From: Pseudomonas sp. FP1742
GTDB taxonomy: Bacteria > Pseudomonadota > Gammaproteobacteria > Pseudomonadales > Pseudomonadaceae
Direction: 5' to 3'
DNA length: 64,000 nt
Assembly: GCF_030687145.1 (NCBI RefSeq)
Contig: NZ_CP117460.1
Coordinates: 5,146,001 to 5,210,000, forward strand
Position numbers and translations under genes: made by a program. The notes under the pieces were generated by a model. It saw only the letters and a list, made by a program, of their open reading frames with translations, did no database searches and was not told where the DNA came from. Positions 1 through 64,000 of the stretch are shown here, piece after piece. Position 1 is the first letter of the stretch, and every line of letters starts with the position of its first letter.

Positions 1-212
1 GGATCAAGATCCCCGAACAGGTGGCGATCCTCGGCTTCAACGACCTGCCCATGTCCGAACACATGGTACCGCGCCTGAGTAGCATCAATACGCCGCGAGA
101 GGCCATTGGCCGTCGCTCGGCGGAACTGATGCTGACCTTGATGGCCGGCAACTCGGTGGCCAAACCGGTGCAAGACATGGGGTTTGAGTTGAAGGTGCGC
201 GAGAGTACCTGA
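1..212 (+). CDS. LacI-family transcriptional regulator, C-terminal end (partial)
   Basis: This is the last 69 or so residues of a LacI/GalR-type repressor whose 5' part lies outside the window. The reading frame is open from base 3 and ends with TGA at 210-212. The segment VAILGFNDLP followed by PRLSSINTPREAIG and RRSAELML is the typical end of the periplasmic-binding-like effector domain in this family (the GFND motif, then the helix that closes the C-terminal lobe). The DNA-binding domain is missing, so neither the operator nor the effector can be told. A gluconate-type (GntR) repressor is possible because Pseudomonas members share the GFNDLP motif, but this is inference. Confidence 0.85.
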   Translation, partial: IKIPEQVAILGFNDLPMSEHMVPRLSSINTPREAIGRRSAELMLTLMAGNSVAKPVQDMGFELKVREST

Positions 213-276
213 TACGCAATCATCCCTTTGCTCGTGCTAGATTCCCGACACCTGTAACAGCAAACGGAGAAGCTCA

Positions 277-909
277 ATGGGACATGCGCTGAAGATTTTG
301 GGTAGGGCCTCGTCAATCAACGTCAGAAAGGTCCTGTGGGCCTGCGACGAATTGGGTGTTTCCTACGAACGGGAAGACTGGGGCAGCGGTTTTGCCTCAA
401 CCCAGAGTCCAGAGTTTCTCCAGCTCAACCCCAACGCACAGGTGCCGGTGCTGATCGACGAAACCGGCGTGCTGTGGGAGTCCAACACCATCTGCCGCTA
501 TCTGGCGGGCAAATACCAAAACACCGACCTGTTGCCCATCGAGCCGGCGGCGCGTGCGCGCGTGGAACAGTGGATGGACTGGCAAGCCACCGAACTCAAT
601 CCGTCCTGGGGCTATGCCTTTTTTGCGCTGGTGCGGCAATTGCCGAACTTCCAGGACCCGCAGCGGATCGCGGATGGCGTTCGCGGCTGGAACGCGAAAA
701 TGGGCATCCTCGAACAGCAACTCGCGGCGACGGGCGCGTATGTCGCCGGACCTCGCTTCACCCTGGCCGATATCCTCATCGGCTTGTCGGTCAATCGCTG
801 GCGCATGACGCCGATGGAGCGCCCGGATTACCCCGCCGTCGAAGCCTATTGCCAACGACTGGCGTTGCGGCCGGGGTTCATGGAACACGCCTGTAATGGT
901 GTGCCTTGA
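277..909 (+). CDS. glutathione S-transferase family protein
   Basis: The 210-residue protein has the two-domain layout of soluble glutathione S-transferases. The N-terminal thioredoxin-like half (about residues 5-80) holds SSINVRKVLW, where the S at position 12-13 fits the catalytic Ser/Cys site, then the cis-proline segment AQVPVLID and the glutathione-binding ESNTICRYL. The helical C-terminal half ends with FTLADILIG, the conserved N-capping segment. The start is ATG at 277 with GGAGAAGC a few bases upstream. It probably conjugates or reduces small electrophiles in the cytoplasm; the substrate cannot be read from the sequence. It follows the truncated regulator by 64 bp on the same strand but appears to be its own unit. 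Confidence 0.88.
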   Translation: MGHALKILGRASSINVRKVLWACDELGVSYEREDWGSGFASTQSPEFLQLNPNAQVPVLIDETGVLWESNTICRYLAGKYQNTDLLPIEPAARARVEQWMDWQATELNPSWGYAFFALVRQLPNFQDPQRIADGVRGWNAKMGILEQQLAATGAYVAGPRFTLADILIGLSVNRWRMTPMERPDYPAVEAYCQRLALRPGFMEHACNGVP

Positions 910-1160
910 TTTTCGCCTGAACGACTTACCTGGCCTCTTCTCTGAATGGGCGGTCGACCTCCGCCGCCCGATGGCAACAGCTAACCGCTGGCTCGCTCTG
1001 CAAATTAAGAAGAGGTACTGGCAAGACATTAATTCTCCTGCCACCAGTCAACAATCACCCAAAAACTTTCCCCCTTCCCGCGACCGTTCATCAGAAAGAC
1101 GCTCAACCTGTCAAATATGATAGTAGCCGGACTTCCGATACGATTTGTTTAATAAGACTT

Positions 1161-1180
1161 GTGAACACATTCGTGTTCAC
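1161..1180. promoter_or_regulatory. perfect 8-bp inverted repeat upstream of the orphan gene at 1211
   Basis: GTGAACAC, a 4-base spacer and GTGTTCAC form a perfect dyad 30 bp before the start codon at 1211. It is followed by TGTTTTTAT, so it could be an operator, or a weak terminator for transcription arriving from upstream. The rest of the 301-bp stretch 910-1210 shows no convincing gene: the only open frame (896-1120) has no ribosome site and no recognisable content. Confidence 0.4.
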
Positions 1181-1210
1181 TGTTTTTATCACGTTGAACA
1201 GGAGTTCATC

Positions 1211-1591
1211 ATGAAGACGAATCAATTTGTCGGTAAATGCAGTGGTAAGTCTCAATACAACGGTAATCCGGTAGGTACAGAATTCTTCACAGAAGAGATT
1301 CAATTTGCCATGAACTTCTACGCCGCTCAGAAGGGGCAAGATTTCGTTCAAATCTTCTATGGCCAAAGCCTCGAAGCGGGCGATCATGAGCTGAAGGTAG
1401 GACCAGAGGAAGAGGCGAAACTAGAGTACAAAGTTGGAAATATAATTCACCGTCCACAAGGGACGGTGAAGGTAATGGTGAGTAGCGATCTGGATAAACA
1501 AGTTGGAACATTCGACGCCTCCTACCTTGACGGTATTGGTCGTCCCATCCTCTTCAAAGGAGAATTTGAAGGTCAGTATTTCCTCAAATAA
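1211..1591 (+). CDS. uncharacterised 126-residue protein
   Basis: I do not recognise this protein. The frame is open from 1145, but ATG at 1211 is preceded by CAGGAG at a good distance and is taken as the start. The product is acidic, lacks a signal peptide and membrane segments, and reads as a compact, probably beta-rich domain (alternating hydrophobics in DFVQIFYGQ, GTVKVMVSS and GRPILFKGEF). The gene is visibly richer in A and T than its neighbours and stands alone between an upstream dyad (1161-1180) and a strong downstream hairpin (1612-1640). That isolation and base composition suggest acquisition by transfer. No function is proposed. Confidence 0.7.
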   Translation: MKTNQFVGKCSGKSQYNGNPVGTEFFTEEIQFAMNFYAAQKGQDFVQIFYGQSLEAGDHELKVGPEEEAKLEYKVGNIIHRPQGTVKVMVSSDLDKQVGTFDASYLDGIGRPILFKGEFEGQYFLK

Positions 1592-1611
1592 TAGTGACCA
1601 CAGACGTTTCG

Positions 1612-1640
1612 AAGAAAGGGTCCTTATAGGACTCTTTCTT
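1612..1640 (+). terminator. rho-independent terminator after the 126-residue gene
   Basis: AAGAAAGGGTCC, loop TTATA, and GGACTCTTTCTT pair over about 11 bp with one mismatch. The 3' arm supplies the U-rich tail. It lies 20 bp after the stop codon at 1591. Confidence 0.7.
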
Positions 1641-1670
1641 GGGATACGACAACTGATCTGTAAAATTGAT

Positions 1671-1727
1671 CGTTCCCACGCTCCTGCGGTGGGAATGCCG
1701 CCAGGGACGCTCCGCGTTCCGCTTTTG
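1671..1727. repeat. Pseudomonas intergenic palindromic repeat (GTTCCCACGCTC type)
   Basis: The segment begins GATCGTTCCCACGCTCC, folds back with GGTGGGAATGC, and continues into GGGACGCTCCGCGTTCC. This two-hairpin repeat is widespread between Pseudomonas genes and is distinct from the REP family used elsewhere in this window. A single copy is seen here. Confidence 0.6.
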
Positions 1728-1814
1728 AATGTTTAATGGATGTGTCTGAACGCAGACCTTTCCCACGCATCTTTCAAGTTGTCCGTCGGAAGCGGGCTCT
1801 CTAGTCTTTGGCTG

Positions 1815-2050
1815 TCGCTGAAAACTCAGCGATCGGGTGTGAGAACCCGGTAGCCCTGTTAATCCAACATCAGTACCACCATAATTGCCGCCAGCTTACC
1901 GCTGCGTGCAATGCTCTATGGCGGCTGTGTGCGGGCGGACTTCGGTCCGGCCGGGTTTGGGGTACGACCGGTTTCTCACTCCGCACATAGCTGCCACCCC
2001 TTCATCGCGTGAGAAACGATAAGTGGTGGCTCCAATTGATTTGGTACCCC
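1815..2050 (+). promoter_or_regulatory. candidate structured RNA leader of the DUF6124 gene (copy 1)
   Basis: A set of helices precedes the gene at 2053. Hairpin A is TCGCTGA/TCAGCGA (1815-1821 with 1826-1832, loop AAAC). Helix B pairs GTGAGAACCCGGT (1839-1851) with ACCGGTTTCTCAC (1967-1979), with one mismatch. GCCGCCA (1887-1893) pairs with TGGCGGC (1919-1925). A UUCG tetraloop hairpin has GG-CGGAC (1934-1940) opposite GTCCG-g-CC (1945-1952), with a bulged G. GTGAGAAAC recurs at 2009-2017 and can pair perfectly with GTTTCTCAC at 1971-1979, which competes with helix B. AGCTGCCACCCCTTC (1989-2003) is almost identical in the second copy on the minus strand at 38889-39105, where stems change but pairing is kept. 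It is not a family I can name. Confidence 0.6.
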
Positions 2051-2052
2051 TA

Positions 2053-2424
2053 ATGAATAAAAAAATCGTTCCCGATCCTCCCTTCAATACCACCACCCCC
2101 AACGCCGAAGCCTCGCGCGCCGAAGAATTACTCAAAGACCGCGAAGCCATCAAACGCGCCCTCGACTACTACCTCGATCCCCCGGCGCCCTACACCGAAA
2201 AACCTCGTCGCCCCAGCACCATGTTCATGGTCGCCCCGAATATGGATACCGAAAGCCTCCTGGCCCACGCCTGTGAATCGTTGGCCACAGCGAGTGTCCT
2301 GGCCAGCGACTTCGCCAACGACCTGACCGGCCCGCAGCGCTACACGGCGCTGGCGATTCAACAGAGCATCATGCTGGCGGAACTGGCGGTTAACCGGGCG
2401 CTGGATAACGTCGACCCGGCATAG
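2053..2424 (+). CDS. DUF6124 family protein (copy 1)
   Basis: This 123-residue protein belongs to the small DUF6124 (formerly DUF3077-like) family common in the Pseudomonas fluorescens group; its function is unknown. Family features seen are a proline-rich, disordered N-terminus, the helix AEELLKDREAIKRALDYYLD, then FMVAPNMDTESLLAHACESL and a C-terminal helix ending AELAVNRALDNV. ATG at 2053 is preferred over GTG at 2023 because it gives the family N-terminus (M-N-K-K-I-V-P-D-P-P). No good ribosome site precedes it, which fits translation being set by the structured leader (1815-2050). A paralogue lies at 38526-38888. It looks soluble, with no signal peptide. Confidence 0.8.
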   Translation: MNKKIVPDPPFNTTTPNAEASRAEELLKDREAIKRALDYYLDPPAPYTEKPRRPSTMFMVAPNMDTESLLAHACESLATASVLASDFANDLTGPQRYTALAIQQSIMLAELAVNRALDNVDPA

Positions 2425-2518
2425 CTTTCAGGTACACCACAATGGGGGAGATTCCATGTCGCGGGGCAACCCTGCGACATGAAATCCCACAGGAATTGTG
2501 TGAGCACCGAAGATCCAG

Positions 2519-2546
2519 TATGGGCGCGGGCTTACCCGCGATAGCT
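2519..2546. repeat. single degenerate REP
   Basis: TATGGGCGCGGGCTTACCCGCGAT is a decayed form of the GTGGGAGCGGGCTTGCCCGCGAT repeat. No inverted partner was found in the 140 bp before the convergent gene. Confidence 0.6.
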
Positions 2547-2567
2547 ATGTTATCCGATACCGCTGAA

Positions 2568-3581
2568 CTACAAACTCGAACTCACCTTCGTGGCCACCTC
2601 CCCCGGCACCCAGGCCTTCCACACCTGCGGCTGATCGCGCAAGAACGCTTCGGCGACCTGACGCGGCGGCTGGCGTTTTTCGCTCATCTGCCCGAGGGTC
2701 TGGTTCAGCAGATCGATCGGCAAGTCGACCTTTTCAAAAAACGCCACCAGGTCCGGGTACTGCGCCTTGAACGGTGCCGACACCCCGATGGCCAGGCTGG
2801 CCGGCATCGAACGGGTGCCCTTGGGGTTCGGATTGTTGGCATCGGCCAGGGTCTTCCAGGCTTGCGCGTCGAACGGCGGCTCTTCGAGTTTCACCAATTT
2901 GAAGCGGCCCAACAGGGGCGTCGGCGACCAGTAGTAGAACAGCACCGGTTTGCCACGGCGGATCGATGAAGCCACCTCGGCGTCCAGCGCCGCGCCGGAA
3001 CCGGTGCGGAAGTTGACGTAGCTGCTGGTCAGGTCGTAGGCCTTGAGTTTCTGGCTGTTGACGATCTCCGACGTCCAGCCGCTCGGGCTGTTGAGGAAGC
3101 GTCCGCGGCTTGGGTCTTCCGGGTCGCGAAACACGTCCTTATAGCGCGCCAGATCAGCGACGGATTTCAGCTCCGGCGCCAAGGGTTTAATACCGCGTTC
3201 CGGGTCGCCCTTGATCACGTATTCCGGCACCCACCAGCCTTCAGTTGCGCCTTTGACCGTGTCACCCAAACCGAACACTTTGCCCTCCGATGCCGCCTTG
3301 ACCCAGGCCGGACTGCGCCCCGCCCACTCTTCGCCGATCACCTGAATATCGTTCTTCGCCAATGCTGCTTCGAGGCTGACGGTACTGCCCGGCAAAGTGT
3401 CGGTCGGGTAGCCATAGCCCTTCTCGACGATCAGCCGCAGGATCTCGGTGATCAGGCTGCCACTTTCCCAGGTGATGTCGCCGAAATGGATGGGGGTGGT
3501 TTTTTCAGCGGCGGGAACATAGCCAGCCACAAGGCTCAGGGCCAGCAGGGAACTGCCGAGCAGGGTTTTGATCGATCTCAT
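2568..3581 (-). CDS. glycine betaine/proline-type ABC transporter substrate-binding protein
   Basis: The 337-residue protein has a signal peptide (residues 1-24, cleaved near YVPA-AE) and an OpuAC-type domain: FGDITWESGSLITEIL at the start, IQVIGEEWAGR, the ligand-pocket stretch TEGWWVPEYV, and FYYWSPTPLL. Such proteins bind quaternary amines such as glycine betaine or choline through aromatic residues in the periplasm. No permease or ATPase gene is adjacent, so it is an orphan binding protein that would have to serve a transporter encoded elsewhere. ATG at 3581 has AGAGG upstream and overlaps the stop of the ECF sigma gene by 4 bp (ATGA), so the two are translationally coupled. The longer frame to 3641 lies inside the sigma gene and was not used. 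Confidence 0.85.
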   Translation of the reverse strand: MRSIKTLLGSSLLALSLVAGYVPAAEKTTPIHFGDITWESGSLITEILRLIVEKGYGYPTDTLPGSTVSLEAALAKNDIQVIGEEWAGRSPAWVKAASEGKVFGLGDTVKGATEGWWVPEYVIKGDPERGIKPLAPELKSVADLARYKDVFRDPEDPSRGRFLNSPSGWTSEIVNSQKLKAYDLTSSYVNFRTGSGAALDAEVASSIRRGKPVLFYYWSPTPLLGRFKLVKLEEPPFDAQAWKTLADANNPNPKGTRSMPASLAIGVSAPFKAQYPDLVAFFEKVDLPIDLLNQTLGQMSEKRQPPRQVAEAFLRDQPQVWKAWVPGEVATKVSSSL

Positions 3582-4126
3582 GCGGACCTCTGGATCAGGA
3601 ATGTGCGGTTCAAGGGTTCGTTGGCGCTGTGCTGCGCGCACAGTGCCTGGGAGCGGGTCATGTAGACGCTGACCGAACGCAGGGAAATGCCCAGTTCGGC
3701 GGCGATTTGTGGGTAGGTCAGGCCGTCGATTCGCGACAACAGGAACGTCGCCCTGACCTTGCCAGGCAGGCGGTCGAGGGTTCGATCCAGGCGCTTCAGG
3801 GTCTGGGAAAACTGCGCCAGGTCTTCAGGCGATGGCCCACCGACCGAGTCAACCGGCTGTAACTGGTCGAGGTGCTGGCGCTCCAGATCCCGGCGGCGCC
3901 ACAGCTGATAAATCAACCGACGGGCGATGGTGGAGAGTAAGGCGCGGGGTTCGCGAATCCGCGTCAGGCCTGGCGACGCGAGCAATTGCACGAAGGTTTC
4001 GGCGGCAATGTCTTCGACACTGGGACTGGCTCCCAGATATCGGCGCAGACGTGCGCACAGCCAAGTGTAGTGGGCGCGGAACAATCCGCCCACGTCGTTG
4101 CGATGGGAAACGTCGGCGCCGGACAT
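3578..4126 (-). CDS. ECF sigma-70 family RNA polymerase sigma factor (FecI-like)
   Basis: The 182-residue protein has only sigma regions 2 and 4. Region 2 spans about residues 14-85 (FRAHYTWLCARLRRYLG, SVEDIAAETFVQLLA, PRALLSTIARRLIYQLWRRR). Region 4 spans about 120-170, with the helix-turn-helix TYPQIAAELGISLRSVSVY. The pattern resembles the FecI group that responds to surface signals through FecR and a TonB receptor. Here no FecR or receptor gene follows; instead the gene overlaps an OpuAC-type binding protein by 4 bp. What controls its activity is therefore unclear. Upstream (4127-4284) is an AT-rich promoter region with no recognisable operator. Confidence 0.85.
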   Translation of the reverse strand: MSGADVSHRNDVGGLFRAHYTWLCARLRRYLGASPSVEDIAAETFVQLLASPGLTRIREPRALLSTIARRLIYQLWRRRDLERQHLDQLQPVDSVGGPSPEDLAQFSQTLKRLDRTLDRLPGKVRATFLLSRIDGLTYPQIAAELGISLRSVSVYMTRSQALCAQHSANEPLNRTFLIQRSA

Positions 4127-4269
4127 AGGGGCTCCTTGGGTGAGGGGTCGCTGAATGTCCGGTGATCCGGTGGCGCGATCCTAGCAAGGAGCCTTATTCG
4201 TTAAAAATACTTAAAATGAATTTTTATATTCCATAAGTGAATTTACATGAATGGCGCCTGATACATTGC

Positions 4270-4284
4270 TATCGCGGGCAAGCC
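4270..4284. repeat. REP half-site
   Basis: TATCGCGGGCAAGCC is the inner half of a REP and abuts the stop codon of the PhnD-like gene. It ends abruptly without the GCTCCCACA part. Confidence 0.4.
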
Positions 4285-5076
4285 TCATCGCAACCGCCCA
4301 TACCCCAGCGCTTCGGCCTCCCGCTGATAATCGAGAATAATCTGATAGTCGCTTTCGCTGGTGGGCAGCACTTCTTGCAGGCCCAACGTCTCGGCGACGT
4401 CGGGCAGTTCCTTCAACGTCTGATTCATCACCTGTCGAAGCTGTTCAGCCTGCTCATCAGTGGTGCCAGCGGCCGCAATGTACGGCAACGTCGGACTGAA
4501 CGCGGTGCGCGCCAATACTCGCAGGCCCGCGACTTCTGCCTGGGCATGCTGCGCCAGATAGGCGAAAGTCACGCTGTCGATGGCGGCCAGGTCCGCCAGA
4601 TCCTCACGCAGCCAACGCAGGCTTTCTCGGTGGCTGCCGCTGATGGCGACACGAGTAAAAAACTGCCCGTCGCGGTGCAACGGCGCCAGTCGGTGACGCA
4701 ACAGGTTCATGCCACTGTTGGAGTCTTCGCCGTTGATCACGCCGCGACTGCCGCGCAAGGCCGACAAGGTTCTTCGAGGATCATCGGCGCGCGTCAGCAA
4801 CAGGCTGCAATGGTTGCCGCCGCTGCTGTCCGGAAGTTCATAACGAGGACGACCGATGACCCGGACGCGACCGCGCAGGGTGGTCATAAAAGGGTAGCCG
4901 CAGGTCTGGGTCAGCAGCAGGCGGGGGGACAGCCAAAGGTCCATCAGCGACAGCCCTTGGGTATCGAGGCGAGCGCTGCCGAGGCGTTCGACGATCTGCT
5001 GCAGCCAACGCTCGTTGGCCTGTCGGATGGGTTCAGGGGCGATGTACATCAGTAATTCAGCGTGGTGTTGAGTCAT
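4285..5076 (-). CDS. PhnD-like phosphate/phosphonate-type substrate-binding protein without signal peptide
   Basis: The 263-residue protein resembles the PhnD/phosphonate-binding family (PBP type 2): LTQTCGYPF near residue 60, the hinge region RGVINGEDSNSGMNLLRH where phosphonate-binding members hold the ligand with serines, and AISGSHRESLRWLREDLADLAAIDSVT, the typical SHxxS...ADVAAID-type block. Unlike transporter partners it starts directly with MTQHHAELL and has no signal peptide, so it may stay in the cytoplasm as an enzyme accessory or sensor. ATG at 5076 is preceded by GGAGG at 7 bases; the preceding TTG codon was rejected. Its first 68 or so codons are part of a 452-bp tandem duplication with the desaturase end. 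Confidence 0.75.
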   Translation of the reverse strand: MTQHHAELLMYIAPEPIRQANERWLQQIVERLGSARLDTQGLSLMDLWLSPRLLLTQTCGYPFMTTLRGRVRVIGRPRYELPDSSGGNHCSLLLTRADDPRRTLSALRGSRGVINGEDSNSGMNLLRHRLAPLHRDGQFFTRVAISGSHRESLRWLREDLADLAAIDSVTFAYLAQHAQAEVAGLRVLARTAFSPTLPYIAAAGTTDEQAEQLRQVMNQTLKELPDVAETLGLQEVLPTSESDYQIILDYQREAEALGYGRLR

Positions 5077-5100
5077 CAAAACCCTCCAGGCAACAAATAA

Positions 5101-5196
5101 CCCTGTGGGAGCGGGCTTGCTCGCGAAAGCGGTGTATCAGGCGACATCAATGTTGACTGATATGGCCCCTTCGCGAGCAAGCCCGCTCCCACAGGG
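5101..5196. repeat. REPIN (inside duplication copy 1)
   Basis: CCCTGTGGGAGCGGGCTTG plus CTCGCGAA and its inverse surround a spacer of about 40 bp. It is duplicated at 5553-5648, exactly 452 bp away. Confidence 0.9.
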
Positions 5197-5210
5197 GAAT
5201 TCATTCGCAA

Positions 5211-5528
5211 TCAGTGAAACGGATGCCGCGGACTGTCAATTGCCTTGATCCCATGCTGACGCACCAACCGGCCATAGCCCTGCACCAGAAACCCGCCACT
5301 GCGCGCCAGCCATTGCGCGCGACCGCGCAGGGTGGTCATAAAAGGGTAGCCGCAGGTCTGGGTCAGCAGCAGGCGGGGGGACAGCCAAAGGTCCATCAGC
5401 GACAGCCCTTGGGCATCGAGGCGAGCGCTGCCGAGGTGTTCGACGATCTGCTGCAGCCAACGCTCGTTGGCCTGTCGGATCGGCTCGGGGGCGATGTACA
5501 TCAGTAATTCAGCGTGGTGTTGAGTCAT
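5211..5528 (-). pseudogene. chimeric ORF: PhnD-like N-terminus fused to desaturase C-terminus
   Basis: This 105-codon frame is a by-product of the tandem duplication. Codons 1 to about 70 match the N-terminus of the PhnD-like protein at 4285-5076 with two substitutions (E to H and T to A changes in the SARL region). At LRGR it switches in frame to the last 34 residues of the desaturase, from AQWLARSGGF to the same stop. It keeps the same ATG and GGAGG ribosome site as the intact gene, so it may be translated. It lacks the ligand pocket of one parent and the histidine boxes of the other, so no activity is expected. The junction codons sit on CGCGAC at 5318-5323. Confidence 0.85.
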
Positions 5529-5552
5529 CAAAACCCTCCAGGCAACAAGTCA

Positions 5553-5648
5553 CCCTGTGGGAGCGGGCTTGCTCGCGAAGGCGGTGTGTCATGCAACATC
5601 AATGTTGACTGATATGGCCCCTTCGCGAGCAAGCCCGCTCCCACAGGG
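5553..5648. repeat. REPIN (inside duplication copy 2)
   Basis: This is the second copy of the 5101-5196 element, 452 bp downstream, differing at several spacer positions. It sits between the intact desaturase stop and the chimeric ORF. Confidence 0.9.
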
Positions 5649-5662
5649 GAATTCATTCGCAA

Positions 5663-6604
5663 TCAGTGAAACGGATGCCGCGGACTGTCAATTGCCTTGA
5701 TCCCATGCTGACGCACCAACCGGCCATAGCCCTGCACCAGAAACCCGCCACTGCGCGCCAGCCATTGCGCGCGACGCGCACGATAGGCTCGCGGCAGGTC
5801 GTACCAGGGCAGGCCCGGCAAATCGTGATGCACCAGATGCAGGTTGAGGTTCAGAAACAGCCAGCGCCACGGCCACCCCGCCTCATTGATCACGGTGCGT
5901 TGCTCGGGCTGCGTGTGGGGACGGTGTTCATAGTAGGAGCGAATCATCGCAATCGACAGCGCCGGCACGCTGATCAGCAACAGGTAATGCCAGACCGGCA
6001 ACACGCTGTAGCGCGCGATGAACGCCAGCATCAGCAGCGTCAGCGCACCGTGACTCAGCCACATCAACCAGGCTTGGCGCTCCCGCGTTTTCAGGCGTTG
6101 CAGTTCCTCCCGGGCCAGTGCCAGCAAGGCCAGTGGCGCACCGAGGATGAAGCGACCGAATACGGTTTTGTTCAGCCAGTGCAGACTTTGCTCGAACAGC
6201 GAACGGCGCTGCCATTGTTCAGCGCTCAGGTAACGGCTTTCCGGGTCGCGACCGGGAATGGTCAAGTCTTCGTCGCGGTGATGCAGCAGGTGGCTGTCAC
6301 GGTACAGGGTGTAGGGATACCAGACCGCGAACGGCGCATAGCCGAGGACTTTATTCAGGGTTGCCCAACGGGTGGGATGACCGTGCAGCAATTCGTGCTG
6401 TACCGACAACCACAACACCAGCAGTGGAGTCAGCAATAACGTGCTGCACCAAAGCCCCAACCGGGCACTGCCCAGGACAAGGCTGAACCAACCGGCATAC
6501 ACACCGATCAACAGCAACCAGGTGGGCCACTCGGTGCGAGCGGTCAGGCGTTGGCGCAGGGATTCGATTTCTTCACGGTGGGCAGCATCGAAGTAATGGG
6601 GCAT
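5663..6604 (-). CDS. membrane fatty acid desaturase / hydroxylase family protein
   Basis: The 313-residue integral membrane protein has the three histidine boxes of the non-haem di-iron desaturase family: HELLH, HLLHH (in SHLLHHRDED) and HLVHH (in NLHLVHHDLPG). About four hydrophobic helices surround them (for example WLLLIGVYAGWFSLVL and LLLTPLLVLWLSV). It would insert a double bond or hydroxyl into a lipid-like substrate using O2; the substrate is unknown. ATG at 6604 is chosen; an in-frame TTG at 6643 would add 13 residues and has no better ribosome site. Its 3' end was copied by the tandem duplication and survives intact here. It probably formed an operon with the PhnD-like gene before the duplication. 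Confidence 0.82.
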   Translation of the reverse strand: MPHYFDAAHREEIESLRQRLTARTEWPTWLLLIGVYAGWFSLVLGSARLGLWCSTLLLTPLLVLWLSVQHELLHGHPTRWATLNKVLGYAPFAVWYPYTLYRDSHLLHHRDEDLTIPGRDPESRYLSAEQWQRRSLFEQSLHWLNKTVFGRFILGAPLALLALAREELQRLKTRERQAWLMWLSHGALTLLMLAFIARYSVLPVWHYLLLISVPALSIAMIRSYYEHRPHTQPEQRTVINEAGWPWRWLFLNLNLHLVHHDLPGLPWYDLPRAYRARRAQWLARSGGFLVQGYGRLVRQHGIKAIDSPRHPFH

Positions 6605-6689
6605 GGCTTTGCTCAGAACGGGAACCAGTTCCCCTCTGTGCAACCGCGCCGGGATTTCTTGCAGATCGTTTGGTTATTTCGATAGACGT

Positions 6690-6721
6690 AAAAAAACGGA
6701 GCCCGAAGGCTCGAGCTCCGT
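6690..6721 (-). terminator. rho-independent terminator after the 36-residue gene
   Basis: On the minus strand ACGGAGCTCGAGCC and GGGCTCCGT form a GC-rich stem followed by seven T residues. It lies just after the small gene's stop at 6732. Confidence 0.85.
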
Positions 6722-6731
6722 TGACGCGGGA

Positions 6732-6842
6732 TCAGTGGCCGAACACACCCACTTTCTTGGCCTTCTTGTCCGCACGTTTTTCATCGGCGGTTTTCGCCGG
6801 TTTCTTCTTTGCCGCTTTCTTTGAATCCATGCCTTTGGCCAT
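6732..6842 (-). CDS. 36-residue lysine/alanine-rich basic protein
   Basis: A short gene runs from ATG at 6842 to TGA at 6732-6734. It has GTGGAG 8 bases before the start and its own terminator right after the stop. The product begins MAKGMDSKKAAKKKPAKTA and ends KKAKKVGVFGH. Twelve or more lysines in 36 residues and the AKKPA-like motifs recall the tails of histone-like proteins, so nucleic acid binding is a fair guess but only inference. The clean start, stop and terminator make it a real gene. It would be missed by length-limited gene finders. Confidence 0.75.
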   Translation of the reverse strand: MAKGMDSKKAAKKKPAKTADEKRADKKAKKVGVFGH

Positions 6843-6944
6843 GATACAAACTCCACTCATACGGGATGTGAGATCAGGTATACACCTATCCCCGCGTCCG
6901 TGTTCTTTTATAATCGCCCGTTTTGCGCACCGACAGCCCAGCCC

Positions 6945-7364
6945 ATGCCCAATACCCAGTACACCTTGCTCGACGAGCCGCTATGGCCGCTGATGAACAA
7001 GTTTTACCGCGCCCACCAATCGTCGATGAAAGCGGTGCGCGATGCTCAATTGTGGGTCGCAAAACGTGAAGAGATCATCGCCGCACTGTGTTTGCGGCCC
7101 GTGGCCGGCGGGCATTGGCTGACCGGGTTGTTTGTCGACCCGAGCTGTCGCGAGCAAGGGATTGCCGCAACGTTGATCGCCCACGCGGTCAAGCACCTCG
7201 AAGCGCCCGTCTGGTTGTTCTGCCATCCGGATTTGCGTGGCTTTTATGAGCGTCGCGGTTTTACCTTCGACCCGCCCCTGCCCTATGCGATGGCTGAACG
7301 GTTGAGCCGTTATGCGCGCAGCAAGCCGATGATTGCGATGGGACTGGAACCGCACACCCTCTGA
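6945..7364 (+). CDS. GNAT family N-acetyltransferase
   Basis: The 139-residue protein has the GNAT fold. The acetyl-CoA-binding stretch is WLTGLFVDPSCREQGIAATLI (motif A, with the R/Q-x-x-G-x-A loop), followed by FCHPDLRGFYERRGFTF, the usual YERRGF strand-helix near the C-terminus. It transfers an acetyl group from acetyl-CoA to an unknown amine. ATG at 6945 gives the family-length N-terminus; the frame is open further up but without a start of quality. It is a single-gene unit that diverges from the small basic-protein gene, with a TATAAT-like TTTATAAT at 6906-6913 as a possible -10 element. Confidence 0.8.
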   Translation: MPNTQYTLLDEPLWPLMNKFYRAHQSSMKAVRDAQLWVAKREEIIAALCLRPVAGGHWLTGLFVDPSCREQGIAATLIAHAVKHLEAPVWLFCHPDLRGFYERRGFTFDPPLPYAMAERLSRYARSKPMIAMGLEPHTL

Positions 7365-7378
7365 AACGACACAATCCC

Positions 7379-7468
7379 TGTGGGAGCGGGCTTGCCCGCG
7401 AAGAAGCCAGCACATCCGATATCAGTGTGGTCAGGCAGATTGCATTCGCGGGCAAGCCCGCTCCCACA
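7379..7468. repeat. REPIN
   Basis: TGTGGGAGCGGGCTTGCCCG and its inverse flank a spacer of about 40 bp. It uses the CCCGCGAA variant and sits between convergent genes. Confidence 0.9.
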
Positions 7469-7497
7469 TTGGTTTTGCGGTGGATTCAAGGGCGGTA

Positions 7498-8037
7498 TCA
7501 GTCGTCCGCTGCCGGATCGAGGTCCGGAAACATCACCTCGGTAAACCCGAACTTGCTGAAATCGGTGATGCGCGAAGGGTACAGTCGGCCGATCAGATGA
7601 TCACATTCATGCTGCACCACGCGCGCATGAAATCCCGAGGCAATGCGCACGATCGGCTCGCCCTTGGGATCGACACCTTCATAGCGGATCTGCTGATAGC
7701 GATCCACCGCGCCGCGCAAACCCGGCACCGACAGGCAGCCTTCGAAACCCTCTTCCAGGGTCGGGCTCAAGGGCGTGATCAGCGGATTGATCAGAATCGT
7801 CTGCGGCACTGCTTCGGCGTCGGGATAGCGCTCACTGTGCTCGAAACCGAAGATCACCAATTGCAGGTCGACACCGATCTGCGGTGCGGCCAGACCGACC
7901 CCGCCGACGCTTTCCATGGTCTGGAACATGTCGTCGATCAGTTGCCACAATTCGGGGCTGTCGAACATTTCCGCCGGCACCGGCGGAGCGATGCGCAACA
8001 GGCGTTCATCGCCCATTTTCAGAATTTCACGGATCAT
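7498..8037 (-). CDS. def: peptide deformylase
   Basis: The 179-residue enzyme removes the formyl group from the initiator methionine of nascent proteins. All three family motifs are present: [10 protein letters not shown] (residues 46-55), EGCLSVPG with the metal-binding C101, and QHECDHLIG with H143 and H147 and the catalytic glutamate between them. The start ATG at 8037 overlaps the stop of the upstream brkB-like gene by 4 bp (ATGA), so it depends on coupling. The primary deformylase of Pseudomonas normally sits with fmt near the origin. This copy, next to a BrkB gene, is probably the second paralogue; that is inference from context. Confidence 0.92.
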
Positions 8038-8978
8038 TTTATGACTTCGTCAGTGGTCGGCTTGATTGAGTGATCTCGTCCCAGCCCCGAAACATGGTGC
8101 TTGGGTTCTTCGGGCACCTTTTCGCCAGGTTTCTTGCCTTCGGACGACATATGCTCGATCACCGCGTTCATCTCCGCACCGAGCAGCAGCACCGCGGCAG
8201 AAATATAGAAGTACAGCAACAACACGATGATCGCGCCGATACTGCCATACATGGCGTTGTAGTTGGCGAAGGTTTTGACGTACAGACCGAAGCCCAGCGA
8301 GGCGATGATCCAGACCACCACGGACAACACCGCACCCGGGGTGATGAAGCGAAACTCTTGTTTGACGTCTGGCATCACGTAGTAAATCAGTGCCACCGCC
8401 ATCATCAACAGAATCACGATCACCGGCCAGCGCGCGATAGTCCAGACAGTCACGATGAAATCTTCAAGGCCCACTTGCGAAGCAATCCAGGCCATCACCT
8501 GCGGCCCGAGCACCATCAACGCAGCGGCGGCCAGCAGCATGCCGGCGATGCCGATGGTGTAGAAAATCGACAATGGAAAACGCTTCCAGACCGGACGACC
8601 TTCAACCACGTCGTACGCGGCGTTCATCGCGCTCATCATCAGCCGCACACCGGCAGACGCGGTCCACAGGGCGATCACGATACCCACCGACAGCAAACCG
8701 CCCTTGGATTGCTGCAGCTGGTCGATCACCGGGTTGACCTGCTCCAGCGCCTGGGGCGGCAGCACCAGTTCCGATTGCAGGCGCAGCCAGGAGAAGAAGT
8801 CCGGCAAGTGCAGAAAACCGATCAGGGCGATCAGGAACAAAATGAAAGGGAACAGCGAGAACAGCATCTGATAGGCCAGCGCCGAGGCATAGGTCGACAT
8901 TTCGTCGTCGACGAACTCAGTGACCGTGCGCATCATCACGCGATGCAGGGGCAGACCTTTCATGGTCGGAAAAAACAT
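8034..8978 (-). CDS. YihY/BrkB family inner-membrane protein
   Basis: The 314-residue protein has the YihY/BrkB pattern: six membrane helices after the segment [21 protein letters not shown], the family block [23 protein letters not shown], and [30 protein letters not shown] near the end. The tail after about residue 280 is hydrophilic and charged. Members were once called ribonuclease BN or serum-resistance proteins; the present function is uncertain. ATG at 8978 has AGGAGACG upstream and is preferred over the in-frame ATG at 9014. It is the first gene of a two-gene unit with def. Confidence 0.87.
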
Positions 8979-9099
8979 TCGCGTCTCCTTTCGCCGCAAA
9001 AAGGTTGAAGTCATGGCGACTCAGGGGCCGTTTTTCTACAACAAAGTAGCCTACTTGGCGACTTTGAAACAATTTCCTTGCTCAAGTTCAAGCTGACAC

Positions 9100-9127
9100 A
9101 AAAACGGCCATCCGCGGATGGCCGTTT
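9100..9127 (-). terminator. rho-independent terminator after the CsbD gene
   Basis: AACGGCCATCC and GGATGGCCGTT form a near-perfect stem followed on the minus strand by TTTTTGTG. It lies 22 bp past the csbD-like stop and could also work toward the other strand. Confidence 0.8.
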
Positions 9128-9149
9128 CTATTACTCCTCAAAGGCCGGA

Positions 9150-9341
9150 TCACGCCTTGTCGATACCTTTTTTAAGAGCATCCTTGACCTTACCGATCGC
9201 TTGCTGGGCTTCGCCTTTCTGTTCCTGCCTGACGCCTTCGGCGCGCATTTTGTCATTACCGGTGGCCTTGCCGACGCCTTGCTTGACGTTGCCGACCGCT
9301 TCGTTTGCCATGCCTTTAACTTTATCGCCAGTGCTGCTCAT
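9150..9341 (-). CDS. CsbD family stress-response protein
   Basis: The 63-residue hydrophilic protein has the CsbD pattern: GDKVKGMANEAVGNVKQGVGKATG followed by a second similar helix, GEAQQAIGKVKDALKKG. Members are abundant small proteins induced under general stress; their molecular role is unknown. The gene stands alone and has its own terminator. Confidence 0.88.
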   Translation of the reverse strand: MSSTGDKVKGMANEAVGNVKQGVGKATGNDKMRAEGVRQEQKGEAQQAIGKVKDALKKGIDKA

Positions 9342-9542
9342 GATGTGTCTCCTGAGAACATTTCAACGGGGAAAGTCGTTACATAAGGATGGACCGGGAG
9401 CCTTTGAGCGGAGTTTCATTTATTTCCCAACAGAACATTTCATCGCGCAAGGCAGGTTAGGCTTTATGTTTGCAGGCTTTGCCCCGAGAATGCGCAACGT
9501 ATTCAGGCCATGGCGCTGAAGATCCAATCCCGTAGGAACGTT

Positions 9543-9920
9543 ATGAAACTCGATAAAAAGCAGGCCATTGCCCGCAGAAACCAGGAACTTGGTGGTGCTG
9601 TGCTTGGCGTCAACAACTGCCATTTCACCGAATTGAACCGTAACCGCAACATCTTCTGGTTCGATATTCCGGTTGCGCGCCTGGCCGTTGGTCAGTACGA
9701 ATGGATTCACTTGCTGATGCACACCCCGGACACCGACGAACTGCTGCACCTGAAAGTGCCGACGGTATTCCTGCGCGAGAAGCTTGAAGGCCTGGTGGTG
9801 CGTAACCAGGGTAAACGCAAGGCTGCATTGAGCCTGGAACTGAGCGCCGACAAGGACTCCTACCTGCAAGACATGCGCCCGGCGGGCACCAACGTCAATT
9901 TCGCGCAGTTCCGCCAGTAA
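9543..9920 (+). CDS. conserved hypothetical protein (125 aa)
   Basis: I recognise this only as a conserved Pseudomonas protein of unknown role. ATG at 9543 is preceded by TAGGAACG and is taken over the ATG at 9510. The product is basic at the start (MKLDKKQAIARRNQELGG), has a compact middle (NRNIFWFDIPVARLAVGQYEWIHLLM) and the stretch KLEGLVVRNQGKRKAALSLELS. There is no signal peptide or membrane segment, so it is cytoplasmic. It is flanked by a REPIN and stands alone. Confidence 0.75.
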   Translation: MKLDKKQAIARRNQELGGAVLGVNNCHFTELNRNRNIFWFDIPVARLAVGQYEWIHLLMHTPDTDELLHLKVPTVFLREKLEGLVVRNQGKRKAALSLELSADKDSYLQDMRPAGTNVNFAQFRQ

Positions 9921-9937
9921 CAGCAAAAGCCAAAAGC

Positions 9938-10020
9938 TTCGCGAGCAAGCCCGCTCCCACATTTAACCGAGTTCTGCCAGAAAGAATGCGATCAAATGTG
10001 GGAGCGGGCTTGCTCGCGAA
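9938..10020. repeat. REPIN (outward orientation)
   Basis: TTCGCGAGCAAGCCCGCTCC comes first and its inverse second, so the order is the reverse of most REPINs in the window. The spacer is about 30 bp. Confidence 0.9.
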
Positions 10021-10059
10021 GGCGGCCTGACAGGCGCTGCAAATAGCCCGACCAGATAC

Positions 10060-10087
10060 AAAAAGCCCCGCATCCGCGGGGCTTTTG
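10060..10087 (-). terminator. rho-independent terminator of fadD1
   Basis: AAAAGCCCCGCGGATGCGG then GGCTTTTTGT on the minus strand: an 8-bp stem with A and T runs on both sides. It lies 6 bp past the fadD1 stop. Confidence 0.85.
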
Positions 10088-10092
10088 TTTGG

Positions 10093-11793
10093 CTAGGCGC
10101 CTACTTTCTTCAGGCCCAGTTTCTTCAGTTCTTCGTCGCGCAACTCGCGGCGCAGGATCTTGCCGACATTGGTGGTCGGCAACGCGTCGCGGAACTCCAC
10201 CGCTTTAGGCACCTTGTAACCGGTGACGTTGGCGCGCATGTGCTCCATCACCTGTTCCTTGGTCAGGGTCACGCCTGGTTTGGCGACGATGAAAATCTTG
10301 ATCGCCTCCCCTGACTTTTCGTCCGGCACACCAATGGCCGCGCATTGCAGCACGCCCGGCAGGGTCGCCAGCACGTCTTCCAGTTCATTGGGGTACACGT
10401 TGAAACCGGAGACCAGGATCATGTCTTTCTTGCGATCGACAATGCGCATGTAGCCATCGGGCTGGATCAGCGCGATATCACCGGTCTTCAACCAACCTTC
10501 GCTGTCGAGCATTTCATCGGTGGCTTCCTGACGCTGCCAGTAGCCCTTCATGACTTGCGGACCTTTCACACACAGTTCACCGATGGCGCCCAACGGCTGT
10601 TCAACACCAGCATCGTCGATGACTTTGCACCGGGTCGACGGCACCGGGATACCGATGGTGCCGATCTGGATGTTCTGGATCGGGTTCACCGTGGCCACCG
10701 GGCTGGTTTCGGTCATGCCGTAACCTTCGCAAATCGGGCAACCGGTAACCGCTTTCCAGCGCTCGGCCGCCGCCAGCTGCAAGGCCATGCCACCGGACAG
10801 AGTGACTTTCAGGTTCGAGAAATCCAGCTTGCGGAACGCTTCGTTGTTGCACAACGCAACGAACAGCGTATTCAAACCAACGAAACCGCTGAACTTCCAC
10901 TTCGACAATTCCTTGACCATCGCCGGCAGATCGCGCGGGTTGCTGATCAGGATGTTGTGGTTGCCGATCAGCATCATCGCCATGCAATGAAAGGTGAAGG
11001 CATAGATGTGGTACAGCGGCAGCGGCGTGATCAGGATCTCGCAACCTTCGTTGAGGTTGGAGCCCATCAGCGCTTTGCACTGCAGCATGTTGGCCACCAG
11101 GTTGCGGTGGGTCAGCATCGCGCCCTTGGCCACGCCGGTGGTGCCGCCGGTGTATTGCAGCACGGCAACGTCGCTGCTGGCCGGGTTGGCTTCCGCCACT
11201 GGCTGGCCATGCCCCTTGCTCAGCACGTCGTTGAATTTGATGGCCTTGGGCAAGTGATAGGCCGGGACCATCTTCTTCACGTACTTGATGACGCTGTTGA
11301 TCAGCAGACGCTTGAGCGGCGGCAGCAGGTCGGCCACTTCAGTGACGATCACGTGCTTGACGCCGGTTTTCGGCACCACGGTCTGGGCCAGGTGCGCCAT
11401 GTTGGCCAGGCAGACCAGGGCTTTGGCACCGGAGTCGTTGAATTGGTGTTCCATTTCCCGCGCGGTGTACAGCGGGTTGGTGTTGACCACGATCAGCCCG
11501 GCGCGGATGGCGCCGAAAACAGCGACCGGGTACTGCAACACGTTGGGCAATTGCACGGCGATTCGATCGCCTGGCTGCAAATCGGTATGCTGTTGCAGGT
11601 AAGCGGCAAAGGCACCGGACAATTCGTACAGTTCACCGTAAGTGATTGTCTTGCCCAGGTTGCTGAATGCCGGTTTGTCAGCGAAGCGTTGGCAGGATTG
11701 CTTCAACACTGCCTGAATATTCGGGTACTCGTCTGGATTGATCTCGGCAGCAATTCCAGCTGGGTACTTATCCTTCCAAAAGTCTTCGATCAT
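10093..11793 (-). CDS. fadD1: long-chain fatty acid--CoA ligase (FadD1)
   Basis: The 566-residue enzyme activates long-chain fatty acids with ATP and CoA at the inner membrane, feeding beta-oxidation. It carries the AMP-binding P-loop YTGGTTGVAKGA (about residues 214-225), the adenylate motif EGYGMTETSP, the hinge-region DGYMRIVDRKKDMILVSGFN and the C-terminal lysine segment NVGKILRREL. It is 270 bp or so downstream of a close paralogue (12146-13834) in the same orientation, the order seen for fadD2-fadD1 in P. aeruginosa. ATG at 11793 follows GAGGAGTGGG. A REPIN and a possible promoter lie between the two ligase genes, so fadD1 may be expressed separately. Confidence 0.93.
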   Translation of the reverse strand: MIEDFWKDKYPAGIAAEINPDEYPNIQAVLKQSCQRFADKPAFSNLGKTITYGELYELSGAFAAYLQQHTDLQPGDRIAVQLPNVLQYPVAVFGAIRAGLIVVNTNPLYTAREMEHQFNDSGAKALVCLANMAHLAQTVVPKTGVKHVIVTEVADLLPPLKRLLINSVIKYVKKMVPAYHLPKAIKFNDVLSKGHGQPVAEANPASSDVAVLQYTGGTTGVAKGAMLTHRNLVANMLQCKALMGSNLNEGCEILITPLPLYHIYAFTFHCMAMMLIGNHNILISNPRDLPAMVKELSKWKFSGFVGLNTLFVALCNNEAFRKLDFSNLKVTLSGGMALQLAAAERWKAVTGCPICEGYGMTETSPVATVNPIQNIQIGTIGIPVPSTRCKVIDDAGVEQPLGAIGELCVKGPQVMKGYWQRQEATDEMLDSEGWLKTGDIALIQPDGYMRIVDRKKDMILVSGFNVYPNELEDVLATLPGVLQCAAIGVPDEKSGEAIKIFIVAKPGVTLTKEQVMEHMRANVTGYKVPKAVEFRDALPTTNVGKILRRELRDEELKKLGLKKVGA

Positions 11794-12057
11794 GGAAGCC
11801 CACTCCTCAGCAACGCGAATTCAACACCGCATTTGATGCGATTATTATTGGTGTGTTTTATAGGTGAATCTGGCTTTACACAGGCCGAGAAGTCACAAAG
11901 CGCGCCGAGAGTAGCAGCTTTGCCAAGGGCCGACTAGAGCCTAAATCAGCCTCTACAGTCACTTTAATGACTCAAGACAAACAAGCAGTCATTTTAGAGC
12001 AAAAAACCTATACAACCCTGAAAGCCGCTGAAATCGGGGCTTTCATCCTCTAAAAGG

Positions 12058-12122
12058 ATCGCGGGCAAGCCCGCTCCCGCAAGGTCACCACTGTTCCTTG
12101 TGGGAGCGGGCTTGCCCGCGAT
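12058..12122. repeat. REPIN with short spacer between fadD2 and fadD1
   Basis: ATCGCGGGCAAGCCCGCTCC and its inverse are separated by only about 20 bp. In the remaining part of the 352-bp gap 11794-12145, an 8-bp stem TGAAAGCC/GGCTTTCA (12019-12045) is seen. It has no T run on either strand, so it is not called a terminator. Confidence 0.85.
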
Positions 12123-12145
12123 GCGCGAAGCGCGATCTCTGACGA

Positions 12146-13834
12146 TTACGCGATATCCCGCAACTCCCGCCGCAGAATCTTGCCCACCGGCGTCATCGGC
12201 AACGACTCACGCAACACAATGTGCTTGGGTACTTTGTACGCCGTGAAGTTTTCCTTGCAGTAAGCCTTCAGCTCTTCAAGGCTGACCCCCGATTCACGGG
12301 CCACCACAAACAACTTCACCGCCTCCCCTGACCGCTCGTCCGGCACGCCGATCACCGCGCAGTTGGCGACTTTCGGATGAGCCATCACCACGTCTTCGAT
12401 CTCGTTCGGGTACACGTTAAAGCCAGAGACGATGATCATGTCCTTCTTGCGATCGACGATACGCACGAAACCGTCCGGGTCGATCACTGCGATGTCACCC
12501 GACTTGAACCAGCCGTCGGCGTCCAGCACTTCGGCGGTGGCTTCGGGTTTGAGCCAGTAGCCCTTCATGATCTGCGGGCCCTTGATGCACAGTTCGCCAC
12601 GTTCACCCAGCGGCTGCTCGACGCCTTCATCATTGATCACTTTCAGGGTCGTACCCGGCACAGGCAGGCCGACCGTACCGATGCGCGACTGGTCGCCGTA
12701 GGGGTTGGTGCAGGCCACCGGCGAGGTTTCGGTCAGGCCGTAACCTTCGGTGATGCGGCAGCCGGTGAGCTGTTCCCAACGCTCGGCGGTGGCCTTGACC
12801 AGCGCCGTGCCGCCGGAGTTGGTGAGTTTGAGGCTGGAGCAATCCAGGGTCTTGAAGTCGGGATGGTCCATCAGCGCGACGAACAGCGTGTTGAGCCCCA
12901 GCAGCGCCGAGAACCGCCAGTTCTTCAACTCCTTGATGAAGGCGCCAATGTCTCGTGGATTGGTGATCAACACGTTGTGGTTGCCGGTCACCATCATGCA
13001 CATGCAGTTCGCCGTGAAGGCATAGATGTGGTACAGCGGCAGCGGCGCGATCATCACTTCCTGCCCTTCGCGCAGCAGCGGCTGACCGTCGGCCCCCAGC
13101 TGACTGAGGCATGCCCGTGCCTGCTGCATGTTCGCCACCAGGTTGCCGTGGGTCAGCATCGCGCCCTTGGCCAACCCGGTGGTGCCGCCGGTGTATTGCA
13201 GCACGGCGATGTCGTCGAGGCCGACGTTCAGCGGCTTGATGCCCAGGCCCCGGCCCAGACGTAGCGCGCTCTTGAAGGAAATGGCCTGCGGCAGTGAATA
13301 AGCCGGAACCATCTTCTTCACCTTGCTCACCACGGTATTGATCAGCCAGCCCTTGGCGCTGGGCATCAGGTCGCCCATCTTCGCTTCGATCAGGTACTGG
13401 ATGTCGGTGTCGGGCAGCACTTCCTGAACCTTCTGTCCGAATACGTTCAGGTACACCAGCGCCCGGGCACCGGAATCCTTGAACTGATGACGCATCTCCC
13501 GCGCGGTGTACAGCGGGTTGGTGTTGACCACGATCAGCCCGGCGCGCAAGGCGCCGAACACGGCAATCGGATAATGCAGGACGTTGGGCATCTGCACCGC
13601 GATGCGATCCCCCGGCACCAGGTCGGTATGGGCTTGCAGGTAACCGGCGAACGCCGCGCTGTAGCGTTCCAGCTCGGCATAGGTCAGGGTCACACCCATG
13701 TTGCTGAACGCCGGACGGTCGGCAAATTTCTTGCAGGAACGCTCGAACACCTCGAGCACCGACTTATAGGCCCCAAGGTCGATATCCAGGGGCACGCCGG
13801 CCGGGCGTTTGTCATTCCAGAAATCAGGTTGCAT
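12146..13834 (-). CDS. fadD2: long-chain fatty acid--CoA ligase (FadD2)
   Basis: The 562-residue acyl-CoA synthetase is a paralogue of the neighbouring FadD1, with the same landmarks: QYTGGTTGLAKGA, EGYGLTETSP, DGFVRIVDRKKDMIIVSGFN and PVGKILRREL at the C-terminus. Two ligases in tandem are normal in pseudomonads and are known there to differ in preferred chain length and in induction. The start ATG at 13834 has AAAGAGGACAAG upstream. The divergently oriented lipase gene starts 271 bp away, so the intergenic region 13835-14104 should hold both promoters. No operator was recognised. Confidence 0.93.
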   Translation of the reverse strand: MQPDFWNDKRPAGVPLDIDLGAYKSVLEVFERSCKKFADRPAFSNMGVTLTYAELERYSAAFAGYLQAHTDLVPGDRIAVQMPNVLHYPIAVFGALRAGLIVVNTNPLYTAREMRHQFKDSGARALVYLNVFGQKVQEVLPDTDIQYLIEAKMGDLMPSAKGWLINTVVSKVKKMVPAYSLPQAISFKSALRLGRGLGIKPLNVGLDDIAVLQYTGGTTGLAKGAMLTHGNLVANMQQARACLSQLGADGQPLLREGQEVMIAPLPLYHIYAFTANCMCMMVTGNHNVLITNPRDIGAFIKELKNWRFSALLGLNTLFVALMDHPDFKTLDCSSLKLTNSGGTALVKATAERWEQLTGCRITEGYGLTETSPVACTNPYGDQSRIGTVGLPVPGTTLKVINDEGVEQPLGERGELCIKGPQIMKGYWLKPEATAEVLDADGWFKSGDIAVIDPDGFVRIVDRKKDMIIVSGFNVYPNEIEDVVMAHPKVANCAVIGVPDERSGEAVKLFVVARESGVSLEELKAYCKENFTAYKVPKHIVLRESLPMTPVGKILRRELRDIA

Positions 13835-14104
13835 TGTTCTTGTCCTCTTTACCTGAATCTATCCGGGGCCGCTCTTCGGTCCTTTCTCTCTCATTCCTTA
13901 AAAAGCAGAAAGCAAAAAGCGGGGCTTCCCGGACACTAGCAGCTATAACGAATCAGGCAAATATGCTCACGACCCTCATAGATCCCGTGAATCTTGCTGC
14001 CCCGGCGAGGCCTGATCAGACGGCGCACCCGGGATGCGCTATACAATGCAACGAGTTGTTTCCCACCCGCCAGCCACATACAGCCCTCCAGCAAAGGAAT
14101 CGCC

Positions 14105-15049
14105 ATGATCCACGACACTTTCTGGCTGACCGCGACCGACCACAGCCGCCTCTTTGTCAATCAGTGGCTGCCGGCGGCTCCGTTGAAAGCGGTGATCCTG
14201 CTGGCCCATGGCATGGCGGAACACAGCGGTCGCTACGCCCGTCTGGCAGAAAAGTTCTGCGAACAGGACTACGGCGTTTACGCACCGGACCTGCGTGGAC
14301 ATGGCAAAACCGCTGAAAACGGCACGCTGGGTCACTTCGCCGACGACGATGGCTGGTGCAAAGTGGTCAGCGACCTGGCCTGCCTCAACCAACACATCGG
14401 CCAACAGCATCCCGGCGTGCCGATCGTGTTGCTGGGGCACAGCATGGGCAGCTACATCGCCCAGGCCTACTTGCTGCACCACAGCGCCAGCCTGCACGGG
14501 GCGATTCTCAGCGGCTCGAACTTCCAGCCCGTGGCGCTCTATCGCGTGGCGCGACAGATTGCACGTCTTGAACGCCTGCGCCAGGGCCCCAAGGGTCGCA
14601 GCGCACTGATCGAATGGCTGTCGTTCGGCTCGTTCAACAAGAAATTCAAACCGGCGCGCACCTCGTTCGACTGGTTGAGCCGCGACCCGGCTGAAGTCGA
14701 CAAGTACGCCAATGACCCGCTCTGCGGCTTTCGCTGCACCAATCAGTTATGGATCGATTTACTCGGCGGCTTGCAGCAAATCAGCAAAGCGTCCAATCTC
14801 GCCCAGATCGATCCGGGCCTGCCGCTGCTGGTGATTGGCGGCGAATGTGATCCGGTGAGCGAAGGCAAACGTCTGAAAGATCTGGCCCACGCCCTGCGCG
14901 ATGCTGGATGCCAGAACCTGCACTTGAATATTTACCCGCAGGCCCGGCACGAACTGTTCAATGAAAGCAATCGCGATGAGGTGACTGCCGACGTGCTGAA
15001 CTGGATCGCCCAGGCCTTGAGCAACCGCCGGCCACCCAGAGCCGAATAG
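14105..15049 (+). CDS. alpha/beta hydrolase, monoacylglycerol lipase / lysophospholipase-like
   Basis: The 314-residue serine hydrolase has AHGMAEHSGRY (oxyanion-hole segment), PDLRGHGKT, the nucleophile elbow GHSMG (S113), the acid GGECDPVSEG and the base segment ARHELFNE. This is the layout of monoacylglycerol lipases and lysophospholipases (Hydrolase_4). It would release fatty acids that the divergently encoded FadD ligases can activate. ATG at 14105 is preceded by AAAGGAATCGCC; the longer frame from 13994 has no ribosome site. A MaoC-type hydratase follows after 42 bp, so lipase and hydratase probably share an mRNA. Confidence 0.87.
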   Translation: MIHDTFWLTATDHSRLFVNQWLPAAPLKAVILLAHGMAEHSGRYARLAEKFCEQDYGVYAPDLRGHGKTAENGTLGHFADDDGWCKVVSDLACLNQHIGQQHPGVPIVLLGHSMGSYIAQAYLLHHSASLHGAILSGSNFQPVALYRVARQIARLERLRQGPKGRSALIEWLSFGSFNKKFKPARTSFDWLSRDPAEVDKYANDPLCGFRCTNQLWIDLLGGLQQISKASNLAQIDPGLPLLVIGGECDPVSEGKRLKDLAHALRDAGCQNLHLNIYPQARHELFNESNRDEVTADVLNWIAQALSNRRPPRAE

Positions 15050-15091
15050 TTTTTTGTGGATTCATTTAATTCGTCACAGGAATCGAGACAG

Positions 15092-15562
15092 ATGACCCAG
15101 GTTACCAACACCCCTTACGAAGCCCTCGAAGTCGGCCAGACCGCCAGCTATAGCAAGACCGTCGAAGAGCGCGACATTCAGTTGTTCGCCGCGATGTCCG
15201 GCGACCACAACCCGGTGCACCTGGACGCCGAGTTCGCCGCCGCCTCCATGTTCAAGGAGCGTATCGCCCACGGCATGTTCAGCGGCGCGTTGATCAGCGC
15301 GGCGGTGGCCTGCGAGTTGCCTGGGCCGGGGACGATCTATATCGGTCAGCAGATGAGCTTTCAGAAGCCGGTGAAGATTGGCGACACGCTGACTGTGCGC
15401 CTGGAGATTCTCGAGAAACTGCCGAAATTCCGTGTGCGCATCGCCACTCGAGTGTTCAACCAGCGCGATGAGTTGGTTGTGGATGGCGAAGCGGAGATTC
15501 TGGCGCCGCGCAAGCAACAGACCGTGACGTTGCCGACGTTGCCGGCGATCAGCATCGGCTGA
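15092..15562 (+). CDS. MaoC-like (R)-specific enoyl-CoA hydratase
   Basis: The 156-residue hot-dog-fold protein has the hydratase-2 motif FAAMSGDHNPVHLD (catalytic D and H) followed by FKERIAHGMFSGALIS. It hydrates trans-2-enoyl-CoA to (R)-3-hydroxyacyl-CoA, a link between beta-oxidation and polyhydroxyalkanoate or lipid synthesis in pseudomonads. ATG at 15092 follows CAGGAATCGAGACAG. It lies downstream of the lipase in the same direction; with fadD2 and fadD1 on the other side the four genes form a fatty acid activation and conversion cluster. Confidence 0.87.
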   Translation: MTQVTNTPYEALEVGQTASYSKTVEERDIQLFAAMSGDHNPVHLDAEFAAASMFKERIAHGMFSGALISAAVACELPGPGTIYIGQQMSFQKPVKIGDTLTVRLEILEKLPKFRVRIATRVFNQRDELVVDGEAEILAPRKQQTVTLPTLPAISIG

Positions 15563-15594
15563 TTCATCACTTCCTTGTGATGAGAGGCCTTCCC

Positions 15595-15726
15595 TGTGGC
15601 GAGGGGGCTTGCCCCCGTTCGACTGCGAAGCAGTCGTAAAACCTGCTACCGCGTTTAATCAGGTCAAATGCGGCGCCTGTTTCAGGGGCGCTGCGCACCC
15701 CAACGGGGGCAAGCCCCCTCGCCACA
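15595..15726. repeat. REPIN of a second family (GAGGGGGCTTGCCCCC)
   Basis: TGTGGCGAGGGGGCTTGCCC and its inverse bracket about 90 bp. Inside is a small GACTGCGAAGCAGTC hairpin. This is a different REP family from all other copies in the window. Confidence 0.85.
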
Positions 15727-15749
15727 TAGGAGACCCACAGGCTGGGTAC

Positions 15750-15779
15750 AAAAAAAACGCCAGACTGGCTGGCGTTTTT
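15750..15779 (-). terminator. rho-independent terminator of the DUF2383 gene
   Basis: AACGCCAG and CTGGCGTT pair, with a run of A/T on both flanks, so it can serve the minus-strand gene ending at 15796 and possibly the maoC side. Confidence 0.8.
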
Positions 15780-15795
15780 GTTGGGTAACGAACGC

Positions 15796-16263
15796 TTACG
15801 AGCGTGCGCGAGCCTGGTTGCGCAGGGCTTTCACCTGATCGTGGTTGCGTTGCACGCCGTGGTATTGGCGTTCAACGATGTCACGAATGCCCACCAGGTT
15901 GTACTTGTTGATTTTTTCCAATGCCTCCTTGTAAGCCTTCTTCGCATGGTCTTCACCGCGCTCGGCTTCGTTCAGCACCGCCTCTTCATCCTTGCCGGTG
16001 AACATTGACTTCACATCCACCCAACGACGGTGCAGATCGCCGCTGACACTGGTGGAGGTTTCCGGATCACCGCCCAGGGAACGCACAGTGGCCTGCAGTT
16101 CGGCAGCGGCACTGGCGCAATCGGCGGAGCGTTGAATGAACAGGTTTTTCAGTTCTGGATTCTTGATGTCTTCAGCGCAAGTCTTGAACCCTTCCTGACC
16201 GTCTTTACTGGTTTCAATCAGGTCATTGAGTACAGAGATCGCTTCTTTGTTGATGTCGGTCAT
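15796..16263 (-). CDS. PA2169-type four-helix-bundle protein (DUF2383)
   Basis: The 155-residue all-helical protein matches the DUF2383/PA2169 family, ferritin-like in fold: NKEAISVLNDLIETSKDGQEGFKTCAED at the start, CASAAAELQATVRSLGGDPE in the middle, and a last helix GIRDIVERQYHGVQRNHDQVKALR. Family members carry Glu/His positions that could bind metal, but the function is unknown. Pseudomonas homologues are often seen in stationary-phase or stress sets. It has no signal peptide. It is a single gene with its own terminator. Confidence 0.85.
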   Translation of the reverse strand: MTDINKEAISVLNDLIETSKDGQEGFKTCAEDIKNPELKNLFIQRSADCASAAAELQATVRSLGGDPETSTSVSGDLHRRWVDVKSMFTGKDEEAVLNEAERGEDHAKKAYKEALEKINKYNLVGIRDIVERQYHGVQRNHDQVKALRNQARARS

Positions 16264-16462
16264 TTTTCAATTCCTTGCGGTTGATGAAAGATGCAATCAA
16301 TCGTTGCACCCTGCATGCCAGCTTTGAATTGAAATTTTTTACTTATATTTCAATAGGTTAATCTTTAGGCGAAATCTGTATCCGCTTCTTTTGCATGATC
16401 TGTCAATTGGCCTGCATGCAGAATGCCTGTATTTTCCAGTCTGTTTTGAATCAAGACGATCG

Positions 16463-16702
16463 ATGATGAATCCTGAAAAACTCGAATTGCTGATCACCCG
16501 AGAAATGCCCTTCGGTAAATACAAGGGCCGCATCATCGCTGACCTGCCCGGCCAGTACCTGAACTGGTTCGCCCGCGAAGGTTTCCCTCATGGGGAACTG
16601 GGTGGTTTGCTGGCGTTGATGCAGGAAGTCGACCACAACGGCCTGTCGGAGCTGCTCGAACCGCTGCGCGCCAAACACGGCAAGCCCGCCCCTCGTCACT
16701 GA
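16463..16702 (+). CDS. DUF3820 family protein
   Basis: The 79-residue protein has the DUF3820 signature MPFGKYKGRIIADLPGQYL followed by NWFAREGFPHGELGGLLALM. The FGKYKG block also occurs in exonuclease-associated proteins, so a nucleic-acid role is possible but unproven. Two adjacent ATG codons (16463 and 16466) can serve as start; no strong ribosome site separates them. The aminotransferase gene begins 26 bp after the stop, and the two are likely co-transcribed. Confidence 0.82.
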   Translation: MMNPEKLELLITREMPFGKYKGRIIADLPGQYLNWFAREGFPHGELGGLLALMQEVDHNGLSELLEPLRAKHGKPAPRH

Positions 16703-16728
16703 ACCGCCCCCATCGCACCGAGAAGCTC

Positions 16729-17910
16729 ATGCCCGAAAACACCCGCCGTGCCCGTGATGAAGGCTTTTGGCAGACCTTTGCCGACCGCTACGCTGTCGAA
16801 CCCGGCCCCCTGAACCTGGAAAACGGTTACTTCGGGCGCATGTCGCGCACGGTGGTGGAGGAATATCAACGCAACATCGAACTCATCAATCGCGGCAACT
16901 CGGTGCATGTGCGCCAGCGCTTCGAACAGAGCGAAAGCGTCAAGATTCGCGCGCAACTGGCCGAACTGATCGACGCACCGGCCGAGGCCGTCGCCTTCAC
17001 CCGCAATGCCTCCGATGGCCTGCAATCGCTGATCCGCAACTACAATCGCCTGGAACCTGGAGATCAGGTCCTGCTGTGCGACCTGGAGTACGACACGGTC
17101 AAGGGTGCCATGCGTTGGCTGGCCCGCTATCGAGGCGTGGAAGTGATCGAGATCGAGCACCATCACCCCGCCACTTTCGACAGTTTACTGGCCACTTACC
17201 GTGATGCCTTTGTGCGTTACCCACGACTGAAACTGATGGCCCTGACCCATGTCACCCATCGCACCGGCCTGGTGATGCCGGTGCAGGCGATTGCTACCGC
17301 CGCCAGAGAACACGGCATCGACGTGATCCTCGATGGCGCCCACGCCCTCGGCCAGATCGAGTTCAAACTCGATGAACTGGGCATCGCCTTTGCCGGCTAC
17401 AACCTGCACAAATGGATCGGTGCGCCGCTGACTCTCGGCTTCATTTACATCGCGCCCGAGCGCTTGGCCGACATCGACCCGGACATGGGCGAGATGCATT
17501 TCCCGGTCACCGACATTCGCGCCCGCACGCCCTACAGCACCCCGAACATTCCGGCCCTGCTGACCCTGCCGCTGGTGTTCGAGGAACATCACGCCATGGG
17601 TGGTTCCGTCGCCAAGAGCACGCGGCTCAACTACCTGCGCAATCGATGGGTCGATGCCGTCCGGGGGTTACCGGGGATCGAAGTCATGACCCCCGATGAC
17701 CCGCGCCTGTATTGCGGCATCACCTCCATGCGCTTTACCCGGCATGCAGACCAACAGGCGATGGTCGATCGTTTGCTCAACGACTACAACCTGTTTACCG
17801 TGGTGCGTAGCGGCGCAGCATGTGGCCCGTGCATCCGCATCACGCCGGGGCTCACCACCACGGCAGACGACATGGATACGCTGGCCCGGGCACTGAGCGA
17901 ATTGCGCTGA
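16729..17910 (+). CDS. class V PLP-dependent aminotransferase (isopenicillin N epimerase-like)
   Basis: The 393-residue enzyme has the class V fold. RNASDGLQSLI binds the cofactor phosphate, DGAHALGQ includes D202 that contacts the pyridine nitrogen, and GYNLHKWIGAP holds the Schiff-base lysine K228. Its C-terminus ends RITPGLTTTADDMDTLARAL. The pattern is that of the isopenicillin-N-epimerase/cysteine-desulfurase-like group, where substrate choice varies widely. It follows the DUF3820 gene closely and converges on the dioxygenase gene with a 2-bp gap. The substrate is not predictable. Confidence 0.85.
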   Translation: MPENTRRARDEGFWQTFADRYAVEPGPLNLENGYFGRMSRTVVEEYQRNIELINRGNSVHVRQRFEQSESVKIRAQLAELIDAPAEAVAFTRNASDGLQSLIRNYNRLEPGDQVLLCDLEYDTVKGAMRWLARYRGVEVIEIEHHHPATFDSLLATYRDAFVRYPRLKLMALTHVTHRTGLVMPVQAIATAAREHGIDVILDGAHALGQIEFKLDELGIAFAGYNLHKWIGAPLTLGFIYIAPERLADIDPDMGEMHFPVTDIRARTPYSTPNIPALLTLPLVFEEHHAMGGSVAKSTRLNYLRNRWVDAVRGLPGIEVMTPDDPRLYCGITSMRFTRHADQQAMVDRLLNDYNLFTVVRSGAACGPCIRITPGLTTTADDMDTLARALSELR

Positions 17911-17912
17911 CG

Positions 17913-18638
17913 TCATACGGTGTATTTGTCGAAGTCCTCGGGCTTGATCTGCGATGACACCGCAAACGTGTCGACACCGATGGTCATTTGCCCGAAAAAG
18001 CCGTCTTCATTCGAGTCTCGACCGATGGCGTGAATGCTCAGGGTCGAGGCTTCGCCGCCCATGCGTTGATAAAACAGATCCTCCTCATTGGTCAGCGGTG
18101 AGACGGCTCGACCGCTGTACTCACGAGCGTTGAGCACCGACCTTGATGCGACCTCGGGAAAGTAAAGCTGGCCGACCCAGGCGACATGCCGCTCTTCCAG
18201 ATAGTTGTTGCCGGCAGTAATTCGTACCGCGACATGTATGTGCAGCGCGCGACCGGCATAGAACCCCGGATAAATCGTGGTAAACCGCACGATGCCCTTT
18301 TTGTCGGTGAATTGCCCACCACGCAGGTAGGTATCGTCGTCGGTGCGCGGGATCGACCCGATATCATCCACATCGACTTCCTTGTCCGGATTGACCTTGC
18401 TCCAGCCCGAATACGCCCCCCGCGCATTGCAATGCCAGATATCGACCAATGCCCCGGTTACCGGCTGACCGGTCATCGCATCGACGATCGTCAGCCGCAG
18501 CACCAGGGGGATGCCGTCCATGCCTTCGCTGACGTTTCGTCTGATCAGTTTCGGGTTTCGAAAATACGGGCCCGCGACCTGTTCGGGTGACAGTTGGTGA
18601 ACCGGTAGAGGGGGGATGATTACAGTGTTGTCGTCCAT
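17913..18638 (-). CDS. intradiol ring-cleavage dioxygenase family protein
   Basis: The 241-residue protein resembles the beta subunit of protocatechuate 3,4-dioxygenase. The Fe(III) ligands can be placed: Y76 in ARGAYSGW, Y127 in PGFYAGR, and H133 and H135 in ALHIHV. The DIWHCNARGAYSGW and TIYPGFY blocks are the family signature. It is longer than needed for a core domain and stands alone, without an alpha subunit or other catechol-pathway genes, so the aromatic substrate is unknown. It has no signal peptide. The gene converges on the aminotransferase gene. Confidence 0.82.
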   Translation of the reverse strand: MDDNTVIIPPLPVHQLSPEQVAGPYFRNPKLIRRNVSEGMDGIPLVLRLTIVDAMTGQPVTGALVDIWHCNARGAYSGWSKVNPDKEVDVDDIGSIPRTDDDTYLRGGQFTDKKGIVRFTTIYPGFYAGRALHIHVAVRITAGNNYLEERHVAWVGQLYFPEVASRSVLNAREYSGRAVSPLTNEEDLFYQRMGGEASTLSIHAIGRDSNEDGFFGQMTIGVDTFAVSSQIKPEDFDKYTV

Positions 18639-18720
18639 GACGTTCTCTCTTCCATAAGATGAACGCAGGTTAACGCTGGACGAGCGGCGGGATGCGGTAA
18701 CTATGTATCACATGATGTCC

Positions 18721-18810
18721 TGTGGGAGCGGGCTTGCTCGCGAAGGCGGCATCACATTCAACAGTGTTGTCGGCTGACGCACCGCTTTCGCGAGCAAGCC
18801 CGCTCCCACA
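18721..18810. repeat. REPIN
   Basis: GTGGGAGCGGGCTTGCTCGC and its inverse around a spacer of about 40 bp, upstream of the dioxygenase gene and downstream of eda. Confidence 0.9.
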
Positions 18811-18825
18811 GGTTTTTCACCGGGC

Positions 18826-18858
18826 AAAAAAAAACGGTGCACCGACCAAGCGCACCGT
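18826..18858 (-). terminator. rho-independent terminator of the zwf-pgl-eda operon
   Basis: On the minus strand ACGGTGCGC and GTGCACCGT form the stem, followed by nine T residues. It lies 40 bp after the eda stop. Confidence 0.88.
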
Positions 18859-18897
18859 AAAGCCGTAGAACACACAACGAGTGTCAGGTAAATCAGA

Positions 18898-19563
18898 TCA
18901 GTCCAGCAGCGCCAACGCCTCGGCGGTGCACTCCTGGATGCGGGCCCAGTCGCCGTTCTTGATCCATTCAGGGTCAAGCATCCAGCTACCGCCCACGCAC
19001 ATCACGTTTTTCAACGCCATGTAGCTTTTGATGTTGGCCGGGCTGACACCACCGGTCGGGCAGAACTTAACTTCGCCGAACGGGCCGCCCAACGCCTTGA
19101 TGGCCGCGACGCCGCCGCTGACTTCCGCCGGGAACAGCTTGAAGCGGCGATAACCCAGGCAATAGCCTTCCATGATGCCGGAGGCGTTGCTGATGCCTGG
19201 CAACAGCGGGATCGGGCTGTCGACGCTGGCTTCGAGCAGATCTCGGGTGATGCCCGGCGTCACGATGAACTGCGAACCGGCGGCTTCGGCAGCGGCCAGC
19301 ATGCTGCGATCGAGTACCGTACCGGCCCCGGTCACCAGCTCCGGGCGTTTCTCGCGCAGAATCTGGATCGCCTTGAGGCCGAACTGCGAACGCAGGGTCA
19401 CTTCCAGCGCCGTCAGACCACCGGCCGCCAGGGCGTCGGCCAACGGCAGCACGTCCTGTTCACGCGCGATGGTGATCACCGGCAGGATCCGCGCCTTGGC
19501 GCAAAGGCTGTCGATCAGGGCAACTTTGTCCGCCATGGAAACGGTCGGGGATGTGTTTTTCAT
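18898..19563 (-). CDS. eda: 2-dehydro-3-deoxy-phosphogluconate (KDPG) aldolase
   Basis: The 221-residue class I aldolase cleaves KDPG to pyruvate and glyceraldehyde 3-phosphate, the last step of the Entner-Doudoroff pathway. Motifs are ALEVTLRS with the catalytic glutamate, VTGAGTVLD, and YRRFKLFPAE with the Schiff-base lysine, then FCPTGGVSP for phosphate binding. ATG at 19563 (protein start MKNTSPTVS) has AAGGATC upstream and gives the usual length; the in-frame ATG at 19590 would overlap pgl. It is the last gene of the zwf-pgl-eda operon, which in Pseudomonas is repressed by HexR. Confidence 0.95.
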   Translation of the reverse strand: MKNTSPTVSMADKVALIDSLCAKARILPVITIAREQDVLPLADALAAGGLTALEVTLRSQFGLKAIQILREKRPELVTGAGTVLDRSMLAAAEAAGSQFIVTPGITRDLLEASVDSPIPLLPGISNASGIMEGYCLGYRRFKLFPAEVSGGVAAIKALGGPFGEVKFCPTGGVSPANIKSYMALKNVMCVGGSWMLDPEWIKNGDWARIQECTAEALALLD

Positions 19564-19580
19564 AGCGGCTGATCCTTGGT

Positions 19581-20294
19581 TCATGGGCACCAGTAAATCT
19601 CTAACGTAGGTTGCAGAAACGCCCGAATCGGCATGGCGGCGACATCGTCACCGGCCAGTGCGGCGCTCAGGGTGGTCAGCTTGGACTGACCGGAAATCGA
19701 TAGAACGGTGTACTTGGCCGAAGCCAGCAGTGCGCGACTCATGGTCAGGCGCTGATGGGGTACGGTCGGCGCCAGCATCGGCCAGCAACGACGAGTACCA
19801 TCGACCTTCAAGGCATCGGCCAGGTTCGGGCTGTTGGGGAACAGCGACGCGGTGTGACCGTCGTCGCCCATGCCCAGCACCAGCACGTCGATCGCCGGCA
19901 GTTCGGCGAGCAAGCGATCAGCTTGCTCGGCGGCCTGTTCCAGGTTGGCGGTGGCACTGTAGAGGCTCAGGAACTGGGCCTTGGCCGCCGGGCCTTGCAA
20001 CAGGTAACGCTTGAGCAGACCGGCATTGCTGTCGGCATGTTCTACCGGCACCCAGCGCTCGTCAGCCAGGCTGATCACCACCTTCGACCAGTCCAGCGCC
20101 TGCTTGGCCAGGTGCTGGAAAAACGCCACCGGGCTGCGTCCACCGGACACCACCAGCGTCGCGGTACCTTGTGCGGCAATCGCGTCGCTCAGTTGTTTGG
20201 CCACTGCCAATGCCAGGCCTTCGGCCAGCAGCACCGGGCTTTTGAATTCATGGGCGCTGACGCCCTGGGGCAGTTTCAATTCAGATATCGCCAT
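19581..20294 (-). CDS. pgl: 6-phosphogluconolactonase
   Basis: The 237-residue DevB-type enzyme hydrolyses 6-phosphogluconolactone made by Zwf. Motifs are [10 protein letters not shown] near residue 45, the [10 protein letters not shown] block, and [16 protein letters not shown], all typical of the NagB/DevB fold. The start at 20294 lies 14 bp inside the end of zwf, so the two are translationally coupled; eda follows 17 bp after the stop. Confidence 0.95.
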
Positions 20295-21750
20295 ACCACG
20301 ACCTCCCGTCCCGCGTGATCAATGCAATGGAGCTCATCGGCCCCCAGGACCCGGCCGCGTACGGCTTGGGCGCATCACCGGATTTTTTCCACCCGGCGAT
20401 CAACTGGTCACACCACTTCCACGCGGCTTCGATTTCATCTTTACGGACAAACAGGTTCTGATTGCCACGCATCACTTCCAGCAACAACCGCTCGTAGGCA
20501 TCGGGAATCCGTGCGCTGCGCCAGGTGTCGGAAAAATTCAGCTGCAACGGACCGCTGCGCAGCTGCATGCCCTTGTCCAGGCCTTGTTCTTTGGTCATCA
20601 CGCGCAAGGAAATGCCTTCGTCCGGTTGCAGGCGGATGATCAGTTTGTTGCTGATCTGCAAGCGCTGCTCGGGGGCGAAGATGTAGTGCGACGGCTCCTT
20701 GAAGTGGATGACGATCTGCGACAGCTTCTGCGGCATGCGTTTGCCGGTGCGCAGGTAGAACGGCACGCCGGCCCAGCGCCAGTTGCGAATGTCGGCACGC
20801 AGGGCAACGAAGGTTTCGGTGTCGCTCTGGGTATTGGAATTAGGCTCCTCCAGATACCCGGGCACCGATTTGCCTTCGCTGTGACCGGCAATGTACTGCC
20901 CGCGTACCACTTGAGTGGTCAGGCCTTCCGGGCTGATCGGCGCCAGCGCCTTGAGCACTTTGACCTTCTCGTCGCGGATGCTGTCGGCGGACAGGTCGGC
21001 CGGCGGGTCCATGGCAATCAGGCAGAGCAGTTGCAGCAGGTGATTCTGGATCATGTCCCGCAGCTGGCCGGCCTTGTCGAAATAGCCCCAACGGCCTTCG
21101 ATCCCGACTTGCTCGGCCACGGTGATTTCCACGTGGGAGATGTAATTCTGGTTCCACTGGGTTTCGAACAGGCTGTTGGCGAAACGCAGGGCGATCAGGT
21201 TCTGTACGGTCTCTTTGCCCAGGTAGTGGTCGATGCGGTAGGTGCGGTTCTCCGGGAAGAACTGCGCCACGGCGTCGTTGACCTTGCGCGAGGATTCCAG
21301 GTCCGAACCGATGGGTTTTTCCAGCACCACGCGGGTGTTTTCGGTCAGGCCGACCTTCGACAGGTTCTCACAAATGGCGCCATAAACCGCCGCCGGTGTG
21401 GCGAAGTAGGCAATCACCCGCTGGGCGCTGCCGGCCTGCTCGGCCAGGGCAACGTAATCGTCAGCCTTGAGGAAGTCGACATGCAGGTAGCTCAAACGGG
21501 CCAGGAAGCGCTCGAGTACGGCTTCATCCAGCTCTTTGGCGCCCACGTAGCGACGCAACTCGGTGGCGATGAACGCCAGATGCTGTTGCTCGCTGCCAGG
21601 TTCACGGGCCAGCGCGATAATGCGCGTATCCTCATGAAGAAGGCCGGCGCCATCGAGTTGATAAAGGGCAGGAAACAGCTTGCGCAAGGCTAAATCGCCG
21701 AGAGCGCCGAACAAGGCAAAGGTGCACGGTTCAACCGTAATCGAAGGCAT
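20281..21750 (-). CDS. zwf: glucose-6-phosphate 1-dehydrogenase
   Basis: The 489-residue enzyme oxidises glucose 6-phosphate to the lactone with NAD(P)+. It has the nucleotide-binding segment [12 protein letters not shown] (residues 13-24), the active-site motif RIDHYLGKE (172-180) and VVLEKPIG. Full family length. It is first in the zwf-pgl-eda operon, divergent from hexR, with a HexR-like dyad 60-90 bp upstream. The region just before the start codon reads AAAAGAACAAACATC, an A-rich stretch resembling a Crc/Hfq target, though weaker than those at gtsA and oprB. Confidence 0.96.
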
Positions 21751-21810
21751 GATGTTTGTTCTTTTATCAAGTTAAGCTACAAATACCTTTTTTCAAGGCA
21801 TCACTCAAGG

Positions 21811-21839
21811 GAAAATGTAGTAATAACCACAACATTTTC
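21811..21839. promoter_or_regulatory. HexR operator between zwf and hexR
   Basis: GAAAATGTAGT, 7 bases, then ACAACATTTTC form an 11-bp dyad with one mismatch. The core TAGT-N7-ACAA matches the published TTGT-N7/8-ACAA HexR consensus at 7 of 8 positions. It lies between the divergent zwf and hexR genes, where HexR is known to act in pseudomonads. Confidence 0.7.
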
Positions 21840-21969
21840 GCAAAATACAGATTCCGAGTGGTGGTCGGTCGGAGCCATCAGTAGGATAGGCCACCGTTAT
21901 GGGCCGTATCAAAGGCCCAATTTGCATTAGCCGAACGCTTATTTGCGCTGCTGACCTAAGGAACATGAA

Positions 21970-22839
21970 ATGGACCGCGTGCGAAATTTACTGGAACAGA
22001 TCCAGAATCGCCTTGAAGACCTGAACAAGGCAGAACGCAAAGTCGCCGAAGTGATCCTGCTCAACCCGGAGCAGGCCACCCGGTTCAGCATCGCCGCCCT
22101 CGCCCAGGCCTCTAAAGTCAGCGAGCCGACGGTCAACCGTTTCTGCCGTTCGTTTGGCGTTAGCGGCTACCCGGAACTCAAGCTTCAATTGGCCCAAAGC
22201 CTGGCCAGTGGCGCGGCGTATGTCAGCCGTGCGGTCGAGGCCGACGATAATCCAGAGGCCTATACCAAAAAGATTTTCGGCAGCGCCATCGCTTCTTTGG
22301 ACAGTGCATTACAGGCGCTTGATCCGAGCCTGATCAGCCGCGCCGTCGACCTGTTGATCCAGGCCCGGCAGATCCACTTCTTCGGCCTCGGTGCTTCGGC
22401 CCCGGTGGCGCTGGATGCGCAGCACAAGTTCTTCCGCTTCAACCTGGCGGTGACTGCCCACGCCGATGTGCTGATGCAACGCATGATTGCCTCGGTGGCC
22501 CACACCGGTGAGTTGTTCGTGATCATTTCCTACACCGGCCGTACCCGCGAATTGGTGGAAGTGGCGCGCATCGCCCGGGAAAACGGCGCTTCGGTGCTGG
22601 GGCTGACGGCCGAAGGTTCGCCGCTGGCCAAGGCCAGTACCTTGAGCCTGAACATTCCGTTGCCGGAAGACACCGACATTTACATGCCGATGACCTCGCG
22701 GATCATTCAACTGACCGTGCTCGATGTACTCGCCACCGGCATGACCCTGCGCCGGGGCGTGGATTTCCAGCCGCATCTGCGCAAGATCAAGGAAAGCCTG
22801 AATGCCAGTCGGTATCCGATTGGCGATGAGTTTAATTAA
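21970..22839 (+). CDS. hexR: HexR, RpiR-family repressor of hexose metabolism genes
   Basis: The 289-residue regulator has an N-terminal RpiR helix-turn-helix ([20 protein letters not shown] and [20 protein letters not shown], about residues 30-75) and a C-terminal SIS sugar-phosphate domain ([35 protein letters not shown]). In pseudomonads HexR represses zwf, edd and gap and is released by KDPG. Here the matching operators are seen at 21811-21839, 36793-36807 and 36855-36869. The start ATG at 21970 follows TAAGGAACATGAA. Identity is supported by the divergent zwf-pgl-eda operon. Confidence 0.95.
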
Positions 22840-22874
22840 CCCAACCTGAGTTCTTTGTTGCCTGACAAGCCGCC

Positions 22875-22967
22875 TTCGCGAGCAAGCCCGCTCCCACATT
22901 AGATCTTCAGTGGACACAGCATTTGTGTTCAACACAGATCCACTGTGGGAGCGGGCTTGCTCGCGAA
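22875..22967. repeat. REPIN (outward orientation)
   Basis: TTCGCGAGCAAGCCCGCTCC first, inverse second, about 45-bp spacer, between the convergent hexR and mutarotase genes. Confidence 0.9.
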
Positions 22968-22997
22968 AGCGATACCCGCAACACCATGGATCTTGAG

Positions 22998-23852
22998 CTA
23001 AGCCCCAACCCGCGCCTGCAAACTCAAATGCGCCCGCTCCCCCGGTGCCAGGCACAGGCTGTCGGTGCCGCCGCTGGCCGCTTCCACACAGACAAACTCG
23101 GAAATCTCGTTCCAGCTCACGCCCAGCAGCGGCCGCGAACCGGGATGCCAGACCACCGTGTCCGCATGATCACCGGTATCGATGCACAGTTCGCGCTGCC
23201 AGGCGTGGTCCTTGAGCTGCAATTCGCCGTCGTGCTGGAACACGCGCTGACAACCACCGTCGACCCGCAACTCGCCTTCCTGTTGGCAAACCTGGCGGTT
23301 CAATTGATCGTAACCTTGCGCCCCGTCGAGCCCAGACAGCGCTATCTCACCGACGTCGCCAATACGCCAATAGGCGTGCAACGCCTGGCTCAGCTGGCAC
23401 GGCATGTCGTCCTGATGCTCGGTGCTCAGCTGCAAATCCATGCGTTCGCCCAAATGAGCATGCAAGTCCACTTGCCAGTCGCACAGCTGTAACTGCCAAT
23501 GCAGGTGCACGCCTTCGTCGTCACTGCTGCTGTCCAGCAGCTTCCAATCCAGCAGGCGCGCCCAGCCATGGGACGGCCAGGCGTTTTCGCTTGGGTGGCG
23601 GCCATACCACGGCCAGCACACCGGCACGCCGCCGCGAATCGCACCGACATGCGGCCATTTCGCCGCACACCACAGCCAGGGTTTCTGGCCCTTTGGCTGG
23701 AAGTGCAGCAACTGCGCGCCCTGACGACTGAACACCGCCTGACACAGCGGATGATCAATCACCAGCACGTCGCGCATCTGATAGCGCTCCCACGCAAACA
23801 CCGGACGTTCGCGCAAGGACTTGAAGAAGCGTTGTAGCGGATGCTCAAGCAT
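22998..23852 (-). CDS. D-hexose-6-phosphate mutarotase (aldose 1-epimerase family)
   Basis: The 284-residue protein has the YeaD-type mutarotase pattern: GAQLLHFQPKGQKPWLW, RGGVPVCWPWYG (with H and P near the active site), and a C-terminal VVWHPGS and ISEFVCVEAA with the catalytic glutamate. It would interconvert alpha and beta glucose 6-phosphate, the form Zwf uses. It is the last gene of the glucose uptake cluster, separated from oprB by a terminator at 23903-23932, so it is probably transcribed from its own promoter in the short gap. Confidence 0.87.
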   Translation of the reverse strand: MLEHPLQRFFKSLRERPVFAWERYQMRDVLVIDHPLCQAVFSRQGAQLLHFQPKGQKPWLWCAAKWPHVGAIRGGVPVCWPWYGRHPSENAWPSHGWARLLDWKLLDSSSDDEGVHLHWQLQLCDWQVDLHAHLGERMDLQLSTEHQDDMPCQLSQALHAYWRIGDVGEIALSGLDGAQGYDQLNRQVCQQEGELRVDGGCQRVFQHDGELQLKDHAWQRELCIDTGDHADTVVWHPGSRPLLGVSWNEISEFVCVEAASGGTDSLCLAPGERAHLSLQARVGA

Positions 23853-23902
23853 GTACCACGGTCCTGAAAATCATCTGTCACCCGAGGGTGCGCCGTCCCC
23901 CC

Positions 23903-23932
23903 AAAAAAAAGCGGACAGCCATGGCCGTCCGC
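23903..23932 (-). terminator. rho-independent terminator of oprB
   Basis: GCGGACGGCCATGGCTGTCC closes a long stem, followed on the minus strand by eight T residues. It separates oprB from the mutarotase gene. Confidence 0.9.
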
Positions 23933-23970
23933 AAATATGCGCACATAGAGAGGAGCTTATCGCAACAGCG

Positions 23971-25317
23971 TTAGAACACCGACTGAATTTTCAGACCAGC
24001 GACCAGCGCGTTATCAACTTCATCCACACCACCTGGGTGAGTGATGTATTGCAGGTTAGGACGCACCGTCAGCCAGTTGGTAACGTGGAAACCGTAGTTG
24101 ATCTCGTAGTTGTACTCGGTGCTACGTAGTGGCGCGAACAGTGGATCGTTGTAGTCGGTGACACCATTGGCGGCGTTGACCAACTCAGAGTTTTTCTTCA
24201 CGTCATCGTTGACATGGATACGGGAGAAACCGATCCCGACGTCGTCTTTTGGACGAGCATCGAACGGGCCTTTGTAAACAAACATCAGCGACTGGTAGTT
24301 GTCGACGAAGTTGGTGTCCTTGTCGTGGAAGGTGGCGTTGGCCGCGATGTTCAGACCGCGCGAAGCATCACCGTTATGGGTGGTCAGTTGTTGCTGCGCC
24401 ACGAACCAGTAGCCGTGCTTGCTGTCATGGCTGCGATAGGCGTTGCGGGTGGTCGCTGCATCATTGCCGTCGTCGTCCTTACGCACGTCACTGGCGTCGG
24501 CCGTGCTCTTGTAGTAACCGACACGGTATTCGCCCGGCAGGTTGTTGACCTTCGGCGACCAGACCAATTCAACCGGCAAGACGGTGCCCTTGGTGCCACT
24601 GCCGCTGAGCTTGAAACCGTTACCGTGCTCAAGTTGCGATGGGTTCTGGTTGTACGCGCCGATCTGCGCATAGAACTCAGGCGTGATGTTGTACTTCACG
24701 CGAAGCGCTGCCTGCATGACCGGCCAGTTGTACCAGATACCGGTCGCCCAGTTACCCGCCTGGGAACCGCAGAATGCCAGGTTCTGGAACTCGCAAGGGA
24801 AGGTGTTGAAGTCTTCGCCTTCGCCGAAGTAACCGGCCTTGACGTCCAGTTTCCCGTCGAGGAACTGGTGCTTGATCCACAATTGGGTCAGACGGACCAT
24901 GTGGCCACGGCCGTAGACTTCCTGGGAGGAACTCAAGGTGCCGGCACGCGGGTCGCCGACACGGTCATTGGAGATGTTCTGACCGTTACGGTTGGTGAGC
25001 TGGATCTTGGCCTGGGTGTTATCCCAGCCCCACAGCTTTTGCAGGTCCAGCGCCACGCCCAGACCAAACTGGTCGGCGTAACGCGCTGTCTTGTCGTCGT
25101 TGTAGCCGCCGTGCAGGTTGGCGCCCACTTCACCGACATAGTCGGCCTTGATGTCGATACCTTGCTCGATCAGCTTGGTCCGCTCGCCACCCCAGTCACC
25201 GGTCATCCACTGCGAATCAGCGCTGAACGCGTCAGCCGCGTGCACACTGCCGGCCAGCATCATCGCCGCAACCGCTGACAATTGGCAGATCAGCTGAGCG
25301 TTGTTGTTCTTCTTCAT
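23971..25317 (-). CDS. oprB: OprB carbohydrate-selective porin
   Basis: The 448-residue outer-membrane porin has a signal peptide (cleavage near SVHA-AD), the opening WMTGDWGGERTKLIEQGIDI of the OprB family, many alternating aromatic beta-strands and a C-terminal phenylalanine (GLKIQSVF) for barrel insertion. It lets glucose across the outer membrane to the GtsA binding protein. It follows gtsD after a REPIN-bearing gap of 190 bp. The first codons (M-K-K-N-N-N) and the leader both carry A-rich Crc/Hfq-type triplets, so catabolite control of translation is likely. Confidence 0.93.
   Translation of the reverse strand: MKKNNNAQLICQLSAVAAMMLAGSVHAADAFSADSQWMTGDWGGERTKLIEQGIDIKADYVGEVGANLHGGYNDDKTARYADQFGLGVALDLQKLWGWDNTQAKIQLTNRNGQNISNDRVGDPRAGTLSSSQEVYGRGHMVRLTQLWIKHQFLDGKLDVKAGYFGEGEDFNTFPCEFQNLAFCGSQAGNWATGIWYNWPVMQAALRVKYNITPEFYAQIGAYNQNPSQLEHGNGFKLSGSGTKGTVLPVELVWSPKVNNLPGEYRVGYYKSTADASDVRKDDDGNDAATTRNAYRSHDSKHGYWFVAQQQLTTHNGDASRGLNIAANATFHDKDTNFVDNYQSLMFVYKGPFDARPKDDVGIGFSRIHVNDDVKKNSELVNAANGVTDYNDPLFAPLRSTEYNYEINYGFHVTNWLTVRPNLQYITHPGGVDEVDNALVAGLKIQSVF
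25301..25317 (-). promoter_or_regulatory. A-rich catabolite activity (Crc/Hfq) motif at the oprB start
   Basis: The minus strand reads ATGAAGAAGAACAACAACG, a run of AAN triplets covering the start codon, with a second A-rich stretch AATAACAATAAAA upstream at about 25331-25345. In Pseudomonas such motifs are bound by Hfq with Crc to block translation. Confidence 0.6.
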
Positions 25318-25410
25318 CCCTACATCCTCGTTTTATTGTTATTAACTGTTTTTATCTAACGCGGTTTACATCGATTGCGACGGATGTCTCCATCCGCCAC
25401 GAATCCCCCC

Positions 25411-25500
25411 TGTGGGAGCGGGCTTGCTCGCGAAGGCGGTGTGTCAGTCGACATCACTGTTGAATGTCAGACCGCTTTCGCGAGCAAGCCCGCTCCCACA
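25411..25500. repeat. REPIN
   Basis: GTGGGAGCGGGCTTGCTCGC and its inverse with a spacer of about 42 bp, between gtsD and oprB. Confidence 0.92.
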
Positions 25501-25508
25501 TTTGATCT

Positions 25509-26669
25509 TCAGCGGCCTTTGAACTGGGCCACGTTGGCGCTGTGAGCTTCGGGTTTTGGCAGGCCGGCCACGCCCAGGCGCTCACCGGTCTTGGCATCGA
25601 ACAGCAGCACTTTCGACGGATCGAATTGCAGCGTCAGGGTCTCGCCCGGGGCCGGTGCGACGTCCGGTGCCAGACGGCAGCAGACCTTGGTGTCGTTGAG
25701 ATTGACGAATACCAGGGTGTCAGGACCGGTCGGTTCGGTGACCTGCACTTCGGCGCGAATGGTTGGCAAACCGTTTGGCTCGCCGTTCGCCAGCACGATC
25801 TGCTCCGGGCGCATGCCGAGGATCACTTCGCGGTCCTCGAGCCCGGCATCCTGCATGCCCAGCGGCAATTCGCAGCGCGCCTGACCGCTGTCGAGCAGCG
25901 CCAACAGACGGCCGTCCTTGCGTTGCAAACGCAGGGGAATGAAGTTCATCGGCGGCGAACCGATAAAGCTCGCCACGAACAGGTTGGCCGGGTTGTTGTA
26001 GATGTCTTTCGGCGTACCGAACTGCTGGATAATCCCGTCCTTCATCACCGCCACTTTGTCGCCCAGGGTCATCGCTTCGATCTGGTCGTGGGTCACGTAG
26101 ACCGTGGTGGTTTTCAGGCGCTGGTGCATCAGTTTCATTTCGGTGCGCATCTCGACCCGCAGCTTGGCGTCGAGGTTGGACAGCGGTTCGTCGAACAGGT
26201 AGATCTTCGGCCGCCGCGCCAACGCCCGGCCCATGGCCACGCGCTGTTGCTGACCACCGGAGAGCTGACCCGGCTTGCGGTTGAGCAGGTGTTCGATTTG
26301 CAGCAGCTTGGCCACGCGAGCGACTTCCGCGTCGATATCGGCGGCGGGCATTTTGCGGATCTTCAAACCGAACGCGATGTTTTCGCGCACGCTCATGGTC
26401 GGGTACAGCGCGTAGGACTGGAACACCATGGCGATGTCGCGGTCTTTGGGGCTCATGCCGCTGACGTCCTGGTCACCGATCATGATCGCGCCGCCGGTGA
26501 TGGTCTCAAGGCCGGCGATGCAATTCATCAGGGTCGATTTACCGCAACCCGAAGGGCCCACAAGAATCAGGAATTCACCGTCCTTGATCGACAGCTCAAT
26601 GTTCTTGAGGGTGTCCGGCAGGCCGGGGCCATAGGTTTTGTTTACATTGCGAAGTTCGAGCGTAGCCAT
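25509..26669 (-). CDS. gtsD: glucose ABC transporter ATP-binding protein
   Basis: The 386-residue ATPase has Walker A GPSGCGKST (about residues 38-46), the Q-loop FQSYALYP, the signature LSGGQQQRVAMGRAL, Walker B IYLFDEPLSNLD and the switch histidine VYVTHDQ. The C-terminal third is the regulatory MalK-type OB-fold domain (MRPEQIVLANGE). It powers uptake of glucose through GtsB/GtsC. It is called GltK in P. aeruginosa. It starts 3 bp after gtsC in the operon gtsABCD. Confidence 0.94.
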   Translation of the reverse strand: MATLELRNVNKTYGPGLPDTLKNIELSIKDGEFLILVGPSGCGKSTLMNCIAGLETITGGAIMIGDQDVSGMSPKDRDIAMVFQSYALYPTMSVRENIAFGLKIRKMPAADIDAEVARVAKLLQIEHLLNRKPGQLSGGQQQRVAMGRALARRPKIYLFDEPLSNLDAKLRVEMRTEMKLMHQRLKTTTVYVTHDQIEAMTLGDKVAVMKDGIIQQFGTPKDIYNNPANLFVASFIGSPPMNFIPLRLQRKDGRLLALLDSGQARCELPLGMQDAGLEDREVILGMRPEQIVLANGEPNGLPTIRAEVQVTEPTGPDTLVFVNLNDTKVCCRLAPDVAPAPGETLTLQFDPSKVLLFDAKTGERLGVAGLPKPEAHSANVAQFKGR

Positions 26670-26671
26670 GA

Positions 26672-27517
26672 TTACCCCTTGACTGCGCCGGCCGTCAGCC
26701 CGCGCACGAAATACTTACCTGCGACCACATAGACCAGCAGGGTCGGCAGCCCGGCGATCATTGCCGCCGCCATATCAACGTTGTATTCCTTGGCCCCGGT
26801 ACTGGTGTTGACCAAGTTGTTCAACGCCACCGTAATGGGTTGCGAGTCACCGCTTGAGAACACCACGCCGAACAGGAAGTCGTTCCAGATCTGGGTGAAC
26901 TGCCAGATCAGGCAGACCATGATGATCGGGGTGGACATCGGCAGGATGATCAAGCGGAAGATGGTGAAGAACCCCGCGCCATCGAGCCGCGCCGCCTTCA
27001 CCAGCGCATCGGGAACGCTGACGTAGTAGTTACGGAAAAACAGAGTGGTGAACGCCAGGCCGTAGACCACGTGCACGAACACCAGGCCTGTCGTTGTGCT
27101 GGCCAGGCCCATCTTGCCGAGGGTGAACGAGGCCGGCAGCAGGACCGTCTGAAATGGCAGGAAGCAACCGAACAGCAGCAGGCCGAAGAACAACTGCGAC
27201 CCGCGAAAGCGCCACATCGACAGCACATAGCCGTTCAACGCACCGATGGCCGTGGAGATCATTACCGCCGGAACGGTGATCTTGATCGAGTTCCAGAAGT
27301 ACCCGTCAACCGTGCCCCAGGCCTTGATCCAGCCAATACCGCTGACCACGGTCGGCCAGCTCAGCAGGTTGCCGGAGTTGATGTCTTCCGGCGTCTTGAA
27401 ACTGGTCAACAGCATGACCACCAGCGGTATCAGGTACAGCAATACCGCAAGGAGCAGCACGCCATAGATCGCGATGCGACTCAGGCTGATGGCAGGTTTG
27501 GCAGCGAAACTAGTCAT
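26672..27517 (-). CDS. gtsC: glucose ABC transporter permease
   Basis: The 281-residue inner-membrane protein has six predicted helices and the binding-protein-dependent transport motif near the middle of the C-terminal half (ALVKAARLDGAGFFTIFRLIILP, the EAA loop). It pairs with GtsB to form the channel for glucose. The gene overlaps gtsB by 8 bp and precedes gtsD by 2 bp. Confidence 0.93.
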   Translation of the reverse strand: MTSFAAKPAISLSRIAIYGVLLLAVLLYLIPLVVMLLTSFKTPEDINSGNLLSWPTVVSGIGWIKAWGTVDGYFWNSIKITVPAVMISTAIGALNGYVLSMWRFRGSQLFFGLLLFGCFLPFQTVLLPASFTLGKMGLASTTTGLVFVHVVYGLAFTTLFFRNYYVSVPDALVKAARLDGAGFFTIFRLIILPMSTPIIMVCLIWQFTQIWNDFLFGVVFSSGDSQPITVALNNLVNTSTGAKEYNVDMAAAMIAGLPTLLVYVVAGKYFVRGLTAGAVKG

Positions 27518-28418
27518 GACGTTTGGCCCTCAGCTCGGAGTACAGGTAAGGCACGATGATCGCGAGAATCGCACCGAGCATCAGAATCGCACTGGCCGAG
27601 CCCATGCCCATCTGGCCGCGACTGAAGGTGAAGGAATACATGAACATCGCAGGCAGATCGGAGGAATAACCCGGGCCACCGGCGGTCATTGCCGCCACCA
27701 GGTCGAAACTCTTGATAGCAATGTGGGCCAGGATCATCACTGCGCTGAAGAACACCGGGCGCAGGCTCGGCAACACCACTTTCAGGTAAATGCGCGGCAT
27801 GCTCGCGCCATCGATCTGGGCGGCACGGATGATCGATTGATCAACGCCACGCAGACCGGCGAGGAACATCGCCATGATAAAGCCCGAGGCTTGCCATACC
27901 GCCGCGATCACCAAGCAATACACAACGCGATCCGGATCGATCAACCAGTCCAGGCGAAAGCCTTCCCAGCCCCAGTCACGCAGTAATTTGTCCAGGCCCA
28001 TGCCCGGGTTGAGCAGCCACTTCCAGGCGGTACCGGTGACGATCATCGAAAGCGCCATCGGGTACAGGTAAATGGTGCGAATGAAACCTTCGCGACGAAT
28101 GCGCTGGTCAAGAAACACCGCCAGCAACACACCGATCACCAAGGTGATGCCAATGAACATGCCGCCGAAAAGCGCCAGGTTCTTGCTCGCTACCCACCAG
28201 CGATCGTTGTCGAACAGCCGCTGGTACTGCGCCAGCCCCGCCCATTTGTAAGTCGGCAGGAAGGTCGAAGTGGTGAACGACAGGACGAAGGTCCACAGGA
28301 TATAGCCATAGAACCCCACCAGAACAATGAACATGCTCGGCGCCAGCACCAGCTTGGGGAGCCAGCGCTGCAGTGCATCGAACGGCGAGGCCTTGCTGAA
28401 CACAGCAACAGAACTCAT
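27510..28418 (-). CDS. gtsB: glucose ABC transporter permease
   Basis: The 302-residue permease has six membrane helices and the EAA-loop segment SIIRAAQIDGASMPRIYLKVVLP. It is the partner of GtsC. The 8-bp overlap with gtsC shows tight coupling. It follows gtsA after 180 bp that hold a REPIN, which may reduce expression of the permeases relative to the binding protein. Confidence 0.93.
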   Translation of the reverse strand: MSSVAVFSKASPFDALQRWLPKLVLAPSMFIVLVGFYGYILWTFVLSFTTSTFLPTYKWAGLAQYQRLFDNDRWWVASKNLALFGGMFIGITLVIGVLLAVFLDQRIRREGFIRTIYLYPMALSMIVTGTAWKWLLNPGMGLDKLLRDWGWEGFRLDWLIDPDRVVYCLVIAAVWQASGFIMAMFLAGLRGVDQSIIRAAQIDGASMPRIYLKVVLPSLRPVFFSAVMILAHIAIKSFDLVAAMTAGGPGYSSDLPAMFMYSFTFSRGQMGMGSASAILMLGAILAIIVPYLYSELRAKRHD

Positions 28419-28478
28419 GGGAAGATCCAGTACGAAGAGAAAGGATTACAAGCGCTTTCCCTTGTAGGAGCGGCCTTC

Positions 28479-28566
28479 TGTGGGAGCTGGCTTGCCTGCG
28501 ATGGCATCACCTCGGTGCAACTGATAACCCGAGGTGTCTGCATCGCGGGCAAGCCCGACTCCCACA
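28479..28566. repeat. degenerate REPIN between gtsA and gtsB
   Basis: TGTGGGAGCTGGCTTGCCTG and TCGCGGGCAAGCCCGACTCC are imperfect inverse partners; another partial arm (TTGTAGGAGCGGCC) precedes at about 28463. A hairpin at this place commonly stabilises the mRNA of the upstream binding-protein gene. Confidence 0.8.
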
Positions 28567-28598
28567 AAATCCCTCCCACAGGGGGGCGCGGCTAACGG

Positions 28599-29900
28599 TT
28601 ACTTGGCCGCTTTGATGGCAGTGCCGAGTTGCTTGGCGGCAGTGGCAGGATCGGCTTTCGGATCGTTGATGAAGTTGGTCACGACATCAAAGAAAGCACC
28701 CTGTACCGCCAGCGTGGTCGCCATGTTGTGCGCCATGCTCGGCTGCAAGCCACCGGACTTGGCGTCCGCCAGGAAGTCTTTGGCAGCCGTCTGGGCGCAG
28801 GAGTCGAAACCGTACTTGCCCATGTCGCTCAGCATGTCGTTTCGAACCGGGATCGAGCCCTTGTTGATGCTGAAGACTTTCTGGAAGTTCTCACCCAGCA
28901 CGACCTTGGCAATGTCCTGCTGAGCTGCAGCAGTGCCCTTGTCTTTCTGCTTGAACACGGCCAGCGAGTCGATGTTGTAGGTAAAGGCCTTGTCGGTGCC
29001 CGGGAAGGCTACGCACTCGTAATCCTTGCCGGCGACTTTCTTGGCCGCTGTCCACTCGCTCTTGGCCCAGTCACCCATGATCTGCATGCCGGCCTTGCCG
29101 TTGATGACCTTGGCCGCCTCCAGGTTCCAGTCCTGGCCTTTGCCGTCGGCGTCCATGTAGGTCGCGACTTTCTTCAGCTCGGTCAGCGCCTTGACCATGT
29201 CAGGACCGGTCAGCGCCGCGTTATCCAGATCGACCAGGGCTTTCTTGTAGCCATCGACGCCCATGACCGACAGGACCACCGCTTCGAACACGGTGCTGTC
29301 CTGCCAAGGCTGGCCACCGTGGGCAAGCGCAATGAAGCCCGCAGCCTTGAGCTTGTCACCGGCCGCGTAGAATTCCTGAAGGGTGGTTGGCGCTTTTTCG
29401 ATGCCGGCTTTCTTGAAGACTTCCGGATTGATCCACAACCAGTTGACGCGGTGAATGTTCACCGGCACGGCCACATAGTTACCGTCGTACTTCACGGTAT
29501 CGGAGACTTTCTTGTCGAGCAGGCTGTCCCACTTCTCAGTTTTGGCAGTGTCTTTCAAGACGTCGGTATCGAGCAGACCGGTAGACGCCCATTCCTGAAT
29601 GTCCGGACCTTTGATCTGCGCTACGCCCGGCGGGTTACCGGCCACGGCGCGGCTTTTGAGTACGGTCATGGCAGTAGCACCGCCACCGCCGGCGACTGCG
29701 CCGTCTTTCCAGGTGAAGCCGTCTTTTTCGACTTGAGCCTTGAGCACATCGACAGCTGCTTTTTCACCACCAGACGTCCACCAGTGAACGACTTCCACCG
29801 AACCTTTGGAATCGGCGGCAAGGGCACTGAGCGGGAATGCTGCAACGGGAAGCAGTGAAGCGAGAGAAATGACAGTAGCGAGGCGAGAAATCGCATTCAT
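28599..29900 (-). CDS. gtsA: glucose/mannose ABC transporter substrate-binding protein
   Basis: The 433-residue periplasmic protein has a signal peptide (cleavage near ALA-AD) and the solute-binding family 1 pattern: [37 protein letters not shown], and [14 protein letters not shown]. Its closest well-known counterparts are GltB of P. aeruginosa and GtsA of P. putida, which bind glucose. It is first in gtsABCD. The start codon is preceded by AAGAAAGG, embedded in the Crc/Hfq-type run at 29910-29923, and by a promoter module shared with the AGE gene. Confidence 0.93.
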
Positions 29901-29909
29901 CTAGTAGTA

Positions 29910-29923
29910 CCTTTCTTGTTGTT
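29910..29923 (-). promoter_or_regulatory. catabolite activity (Crc/Hfq) motif overlapping the gtsA ribosome site
   Basis: The minus strand reads AACAACAAGAAAGG directly at the Shine-Dalgarno of gtsA. It matches the AANAANAA target of Hfq/Crc in Pseudomonas and would mask the ribosome site when preferred carbon sources are present. Confidence 0.7.
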
Positions 29924-29957
29924 ATGCATGCAAGTCTGGTGCTTGCGCTGCATGGAT

Positions 29958-30010
29958 TCTAAACAGGAGTCATCCCTTCGCAGGTAACGAAGGGACGTTC
30001 GAATGTCACC
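29958..30010 (-). promoter_or_regulatory. gtsA promoter module shared with the AGE gene
   Basis: In minus-strand order the region holds GGTGACA (30004-30010), CCCTTCGTTACCTGC (29980-29994) and TGTTTAGAAT (-10-like, from 29956). The same three blocks with identical spacing lie at 31312-31364. At gtsA the middle block is also part of a perfect dyad CCCTTCG-N7-CGAAGGG (29974-29994). GltR is the most likely binder because it controls the gts genes in pseudomonads; this is inference. Confidence 0.55.
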
Positions 30011-30016
30011 ACATGG

Positions 30017-31276
30017 TTACACAGGAGCGCTCTGGGACAATTGCGCCAGCGCACTGGCCATACTCGGCGCCAGCGGCAGGCGCGGGATCAATACAGCCTG
30101 CCAGGCGTGATACAGGTCGGGTTTACCGGCCCAGATATCGGCGCTCGGACGGTTCAGCGGATCGAGCTCGTGATGCCAGCTGCCATCGCAGCGGTCGATG
30201 AAATGACGATCACAGAATTCCCAGAACAGTCGGTACCAGCGCTCGTATTGCTCGTCACCGGTGCGTTTGAGCAGCGCACTGGCGGCGGCGCTGGCCTCGC
30301 AATGAGTCCAGTGCAAACGATGACGAACCACCGCGCGATTGTCCCAGTCGAGGGTGTAGACAATGCCCGGCGCGCCGTCGACGTCCCAGCCGTGACGGCA
30401 ATTGTGCTCGAAGAGTTTTTGCGCATCGGTGACCAGCCACCCCGGTGTGAGCATCCCGGCTTGCACCCGGGCCGCTTCAAGGTGCAGTAACAACCGTGCC
30501 CATTCGAAACCATGACCCGGCGTGGTGCCGTAAGGACGGAAACCGTCGGCCGGGTTGTCGTGGTTGTAGTCGCGCAGCGGCTGCCAGTCGCGGTCGAAAT
30601 GCTCGACCACCAGGTAATCGTTGGCGGCGGCGTGTTCGTGAATGACACGCTCGACGATGCGCTGTGCGCGAATCAGCCAGCGGTTGTCCTCGGTGACATC
30701 GGCCAGGGCGAGGAAGGCTTCGGTGGCGTGCATGTTGCTGTTGGCGCCGCGATAGGCTTCATCACAGCTCCAGTCGCGGTTGAAGGATTCGCGCAGGGCG
30801 CCCTCCTCCTCGCTCCAGAAATGGCTGTCGATGATGTGGATCGCCTCATCGAGCAAGGCTTGCGCACCGGGACGCTGGGCAACCACCGCAGAACTCGCGG
30901 CCAACGCCACGAAGGCATGCAGGTAAGCGGCTTTGCCGGTATTGCCGTCGTGGTGTTCGGGGGTGGCGAACCAGCCACCGTGCTCGGCGTCACGCAGCGG
31001 CCCGCTGAGGGCTTTGATGCCGTGGTCCACCAGTTCGGCGAAACCCGGCAGGCCCTGGATATGAGCCATGGCGAAGCTGTGGGTCATGCGCGCGGTGTTC
31101 ATGGTTTCAGCTTGGGCGCTGGCTGGAAGGCGCCCCTTTTCATCAAGGCTGCCGAAACCTTCGGCAAGCTTTGAAGCCCTGGCAAACGCCAGCAGGCGCA
31201 GGCCTTCGGCGGCGAGCCATTGCTGATGGGCAGGCGCGTTCAGCCAACTGCTGAAGGCGGGTTGGAAGGTGTCCAT
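30017..31276 (-). CDS. AGE-family epimerase/isomerase
   Basis: The 419-residue protein has the (alpha/alpha)6-barrel pattern of N-acylglucosamine 2-epimerases and mannose isomerases: ARMTHSFAMAHI, EHGGWFATP, LHAFVALAASSAVV, CDEAYRGANSNMHATEAFLAL with RGANxxMH, and WARLLLHLEA. No signal peptide, so cytoplasmic. In the middle of a glucose locus it probably isomerises an unphosphorylated hexose such as mannose to fructose or glucose. It lies between gtrS and gtsA, with its own copy of the gtsA-type promoter and Crc/Hfq motif, so it should be induced together with glucose uptake. Confidence 0.85.
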   Translation of the reverse strand: MDTFQPAFSSWLNAPAHQQWLAAEGLRLLAFARASKLAEGFGSLDEKGRLPASAQAETMNTARMTHSFAMAHIQGLPGFAELVDHGIKALSGPLRDAEHGGWFATPEHHDGNTGKAAYLHAFVALAASSAVVAQRPGAQALLDEAIHIIDSHFWSEEEGALRESFNRDWSCDEAYRGANSNMHATEAFLALADVTEDNRWLIRAQRIVERVIHEHAAANDYLVVEHFDRDWQPLRDYNHDNPADGFRPYGTTPGHGFEWARLLLHLEAARVQAGMLTPGWLVTDAQKLFEHNCRHGWDVDGAPGIVYTLDWDNRAVVRHRLHWTHCEASAAASALLKRTGDEQYERWYRLFWEFCDRHFIDRCDGSWHHELDPLNRPSADIWAGKPDLYHAWQAVLIPRLPLAPSMASALAQLSQSAPV

Positions 31277-31284
31277 GCGATACC

Positions 31285-31297
31285 TTTTTTTGTTGTT
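31285..31297 (-). promoter_or_regulatory. catabolite activity (Crc/Hfq) motif before the AGE gene
   Basis: The minus strand reads TAACAACAAAAAAAGGTA, covering the ribosome site 10 bases before ATG at 31276. It is nearly the same as the gtsA leader (AACAACAAGAAAGGTA). Confidence 0.65.
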
Positions 31298-31311
31298 ATG
31301 ACTGGGACCAG

Positions 31312-31364
31312 TCTAAACAACGGTCGGTGGCGGGCAGGTAACGAAGGGGGTGAGTTATGTCACC
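31312..31364 (-). promoter_or_regulatory. AGE gene promoter module shared with gtsA
   Basis: GGTGACA (31358-31364), CCCTTCGTTACCTGC (31334-31348) and TGTTTAGACT (-10-like, from 31310) recur at the same mutual distances (24 and 22 bp) as upstream of gtsA. Sequence between the blocks differs, so the blocks are under selection. Confidence 0.55.
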
Positions 31365-31410
31365 GGGCTGTGACATTTACCTTAAGAGATGTATTGAAGG
31401 GACTGACGTC

Positions 31411-31486
31411 TTCGCGAGCAAGCCCGCTCCCACAGTGGTTCTGCGTCGTACACAAATCCAATGTGGGAGCGGGCTTGCTCGCGAAG
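31411..31486. repeat. REPIN (outward orientation)
   Basis: TTCGCGAGCAAGCCCGCTCC then its inverse, about 30-bp spacer, between gtrS and the AGE gene. Confidence 0.9.
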
Positions 31487-31504
31487 AACGATAACGCGGT
31501 CTTC

Positions 31505-32974
31505 CTAATCAACACTACGCGGCAACTGCAACGTCACGCGCAACCCGCCTTCACGCAGGTTTTGCAGGCTGACTTCACCGCCATGGCTATGGGCGATGTT
31601 GCGCGCAATCCCCAGCCCCAGGCCATACCCCTGCTGCTGCCCGGCCAGGCGGAAGTGCGGCTCGAACACTTGCTCCAGCCGCTGCTCCGGCACGCCCGGG
31701 CCTTCGTCGTCGACATGCAGGACGAACGCACTCTCGTCGTCATCGATGTGCAGATGCGCGTTCTGCCCGTACTTCAAGGCGTTGTCGATCAGGTTGCCGA
31801 TGCAGCGCTTGAGCGCCAGTGGCTTGCCGGGATACGGCGCCAGCGCCCGCCCCTGCTGGGTCACGCGGCCATTGCCGTTAGGCGCCAGATACGGTTCCAC
31901 CAGGCAGTCGAGCACATGGTTGAGGTCCACCGGCTCGATGTTTTCGTGGATGTCAGTGTCTTTCACGCATTGCAGCGCACCTTTGACCAGCAACTCCAGC
32001 TCATCCAGATCGCGACCGAACTTGGCCTGCAGCTTTTCGTCTTCGAGCAATTCAACCCGCAGTCGCAACCGGGTGATCGGCGTGCGCAAGTCATGGGAGA
32101 TTGCGCTGAACAACTGGCTGCGCTCGGTCAAGTAACGGCTGATGCGCTCGCGCATCGCATTGAAAGCGCGCCCCACCTCCACCACTTCACTGCCACCGCC
32201 CTCGGCCACCGGTTCGACTTCGGCGCCCAGGGACATGTCCCGCGCCGCCCGCGCCAATCGCTTGAGCGGTCGGCTCTGCCAGTGCACCAGCAGGCCGATG
32301 AACAGGAGCAAGAAGCCGCTGGTAAGTACGATGAACCAGACTTGCTGCGCCGGCAGGCCTTGCTCTTCGAGACTGGTGTAGGGCTCGGGCAACAGCGAAG
32401 CGATGTACAGCCATTCCCCCGGCGCCATCTGGATTTGCGTGACCAGCACCGGCGGGTTCACTGGCTCCAGGGTCAACGCGTAGTGCGCCCAGGAGCGTGG
32501 CAATTCATCGAGTTTCAGCCCGCTATTGAAGATCCGCAGGTCTTCGGGGCTGACGAACGTCACCGAAATATCCGCGTCCTGGCCCAGCGACTGGCGCAGC
32601 ACCTCGTCCACCGCTTTGAGCACCGCTTCTTTGCGCGGGGTGATCGGCAGCACTTCCATGCCTAAGGGTTTGTCGTTGAGGGTCACCACGAACCGGGTGC
32701 CGCCCATGCTGCGCAACTGGTCGAGCACCAGCGGCCGAAACGCCACCGGCAATGAGCGGAAATAGCTGACGCTGGCCGTCATCGAATGGGCCAGGCTGCG
32801 GGCGCTGGTGACCAGGCCTTCGAGCTGGGTAGCACGCAGTTGCGAAACCCAGATCACGCTCGACAGCGTCTGGGCAAACAGCACCGCCAACAGGGTCAGC
32901 AGCAACATGCGCCCGAGCAGCGAGCGCGGCACCGGCACGCGCCCGGCGAGCTTGCGCAGGAACTCAGTGGCCAT
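31505..32974 (-). CDS. gtrS: GtrS sensor histidine kinase
   Basis: The 489-residue membrane kinase has an N-terminal helix (MLLLTLLAVLFAQTLSSVIWV), a periplasmic sensor region, a second helix (VWFIVLTSGFLLLFIGLLV), a HAMP linker, the H-box SAISHDLRTPITRLR, N-box NLIDNALKYG and G-boxes DEGPGVP and YGLGLGIA. In pseudomonads GtrS detects 2-ketogluconate or 6-phosphogluconate and phosphorylates GltR. ATG at 32974 is chosen, overlapping the end of gltR by 11 bp; an in-frame start at 33016 would add 14 residues. It is last in edd-glk-gltR-gtrS. Confidence 0.9.
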   Translation of the reverse strand: MATEFLRKLAGRVPVPRSLLGRMLLLTLLAVLFAQTLSSVIWVSQLRATQLEGLVTSARSLAHSMTASVSYFRSLPVAFRPLVLDQLRSMGGTRFVVTLNDKPLGMEVLPITPRKEAVLKAVDEVLRQSLGQDADISVTFVSPEDLRIFNSGLKLDELPRSWAHYALTLEPVNPPVLVTQIQMAPGEWLYIASLLPEPYTSLEEQGLPAQQVWFIVLTSGFLLLFIGLLVHWQSRPLKRLARAARDMSLGAEVEPVAEGGGSEVVEVGRAFNAMRERISRYLTERSQLFSAISHDLRTPITRLRLRVELLEDEKLQAKFGRDLDELELLVKGALQCVKDTDIHENIEPVDLNHVLDCLVEPYLAPNGNGRVTQQGRALAPYPGKPLALKRCIGNLIDNALKYGQNAHLHIDDDESAFVLHVDDEGPGVPEQRLEQVFEPHFRLAGQQQGYGLGLGIARNIAHSHGGEVSLQNLREGGLRVTLQLPRSVD

Positions 32975-33695
32975 TGCCGGCAACCACGTTGGCTGCCAGT
33001 TGGTAGCCGCTGCCACGCACGGTACGGATCAGTCGCGGCGGTTTTTCGGTGTCGCGCAGGCGCTGACGCAAACGGCTGACCGCCATGTCGACGATGCGAT
33101 CGAGCGGCATCAGGTCACGGCCACGGGTGGCGTTGCCGATGGTGTCGCGGTCGAGGATTTCCTGGGGATGATCGAGGAACAGTTTCAGCAGGGCGAAATC
33201 GGCGCCGGAGAGAATCACTTCCTCGCCGTCGGTGTGGAACAGCCGATGGCTGACCATGTCCAGCCGCCAGTCGTCGAAGGCCAGCACTTCACCGCCGGAG
33301 CGCTCCTGACCGAACTGCGCACGGCGCAACAGGGCTTTGATGCGCGCCTGCAATTCACGGGGGCTGAAGGGTTTGCCGAGGTAGTCGTCGGCGCCCAGTT
33401 CCAGGCCGATGACGCGGTCGGCCTCGTCGGAACTGGCGGTGAGCATGATGATCGGCACGTGGGCCTGGCGCGGGTGCTGGCGGATCCAGCGGCAGAGGCT
33501 GAAACCGTCTTCGTCCGGCAGCATCACGTCGAGGATCACCAGATCGCTCGGTGCCTCGTTCAGCGCCTGACGAAAGCCTGCGCCATCGGGCGTGGTGCGG
33601 ACCTGGAAACCGGCACGAGTCAGGTAGGTGTCCAGCAACTCGCGTATCTCTTGATCGTCATCGACCAACAAAATCGACTTGTTGACTGAGCTCAC
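32964..33695 (-). CDS. gltR: GltR two-component response regulator
   Basis: The 243-residue OmpR-type regulator has a receiver domain with acidic pocket VDDD (11-14), phospho-acceptor D56 in VILDVMLPDEDG and the conserved lysine in GKPFSPREL. The winged-helix output domain ends VRGSGYQLA. It starts at GTG (33695), preceded by AAGGATG; no ATG is available at the right place. With GtrS it controls glucose transport genes (gts, oprB) in pseudomonads. It follows glk after a REPIN. Confidence 0.92.
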   Translation of the reverse strand: MSSVNKSILLVDDDQEIRELLDTYLTRAGFQVRTTPDGAGFRQALNEAPSDLVILDVMLPDEDGFSLCRWIRQHPRQAHVPIIMLTASSDEADRVIGLELGADDYLGKPFSPRELQARIKALLRRAQFGQERSGGEVLAFDDWRLDMVSHRLFHTDGEEVILSGADFALLKLFLDHPQEILDRDTIGNATRGRDLMPLDRIVDMAVSRLRQRLRDTEKPPRLIRTVRGSGYQLAANVVAGNGH

Positions 33696-33770
33696 GGGGC
33701 GGCATCCTTGTTGTTTGTGTTAGGGAGGATTATGCCTTAAGCACCGAATCTACAAACACTGCAGAACTAC

Positions 33771-33875
33771 TGTGGGAGCGGCGGTGCGACGATTCGACTT
33801 GCTCGCGAAGGGGCCATCACATTCAACATCAACGTTGACTGACACACCGCATTCGCGAGCAAGCCCGCTCCCACA
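33771..33875. repeat. REPIN with one interrupted arm
   Basis: The left arm reads TGTGGGAGCGG, then CGGTGCGACGATTCGAC, then TTGCTCGCGAAG: a 17-bp segment replaces the GC step of the usual repeat. The right arm is intact. The same interrupted arm is a recurring variant in fluorescent pseudomonads, by my recollection. Confidence 0.8.
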
Positions 33876-33889
33876 TTTTTGATTGCATT

Positions 33890-34849
33890 TCAGGCTGGAA
33901 TGGATTGCTCCAGCGCCACACCCGCGCCAACAAGGCCGGAATACGGCGCTGTCACCAGCCACACCGGAATGCCTTTGAAGTAATCGCTCATGCAACCCTT
34001 GTCGGCAAAGCACCGGGCGAAACCGCTTTTAACGAAAAAGTCGGCAAACCGTGGAATCACCCCGCCAACGATGTACACACCACCCCGTGCACCGGTGGTC
34101 AGCACATTGTTGCCGGCCACGCGGCCGAGCCAGCAGCAGAACTGCTCAAGCACTTCCATGGCGATCGGATCACCCGCCAGCCCGGCCGCCGTGATCGCCT
34201 CAGGTGTGTCGAGCACAGGCGTGTGACCATCCACCGCGCAGATCGCCCGGTAGACCCGCGGCAAACCACTGCCGCTCAATGCCGTTTCAGCGCTGACATG
34301 GCCGATCTCGTTGTAGATGTGTTGCCACAGTTGGGTTTCCCGCGGGCTGCTCAGCGGCAGATCGACGTGACCGCCCTCCCCCGGCAACGCGGCAAAACGG
34401 CCTTCGCCCAGATCGAGCAACGTGCCTACGCCCAAGCCGGTACCCGGACCGATCACCACCGCCGGCCGCAACGGCTCCGGCGTGCCTTCGCAGACCACCC
34501 GGAACTCGCCCGGCTGCAAGCGGGTCATGCCCAGCGCCATGGCCGAAAAATCGTTGACCAGCAGCAGTTGATCCACCTGCAAGGTCTTGCAGAAACCCTT
34601 GCGGCTGAGCCGCCAGTGATTGTTGGTGAACTTGAATTCATCACCGCTCACAGGGCCCGCCACCGACAGGCACACCGAACCGATCGCACCCGGCGCCAGG
34701 CCGAGCCCGTTCAGGTACAGCGCAATCGCTTCTTCCGGGGTGGAGTGGTCTGCCGTTGCCAGCACCTGGACTGATTCCAGCTGCTGGTTTTTCCACAACG
34801 CGAAACGTGCGTTGGTCCCACCGATGTCACCGACCAAAGCCAGTTTCAA
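33890..34849 (-). CDS. glk: glucokinase
   Basis: The 319-residue cytoplasmic kinase has the ATP phosphate-binding start [14 protein letters not shown], the sugar-binding [12 protein letters not shown] with catalytic aspartate, [14 protein letters not shown] and EGGHVDLPL, and the C-terminal [13 protein letters not shown]. It phosphorylates glucose imported by GtsABCD. ATG at 34849 overlaps the edd stop by 4 bp (ATGA). Confidence 0.95.
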
Positions 34850-36672
34850 TTAAGCGTCTCCAGGGCAGAAGTAAAGGCGCTGGCGCCTTGCTCTGCGGAG
34901 CTGAAGGCCATGCGCATGAAACCAAACAGTTCGCGACCGGTGCCGATGTTGTTGCCCAACAGACCTTTGGCCGGCTCCCGTGCTGCGAATTCTTCGGCGT
35001 CCACCTTAAGCTCCAGGGTGCCTTTGACGCCATCGACGCGGATGATATCGCCCTCACGCACCCGTGCCAAAGCACCGCCCACATAAGCTTCGGGGCTGAC
35101 GTGGATCGCCGCCGGGATTTTCCCCGAGGCGCCGGACATGCGCCCGTCAGTCACCAACGCAACTTTGAAGCCACGGTCCTGCAACACGCCGAGGAACGGC
35201 GTCATTTTGTGCAGTTCCGGCATGCCGTTGGAGCGTGGCCCCTGGAAGCGCATCACCGCGACAAAATCCTTCTCCAGCAGCCCGGCCTTGAACGCATCGG
35301 CCAGGTCCTGCTGATCCTGGAACACCATGGCCGGGGCTTCGACGACCTGGTTTTCCAGGGCGACCGCCGAGACTTTCATCACGCCACGGCCGAGGTTGCC
35401 TTCCATCACCCGCAAACCGCCCTCTGCCGAGAATGCGCGAGCCACTGGGCGCAGGATGTTTTCGTCGAGGCTTTCGATCGGGCCTTCGCGCCAGACCAGC
35501 TCGCCGTTTTCGAGGAACGGCTCTTTGGTGTAGCGGCTCAGGCCGTGGCCGAGCACGGTGTTGACGTTTTCATGCAGCAGGCCGGCTTCCAGCAGTTCAC
35601 GGATCAGGAACGACATGCCGCCCGCTGCCTGGAAGTGGTTGATGTCGGCTTTGCCGTTCGGGTACACGTGGCTCAGGGTCGGCACCACCTCGGAGAGGTC
35701 GGCCATGTCCTGCCAAGTCAACTGGATGCCTGCGGCCATGGCGATGGCCGGCATGTGCAAAGTGTGGTTGGTCGAGCCGCCGGTGGCGTGCAGGGCCACG
35801 ATCGAGTTGACCAGCGAACGCTCGTCGACGATTTCGCCGATCGGCAGGAAGTTGCCATTCTGCTTGGTCAGGCGCGTGACCTGATGCGCCGCTTCGCGGG
35901 TCAGGGCATCGCGCAACGGGGTGTTCGGGTTGACGAACGAGGCGCCTGGCAAGTGCAGGCCCATGACTTCCATCAGCAACTGGTTGGTGTTGGCGGTGCC
36001 GTAGAAGGTGCAGGTGCCAGGGCTGTGGTAGGACTTCATCTCCGATTCCAGCAGCTCTTCGCGGGTCGCCTTGCCTTCGGCGTAGCGCTGACGCACATCG
36101 GCTTTCTGCTTGTTGGAGATGCCCGACACCATCGGCCCGCCCGGCACGAAAATCATCGGCAGATGACCGAAACGCAACGCGCCCATCATCAGGCCCGGCA
36201 CGATCTTGTCGCAGATGCCGAGCATCAGCGCGCCGTCGAACATGTTGTGGGACAGCGCCACGGCGGTGGACAACGCGATCACTTCACGGCTCGGCAGGCT
36301 CAGTTCCATGCCTGGCTCGCCCTGGGTCACGCCATCGCACATGGCTGGGGTGCCACCGGCGAACTGGCCGACGGAGCCGATTTCGCGCAGGGCTTTTTTG
36401 ATCTGTTCAGGAAAGACTTCGTACGGCTGGTGCGCCGAGAGCATGTCGTTATATGACGAAACAATTGCGATGTTGGCGGAGTTCATCATCCGCAAGCTGT
36501 GCTTGTCGTCGCTGCCACATCCGGCCACGCCGTGGGCGAAGTTGGCGCATTGCAGCTTGCCACGCATCGGGCCGTCACTGGCGGCGCCACGGATCAATGC
36601 AAGGTAAGCCTCACGTGTGGCGCGGCTGCGGGCGATAAGCCGTTCGGTGACCTCAAGGACGCGGGGATGCAT
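34846..36672 (-). CDS. edd: phosphogluconate dehydratase
   Basis: The 608-residue iron-sulfur dehydratase converts 6-phosphogluconate to KDPG. It has the IlvD/Edd motifs: [34 protein letters not shown] with a cluster cysteine, [12 protein letters not shown] with another, and the C-terminal [17 protein letters not shown]. It heads the operon edd-glk-gltR-gtrS and diverges from gap, with two HexR boxes between them. Confidence 0.96.
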
Positions 36673-36792
36673 GTGTAGAACTCCAGGCTAACGGATGTGG
36701 CGACCTGATTGTCTATGCTGATCAAACGCCGTTGTGATCGGGATGACAGACGGCTTTCTTGATCATTCGGACCAGTTGATTCAGGTCACTCG

Positions 36793-36807
36793 TTGTAGAT
36801 AAAACAA
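36793..36807. promoter_or_regulatory. HexR box 1 between edd and gap
   Basis: TTGTAGATAAAACAA is an exact TTGT-N7-ACAA match. It lies 120 bp before edd and 85 bp before gap. Confidence 0.75.
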
Positions 36808-36854
36808 AATATTGCCACTAAAAAGGCTTGTTTTCTATTTTTTTGCGAATAATC

Positions 36855-36869
36855 TTGTAATTCCAACAA
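36855..36869. promoter_or_regulatory. HexR box 2 between edd and gap
   Basis: TTGTAATTCCAACAA is a second exact TTGT-N7-ACAA match, 22 bp before the gap start codon. It overlaps AACAACAAAAC (36865-36875), which may also serve as a Crc/Hfq site in the gap leader. Confidence 0.75.
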
Positions 36870-36891
36870 CAAAACGACGGCGGCGCTGTAA

Positions 36892-37893
36892 ATGACTCTT
36901 CGAATCGCAATCAATGGTTTTGGCCGTATCGGCCGTAATGTCCTGCGCGCACTGTATACCCAAGGCTATCGCCAGGATCTGCAGATCGTGGCAATCAACG
37001 ACCTGGGCGACAGCTCGATGAATGCTCACCTCCTGAAATACGACACCGTTCACGGCACATTCGATGCCGATGTCCAGCACGATCAGGAAAGCCTGACCGT
37101 CAACGGCGACCGTATTTCGGTCAGCGCCATTCGCAACCCGGCCGAATTGCCTTGGGCCGCGGAGAAGGTCGACGTCGTATTCGAATGCACCGGTCTGTTC
37201 ACCGACCGTGCCAAAGCCGCCGCCCATATTACGGCCGGCGCGCGCAAAGTGATTATCTCGGCCCCGGCCAAAGGCGCCGACGCCACTGTGGTTTATGGGG
37301 TTAACCACGACATTCTGCGCCAGTCGCACCAGATCATCTCCAACGCCTCGTGCACCACCAACTGTCTGGCCCCGGTGGCCCAGGTGCTGCACCGCGAGCT
37401 GGGCATCGAAAGCGGTCTGATGACCACTATTCACGCCTACACCAACGACCAGAACCTGACCGACGTCTACCACACCGACCCGTACCGCGCCCGTTCCGCC
37501 ACCCAGAACATGATCCCGAGCAAGACTGGCGCCGCTGAAGCGGTAGGCCTGGTGCTGCCGGACCTGGCGGGCAAACTGACTGGCATGGCGGTGCGTGTTC
37601 CGGTGATCAACGTATCGCTGGTGGACCTGACCGTGCAGCTCAAGCGCGAAGCGTCGGCCGATGAAGTCAATGCACTGCTCAAACAAGCCAGCCAGCACTC
37701 GAAGATTCTCGGCTACAACGCCCTGCCGCTGGTATCCAGCGACTTCAACCACAACCCACTGTCGTCGATCTTCGACGCCAACCACACCAAGTCCAGCGGC
37801 AAGCTGCTCAAAGTGCTGGCCTGGTACGACAACGAATGGGGCTTCTCCAACCGCATGCTCGATAACTGCCTGGCGCTCTGCAACGCAGAGTAA
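36892..37893 (+). CDS. gap: type I glyceraldehyde-3-phosphate dehydrogenase
   Basis: The 333-residue enzyme oxidises glyceraldehyde 3-phosphate made by KDPG aldolase. It has the NAD-binding INGFGRIGR (residues 7-15) and the active-site SCTTNC with C154. Family length is complete. Divergent position from edd and the HexR boxes mark it as the glycolytic, sugar-induced GAPDH (gap-1) rather than the gluconeogenic one. mgsA follows in the same direction. Confidence 0.95.
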
Positions 37894-37911
37894 ACCGTGG
37901 AGCAGCAACCG

Positions 37912-38376
37912 ATGATCGGTATCAGCTTTACGCAAAAGACCATGGCGGCGCGCAAGCGTATCGCCCTGGTCGCCCATGACCACTGCAAAGTGTTTTTGTT
38001 GGACTGGGCCGAGCGACAGAAAGACAAACTCGCGCAGCATGAACTGATCGCCACCGGCACCACGGGGTTGTTGTTGCAACAACGCCTCGGCCTGCCGGTA
38101 GAAAGCATGATCAGCGGTCCACTGGGCGGCGACCAGCAACTCGGCGCGCAAATCGCCGAGCAGCGGGTCGACATGCTGGTGTTCTTCTGGGACCCGTTCG
38201 AACCGCAACCCCACGACCCGGACATCAAGGCATTACTGCGGGTCGCGGCGGTGTGGAACATCCCGGTGGCCTGCAACGAATGCAGCGCCGACTACCTGCT
38301 CAGCAGCCCGTTGATGGATCAGGCTCACGAACACCGCATCCCGGATTACGCGACCTATCTGCAGGGGCGCGGGTAA
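37912..38376 (+). CDS. mgsA: methylglyoxal synthase
   Basis: The 154-residue enzyme converts dihydroxyacetone phosphate to methylglyoxal and phosphate, a bypass when triose phosphates build up. It has KRIALVAHDHCK at the start, TGTTG for phosphate binding, the SGPLGGDQQLGAQI block with the catalytic aspartate, and FFWDPFEPQPHDPD. ATG at 37912 follows GTGGAGCAGC; the in-frame GTG at 37897 was rejected. It lies 18 bp after gap, so the two are likely co-transcribed under HexR. Confidence 0.92.
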   Translation: MIGISFTQKTMAARKRIALVAHDHCKVFLLDWAERQKDKLAQHELIATGTTGLLLQQRLGLPVESMISGPLGGDQQLGAQIAEQRVDMLVFFWDPFEPQPHDPDIKALLRVAAVWNIPVACNECSADYLLSSPLMDQAHEHRIPDYATYLQGRG

Positions 38377-38403
38377 AGCGCTGGCATAAATCCTCTGTGA
38401 CAA

Positions 38404-38461
38404 CAGGCTCGCTCCCACAGGGCAATACACATCCCTGTGGGAGCGGGCTTGCCCGCGAAGG
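38404..38461. repeat. short, partly decayed REPIN
   Basis: AGGCTCGCTCCCACAGGG and CCCTGTGGGAGCGGGCTTG are inverse partners with under 15 bp between; the left arm lacks the inner half. Confidence 0.7.
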
Positions 38462-38501
38462 CGTCAAGTCAGCCAACTCAAATTCTGAACTCAGCCAACA
38501 G

Positions 38502-38514
38502 CCCCCCCCCCCCC
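38502..38514. repeat. homopolymeric tract of 13 C
   Basis: An uninterrupted run of 13 C lies 12 bp beyond the stop codon of the minus-strand DUF6124 gene. It is in no gene. Confidence 0.85.
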
Positions 38515-38525
38515 GCCACTGGGAA

Positions 38526-38888
38526 TTACTCAGTCGGCACCACCTTATCCAGCACCTGATTCACAGCCAGTTCAGCCAACATCACCACCTGCGCGATACC
38601 CAGCAGGGTTTTGCGGTGGGTGCCTTCCAGCAAGGCCGCGAAGTCGTTGAGCATGACGGTGGCCGAGCCCAGGGTTTCGCTGGCGTTGACCAGCATCGGC
38701 TCGGTGGCGGCCGCCGGGTTGGCCAGGTACAGCTTGTTGGGTTGGTAGGGTGTGGCCATGACCGTGGCCGCCGGGTTGAGGTAATGGTCGAGGGCGCGCT
38801 CGGCGGCTTCGTTGAGTTTTCTGGAATCGGGGGATTCGTAGGGGGAGACCGGATCGGTGACCGGTGGGTTAGGCGTAGGCTTTATCAT
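38526..38888 (-). CDS. DUF6124 family protein (copy 2)
   Basis: The 120-residue protein has the classic DUF6124 layout: a proline-rich N-terminus MIKPTPNPPVTDPVSPYES, the helix RKLNEAAERALDHYLNP, LYLANPAAATEPMLVNASETL, and the C-terminal helix GIAQVVMLAELAVNQVLDKV. It is a distant paralogue of the protein at 2053-2424 (shared AERALDHYL / IKRALDYYL, MLAELAVN). Function unknown; no signal peptide. ATG at 38888 lies just after a hairpin (38894-38916) and behind a leader with the same folded layout as copy 1. Confidence 0.85.
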   Translation of the reverse strand: MIKPTPNPPVTDPVSPYESPDSRKLNEAAERALDHYLNPAATVMATPYQPNKLYLANPAAATEPMLVNASETLGSATVMLNDFAALLEGTHRKTLLGIAQVVMLAELAVNQVLDKVVPTE

Positions 38889-39105
38889 TTTCAGGTTCCA
38901 AAATAATGCTGGAACCTCTTCTCTGCTAAAAGAAGGGGTGACAGCTGAACGCAGGTTAGCAGACCGGGGAACCTAAGGAAGCCGGCGCGCCGAAGCGCCC
39001 TGCGTACAGCCGCCATCAAATGCAGGCATGGAGCCTGACTGATAGTGCGCGTACGACCTTAGGTTAACCACGGGCTGCTAAACCCGATCACTGGGAATCA
39101 GTGAT
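38889..39105 (-). promoter_or_regulatory. candidate structured RNA leader of the DUF6124 gene (copy 2)
   Basis: Read on the minus strand: hairpin A is ATCACTG/CAGTGAT (39099-39105 with 39087-39093). The long helix B pairs GTTTAGCAG-CCCG-GG-AACCTAAGG (39083 to 39057) with CCTTAGGTT-CC-CGG-CTGCTAAC (38978 to 38955). The UUCG hairpin GG-GCGC/GCGC-g-CC (39000 to 38984) keeps the bulged G. AGCTGTCACCCCTTC (38945 to 38931) is conserved. TTAGCAGA recurs at 38929-38922 and can pair with TCTGCTAA at 38963-38956. A last hairpin GGTTCCA/TGGAACC (38894-38916) sits before ATG, with AGAAGAGG on its 5' side. The rest of the gap up to 39357 holds only the promoter side of the CoA transferase gene. Confidence 0.6.
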
Positions 39106-39357
39106 GCGAATCAAGTTACCGACCGGCCCCAAGGCGCACAAGCCGGCGGATTCTGGCGCAGGCGTAGGCAACGGCGCAAGGTTTCGTGGGCTTTAGGACG
39201 TAACACAGGGTGTCGTTAAACATTCATTCTGGATCGTGTGTATTGGCGCTCGGAAATCGATGAATACCCTGACAGATCGGTCTTGCTCCCACAGGATTTC
39301 ATCTGGCCGAGCCGTCTTTTTGAACTATGCTCGGGCTCTCGCTCCGGAGGGCCTTCG

Positions 39358-40689
39358 ATGACTGATTTACTCACGTCCATTCAAGCCGCACTCGGCTTGC
39401 CTCACATCCCAATCCCGTTCACCTCGAGCGGCGCCCTGCCCTCGGCTTTTGCCGTGACCGATCTGGCCTGCGCCAGCATCGCCGCCGCCGGCCAGGCCGC
39501 CAGCGAACTGCTGCATCAACAAACCGGTCGCTTGCCCAGCCTTGAAGTTGACCGCCGCCTGGCGTCGTTCTGGTTCGCCACCTCGATCCGCCCCGTGGGT
39601 TGGAGCGTCCCGCCGTTGTGGGATCCGGTCGCCGGCGACTATGCAACCAAGGATGGCTGGATCCGCCTGCACACCAACGCGCCCCATCACCGCGCCGCTG
39701 CTGAATCAGTGCTCGGCGCCTGTGCCGACCGCACAGCGATGGCGAGCAAAGTGGCTCAGTGGGCCAAGAGCGATCTGGAACAGGCGGTGGTCGAGGCCGG
39801 TGGTTGCGCCGCCGAGATGCGCAGCTGGAAGCAATGGCAAGCTCACCCCCAAGGTCGGGCCGTGAACGCCGAGCCGTTGATTCAGTTCAGCGTCGGTGGC
39901 AACCAAACCGCCAAACCGTGGCAGGGCTCGGTGGCGCAACCGTTGGCCGGGATCAAGGTGCTGGACCTCACGCGAGTGCTCGCCGGCCCGATCGCCAGCC
40001 GCTTCCTCGCCGGGCTCGGCGCCGATGTGCTGCGCATCGACCCACCGACCTGGAACGAACCGGGGGTGGTGCCGGAAGTCACCTTGGGCAAACGTTGTGC
40101 GCGCCTGGATCTGCACGACAAAGCCGATCGCGCGGTATTCGAAAGCCTGCTCAAAGACGCCGACATTCTGCTCCACGGCTACCGCGCCGATGCTTTGGAA
40201 CGCCTGGGTTACGGCACCGCCCAACGCCAGGCACTGGCCCCCGGCCTGATCGATGTTTGTCTCAACGCCTACGGCTGGAGCGGCCCTTGGCAGAACCGTC
40301 GCGGCTTCGACAGCCTGGTGCAGATGAGCAGCGGGATTGCCGACGCGGGCATGCACTGGAAGAAGGCGGATAAACCGACACCGCTGCCGGTCCAGGCCCT
40401 TGACCATGCCACCGGGTATTTGATGGCGGCCAGTGCGATCAAGCTATTGGGGCACGGTGGCTCTGCACGGTTGTCACTGGCACGGACGGCGAAGCTGTTG
40501 ATCGAGCATGGCACCGGAACCAACGAGCCATTGCGCGCAGAGGATGACCTCGATCAAGGGATGTTGATTGAGCAAACACCGTGGGGGCCAGCCCATCGGT
40601 TGCAGGTGCCGTTGAAGATCACCGGGACGCCACTGCAGTGGGCGCTGCCAGCCGGGGAATTGGGTGCCCATCGCGCGCAGTGGTGGTGA
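39358..40689 (+). CDS. CaiB/BaiF family CoA transferase
   Basis: The 443-residue protein has the family III CoA-transferase core in its second half: GIKVLDLTRVLAGPIASRFLAGLGADVLRID from about residue 200, LGKRCARLDL, ADILLHGYRADALERLGYG and SGPWQNRRGFDSLVQMSSGIA. The first 190 or so residues precede that core, unlike short single-domain members. The aspartate expected to carry the CoA ester can be placed near the LTRVLAGP-to-ADI region only by alignment. ATG at 39358 has CCGGAGGG upstream; the longer frame from 39238 lacks a ribosome site. Substrate unknown; it stands alone. Confidence 0.82.
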   Translation: MTDLLTSIQAALGLPHIPIPFTSSGALPSAFAVTDLACASIAAAGQAASELLHQQTGRLPSLEVDRRLASFWFATSIRPVGWSVPPLWDPVAGDYATKDGWIRLHTNAPHHRAAAESVLGACADRTAMASKVAQWAKSDLEQAVVEAGGCAAEMRSWKQWQAHPQGRAVNAEPLIQFSVGGNQTAKPWQGSVAQPLAGIKVLDLTRVLAGPIASRFLAGLGADVLRIDPPTWNEPGVVPEVTLGKRCARLDLHDKADRAVFESLLKDADILLHGYRADALERLGYGTAQRQALAPGLIDVCLNAYGWSGPWQNRRGFDSLVQMSSGIADAGMHWKKADKPTPLPVQALDHATGYLMAASAIKLLGHGGSARLSLARTAKLLIEHGTGTNEPLRAEDDLDQGMLIEQTPWGPAHRLQVPLKITGTPLQWALPAGELGAHRAQWW

Positions 40690-40702
40690 TCATCAGATAG
40701 CT

Positions 40703-40766
40703 ATCGCGGGCAAGCCCGCTCCCACAGGTACAGCGTGATCCTGTGGGAGCGTGGCTTGCCCGCGAT
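40703..40766. repeat. REPIN with short spacer
   Basis: ATCGCGGGCAAGCCCGCTCC and its inverse (with an extra T in GAGCGTGGCTTG) are separated by about 20 bp. The following 200 bp up to arcD are AT-rich promoter DNA. Confidence 0.85.
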
Positions 40767-40983
40767 GAGGCCAGAACAGTCACTGCAAATACCTCAACGC
40801 TGCAAAGCAGTGACTTTTAACTAAATAGATAAAGCGAAATAACCTTAATCAATTAGTCTCAATAGCGTCTTTTATTTATCGCTGAATAATCTATAGCTTC
40901 AGCGCCTGCTTTTTTTACATCAACATCTGTATGCCCGACAAAGATACATAAGTCTTTCAATAACAATGGAATGTGCCCATGCA

Positions 40984-40997
40984 CTGATCTATATCAG
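40984..40997 (+). promoter_or_regulatory. ANR (FNR-type) box of the arcDABC promoter
   Basis: CTGATCTATATCAG fits the ANR consensus TTGAT-N4-ATCAA with one outer mismatch on each side, keeping a perfect dyad. Its centre lies about 68 bp before the arcD start. arcDABC is a known ANR target, induced when oxygen is low. Confidence 0.75.
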
Positions 40998-41058
40998 CTG
41001 ATTGAACAGCCAACGGAATTACGCTGTGGCCTCTCTTCTCCTGCAATGGAGTCATGCA

Positions 41059-42486
41059 ATGTCTGAAAACCCCGGAAAACTGAAACTCGGCGCGCTTGTT
41101 GCGTTAGTGGTCGGTTCAATGATTGGTGGCGGGATCTTTTCTTTGCCCCAGAACATGGCCGCCAGTGCTGACGTCGGTGCTGTTCTGATTGGTTGGGCAA
41201 TTACCGCGGTGGGCATGCTGACCCTGGCCTTCGTCTTCCAGACCCTGGCCAATCGCAAGCCTGAGCTGGATGGCGGTGTTTATGCCTACGCCAAGGCCGG
41301 TTTCGGCGACTACATGGGTTTCTCGTCGGCCTGGGGATACTGGATCAGTGCCTGGCTGGGCAATGTGGGTTACTTCGTTCTGTTGTTCAGCACCCTCGGT
41401 TACTTCTTCCCGCTATTTGGAGAGGGAAATACTCCTGCCGCCGTCATCGGTGCTTCGCTGCTGCTTTGGGCCGTGCACTTTCTGGTTTTACGAGGAATCA
41501 AGGAAGCGGCGTTCATCAACCTGGTGACCACCGTCGCCAAGGTCGTACCGCTGCTGCTGTTTGTGTTGATCGCATTGTTCGCCTTCAAACTGGAGATCTT
41601 CACCGCCGACATTTGGGGCATCAAAAACCCTGATCTGGGCACTGTGATGAACCAGGTGCGCAACATGATGCTGGTCACTGTGTGGGTGTTCATCGGCATC
41701 GAAGGCGCGAGCATCTTCTCGGCCCGTGCCGAAGTACGCAGCGATGTGGGTAAAGCCACCGTCATCGGGTTCATCACCGTGCTGCTGTTCCTGATGCTGG
41801 TGAACGTGTTGTCCCTGGGGATCATGACCCAACCCGCGCTGGCGAAACTGCAGAACCCATCGATGGCCGCGGTGCTGGAACATGTGGTCGGTCACTGGGG
41901 CGCGGTGCTGATCAGCGTCGGCCTGATCATTTCCTTGCTCGGGGCGCTGCTGTCGTGGGTGCTGCTGTGCGCGGAGATCATGTTCGCCGCCGCCAAGGAC
42001 CACACCATGCCGGCGTTTTTGCGCCGGGAAAACGCCAACCAGGTACCGGCCAACGCGCTGTGGCTGACCAACGCGATGGTGCAGCTGTTCCTGATCATCA
42101 CACTGTTTTCGGCCAGCACTTACCTGTCGCTGATCTACCTCGCCACCTCGATGATTCTGGTGCCGTACCTGTGGTCGGCGGCTTATGCCGTGCTGCTGGC
42201 GGTACGCGGCGAGAGCTATGAAAACGCCCTGGCCGAACGCAGAAAAGATTTGATCATCGGTGGCATCGCGTTGATCTACGCGATCTGGCTGCTGTACGCC
42301 GGCGGCGTCAAATACCTGCTGCTCTCCGCCCTGCTGTATGCCCCCGGCGCGCTCCTGTTCGCCAAGGCCAAGCTTGAAGTCGACAAACCGGTTTTCACTA
42401 ACGTCGAGAAGCTGATTTTCGCCGCCGTCGTCGTAGGCGCCCTGGTGGCGGCCTATGGGCTGTATGACGGCTTTCTGACCCTTTAG
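41059..42486 (+). CDS. arcD: arginine/ornithine antiporter
   Basis: The 475-residue inner-membrane APC-type transporter has about 12-13 helices. It begins with LGALVALVVGSMIGGGIFSLPQNMA, the unwound helix-1 motif of amino acid transporters. It exchanges external arginine for ornithine made by the deiminase pathway. ATG at 41059 has TGGAGTCATGCA upstream; the TTG at 41002 was rejected. First gene of arcDABC behind an ANR box. Confidence 0.94.
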   Translation: MSENPGKLKLGALVALVVGSMIGGGIFSLPQNMAASADVGAVLIGWAITAVGMLTLAFVFQTLANRKPELDGGVYAYAKAGFGDYMGFSSAWGYWISAWLGNVGYFVLLFSTLGYFFPLFGEGNTPAAVIGASLLLWAVHFLVLRGIKEAAFINLVTTVAKVVPLLLFVLIALFAFKLEIFTADIWGIKNPDLGTVMNQVRNMMLVTVWVFIGIEGASIFSARAEVRSDVGKATVIGFITVLLFLMLVNVLSLGIMTQPALAKLQNPSMAAVLEHVVGHWGAVLISVGLIISLLGALLSWVLLCAEIMFAAAKDHTMPAFLRRENANQVPANALWLTNAMVQLFLIITLFSASTYLSLIYLATSMILVPYLWSAAYAVLLAVRGESYENALAERRKDLIIGGIALIYAIWLLYAGGVKYLLLSALLYAPGALLFAKAKLEVDKPVFTNVEKLIFAAVVVGALVAAYGLYDGFLTL

Positions 42487-42537
42487 CACTGTTGTGAAAA
42501 GCAGCACCTGATTGTTTTCATCTGGAGGAACACGGTA

Positions 42538-43794
42538 ATGACCACGGAAAAAGTTAAGTACGGCGTCCATTCCGAAGCCGGAAAACTGCGCAAAGTCTTG
42601 GTTTGCTCCCCCGGCCTGGCCCACCAGCGGCTGACCCCGAACAACTGCGACGAACTGCTGTTCGATGATGTGCTGTGGGTCGCCCAGGCCAAGCGCGACC
42701 ACTTCGATTTCGTCACCAAAATGCGCGAGCGTGGTGTCGACGTGCTGGAAATGCACAACCTGCTGACCGACATCGTCGCCATCCCTGAAGCGCTGGACTG
42801 GATTCTGGAACGCAAGATCACCGCCAATTCGGTCGGCCTCGGCCTGGTCCATGAAGTGGGTGCCTGGCTACGTAGCCTGGAGCCACGCAAGATCGCCGAA
42901 TTCCTCATCGGCGGGGTTTCCGCCGACGACCTGCCGGACAGTTTCGGCGGCAAGACCATTCAGATGTTCCGCGACTTCCTCGGACACTCCAGCTTCATTC
43001 TGCCGCCGCTGCCCAACACTCAGTTCACCCGCGACACCACGTGCTGGATCTACGGCGGCGTGACCCTGAACCCGATGTACTGGCCGGCGCGCCGTCAGGA
43101 AACCCTGCTGGCCACCGCCATTTACAAATTCCACCCGCAGTTCACCCACGCCGACTTCCAGATCTGGTACGGCGACCCCGACCAGGACCACGGCAACGCC
43201 ACCCTTGAGGGCGGCGATGTGATGCCGATCGGCAACGGCGTGGTGTTGATCGGCATGGGCGAGCGCTCGTCCCGCCAGGCTATCGGCCAATTGGCGGTCA
43301 ACCTGTTCAAGAACAAAGCGGTGGAACGCGTCATCGTCGCCGGTCTGCCGAAATCCCGCGCGGCGATGCACCTGGACACCGTGTTCAGTTTCTGCGACCG
43401 CGACCTGGTGACGATTTTCCCGGAAGTGGTGAAGCAGATCGTCGCCTTCAGCCTGCGCCCCGATGAAAGCAAACCGGGCGGCATCGACGTTCGTCGTGAA
43501 GAAACCAGCTTCCTCGACACCGTGGCCAAGGCCCTCAACCTCAAGGCGCTGCGTGTCGTCGAAACCGGCGGTAACGCCTTCGCCGCCGAACGCGAGCAAT
43601 GGGACGACGGCAACAACGTGGTGGCGCTGGAGCCGGGCGTGGTCATCGGCTACGACCGCAACACTTACACCAACACCCTGCTACGCAAGGCCGGCGTGGA
43701 GGTCATCACCATCAGCGCCAGTGAACTCGGGCGCGGGCGCGGCGGTGGCCACTGCATGACCTGCCCGATCATTCGCGACCCTATCGATTATTAA
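42538..43794 (+). CDS. arcA: arginine deiminase
   Basis: The 418-residue enzyme hydrolyses arginine to citrulline and ammonia. It has [19 protein letters not shown] at the start, [19 protein letters not shown] and [13 protein letters not shown] with catalytic acid and histidine residues, and the C-terminal GGGHCMTCP where C406 is the nucleophile. The length is identical to P. aeruginosa ArcA. It follows arcD by 51 bp with CTGGAGG before the start. Confidence 0.96.
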
Positions 43795-43863
43795 CTTTCG
43801 AGCCTTGGCCGATGCTTATCCAGCACGGCCGAGGGGATAACCGACACCCAAGGAGATCCAATC

Positions 43864-44874
43864 ATGGCTTTCAACATGCGCAACCGCAGCCTGCTCTCGC
43901 TGATGCACCACACCACTCGCGAGCTGCACTACCTGCTGGATCTGTCCCGCGACCTCAAGCGCGCCAAATACACCGGCACCGAGCGTCCGCACCTGCAAGG
44001 CAAGAACATCGCGCTGATCTTCGAAAAAACCTCGACCCGCACCCGGTGCGCCTTCGAAGTCGCGGCCCATGACCAGGGCGCCCACGTCACCTACATCGAC
44101 CCGGTGTCGTCGCAGATCGGCCACAAGGAAAGCATGAAGGACACCGCCCGCGTGCTGGGGCGGATGTTCGACGCCATCGAGTACCGTGGCTTCGAACAGG
44201 AAATTGTCGAAGAGCTGGCCAAGTTCGCCGGCGTACCGGTGTTCAACGGCCTGACCGCTGAATTCCACCCGACGCAAATGATCGCCGACACCCTGACCAT
44301 GCGCGAACACAGCGACAAACCACTGCACGACATCAGCTATGCCTACCTCGGCGATGCGCGCTACAACATGGGCAATTCGTTGCTGATGATCGGCGCCAAA
44401 CTCGGCATGGACGTGCGCATCGCCGCACCGAAAGCGCTGTGGCCACATCAGGACTTCATCGATCAGTGCAAAGCCTTCGCCGAAGAGAGCGGCGCGCGCA
44501 TCACCATCACCGAAGACCCGAAAGCCGCGGTCAAGGGCGTGGACTTCATCCACACTGACATCTGGGTGTCGATGGGTGAGCCGGTGGAAGCGTGGGACGA
44601 GCGCATCGAGCAACTGCTGCCGTACCAGGTCAACGCCGACATGATGAAGGCCTCGGGCAACCCGCGCGTGAAGTTCATGCACTGCCTGCCGGCGTTCCAC
44701 AACAGCGAAACCAAGGTCGGCAAGGACATCGCCGCGCGTTATCCGAACCTGGCCAACGGGGTTGAAGTGACTGAAGAAGTCTTCGAATCGCCGGCCAACA
44801 TCGCCTTCGAGCAAGCGGAAAACCGTATGCACACCATCAAGGCTATTCTGGTGTCGGCGTTGGCGGATGTCTGA
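43864..44874 (+). CDS. arcB: ornithine carbamoyltransferase, catabolic
   Basis: The 336-residue enzyme splits citrulline with phosphate into ornithine and carbamoyl phosphate. It has the carbamoyl-phosphate loop STRTR (residues 57-61), EFHPTQ, the ornithine-binding stretch DIWVSMGEP and FMHCLPAFH. Location inside arcDABC marks it as the catabolic form rather than ArgF. Ribosome site AAGGAG lies before the start. Confidence 0.95.
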
Positions 44875-44910
44875 CGGCTGATGCGGTTCCCACTGACAAA
44901 ACACAGTCAA

Positions 44911-45000
44911 TGTGGGAGCGGGCTTGCTCGCGAAGGCAGTGTGTCAGTCGACATCAATGTTGTCTGTTACACGGCCTTCGCGAGCAAGCCCGCTCCCACA
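44911..45000. repeat. REPIN between arcB and arcC
   Basis: GTGGGAGCGGGCTTGCTCGC and its inverse, spacer about 42 bp, inside the arc operon. It will form a long hairpin in the mRNA. Confidence 0.92.
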
Positions 45001-45064
45001 CTTGATCCGGTTTTCGCAGAGGACCGAGTTGCCCGCAACCTCTTTGCTTAGGAAGGACTGCACT

Positions 45065-45994
45065 ATGCGTATCGTCATTGCTCTGGGCGGCAACGCCCTG
45101 CTCCGCCGGGGTGAGCCCATGACCGCGGAAAACCAGCGCGCCAACATCCGGATCGCCACCGAACAGATCGCCAAGGTTCATCCCGGCAACCAATTGGTGA
45201 TCGCCCACGGCAATGGTCCGCAGATCGGCCTGTTGTCGCTGCAAGCGGCGGCCTACAGCCAGGTTTCGCCTTACCCGCTGGACGTACTCGGCGCCGAAAC
45301 CGACGGCATGATCGGCTACATCATCGAACAGGAACTGGGCAACCTGCTGGACTTCGAAGTGCCGTTCGCCACCCTGCTGACCCAGGTCGAAGTCGACCCC
45401 AACGACCCGGCGTTCCAGGCCCCCAGCAAACCGATCGGCCCGGTCTACTCCAAGGCCGACGCCGAGAAACTCGCCGCCGAAAAAGGCTGGGCCATCGCCC
45501 CGGACGGCGACAAGTTCCGTCGGGTGGTCGCCAGCCCGAAACCCAAACGCATCTTCGAAATCCGCCCGATCAAGTGGCTGCTGGAAAAAGGCAGCATCGT
45601 GATCTGCGCCGGCGGTGGCGGCATCCCGACGATCTACGATGCCAACGGCAAGCTGCAGGGCGTGGAAGCGGTGATCGACAAAGACCTGTGCTCGGCGCTA
45701 TTGGCCGAACAGCTGGAAAGCGATCTGTTGGTGATCGCCACCGACGTCAGCGCGGCATACATCGATTTCGGCAAGCCCACCCAGAAAGCCATTGCCCAGG
45801 CTCACCCCGATGAAATGGACAAACTCGGCTTCGCGGCCGGTTCCATGGGACCAAAGGTCCAGGCGGCCTGCGAGTTCGCTCGCCATACTGGCAAAGTCGC
45901 GGTGATCGGTACACTCTCGGACATCGAAGCGATCGTCCAGGGCAAGGCCGGGACCCGTATCAGCACAGCGACGCCTGGCATCAGTTATCAATAG
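45065..45994 (+). CDS. arcC: carbamate kinase
   Basis: The 309-residue amino acid kinase-fold enzyme makes ATP from carbamoyl phosphate and ADP. It has [16 protein letters not shown] at the start, [24 protein letters not shown] and [16 protein letters not shown] at 45065 follows GGAAGGACTGC; the longer frame from 44912 reads through the REPIN and is not used. Last step of the arginine deiminase pathway. Confidence 0.95.
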
Positions 45995-46058
45995 AAAGAA
46001 ACTCCAGGGGCAGGCGTGTGGTCTTCCCTGATTCAATGCCTTTGAAGGAGAGACGCCA

Positions 46059-46421
46059 ATGGCTACGTTCGAACCCGGACACCTGCACATCGAGCGCCAT
46101 GCGCTGAACAAGGACGATTACAGCTACAACCTGCACATCGAATACAAAATTGCTCAGGATCCCAAGGAAGGCCAAGGCATGCTCTTCACGCTGCGTGGTT
46201 CGGTCGAGGGCAAGGAACTGAAGAATGAAGAGTTTTATCTGCCCAAGGACCAGGCCTTCGACTTTGCCCGCCACGCCACGCGCATCGCGCAAAAGTACGG
46301 CCTACCCAAGACCGCCAGCATCGGCGCCATGCACAAGTACTACGACGAGATGTTTGAAAACGTGCGGGCACAGCTCGACGTCAAGTCCGGCGACCCGGTC
46401 AAACCTGAACACCTGGGATAA
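46059..46421 (+). CDS. DUF5064 family protein
   Basis: The 120-residue soluble protein begins MATFEPGHLHIERHAL and contains YSYNLHIEYKIAQDPKEGQG, FYLPKDQAFDFARHATRIAQ and HKYYDEMFENVRAQLD. I associate it with the Pseudomonas DUF5064 group from its length and its place after arcC; the function is unknown. GGAGAG precedes the start. It may be the last gene of the arc transcript (65 bp gap). Confidence 0.65.
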   Translation: MATFEPGHLHIERHALNKDDYSYNLHIEYKIAQDPKEGQGMLFTLRGSVEGKELKNEEFYLPKDQAFDFARHATRIAQKYGLPKTASIGAMHKYYDEMFENVRAQLDVKSGDPVKPEHLG

Positions 46422-46439
46422 AACGGTGAACGCTGAACC

Positions 46440-46528
46440 TGTGGGAGCGGGCTTGCTCGCGAAAGCGGTCTGACAGCCAACATCGACAGTGACTGACACT
46501 CCGCTTTCGCGAGCAAGCCCGCTCCCAC
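46440..46528. repeat. REPIN
   Basis: GTGGGAGCGGGCTTGCTCGC and its inverse, spacer about 42 bp, between the arc cluster and gcsR. Confidence 0.92.
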
Positions 46529-46628
46529 GGGGGTTCGATATAGCCCTCAAATCCTGCGCCAGATTTCACCATTTGGCCCGCCCCAAGGCATACTTGCCAC
46601 CCTCCGCACTCCAGAACCCAACCGCCCC

Positions 46629-48137
46629 ATGCGCATCCACGTCAGTTTCATCGACCGCGTCGGTATCACCCAGGAAGTCCTGGCCCTGCTCGGTGGGCGC
46701 AATCTCAATCTGGATGCGGTGGAAATGGTGCCACCCAACGTCTACATCGACGCCCCGACCTTGAGCCCGGCCGTGCTCGAAGAACTGCGCGATGCGCTGT
46801 TCAACGTGCGTGGCGTGCAAGCGGTGACGGTGGTCGACATCCTTCCCGGCCAGCGCCGTCACTTGCAGCTCGATGCGCTGCTCGCGGCCATGACCGACCC
46901 GGTGCTGGCTCTGGACAGTGCCGGCAAGGTGCTGCTGGCCAACCCGGCACTGATTGCCCTGTACGGTCGCGAACCGGCGGGCGAAAGCATCAGCGAGCTG
47001 TTTGCCGACCCGACGCTGCTCGACACCTTGCTGGAAAATGGCTTCCGCCTGCCGCTGCGCGAGATCACCGTCAACGGTCAAACCCTGCTGCTGGACGCCA
47101 CACCGATCACCGACGCCGGCGCCCTGCTGACCCTGTATCAACCGAACCGCATCGGCGAACGCCTCTCGGCGTTGCACCACGACCACGCCGAAGGTTTCGA
47201 TGCCCTGCTCGGCGAATCTCCTGCCATTCGTACGCTCAAGGCCCGCGCCCAACGCGTCGCAGCCCTTGATGCACCGTTGCTGATCCAGGGTGAAACCGGC
47301 ACCGGCAAAGAATTGGTAGCCCGTGCCTGTCACGCCATCAGCGCCCGCCACAGTTCGCCGTTCCTGGCCTTGAACTGCGCGGCACTGCCGGAAAACCTCG
47401 CCGAAAGCGAACTGTTCGGCTACGCCCCCGGCGCCTTCACCGGGGCGCAGCGGGGCGGCAAGCCGGGGCTGATGGAATTGGCCAACCAGGGCACGGTATT
47501 TCTCGACGAGATCGGTGAGATGTCGCCGTACTTGCAGGCAAAGTTGCTGCGGTTCCTCAACGACGGCAGCTTCCGTCGGGTCGGTGGCGATCGCGAAGTG
47601 AAGGTCAACGTGCGGATCCTCAGCGCGACCCATCGCGACCTGGAAAAAATGGTCAGCGAAGGCACTTTCCGCGAAGACCTGTTCTATCGCCTCAACGTGC
47701 TGAATGTCGAAGTCCCGCCCCTGCGCGAGCGCGGCCAGGACATTCTGCTGCTGGCGCGCTACTTCATGCAGCAGGCCTGCGCGCAGATCCAGCGCCCGAT
47801 CTGTCGCCTGGCCCCCGGCACCTACCCGGCGCTGCTGGACAACCGCTGGCCGGGCAACGTGCGGCAATTGCAGAACGTGATCTTCCGCGCCGCGGCGATT
47901 TGCGAGAGCAGCCTGGTGGACATCGGCGATCTCGATATCGCCGGCACTTCTGTTGCGCGCCAGAGCGATACCGAGGTCGACAGCCTCGAACAGGCCATGG
48001 AAGCGTTCGAGAAAGATCTGCTGGAAAAGCTCTACGTCAGCTACCCCTCGACCCGCCAATTGGCCAGCCGCCTGCAAACCTCCCACACCGCGATCGCCCA
48101 TCGGTTGCGTAAGTACGGCATACCCAACAAACCTTAA
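46629..48137 (+). CDS. gcsR: GcsR, sigma-54-dependent TyrR-like activator of glycine cleavage
   Basis: The 502-residue activator has an N-terminal ACT domain (residues 1-70, likely amino acid binding), a PAS domain (about 78-140), an AAA+ domain with Walker A GETGTGKE (221-228), the sigma-54 contact loop GAFTGA (268-273) and Walker B VFLDEIGEM, and a C-terminal TyrR-type helix-turn-helix (STRQLASRLQTSHTAIAHRL). The intact GAFTGA separates it from E. coli TyrR. In P. aeruginosa GcsR (PA2449) activates gcvH2-gcvP2-glyA2-sdaA-gcvT2 in response to glycine. The same operon follows here, with three GcsR-like sites and a sigma-54 promoter between. Confidence 0.93.
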   Translation: MRIHVSFIDRVGITQEVLALLGGRNLNLDAVEMVPPNVYIDAPTLSPAVLEELRDALFNVRGVQAVTVVDILPGQRRHLQLDALLAAMTDPVLALDSAGKVLLANPALIALYGREPAGESISELFADPTLLDTLLENGFRLPLREITVNGQTLLLDATPITDAGALLTLYQPNRIGERLSALHHDHAEGFDALLGESPAIRTLKARAQRVAALDAPLLIQGETGTGKELVARACHAISARHSSPFLALNCAALPENLAESELFGYAPGAFTGAQRGGKPGLMELANQGTVFLDEIGEMSPYLQAKLLRFLNDGSFRRVGGDREVKVNVRILSATHRDLEKMVSEGTFREDLFYRLNVLNVEVPPLRERGQDILLLARYFMQQACAQIQRPICRLAPGTYPALLDNRWPGNVRQLQNVIFRAAAICESSLVDIGDLDIAGTSVARQSDTEVDSLEQAMEAFEKDLLEKLYVSYPSTRQLASRLQTSHTAIAHRLRKYGIPNKP

Positions 48138-48154
48138 AGCATCACTCGGTCAAC

Positions 48155-48243
48155 TGTGGGAGCGGGCTTGCTCGCGAAAGCGGAGTGTCAGTCGACATCC
48201 ATGTTGCCTGTTATACCGCTTTCGCGAGCAAGCCTGCTCCCAG
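48155..48243. repeat. REPIN
   Basis: GTGGGAGCGGGCTTGCTCGC and a slightly decayed inverse (AGCCTGCTCCCAG), spacer about 40 bp, just downstream of gcsR. Confidence 0.9.
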
Positions 48244-48287
48244 GTACTGCATTGCCTTCAAAACGTGATTCAAAAACGACCTCCATC

Positions 48288-48405
48288 TGTACTGAAAGCG
48301 CTACAGCGGAACGATATCGCTACGACCTCTCTTGATCGCCGCTGTGCAAGGCTTTGATCCACTTCAGCTTTTTTCTTCAGTCCGGGCTGTAGCGATTTCG
48401 CTACA
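48288..48405. promoter_or_regulatory. three 18-bp GcsR-type binding sites upstream of gcvH
   Basis: Three 7-N4-7 elements are seen: TGTACTG-AAAG-CGCTACA (48288-48305), CGGAACG-ATAT-CGCTACG (48307-48324) and TGTAGCG-ATTT-CGCTACA (48388-48405). They resemble the published P. aeruginosa GcsR consensus TGTAACG-N4-CGTTCCG in either orientation. The third is a perfect dyad extended to 11 bp by flanking bases. They lie 90-210 bp before the expected sigma-54 start site, as usual for enhancer sites. Confidence 0.75.
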
Positions 48406-48468
48406 GCCAATCCATTCCAGTTATCCGCAAAAACTAGTAACTAGTTGATTTATAAAGAATAAAAAACA

Positions 48469-48486
48469 TTGGCCGTGTTTTTGCTT
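48469..48486 (+). promoter_or_regulatory. sigma-54 promoter of the gcvHP-sdaA-gcvT operon
   Basis: TTGGCCGTGTTTTTGCTT has GG at -24 (48471-48472) and GC at -12 (48483-48484) with exactly 10 bases between, matching the sigma-54 pattern. Transcription would start near 48496, giving a leader of about 73 nt. No glycine riboswitch was recognised in it. Confidence 0.8.
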
Positions 48487-48568
48487 AGTAACCACCCATA
48501 AAGCAGGGCTTTTTGCCCGAGCATTCAATGCGTCCACCAGACGAGTCTGGCCCCCCTTAGGAGTTTCC

Positions 48569-48943
48569 ATGAGCGAGTTGCGTTTTACTGAAGATCACGA
48601 ATGGCTGCGCACCGAAGCTGACGGCACCGTCACGGTCGGCATCACCGCTTTCGCGCAGAACGCCCTGGGCGACGTGGTTTTCGTACAACTGCCTGAGCTG
48701 CAGTCCTACGATAAAGGCGCAGAAGCCGCCACCGTGGAATCGGTAAAAGCCGCCAGCGGCGTGTACATGCCGCTGGACGGAGAAGTGGTCGAGACCAACC
48801 CGGCCCTCGATAGCAGCCCTGAACTGGTCAACGAAGATCCGCTGGGCGAAGGCTGGTTCTTCCGCTTCAAGCCAACCGACGCCTCGGCTGTCGGCCAACT
48901 GCTGGATCAAGACGCTTACGACCGTCTGATTGCCCAAGCCTGA
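48569..48943 (+). CDS. gcvH: glycine cleavage system H protein
   Basis: The 124-residue lipoyl carrier shuttles the aminomethyl group of glycine between GcvP and GcvT. K60 in TVESVKAAS is the lipoylation site; the core [17 protein letters not shown] and the C-terminal [14 protein letters not shown] are complete. Preceded by TAGGAG. First gene of the operon. Confidence 0.96.
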
Positions 48944-48954
48944 GGAGCGCCGAC

Positions 48955-51807
48955 ATGACTCAAGTCAATCTGACGACCGCCAACGAATTCATCACCCGCC
49001 ACATCGGCCCGCGCGCAGGCGATGAGCAAGCCATGCTCAACAGCCTCGGTTTCGACTCCCTGGAAGCCCTGAGCGCCAGCGTCATTCCCGACAGCATCAA
49101 AGGCACCAGCGTCCTCGGCCTTGAAGATGGCCTGAGCGAAGCCGATGCCCTGGCGTTGATCAAATCCATCGCCGGCAAAAACCAACTGTTCAAGACCTAC
49201 ATCGGCCAGGGTTACTACGGCACTCACACGCCGTCGCCGATCCTGCGCAACCTGCTGGAAAATCCGGCCTGGTACACCGCCTACACCCCATACCAGCCAG
49301 AAATTTCCCAGGGCCGTCTCGAAGCGCTGCTGAATTTCCAGACCCTGATCAGCGACCTGACCGGCCTGCCGATCGCCAACGCTTCCCTGCTCGACGAAGC
49401 CACCGCCGCTGCCGAAGCCATGACCTTCTGCAAACGCCTGAGCAAGAACAAAGGCAGCCACGCCTTCTTCGCCTCCGTTCATTGCCACCCGCAAACCCTC
49501 GACGTGTTGCGCACCCGCGCCGAGCCTCTGGGCATCAACGTTGTGGTGGGCGACGAGCGTGAACTGACCGACGTGTCCCCGTTCTTCGGCGCCCTGCTGC
49601 AATACCCGGCCAGCAACGGTGACGTGTTCGACTACCGCGAACTGACCGAGCGCTTCCACGCGGCGAATGCGCTGGTCGCGGTCGCTGCTGACCTGCTGGC
49701 CCTGACCGTGCTGACCCCGCCGGGCGAGTTCGGCGCCGACGTGGCCATCGGCAGCGCGCAACGCTTCGGTGTGCCGCTGGGCTTCGGTGGCCCGCACGCG
49801 GCGTACTTCTCCACCAAGGATGCGTTCAAGCGCGACATGCCGGGGCGTCTGGTCGGCGTTTCCGTGGACCGTTTCGGCAAGCCTGCCCTGCGCCTGGCCA
49901 TGCAGACCCGCGAGCAACATATCCGTCGCGAGAAAGCCACCAGCAACATCTGCACCGCTCAGGTTCTGTTGGCCAACATCGCCAGCATGTACGCCGTGTA
50001 CCATGGCCCGAAAGGCCTGACGCAGATCGCCAATCGCATTCATCACCTGACCGCGATCCTCGCCAACGGCTTGAGCGCACTGGGCCTGAGCGTCGAGCAA
50101 GCCAGCTTCTTCGACACCTTGACGATCAAAACCGGCGCGCATACTGCCGCCCTGCACGACAAGGCTCGTGCACAGAAGATCAACCTGCGCGTGGTCGATG
50201 CTGAGCGTCTGGGTCTGTCCCTGGACGAGACCAGCACCCAGGCTGACGTCGAAACCCTGTGGAGCCTGCTGGCCGACGGCAAGGCACTGCCGGACTTCGC
50301 TGCATTGGCCGCCTCGGTCCAAAGCACCCTCCCGGCCGCACTGGTTCGCCAATCGCCAATCCTCAGCCACCCGGTGTTCAACCGTTATCACTCCGAAACC
50401 GAGCTGATGCGCTACCTGCGCAAACTGGCGGACAAGGACCTGGCCCTGGATCGCACCATGATCCCGCTGGGTTCCTGCACCATGAAACTCAACGCCGCCA
50501 GCGAAATGATCCCGGTAACCTGGGCTGAATTCGGTGCCCTGCACCCGTTCGCTCCGGCCGAGCAAAGCGCCGGCTATCAGCAACTGACCGATGAACTGGA
50601 AGCGATGCTCTGCGCCGCCACCGGTTACGACTCGATCTCCCTGCAACCGAACGCCGGTTCCCAGGGTGAATACGCCGGTCTGTTGGCGATCCGTGCCTAC
50701 CACCAGAGCCGTGGCGAAGACCGTCGCGACATCTGCCTGATCCCGTCGTCCGCCCACGGCACCAACCCGGCCACCGCCAACATGGCCGGCATGCGTGTGG
50801 TTGTGACCGCGTGCGATGCCCGCGGCAACGTCGACATCGAAGACCTGCGCGCCAAGGCCATCGAGCACCGCGAACACCTCGCCGCGCTGATGATCACTTA
50901 CCCGTCGACCCACGGTGTGTTCGAAGAAGGCATCCGCGAAATCTGCGGCATCATTCACGACAACGGCGGCCAGGTGTATATCGACGGTGCCAACATGAAC
51001 GCCATGGTCGGCCTCTGCGCACCGGGCAAGTTCGGCGGCGACGTATCGCACCTGAACCTGCACAAAACCTTCTGCATCCCACACGGCGGTGGCGGCCCGG
51101 GCGTCGGCCCGATTGGCGTCAAGTCGCACCTGACGCCGTTCCTGCCGGGCCACGCCCAGATGGAGCGCAAGGAAGGCGCGGTCTGCGCGGCACCGTTCGG
51201 CAGCGCGAGCATTCTGCCGATCACCTGGATGTACATTCGCATGATGGGTGGCGCTGGCCTCAAGCGCGCTTCGCAACTGGCGATCCTGAATGCCAACTAC
51301 ATTTCCCGTCGCCTCGAAGAGCACTATCCAGTGCTGTACACCGGCAGCAACGGTCTGGTGGCGCACGAATGCATCCTCGACCTGCGCCCGCTGAAAGACA
51401 GCAGCGGCATCAGCGTCGATGACGTGGCCAAGCGTCTGATCGACTTCGGCTTCCACGCCCCGACCATGTCGTTCCCGGTGGCCGGCACGTTGATGATCGA
51501 GCCGACCGAGAGCGAATCCAAGGAAGAACTGGACCGCTTCTGCGACGCCATGATTCGCATCCGCGAAGAAATCCGTGCGGTAGAAAACGGCACGCTGGAC
51601 AAGGATGACAACCCACTGAAAAACGCCCCGCACACCGCTGCGGAAATCGTCGGCGAGTGGACCCACCCGTACAGCCGCGAGCAAGCCGTTTACCCGGTAG
51701 CGTCGCTGATCGAAGCCAAGTACTGGCCACCGGTCGGTCGCGTCGACAACGTGTTTGGCGATCGCAACCTGGTCTGCGCCTGCCCGTCGATCGAAAGCTA
51801 CGCTTGA
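48955..51807 (+). CDS. gcvP: glycine dehydrogenase (decarboxylating), P protein
   Basis: The 950-residue PLP enzyme decarboxylates glycine and passes the aminomethyl group to GcvH. It has the two homologous halves of the long single-chain form, with the PLP lysine K704 in [16 protein letters not shown] and the glycine-rich stretch after it. [19 protein letters not shown] is in the N-terminal half. Starts 11 bp after gcvH with GAGGAG upstream. Full length. Confidence 0.96.
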
Positions 51808-51856
51808 TCTATAGGGGGCGGGTTCACTCGCCCCCCTCAAGAACACCGCATTCCCT

Positions 51857-51946
51857 TGTGGGAGCGGGCTTGCTCGCGAAAGCGGCGGGTCAGTCACCAT
51901 CAATGTTGACTGGTCTACCGCTTTCGCGAGCAAGCCCGTTCCCACA
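51857..51946. repeat. REPIN between gcvP and sdaA
   Basis: GTGGGAGCGGGCTTGCTCGC and its inverse (one change, GCCCGTTCCC). It occupies the place where P. aeruginosa carries glyA2. Confidence 0.92.
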
Positions 51947-52006
51947 GGATCCAGTCTCTCCACAAGATTTGTGTCGGTCACTATAAAAAGAAACCGGAGA
52001 ACAACC

Positions 52007-53383
<1,377 letters not shown>

Positions 53384-53416
53384 TGCGCGCATCTGCACTA
53401 TTTTCAGGAGCTGGAT

Positions 53417-54541
53417 ATGTCCACCGAACAACTGTTGAAGACCCCGTTACACGCACTGCACCTCGAACTCGGCGCCCGCATGGTGCCATTCGCCGGCTAT
53501 GACATGCCGGTGCAATACCCGTTGGGCGTGATGAAAGAACACCAGCACACCCGTGATCAGGCCGGGCTGTTCGATGTATCCCACATGGGCCAGATCCGCC
53601 TGACCGGCGCCAACGCCGCCAAAGCCCTGGAAACCCTGGTGCCGGTGGACATCATCGACCTGCCGGTGGGCATGCAGCGCTACGCGATGTTCACCAACGA
53701 GACCGGCGGCATCCTTGACGACCTGATGGTCGCCAACCTCGGTAACGACGAACTGTTCCTGGTGGTCAACGCGGCCTGCAAGGACCAGGACCTGGCGCAT
53801 CTGCGCAAGCACATCGGCGATCAGTGCACCATCGAGCCGCTGTTCGAAGAGCGTGCCCTGCTCGCCCTGCAAGGCCCGGCCGCAGTCACCGTGCTCGCAC
53901 GCCTGGCGCCTGAAGTTGCAAAGATGACCTTCATGCAGTTCACCCGCGTGAAACTGTTGGGCGTGGACTGCTTTGTCAGCCGTTCGGGTTACACCGGTGA
54001 AGACGGTTTCGAAATCTCCGTACCGGCGGCCAACGCTGAAGCCTTGGCTCGCGCCCTACTGGCCGAACCGGAAGTCGCGGCCATCGGCCTCGGCGCCCGC
54101 GATTCCCTGCGCCTGGAAGCCGGCCTGTGCCTCTACGGCCACGACATGAACACCGAAACCACGCCGATCGAAGCGAGCCTGTTGTGGGCCATCTCCAAGG
54201 TTCGTCGTGCCGATGGTGCACGGGCCGGCGGCTTCCCTGGCGCCGAAACCGTGTTCACCCAACAGCAAACCGGTGTCAGCCGCAAACGCGTTGGCCTGCT
54301 GCCGCAGGAACGTACGCCGGTGCGTGAAGGCGCAGAGATCGTCAATGAAGCAGGTGAAATCATCGGCAGCGTGTGCAGCGGCGGCTTCGGTCCGACGCTT
54401 GGCGGCCCTTTGGCCATGGGTTACCTCGATAGTGCTTATACCGTTTTGGATACGCCGGTTTGGGCCATTGTGCGTGGGAAAAAGGTGCCTTTGCTTGTAA
54501 GCAAAATGCCATTTGTTCCACAACGCTACTATCGTGGTTGA
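53417..54541 (+). CDS. gcvT: aminomethyltransferase, glycine cleavage system T protein
   Basis: The 374-residue enzyme moves the methylene group from GcvH to tetrahydrofolate. It has [34 protein letters not shown] with the catalytic aspartate region, and [21 protein letters not shown] precedes the start. Last gene of the operon; strong nested inverted repeats follow its stop. Confidence 0.95.
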
Positions 54542-54552
54542 TTGACTGTTTC

Positions 54553-54644
54553 TATAAGTAACGCGGTTGCGTTAACAGTGCACTAATCTGTAACGCAACC
54601 GCCATAAAATAGTGCATACGTTTCGTTTATGAACGTTACTTATA
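54553..54644. repeat. nested perfect inverted repeats after gcvT
   Basis: The outer pair is TATAAGTAACG (54553-54563) with CGTTACTTATA (54634-54644). The inner pair is GCGGTTGCGTTA (54563-54574) with TAACGCAACCGC (54591-54602). A third pair GCACTA/TAGTGC bridges the inner loop and the right side (about 54580-54585 and 54610-54615), which would exclude part of the inner hairpin. There is no T run typical of a terminator. The remainder of the 392-bp gap to the cold-shock gene is AT-rich leader and promoter DNA with no other gene. Confidence 0.75.
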
Positions 54645-54933
54645 ACGATCGAAAACAATTGAACGACCCTATCGAATAAGCCTGCACTAGTGGCCACTCT
54701 AACTACCATCAACCCGAGGAAATCCGGGCCTTCGCGGGGCTTGTTTTTTCTGCCGTAGTTGGCGTAGAGTTTGTTCACTGTGTTTGCATGGGTCGCTTGG
54801 AATCGTGACCTGGGCAGTAGCCTACAAGTTAGCTACATCCCGTTCGACGTCTTCTTACTCTCCTGCAACCAGCCCCAGTACTCTTTCATGAGAAAGAGAC
54901 TGTCATTCATTTTTGCGTCAAAGGAAATAAGAA

Positions 54934-55146
54934 ATGTCCCAACGTCAGAGCGGTACCGTCAAGTGGTTTAACGACGAGAAAGGTTTTGGTTTTATCACTC
55001 CAGAGAGCGGTCCGGATCTGTTCGTACATTTCCGCGCTATTCAGGGCAGCGGCTTCAAGAGCCTGAAAGAAGGCCAGAAAGTGACTTTCGTTGCTGTGCA
55101 AGGCCAAAAAGGCATGCAGGCTGACGAAGTACAAGCAGAAGGCTAA
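54934..55146 (+). CDS. cold-shock domain protein (CspA family)
   Basis: The 70-residue protein is one five-stranded OB-fold that binds single-stranded RNA or DNA. RNP1 is KGFGFIT and RNP2 is DLFVHF, with the usual [14 protein letters not shown] start. AAAGGAAATAAG precedes ATG. A long AT-rich leader upstream is typical of csp mRNAs, whose translation depends on leader structure. A strong terminator follows at 55159-55193. Confidence 0.94.
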
Positions 55147-55158
55147 TCTTCTGTAACG

Positions 55159-55193
55159 AAAAAGCCCCTGATACTGATATCAGGGGCTTTTTT
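55159..55193 (+). terminator. rho-independent terminator of the cold-shock gene
   Basis: AAAAGCCCCTGATA, loop CTGA, TATCAGGGGCTTTTTT: a perfect 14-bp stem with a T run. Confidence 0.95.
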
Positions 55194-55241
55194 GTGGGCG
55201 TAAATCCGTAAAATGGCTTCTTTTTCCGCTCAGAGGCAGCC

Positions 55242-55730
55242 ATGTCGAAACACCTGCTCACCCCCCAAGGCGACTTTCCCGCCGTCGGCCTGGGTCGTCG
55301 CCTGGCAGCGATGTTCTACGACTTCCTGCTGTGCACCGCTCTACTGATCGTCACCAGCGGCATTTACAAGATGATCCAGATGGCGATCATCGGCGAAGAC
55401 CGTATGCGCACCCTGACCGAAGCCGGCGCACTGGACGGTGACCCACTGCTGTCGACGGTGCTGCTGTTCGTGCTGTTCGGCTTCTTCGCCAAGTTCTGGA
55501 CCTGGTCGGGCCAGACCCTCGGCATGCAGGTGTGGTGCATCCGCGTGCAAAACGCCGATGGCTCATCCATCAGCCTGTGGCAGGCGCTGCTGCGCTTTGT
55601 GGTATCGATCGCGTCCTGGCTATGCCTTGGGCTGGGGTTCTTCTGGTCGCTGTTCGACAAGCAGAAGCGCAGCTGGCATGACATCTACTCCGACACCCAG
55701 CTCGTACGCATTCCGAAGAAAACCAAATAA
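55242..55730 (+). CDS. RDD family membrane protein
   Basis: The 162-residue protein has the RDD pattern: LGRRLAAMFYDFLLCTALLIV with the R and D residues in helix 1, a second helix VLLFVLFGFFAKFWTWSGQTLGMQ, and WQALLRFVVSIASWLCLGLGFFWSLFDKQKRSWHD in the C-terminal part. Three to four membrane helices, inner membrane. Its function is not established. A good CAGAGGCAGCC ribosome site precedes ATG. Confidence 0.88.
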   Translation: MSKHLLTPQGDFPAVGLGRRLAAMFYDFLLCTALLIVTSGIYKMIQMAIIGEDRMRTLTEAGALDGDPLLSTVLLFVLFGFFAKFWTWSGQTLGMQVWCIRVQNADGSSISLWQALLRFVVSIASWLCLGLGFFWSLFDKQKRSWHDIYSDTQLVRIPKKTK

Positions 55731-55750
55731 TTCTGGCGAGCGCAAATCAA

Positions 55751-55841
55751 TGTGGGAGCGGGCTTGCTCGCGAAAGCGGTGTGTCAGGCAACATCGATGT
55801 CGACTGATCCCCCCCTCTTCGCGAGCAAGCCCGCTCCCACA
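55751..55841. repeat. REPIN
   Basis: GTGGGAGCGGGCTTGCTCGC and its inverse, spacer about 42 bp, between the convergent RDD gene and nadA. Confidence 0.92.
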
Positions 55842-55866
55842 GTTTTTGCGACTTAACTGACAGACC

Positions 55867-56925
55867 TCAAGCGTTGCCGGCCAGTTTCATCCGCGCGGCC
55901 TGCGTGAAATCGAGCATGCGCTTGAGCGGCCGAACCGCCTGCGGAATCAACGCCGGGTCGACGAAGATCTCGTTAGTGCCCTCACGCAAGCTCTTCAGCG
56001 TGCGCTCCAGGGTGTTCATCGCCATCCACGGGCAATGCGCGCAACTGCGGCAAGCCGCGCCGTTACCGGCCGTTGGCGCCTCGATGAAAACCTTGTCCGG
56101 GCACAGCTGCTGCATCTTGTAGAAGATGCCACGGTCGGTGGCGACGATCAGGGTCTTGTTTGGCAGACTTTGCGCCGCAGCGATCAGCTGACTGGTGGAA
56201 CCTACCGCGTCGGCCAATTCGATCACCGCGGTCGGCGACTCCGGGTGCACCAGAATGGCCGCATCCGGGTACAGCGCTTTCATGTCTTCGAGCTGCTTGG
56301 CCTTGAACTCTTCGTGAACGATGCAGGCACCGTCCCACAACAACATATCGGCGCCAGTCTTGCGCTGAATGTAAGTGCCCAGGTGCTTGTCCGGGGCCCA
56401 GATAATGGTTTCGCCGTTATCCATCAGGCTTTCGACGATTTCCAGCGCGCAGCTGGACGTCACCACCCAGTCCGCCCGGGCTTTGACCGCCGCCGAAGTG
56501 TTGGCATACACCACTACCGTGCGCTCCGGGTGCTGATCGCAGAACGCCGAGAACTCGTCCACCGGGCAACCCAGGTCCAGCGAGCAGGTCGCTTCCAGGG
56601 TCGGCATCAGCACACGTTTTTCAGGGTTGAGGATTTTCGCGGTTTCACCCATGAATTTCACACCGGCGACCACCACGGTCTTGGCCGGATGGGCATTGCC
56701 GAAGCGGGCCATCTCCAGAGAGTCGGAGACGCAGCCACCGGTTTCTTCAGCCAGGGCCTGAATGACCGGATCGCAATAGAAGTGGGCAACCAGCACCGCG
56801 TCCTGAGCCTTGAGCTCGGCAGCGATGGCAGTGCGGTAATAAGCCTCTTCCTCGGCGGTCAGCGGCTTGGGCTGCTTGGCGTCGAGATGGGCTTGAACCA
56901 GAAGGCGTTCGGAAATCTGCGTCAT
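55867..56925 (-). CDS. nadA: quinolinate synthase A
   Basis: The 352-residue iron-sulfur enzyme joins iminoaspartate and dihydroxyacetone phosphate to quinolinate for NAD synthesis. It has [43 protein letters not shown] and the C-terminal [17 protein letters not shown]; the cluster cysteines are among these. Single gene, transcribed away from the tRNA region. Confidence 0.95.
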
Positions 56926-57132
56926 GTTCGCAAGACCTGCAGGCGCTTTCGCGCGAAAGTCGAGTATACACCCGGCTCCGGACCCTTCGGGGTACCGCCG
57001 GGAGAGTGAGTATCATCAGGCACGGACAGCGGTGAAGCTGCGCAAGGCTACAGAATATCCGGTGGATGCAAAAGATGATTCTGACCTGCGTCACGCAGTG
57101 CGATCCCGGAATGAGGTGACCTCAAATCGCGG

Positions 57133-57172
57133 GCAAAAAAAAACCCGGAAATCCTCACTTACGTGGGCCTTC
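57133..57172 (-). terminator. terminator after tRNA-Lys
   Basis: On the minus strand CTGGAAGGCCCAC and GTGAGGATTTCCGG form an imperfect stem followed by nine T residues. It lies 15 bp beyond the tRNA end. Confidence 0.75.
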
Positions 57173-57186
57173 CAGATTTTTTAAAA

Positions 57187-57262
57187 TGGTGGGTCGTGTG
57201 GGATTCGAACCTACGACCAATTGGTTAAAAGCCAACTGCTCTACCAACTGAGCTAACGACCC
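57187..57262 (-). tRNA. tRNA-Lys (anticodon TTT)
   Basis: The 76-nt cloverleaf is complete: acceptor GGGTCGT/ACGACCC, D-arm GCTCAGTTGGTAGAGC, anticodon loop CTTTTAA with TTT, T-arm GTAGGTTCGAATCC and an encoded CCA end. It reads AAA/AAG lysine codons. Confidence 0.97.
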
Positions 57263-57325
57263 GCTGTGTGGTGGCGCGTATAATACTGATTTCTAAGGAC
57301 TATTCAACACCTAATTTGAAAAAAA

Positions 57326-58018
57326 TCAAAAATAAGGTGTCGGATCGCTGATTCCGGCCGCCGCAAAGCCTTCTGCACGCAGACGGCAGCTGTCGCATTT
57401 ACCGCAGGCACGGCCGTTATCGTCCGCCTGATAGCAGGAAACAGTCAGCCCGTAATCAACCCCAAGCTTCACGCCTGCCTGAACGATCTGCGCCTTGCTC
57501 AGGTTTTGCAATGGCGCCTGGATACGGAAGCCCTGCCCCTCTACCCCGGCCTTGGTCGCCAGATTGGCCATGCGCTCGAAGGCTTCGATGAATTCGGGAC
57601 GGCAATCCGGGTAGCCGGAGTAATCCACTGCGTTCACCCCAATAAAGATGTCACGCGCGCCCAACACTTCGGCCCAACCCAGCGCCAAAGACAGAAACAC
57701 CGTGTTGCGCGCAGGCACATAAGTCACCGGAATACCTTCGCTCGGCGCCTCCGGTACGTCGATGGAGCTGTCGGTCAAGGCCGAGCCACCGATGCCATTC
57801 AGGTTCAGGCCGATTACCTTGTGCTCAACCACACCCAGGTCACGGGCAACACGCTCGGCGGCATTCAGTTCGGCGCGATGGCGTTGACCGTAATCGAAGC
57901 TCATGGTGTAGCAGCTGTAGCCTTCGGCACGGGCCATGGCCACGACCGTCGCCGAGTCAAGGCCGCCGGACAGCAGGATGACCGCACGTTTTTCTGCAGT
58001 GTTCAGTTGTTCAGTCAT
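57326..58018 (-). CDS. queC: 7-cyano-7-deazaguanine synthase
   Basis: The 230-residue enzyme makes preQ0 on the queuosine pathway. It has the PP-loop [20 protein letters not shown], and the zinc site [20 protein letters not shown] with four cysteines. ATG at 58018 gives the family length; the open frame to 58120 lies within queE. It starts 1 bp after the queE stop, so the two are co-translated. Confidence 0.95.
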
Positions 58019-58019
58019 G

Positions 58020-58667
58020 TCAGCGCCCCGGCTCGTCATTCCAAAGATATTTATGCAGCTGCAATTGCAGACGCACAGGCAGATTGTCCGCCACCACCCA
58101 GTCCGCCAGATCACGCGCATTCAGGTCATGGTGGCTCGGCGAGAACAGGACTTCGCCGGCACGCTCGCTCAAACCGTACTGAATCAACTTGGACACGGCC
58201 CAGTCGTAGTCTTCCCGCGAACAGATGACAAATTTCACCTGGTCGTTGGGTGTGAGCAGTTCGATGTTCTCGTAGCGGTTGCGGTGGGCTTCTTTCGAAC
58301 CCGGGGTTTTCAGATCGACGACGCGACTGACCCGTGGATCGACCGCCGAGATGTCCAGCGCGCCGCTGGTTTCCAGCGACACTTCGTAACCGGCGTCACA
58401 CAACTGCTTGAGCAAAGGGATGGCATTGGGTTGCGCCAGGGGCTCGCCACCGGTGACACAAACGTAACGCGGGCGAAAACCGGCCACTTGCTCGAGGATA
58501 TCGTCGAGCGTGCGGAGGGTGCCGCCAGTGAAGGCGTAAGCGCTGTCGCAGTATTGGCAACGCAATGGGCAACCGGTCAGGCGCACAAAAACAGTGGGCA
58601 GCCCGGCAGTCCGCGTTTCACCCTGCAACGAGTAGAAAACTTCGGTGATTCTCAATGTGTCTTGCAT
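58020..58667 (-). CDS. queE: 7-carboxy-7-deazaguanine synthase
   Basis: The 215-residue radical SAM enzyme forms the carboxy-deazaguanine base used by QueC. It has [12 protein letters not shown], the cluster motif [13 protein letters not shown] (CxxxCxxC), and [12 protein letters not shown] at 58667 is preferred; GTG at 58676 would add three residues. Neither start has a strong ribosome site. Confidence 0.93.
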
Positions 58668-58786
58668 AGTCGCCACGGGCGTAACAGCTAAACAGGCTGT
58701 CCGCCTCCGTCAGGCACTTCAAGGAACCCCGCCAACGCGCAGATCCCAAAAAGCGTGTTTCATAAAAAGGGCATGAATTCTAACGA

Positions 58787-58815
58787 AAAAACCCGCGACA
58801 AGCGCGGGTTTCTTC
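58787..58815 (-). terminator. rho-independent terminator of the tol-pal operon
   Basis: AAACCCGCGCTTGTCGCGGG with TTTTTT on the minus strand. It lies 20 bp after the cpoB stop. Confidence 0.88.
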
Positions 58816-58834
58816 AAAACGGATGCCAGCAGGC

Positions 58835-59674
58835 TTACATGCGCTGCAAATCCCGTTGCGCCAGCTGAGCGGCGGAAGTGCCCGGATACTGGGACACAAC
58901 CTGTTGCAGAATGCCTTTGACCCGGTCGGTATGACCGAGGCGGCGCTCTACATCAGCGAGCTTGTACAGCGAATCAGGCACCTTGGGGTGCTTGGGGTAC
59001 AGCTGCGAAACCTTGGCGAAGGCCTGACCTGCACCTTGCAGATCACCTTTGGCCAGGTTCACTTCACCCAACCAATACTGGGCATTGCCTGCGTATTGAC
59101 TGTTCGGGTATTTGCGCAGGAATGCGGTGAAAGCCTGACTGGCCTTGTCGAAATCCTTGGCTTTGATCAGATCGAAGGCTGCATCGTAGTACAGTTTTTC
59201 CTTCGCCGGATCAGCCGGTTCGCTACCCGCGGCCGGAGCTTGAGTGGCGGCCGCTGCCGCACCTGCGCCGGCGGCTGCACCGGGGGCATTCAAATTGCCA
59301 CCGGTGGAAGAATTATCAGGAGTCGCGGCTGGTGCAACGCCGGATCCTATGCGCCGATCAAGATCCTGATATCGCTCCAGGTTCTCTTGCTTCATGCGCG
59401 CTACATCATTTTGCAGAACTTCGATGATGCCTTGTTGGCGCGAGATCTGCTCCTGCATCGATTGCAGTTGGTTGAACAGCTCGCCCTGTGCCGAGACAGG
59501 GGCCGAAACCCCTCCCCCGGCATAGGCGCCGTTCGTACCGTAACCCGCAGGCGGATAACTGCTCCCGCTATTGTTATAGCCGGAGTTGTCCTCGACCACA
59601 GGAACCGCAGCCCACACCGCAAGCGGTGCGAGGCTGAGAGCCAAAACAGTTACAGCACGACGGCACGTTCGCAT
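58835..59674 (-). CDS. cpoB: cell division coordinator CpoB (YbgF)
   Basis: The 279-residue periplasmic protein has a signal peptide (cleavage near VWA-AV), a coiled coil (LFNQLQSMQEQISRQQGIIEVLQNDV, about 64-110), a low-complexity Ala/Pro linker and a C-terminal TPR domain (YDAAFDLIKAKDFDKASQAFTAFL and two more repeats). CpoB couples Tol-Pal to peptidoglycan synthesis in division. Last gene of the tol-pal operon, 6 bp after pal. Confidence 0.94.
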   Translation of the reverse strand: MRTCRRAVTVLALSLAPLAVWAAVPVVEDNSGYNNSGSSYPPAGYGTNGAYAGGGVSAPVSAQGELFNQLQSMQEQISRQQGIIEVLQNDVARMKQENLERYQDLDRRIGSGVAPAATPDNSSTGGNLNAPGAAAGAGAAAAATQAPAAGSEPADPAKEKLYYDAAFDLIKAKDFDKASQAFTAFLRKYPNSQYAGNAQYWLGEVNLAKGDLQGAGQAFAKVSQLYPKHPKVPDSLYKLADVERRLGHTDRVKGILQQVVSQYPGTSAAQLAQRDLQRM

Positions 59675-59680
59675 GACGAA

Positions 59681-60178
59681 TTACTTACGCAGTTCGACGC
59701 GACGGTTTTGAGCCCAGGACTGCTCGTCGTTGCCGGTAGCAACTGGACGCTCTTCGCCGTAGGAAACCAGTTCCAGCTGAGCTGGGGAAACACCTTGCAG
59801 TACCAGGTAACGCTGAACGGCTTTCGCACGACGCTCGCCCAGTGCCATGTTGTACTCACGAGTACCACGTTCGTCGGTGTTGCCTTCCAGAACAACGCGA
59901 GCGCCGTTTGCTTTCAGGTCTTTGGCGTGAACGTCCAGAGCGCGCATGGCTTCTGGCTTCAGGTCCGAGCTGTCGTATTCGAAGTAGAAGGTGGTGATTG
60001 CGCGCAGAGCAGCTTCTTCGCTCAGGGAGCCGTCAACAGCACCAGTGTTAGCGCCGTAACCAGCGTTTGGATCAACAGCGCCTTCACCGGCGTTGTCGCC
60101 GCCTTTGGACGAGCAACCTACAGCTACAGCCATGGCCAGAGCCAGCGCAGCAAATTTACCAAACTTCAGCATTTCCAT
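59681..60178 (-). CDS. pal: peptidoglycan-associated lipoprotein
   Basis: The 165-residue lipoprotein has a signal ending AVAVGC-SS (lipobox cysteine near residue 22) and an OmpA-type peptidoglycan-binding domain: [38 protein letters not shown] and the C-terminal NRRVELRK. Anchors the outer membrane to the wall together with Tol. ATG at 60178 has AGGAGTTT upstream. Confidence 0.96.
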
Positions 60179-60230
60179 CGTGAAACTCCTAATGAACCCC
60201 AGTGTGTTAAGTAAAACGTATAGCGCCGCG

Positions 60231-61532
60231 TCAGTTCAGGTAAGGGGACCAGGACGGTTCTCTGACTTCGCCTTGTGCGGTAGGAAGCGGGAGCCTCACG
60301 CGTCCATTAATGGACACGAGCATCAAGACTCCCCGGCCCTGCTGGCGGGTGGCGTAGATTACCATGGTGCCGTTGGGCGCAACAGTAGGAGACTCGTCCA
60401 GAGTGCTATCAGTGAGGATCTTTACACTACCGCGCTGCAAATCCTGGGCTGCCACCTTGAAGTTGGTGAAACCGTCCTGGCGGTGAATCATTACCAGGGT
60501 CTTCTCATCGGCCGACAATTTAGGGTTGGCGTTGTAGTTGCCAATGAAGGTCACACGCTCCGCACCACCACCGCCTGCGCTGGTTTTATAGATCTGAGGC
60601 TTGCCGCCACGGTCCGAGGTGAAGTAGATGGTCGAACCATCCTTGCCCCAGAACGGTTCGGTATTGATGCCAGGACCATTGGTGACACGGGTGATCTGAC
60701 GCGAACCCAGGTTCATCACGTAAATGTCCGGGTTACCGTCTTTCGACAACACGAATGCCAGGCGATTGCCATCCGGCGACCAGGCTGGCGCACCGTTCAG
60801 GCCTTCGAAATTGGTGATCTGCTCACGGCGACCGGTGTCGATGTTCTGCATGAAAATGCGCGGACGCTTCTGCTCGAACGACACGTAGGCAATGCGCTTG
60901 CCATCCGGTGCAAAGCGCGGCGACAGGATCGGTTCGCGCGATTGCAGCAGCGTCACGGCACGGGCACCGTCATAGTCCGAACGTTGCAGTGTGTAGCGAG
61001 TGTTCTTCTCGGAGAAACGCTCGGCTGTCACATACAGCAGACGTGTCGAGAACGCACCTTTGATACCGGTGAGTTTTTCGAACGACTGGTCGGAGATGTA
61101 GTGAGCCATGTCGCGCAGTTGATCGACGCCGCCCGACACGCTGCCGGTCAGCACTTGCTGCTCGGTGGCGACGTTGAACAGTGCGTACTGCACCTGCAGG
61201 CGACCGCCCGCCGGAACGATGCTGCCGACCATGACGTACTGGGCACCCAGCGCCTTGAAGTCACGGTAGATGATTTCGCTGGCCTGGCTTGGCTGGCTGA
61301 TCATGTTCTGCTTTGGAATCGGCGCGTAGTAACCCGAATTGCGCAGGTCGTTACCGATAATCTCAGCCATGTCGTCCGGCAGCACGCTACCGCCCTGGAA
61401 GCCGAAAGGCACAACGGCAATTGGAGTTGCCTGGGAGCTGCCACTGCTGACCAGGATATTTTTTTCATCTGCCGTGGCCAGTCCTGCAAAGCAGAACATG
61501 ACTACAAGCAGTCCTCGAAGAAGGTTTCTCAC
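60231..61532 (-). CDS. tolB: Tol-Pal system beta-propeller protein TolB
   Basis: The 433-residue periplasmic protein has a signal peptide, an N-terminal alpha/beta domain ([21 protein letters not shown]) and a six-blade propeller with the repeated P-x-W-SPDG / [18 protein letters not shown] units. Interacts with Pal and TolA. Its ATG overlaps the tolA stop by 4 bp. Confidence 0.95.
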
Positions 61533-62608
61533 AAGGCTAGATCCTCAGGTGTGAATGTCATCTTGAATGAACGATAGGGTGCGAAATCAGCTGGCTTCAG
61601 ACCCTGCATTTCGGTCAATCGACCAATATTTTTTACAGCCGCGACTGCAGAACTGTCGAACGGCGCGTCACCGCTGGAATGAGCAACCGAAACACCGGAG
61701 ATCGTTCCGTCAGGGAGCATGTTGATTTGCAGAATCACCTTCATGCCCTTGCGGGCCGACGGTGGCTGCGCCCAACCTTCAGATGCTCGCGAACGAATCA
61801 GATCATCAAAGTTGCCCGCGGTTTCATCGCCTTGCTCATCCGCCAAAGCCTGCTGACGCTCGGTCTTATCGGACAGCAAGTCAGCCAGAGCCTGAGCCTT
61901 CTTGTCCTCTACCGACTTGCGAGCCGCGTCCTGCGCTTTCTTCTTCGCAGCATCGGCAGTCGCTTTCTTCTTCGCGTCTTCGGCGATTTTCTTCTTCGCC
62001 TCTTCCGCTTCAGCTTTCTTCTTGGCGTCTTCCGCGGCTTTCTTCTTCGCGTCTTCGACGATCTTTTTCTTCGCTTCTTCAGCGGCCGCTTTCTTGGCCT
62101 CTTCTTCAGCAGCTTTTTTGGCTTCTTCTTCGGCTTTCTTCTTGGCTATATCAGCCAATTGTTTCTCTTCGGCCTTTTTGGCTTCGGCGGTCTTCTTCGC
62201 TTCGTCGGCTTTCTTGGCTTCATCAGCCTTCTTCGCCTCCTCCGCTTTCTTCGACTCGTCGGCCTTCTTGGCTTCCTCGGCCTTTTGAGCCGCTTCTTCT
62301 TTCTTTTGTTCCGCAGCCTTCACCGCTTCCTGCTCGACCTTCTTCTGTTCCATCTGCTCGACTTCGGTCTGACGCGCAGCAGATTTCTGCGCCTCACCCG
62401 CGATCTTCTGATTGGTCTGGGTGGTCGCCCGACTTTTCGATTTCAGCTGGTACAGGGTTGCCTGGACAATCGGCTTGGCCGGCGGCAGTTCCGGTGTGAA
62501 GGCGAAACTGACAAACAGCATGCCGAACACCAGCACGTGCAAGACAATCGCCCAGACACTAGGCCAGAAGTAGCTTTCCGAGGCGGACGGCTCTCGCAGT
62601 TGCTGCAT
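61529..62608 (-). CDS. tolA: cell envelope integrity protein TolA
   Basis: The 359-residue inner-membrane protein has one N-terminal helix ([20 protein letters not shown]), a long charged helix rich in [14 protein letters not shown] repeats (about 80-240) and a C-terminal domain III ending TFTPEDLAL. Spans the periplasm to reach TolB/Pal. The repeat DNA is low-complexity and its length is likely to vary between strains. Start shares one base with the tolR stop (TGATG). Confidence 0.95.
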
Positions 62609-63069
62609 CAGGGCGCCTCGGTAATCAAGCCAACATTACCGACCCCGGCCTTCTGCAACCCGCCCATGGCGCCCATGACGGCACCGTAATCGACGGTCTT
62701 GTCACCGCGGATGAATACCTGGGTACGCTTGCCGTTATCGTTGCCAACGCGAATGATCTTGGTCACGGCGTCGGTCATTTGCGGCAAGGTCATGGCCTTG
62801 TCCTGCTGCTTTTCGGTGTCGACTTCGCTGCCAAGGTTCCAGTAGTAGGTCTTGTCAGCCTTGATCGAAATGGTCAGGACCTGAGTGTTGTTGTCCTGCG
62901 GCAAGGCTTCGCTGGAAACCTTGGGCAGATCAACTTTCACGCCCTGATTGAGCATCGGCGCGGTCACCATGAAGATGACCAGCAGTACCAGCATCACGTC
63001 GATGTAAGGCACCACGTTCATCTCGGCAACCGGCTTGCGCTTTTTGCGAGCTCGAGCGATTAAAGCCAT
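62608..63069 (-). CDS. tolR: protein TolR
   Basis: The 153-residue ExbD-type protein has a basic N-terminus, one helix (VPYIDVMLVLLVIFMVTAPML) with the proton-path aspartate D24, and a periplasmic domain ending GVGNVGLITE. With TolQ it forms the motor that energises TolA. 14 bp after tolQ. Confidence 0.95.
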   Translation of the reverse strand: MALIARARKKRKPVAEMNVVPYIDVMLVLLVIFMVTAPMLNQGVKVDLPKVSSEALPQDNNTQVLTISIKADKTYYWNLGSEVDTEKQQDKAMTLPQMTDAVTKIIRVGNDNGKRTQVFIRGDKTVDYGAVMGAMGGLQKAGVGNVGLITEAP

Positions 63070-63083
63070 TGGAAATTACCTGC

Positions 63084-63779
63084 TTATTCTTCGCTGGTGT
63101 GCACTTTGCGGTGCAGGATCGCCTGGAATTCATCGGCGAAGGTGTAATAGCGGCCCAGCAGGGTTTCGCTGCGGGCAGCAAAACGGTTGTAGGCGATAAC
63201 GGCCGGAATGGCGGCAAACAGACCGATCGCGGTAGCAACCAGTGCTTCGGCGATACCTGGAGCCACAGTGGCCAAGGTCGCTTGCTGGGCGGTCGCCAGA
63301 CCACGGAAGGAGTTCATGATGCCCCAGACTGTACCGAACAGACCGATGTACGGGCTGACGGAACCGACGGTGGCGAGGAACGGCAGGCTCTGCTCGAGTT
63401 TTTCTTCCTCGCGGGAGATGGCTACGCGCATGGCACGCGCCACGCCTTCCATGACCGCTTCCGGATCAACGCCCGACTGCTGACGCAGACGGGAGAATTC
63501 CTTGAAGCCGGCACGGAAGATTTGCTCGACGCCGGAATCCGGATCAGGGTTGCTGCCGGCCTGACGGTAGAGTTTGGACAGGTCGATACCGGACCAGAAG
63601 CGCTCTTCAAAGCTCTCTAGGGCACGTCGACCGGCGCGCAGCAAGTTGCTGCGCTGAAAGATCATGATCCACGAGGTCACCGATGCGGCTACCAGGATCA
63701 GCATTACCAGTTGCACCACGACACTGGCATTGCTGACCAGGCTCCACATGGAGGAATGGTCGACGACGTTAGCTTCCAC
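63084..63779 (-). CDS. tolQ: protein TolQ
   Basis: The 231-residue ExbB-type channel protein has three helices ([59 protein letters not shown]) with the conserved GTVWG and ATAxGL motifs. Proton-driven motor of Tol-Pal. Overlaps the ybgC end by 11 bp. Confidence 0.96.
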
Positions 63780-64000
63780 GCTTTATCTCCTGCTTTAAGT
63801 GTGTACCCGCGCCGCTCACGTCGGCGAAGGCCGCACGTAGAGTTTCGGGAATGGCCCGGGGTTTCAAACTGTTAGTGCGCACACAGGCCACCAGAAACTG
63901 CCCTTCGCAGAGCAGCACATTATCCGTAGCCCGCCTGACCTGCTGTTTGAAGCGCAGGCTGACCCGGTTCAACTCAATCACCTCAGCACTTACCAGCAGT
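63769..64000 (-). CDS. ybgC: acyl-CoA thioesterase YbgC, C-terminal part (partial)
   Basis: The last 76 or so residues of a hot-dog-fold thioesterase, running off the window. The frame reads [20 protein letters not shown], matching the strand-helix end of YbgC proteins, which cleave short-chain or phospholipid-linked acyl-CoA esters at the envelope. It is the first gene of the tol-pal operon in most proteobacteria, as here. The N-terminal catalytic Asp is outside the window. Confidence 0.88.

What the first reader, a model, noticed from the sequence alone, without database searches (positions are those of the whole stretch)
1815..2050. A folded leader with conserved helices before a DUF6124 gene
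The 5' region carries hairpin A (1815-1832), helix B (1839-1851 with 1967-1979), a GCCGCCA/TGGCGGC helix and a UUCG hairpin with a bulged G. A second leader at 38889-39105 keeps every one of hairpin A, helix B and the UUCG hairpin with different bases (TCGCTGA/TCAGCGA versus ATCACTG/CAGTGAT; GTGAGAA/TTCTCAC versus TTAGCAG/CTGCTAA; CGGAC/GTCCG versus GCGC/GCGC), while GATCGGGT, ATGGCGGCTGT and AGCTGYCACCCCTTC are kept as sequence. Compensatory change in three helices is hard to explain without selection on RNA structure. I cannot name a known RNA family that fits.
Basis: partly seen in the sequence, partly recalled or inferred. Interest (0 to 1): 0.85.

Follow-up and report, generated by a model that had tools for sequence, protein, structure and literature searches.

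The report
Self-addressed C4 antisense-RNA gene cassettes
The folded leader is the known phage-P1-type C4 antisense RNA with its target sites, here part of a small cassette that seems to silence its own little gene; this Pseudomonas genome carries 34 C4 copies, most with matching target sites on both sides and many with different matching sequences.

Summary
The helices are real, but the family is known. Rfam places C4 antisense RNA (RF01695) at 1914-2001 and its target leader c4-a1b1 (RF03163) at 1801-1853; C4 recurs at 38934-39020, minus strand. "Helix B" is an antisense contact: a 7-nt C4 segment matches a site upstream (a1) and a second, overlooked site downstream (a2); a C4 loop matches a site (b2) just before the DUF6124 start codon. 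Phage P1 is annotated with the same order.

Beyond the known family: the genome has 34 C4 copies, 22 before DUF6124 genes; 92 of 99 congeneric genomes have C4. In 30 of 34 units C4 matches its own two flanks at 13 or more of 14 positions, against 15 of 1084 pairs of units with different seeds. In 12 close paralogue pairs the loop differs at 66% of positions, the scaffold at 17%, yet own loop-target pairing beats swapped in 23 of 24. Neither window cassette was found at its site in relatives. Best reading: mobile, self-silenced gene cassettes with diverging RNA addresses; expression untested, DUF6124 function unknown.

The parts
1779..1807 (+). promoter-like TTGTCC-17-TAGTCT, 6 nt before hairpin A
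   Evidence: in 20 of 34 units the best-scoring pair has this 17-nt form just before hairpin A; by plain consensus score the set is barely above shuffles (6.5 against 5.96)
1814..1833 (+). hairpin A, probable 5' end of the transcript (start site inferred)
   Evidence: 8/8 pairs; within Rfam c4-a1b1 1801-1853
1839..1845 (+). a1 target site GTGAGAA in a hairpin loop
1914..2001 (+). C4 antisense RNA (Rfam RF01695)
   Evidence: 72.6 bits, cut-off 45
1959..1965 (+). C4 loop seed (b) GGGGTAC
   Evidence: exact 7-nt complement before the start codon
1973..1979 (+). C4 linker seed (a) TTCTCAC
   Evidence: exact complement upstream and downstream
2009..2015 (+). a2 target site GTGAGAA in a small hairpin loop
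   Evidence: (9-nt match to 2017)
2044..2050 (+). b2 target site GTACCCC, 2 nt before the ATG
   Evidence: -14.5 kcal/mol
2053..2424 (+). DUF6124 gene (123 aa), the presumed regulated cargo
   Evidence: PF19619, 85.8 bits, cut-off 27
39113..39141 (-). promoter-like TTGTGC-17-TAACTT of unit 2
39087..39105 (-). hairpin A of unit 2
39075..39081 (-). a1 site of unit 2 (TTAGCAG)
39057..39065 (-). b1 site of unit 2 (9 nt complementary to the C4 loop)
38934..39020 (-). C4 antisense RNA of unit 2; linker seed 38956-38962, loop seed 38968-38974
38922..38929 (-). a2 site of unit 2 (8-nt match)
38893..38899 (-). b2 site of unit 2 (GGAACCT), 4 nt before the ATG
   Evidence: -13.7 kcal/mol
38526..38888 (-). 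DUF6124 gene of unit 2 (120 aa)
   Evidence: PF19619, 65.7 bits

Best explanation
Each leader is a C4-type antisense module that silences the gene behind it. Transcription starts near hairpin A (inferred from promoter-like boxes) and yields one precursor in the order a1-b1, C4, a2-b2, gene (order shown by sequence; in unit 1 no clear b1). C4 is excised, probably by RNase P as in P1 (inferred). It pairs through its 7-nt linker with a2 and through its hairpin loop with b2 over the ribosome-binding region, blocking translation of DUF6124 (complementarity shown, repression inferred); pairing with a1-b1 may act on the nascent transcript (inferred). The genome holds 34 C4 copies, most as such cassettes. 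The loops diverge fast between near-identical copies while still fitting their own target, so a cassette tends to answer mainly to its own C4, though linker seeds are often shared. The cassettes differ in position between relatives and so are mobile or quickly turned over (absence at two sites shown, mechanism unknown).
For: Rfam hits over cut-off; 34 C4 (150 of 1918 candidates scored, so a lower bound) and 35 a1b1-like hits in the genome. Own against cross: linker exact match of 7 nt or more upstream in 30/34 and downstream in 30/34, against 7.0% and 6.0% of cross pairs; loop downstream 22/34 against 2.5%. Both flanks at 13 or more of 14: own 30/34, units with different linker 15 of 1084. 17 distinct linker seeds pair at 119/119 and 118/119 positions, shuffles at most 91 (chosen as units with 13 or more of 14, so the level is partly by construction). 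Other species: 27 of 29 units have 7 nt or more on both sides; named-genome sample 77 of 81 reach 13/14. Order as in P1's annotation, with similar downstream spacing. a sites in hairpin loops in 32/34 upstream and 32/34 downstream. dN/dS 0.07-0.23 in 13 DUF6124 pairs and 0.09-0.15 in 2 pairs of another cargo. Loop divergence 91/137 against scaffold 140/842; own loop-target pairing stronger than swapped in 23 of 24.
Against: No expression, processing or repression data. Unit 1 has no clear Shine-Dalgarno before its ATG (read by eye) and no b1 match of 7 nt. Addresses are not fully private: the combined downstream match is best for the own target in 26 of 34 C4s, uniquely in 23; by duplex energy the loop ranks its own downstream site first in only 17 of 34; of 38 pairs of different units sharing a linker, 32 reach 13/14. 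The linker diverges no faster than the scaffold (14/84). The loop-upstream match reaches 7 nt in only 18/34. The upstream spacing is shorter than in P1. Units at 2114157 and 4181804 have no convincing gene behind C4. Four of 26 near-full DUF6124 domains have no C4.
Confidence: 0.85

Rival explanations
1. A cis-acting structured leader (riboswitch- or protein-binding type) in which helix B is an intramolecular regulatory helix.
For: The leader folds well as one molecule and helix B is in the minimum-energy fold.
Against: The same C4 segment matches two separate sites, one on each side; both partners sit in hairpin loops; Rfam identity as C4.
Confidence: 0.06
2. A type I toxin-antitoxin unit: C4 is the RNA antitoxin and DUF6124 a growth-inhibiting protein, comparable to the P1 Icd protein in the same position.
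For: Same position as P1 icd, annotated as inhibitor of cell division; cargo under purifying selection.
Against: Four near-full DUF6124 genes in this genome have no C4, two of them with a C4-less a1b1-like leader; no similarity to Icd; no PADLOC hit.
Confidence: 0.15
3. Decaying prophage debris without present function.
For: C4 is known from phages P1/P7; one C4 here precedes a Bro-N gene matching phage anti-repressor families; two C4s lack a convincing gene.
Against: Purifying selection, intact address matching in 30/34, C4 in 92 of 99 congeneric genomes; the window's DUF6124 protein found a match in one phage record and no plasmid at E 0.001.
Confidence: 0.06
4. C4 copies mainly act in trans on other host transcripts or incoming phages, as suggested for the Acinetobacter baumannii C4 group; the flanking sites are secondary.
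For: Proposed in PMC5320573; linker seeds are shared by several units, so some cross-action is likely.
Against: A matching target directly behind C4, at the start codon of its own gene, in most units makes the neighbour the prime target.
Confidence: 0.12

Closest known systems
C4 antisense RNA of phages P1 and P7 (RF01695) with a1b1/a2b2 targets (RF03163)
   Same: RNA fold, order a1-b1-C4-a2-b2-gene, 7-nt a seed, similar downstream spacing (P1 from the end of C4: a2 +4, b2 +33, start codon +51; here medians about +8, +39, +55, n 32, 22 and 32, after my correction for the longer Rfam model). Some units also keep the 4-nt stop/start overlap of P1 icd/ant1.
   Different: On the chromosome, in tens of copies, cargo mostly DUF6124, DUF3077 and other small proteins instead of icd-ant; the a1-to-C4 spacing is shorter (a1 median -67 from the Rfam model start, P1 -88 from C4). 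P7 itself was not examined.
A. baumannii 'Group 1' C4-derived sRNAs (PMC5320573)
   Same: Many C4 copies (21) in one bacterial genome; there reported as highly expressed and apparently cut at the P1-like site (section 16, part 1 of section 20 and passages read).
   Different: No own target or cargo gene is reported in what I read; here the flanking targets and cargo are evident in most units.
isrK RNA (RF01394)
   Same: The a1b1 part of the leader resembles it weakly.
   Different: 28 and 18.2 bits against a cut-off of 50: not a member.
Pseudomonas fluorescens intergenic repeat family R178 (PMC2718517, passages with Table 3 seen)
   Same: 101 bp, internal 11-bp inverted repeats, 18/28/9 copies in three strains: could be the same element.
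   Different: Its sequence is in a supplement I could not read, so identity is untested.

Membership tests
C4 antisense RNA (RF01695) | covariance-model score over the curated cut-off | tested here: met
   72.6 and 69.2 bits against 45
C4 antisense RNA (RF01695) | two antisense segments complementary to sites before and after C4 | tested here: met
   in unit 1 the loop has no 7-nt upstream match
C4 antisense RNA (RF01695) | downstream target lies at the ribosome-binding region of the next gene | tested here: met
   b2 at 2044-2050 before ATG 2053; 38893-38899 before ATG 38888
C4 antisense RNA (RF01695) | excision from a precursor by RNase P | not testable with these tools
   known for P1/P7 as told in PMC5320573; no RNA data here
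C4 antisense RNA (RF01695) | represses the downstream gene | not testable with these tools
   needs a reporter
c4-a1b1 (RF03163), unit 1 | score over cut-off 46.7 | tested here: met
   54.6 bits
c4-a1b1 (RF03163), unit 2 | score over cut-off 46.7 | tested here: not met
   26.5 bits; in the genome 14 of 35 matches are over it
P1 c4-icd-ant immunity operon | cargo is icd and antirepressor genes | tested here: not met
   cargo is DUF6124; Icd not similar
isrK (RF01394) | score over cut-off 50 | tested here: not met
   28 and 18.2 bits
type I toxin-antitoxin | cargo toxic when unsilenced | not testable with these tools
   four C4-less DUF6124 genes argue against strong toxicity

The most novel reading that the evidence does not exclude
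Pseudomonas chromosomes carry a diversifying repertoire of mobile cassettes, each with its own antisense 'address'; selection drives new copies to change C4 loop and target together so that residents do not silence them, a chromosomal counterpart of phage heteroimmunity or plasmid incompatibility groups. The cargo is then expressed when a cassette enters a cell without a matching C4.
Probability: 0.35. Interest if true: 0.8.

Novelty: new variant of a known kind. Interest (0 to 1): 0.6.

Why it matters
It gives targets and a cargo to a many-copy chromosomal C4 family; such a family was reported before, with unknown targets, in Acinetobacter. It offers dozens of natural antisense/target pairs in one genome, many with different seeds, to study specificity and crosstalk, and shows matched changes of antisense and target within near-identical copies. 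It also marks DUF6124, DUF3077 and other small unknown proteins as likely RNA-silenced cargo, a handle on their function.

Tried and rejected
Cis-riboswitch reading: rejected because of the double partner of the linker. Structure of DUF6124: AlphaFold model from 58 sequences, mean pLDDT 74.7, pTM 0.46, one helix plus a confident helical hairpin; PDB fold search gave nothing with E under 0.001, so no function follows. DUF6124 against DUF3077 and against the third small family by profile comparison: probability about 1%, E 0.05 and 0.04, so relatedness is not shown. P1 Icd against DUF6124: no similarity. PADLOC: no hit for 6 proteins, two of them cut to 70 residues. PHROGs: no hit for both DUF6124 proteins; the DUF3077 protein matched a family of unknown function. 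A third complementarity (C4 3' arm against a GTGGCAG-like stretch downstream) exceeds shuffles (7 nt or more in 11/34 against 1.4%) but is hardly unit-specific (cross 19%), so it is left unexplained. Promoter consensus score is only slightly above shuffles (6.5 against 5.96); the argument there is the repeated form and place. A b1 site for unit 1 at 1873-1880 was considered by eye and dropped: the best predicted duplex lies elsewhere. Working notes said about 24 C4 units precede DUF6124; the count is 22. A note says nine two-ORF units from other species; one search shows eight.

Rows dropped before counts: of 29 units from other species L076 lacks the upstream match and L093 (a cut locus, wrong register) both, 83 C4 hits, 81 evaluated (2 too near a locus end), 4 of 34 units left out of the per-column count (L004, L020, L025, L029). 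One search scored at most 39 candidates per genome and at most 14, so high counts are lower bounds. In one search a few reading frames (such as L009, L011, L019) began at an upstream in-frame ATG.

Full report
Observation. The leader at 1814-2055 folds as described (z -5.1), and the second leader at 38889-39105 keeps the same elements with other bases. Rfam names it: C4 antisense RNA over cut-off in both places, c4-a1b1 over cut-off in the first and below it in the second (26.5 against 46.7 bits).

What it is. In unit 1 the C4 linker TTCTCAC (1973-1979) is the exact complement of GTGAGAA at 1839-1845 and again at 2009-2015; the C4 loop GGGGTAC (1959-1965) is the exact complement of GTACCCC (2044-2050), just before the ATG of a DUF6124 gene. 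Unit 2 shows the same with other letters and also a 9-nt b1 match. Phage P1's record annotates the same order: a1, b1, C4, a2, b2, icd; its sequence gives a 7-nt a seed and an 8-nt b seed. Downstream spacing is similar: a2 +4, b2 +33, start codon +51 after C4 in P1, here about +8, +39 and +55 after my correction of the medians for the 3 nt by which the Rfam model is longer and for the way of counting. Upstream spacing is shorter here (a1 median -67 from the model start, range -80 to -39; P1 -88). In P1, b1 as annotated is not an exact complement of C4 (it differs from b2 in one letter), so a poor b1, as in unit 1, is not unusual.

How many. The window's genome (6,669,235 bases) has 34 C4 matches over cut-off (150 of 1918 candidates scored), 35 a1b1-like matches of which 14 are over cut-off, and 30 DUF6124 matches of which 26 are near full-length. 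By position, 22 C4 units precede a DUF6124 gene; one precedes DUF3077, one a Bro-N protein, six small proteins that I grouped together (four of them, with two from other genomes, aligned at 26-87% identity to the first), two very short ORFs, and two nothing convincing. In 99 genomes of the genus, 92 have C4 at E 0.001 (91 over cut-off) and 78 DUF6124; counts correlate (Spearman 0.89), no genome has DUF6124 without C4, and 39 of 99 have at least 20 C4. In 293 genomes of the order 44 have C4; of the 38 outside the genus, 37 have 1-6 copies and one, of the same family, 13 (at most 14 candidates scored each). The 14 control genomes had none.

Pairing specificity. Without choosing registers, the longest exact match of linker to own upstream site reaches 7 nt in 30/34, to own downstream site in 30/34; of loop to own downstream site in 22/34 and upstream in 18/34; cross pairs 7.0, 6.0, 2.5 and 5.7%. 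With both linker sites together, 30/34 own and 15 of 1084 cross pairs with different linker reach 13 of 14; of 38 pairs of units sharing a linker 32 do. In other species 27 of 29 units have 7 nt or more on both sides, and in public named genomes found by a C4 pattern (78 of 80 listed stretches titled Pseudomonas) 77 of 81 evaluated units reach 13 of 14, while the loop reaches 7 nt downstream in 53 of 81. Addresses are not wholly private: the combined downstream match is best for the own target in 26 of 34 C4s, uniquely in 23. By duplex energy the loop prefers its own downstream site on average (-13.5 against -7.0 kcal/mol) but ranks it first in only 17 of 34, the upstream one in 12 of 34. Target a sites sit in hairpin loops in 32/34 upstream and 32/34 downstream.

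Address divergence. In 12 pairs of close paralogues (dS 0.14-0.29 where computed) the C4 loop differs at 91 of 137 positions, the linker at 14 of 84 and the scaffold at 140 of 842. Gaps count as differences. The pairs are not independent (six come from four units); in eight pairs without shared members the counts, added by me, are 60/95 and 100/562 (Fisher p about 1e-18; positions within a loop are not independent either). Own loop-target duplexes are stronger than swapped ones in 23 of 24 (mean -12.5 against -7.4 kcal/mol). Since synonymous sites moved far less, loop and target seem to change together under selection (inference); gene conversion that spares the loop is an alternative I did not exclude. 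The linker shows no such excess.

Cargo. dN/dS is 0.07-0.23 in 13 pairs of DUF6124 genes and 0.09-0.15 in two pairs of another cargo. Four near-full DUF6124 genes have no C4, two of them with a C4-less a1b1-like leader, which speaks against strong toxicity. Of 94 C4 matches put through (two own, nine from other species picked for a short ORF, 83 matches in named genomes) 34 show a short ORF before a second gene; in 33 the next start overlaps the stop by 4 nt, in one it lies 6 nt behind, and for one (L229) the chosen next ORF is doubtful. One second gene was scanned and is DUF3077; many others look alike by eye. P1 icd and ant1 overlap by the same 4 nt. What these proteins do stays unknown.

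Mobility. Many paralogous cassettes align from about -200 to about +490 around the C4 start, some to +600 or more, i.e. promoter to end of gene. At site 1, none of 31 relatives with the neighbouring gene (83-97% identical protein) has C4 or DUF6124 within 1.5 kb by a home-made C4 profile, which finds 34 of 34 own units, and tblastn; Rfam agrees for the 12 neighbour-gene loci given to it. In two of the relatives the two flanking genes are nearly adjacent. At site 2, 26 of 29 relatives have no C4 and three have a C4 at another spot without DUF6124. One relative has a REP-like inverted repeat there instead (the label REP is recalled). This shows gain or loss at these two sites; the other 32 were not tested.

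Prior knowledge. Weinberg et al. 2010 list C4 and c4-a1b1 for proteobacteria and phages (PMC2864571, passages seen). PMC5320573 (section 16, part 1 of section 20 and passages) reports 21 C4-like sRNAs in A. baumannii, expressed and apparently processed, targets unknown. PMC12197685 (passage) describes C4 in P1/P7. PMC9630843 mentions a DUF3077 gene (passage). My searches of the held library, 'C4 antisense RNA', DUF6124 (no paper), c4-a1b1, C4 RNA with antirepressor and Pseudomonas, C4 antisense with Pseudomonas, DUF3077, RF01695 and C4 RNAs with variants, listed no paper whose title or start of abstract describes C4-DUF6124 cassettes; most listed papers I did not open, and subscription journals are mostly not held. 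P1/P7 specificity by few seed changes is told in PMC5320573; Rho-dependent effects in P1 I only recall.

Verdict. Well supported as a member of the C4 family; the many-copy, self-addressed, diverging cassette set is the new part. Nothing here shows expression or repression.

Noticed in passing
window 38404-38451 and 39260-39295; 1668-1700 and 2515-2545: REP-like sequences lie beside both cassettes (those at site 1 partly by eye); at the second site a relative (L156) has a REP-like inverted repeat in place of the cassette. REP-linked movement is only a guess, the label recalled.
   Followed up: partly
G000:C1 876572-876972 minus, 878660-879077 minus, 614084 plus, 1629656 minus (L069, L065, L066): Leaders with an a1b1-like part (below cut-off) but no C4, in front of small open frames: possible release from C4 control.
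   Followed up: partly
L001, L071-L073, L083, L084, L086, L090, L096 and 25 of L181-L260: Two-ORF layout: short leader ORF, often ending GGAQ, its stop overlapping the next start by 4 nt in nearly all, like P1 icd/ant1.
   Followed up: partly
L006; by eye also L078, L079, L081, L082, L085: C4 in front of a Bro-N gene; L006's protein matches phage anti-repressor families (the others were not scanned, a piece of L078's was compared with phages).
   Followed up: partly
window 54788-55193: cspA thermoregulator RNA (RF01766) just over cut-off, 82.9 against 78 bits.
   Followed up: no
window 1145-1591: 148-aa ORF without Pfam match before cassette 1.
   Followed up: no
EU982300.1 (L099): The one phage record with a relative of the window's DUF6124 protein, at its end beside prtR repressor and holin genes.
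   Followed up: no
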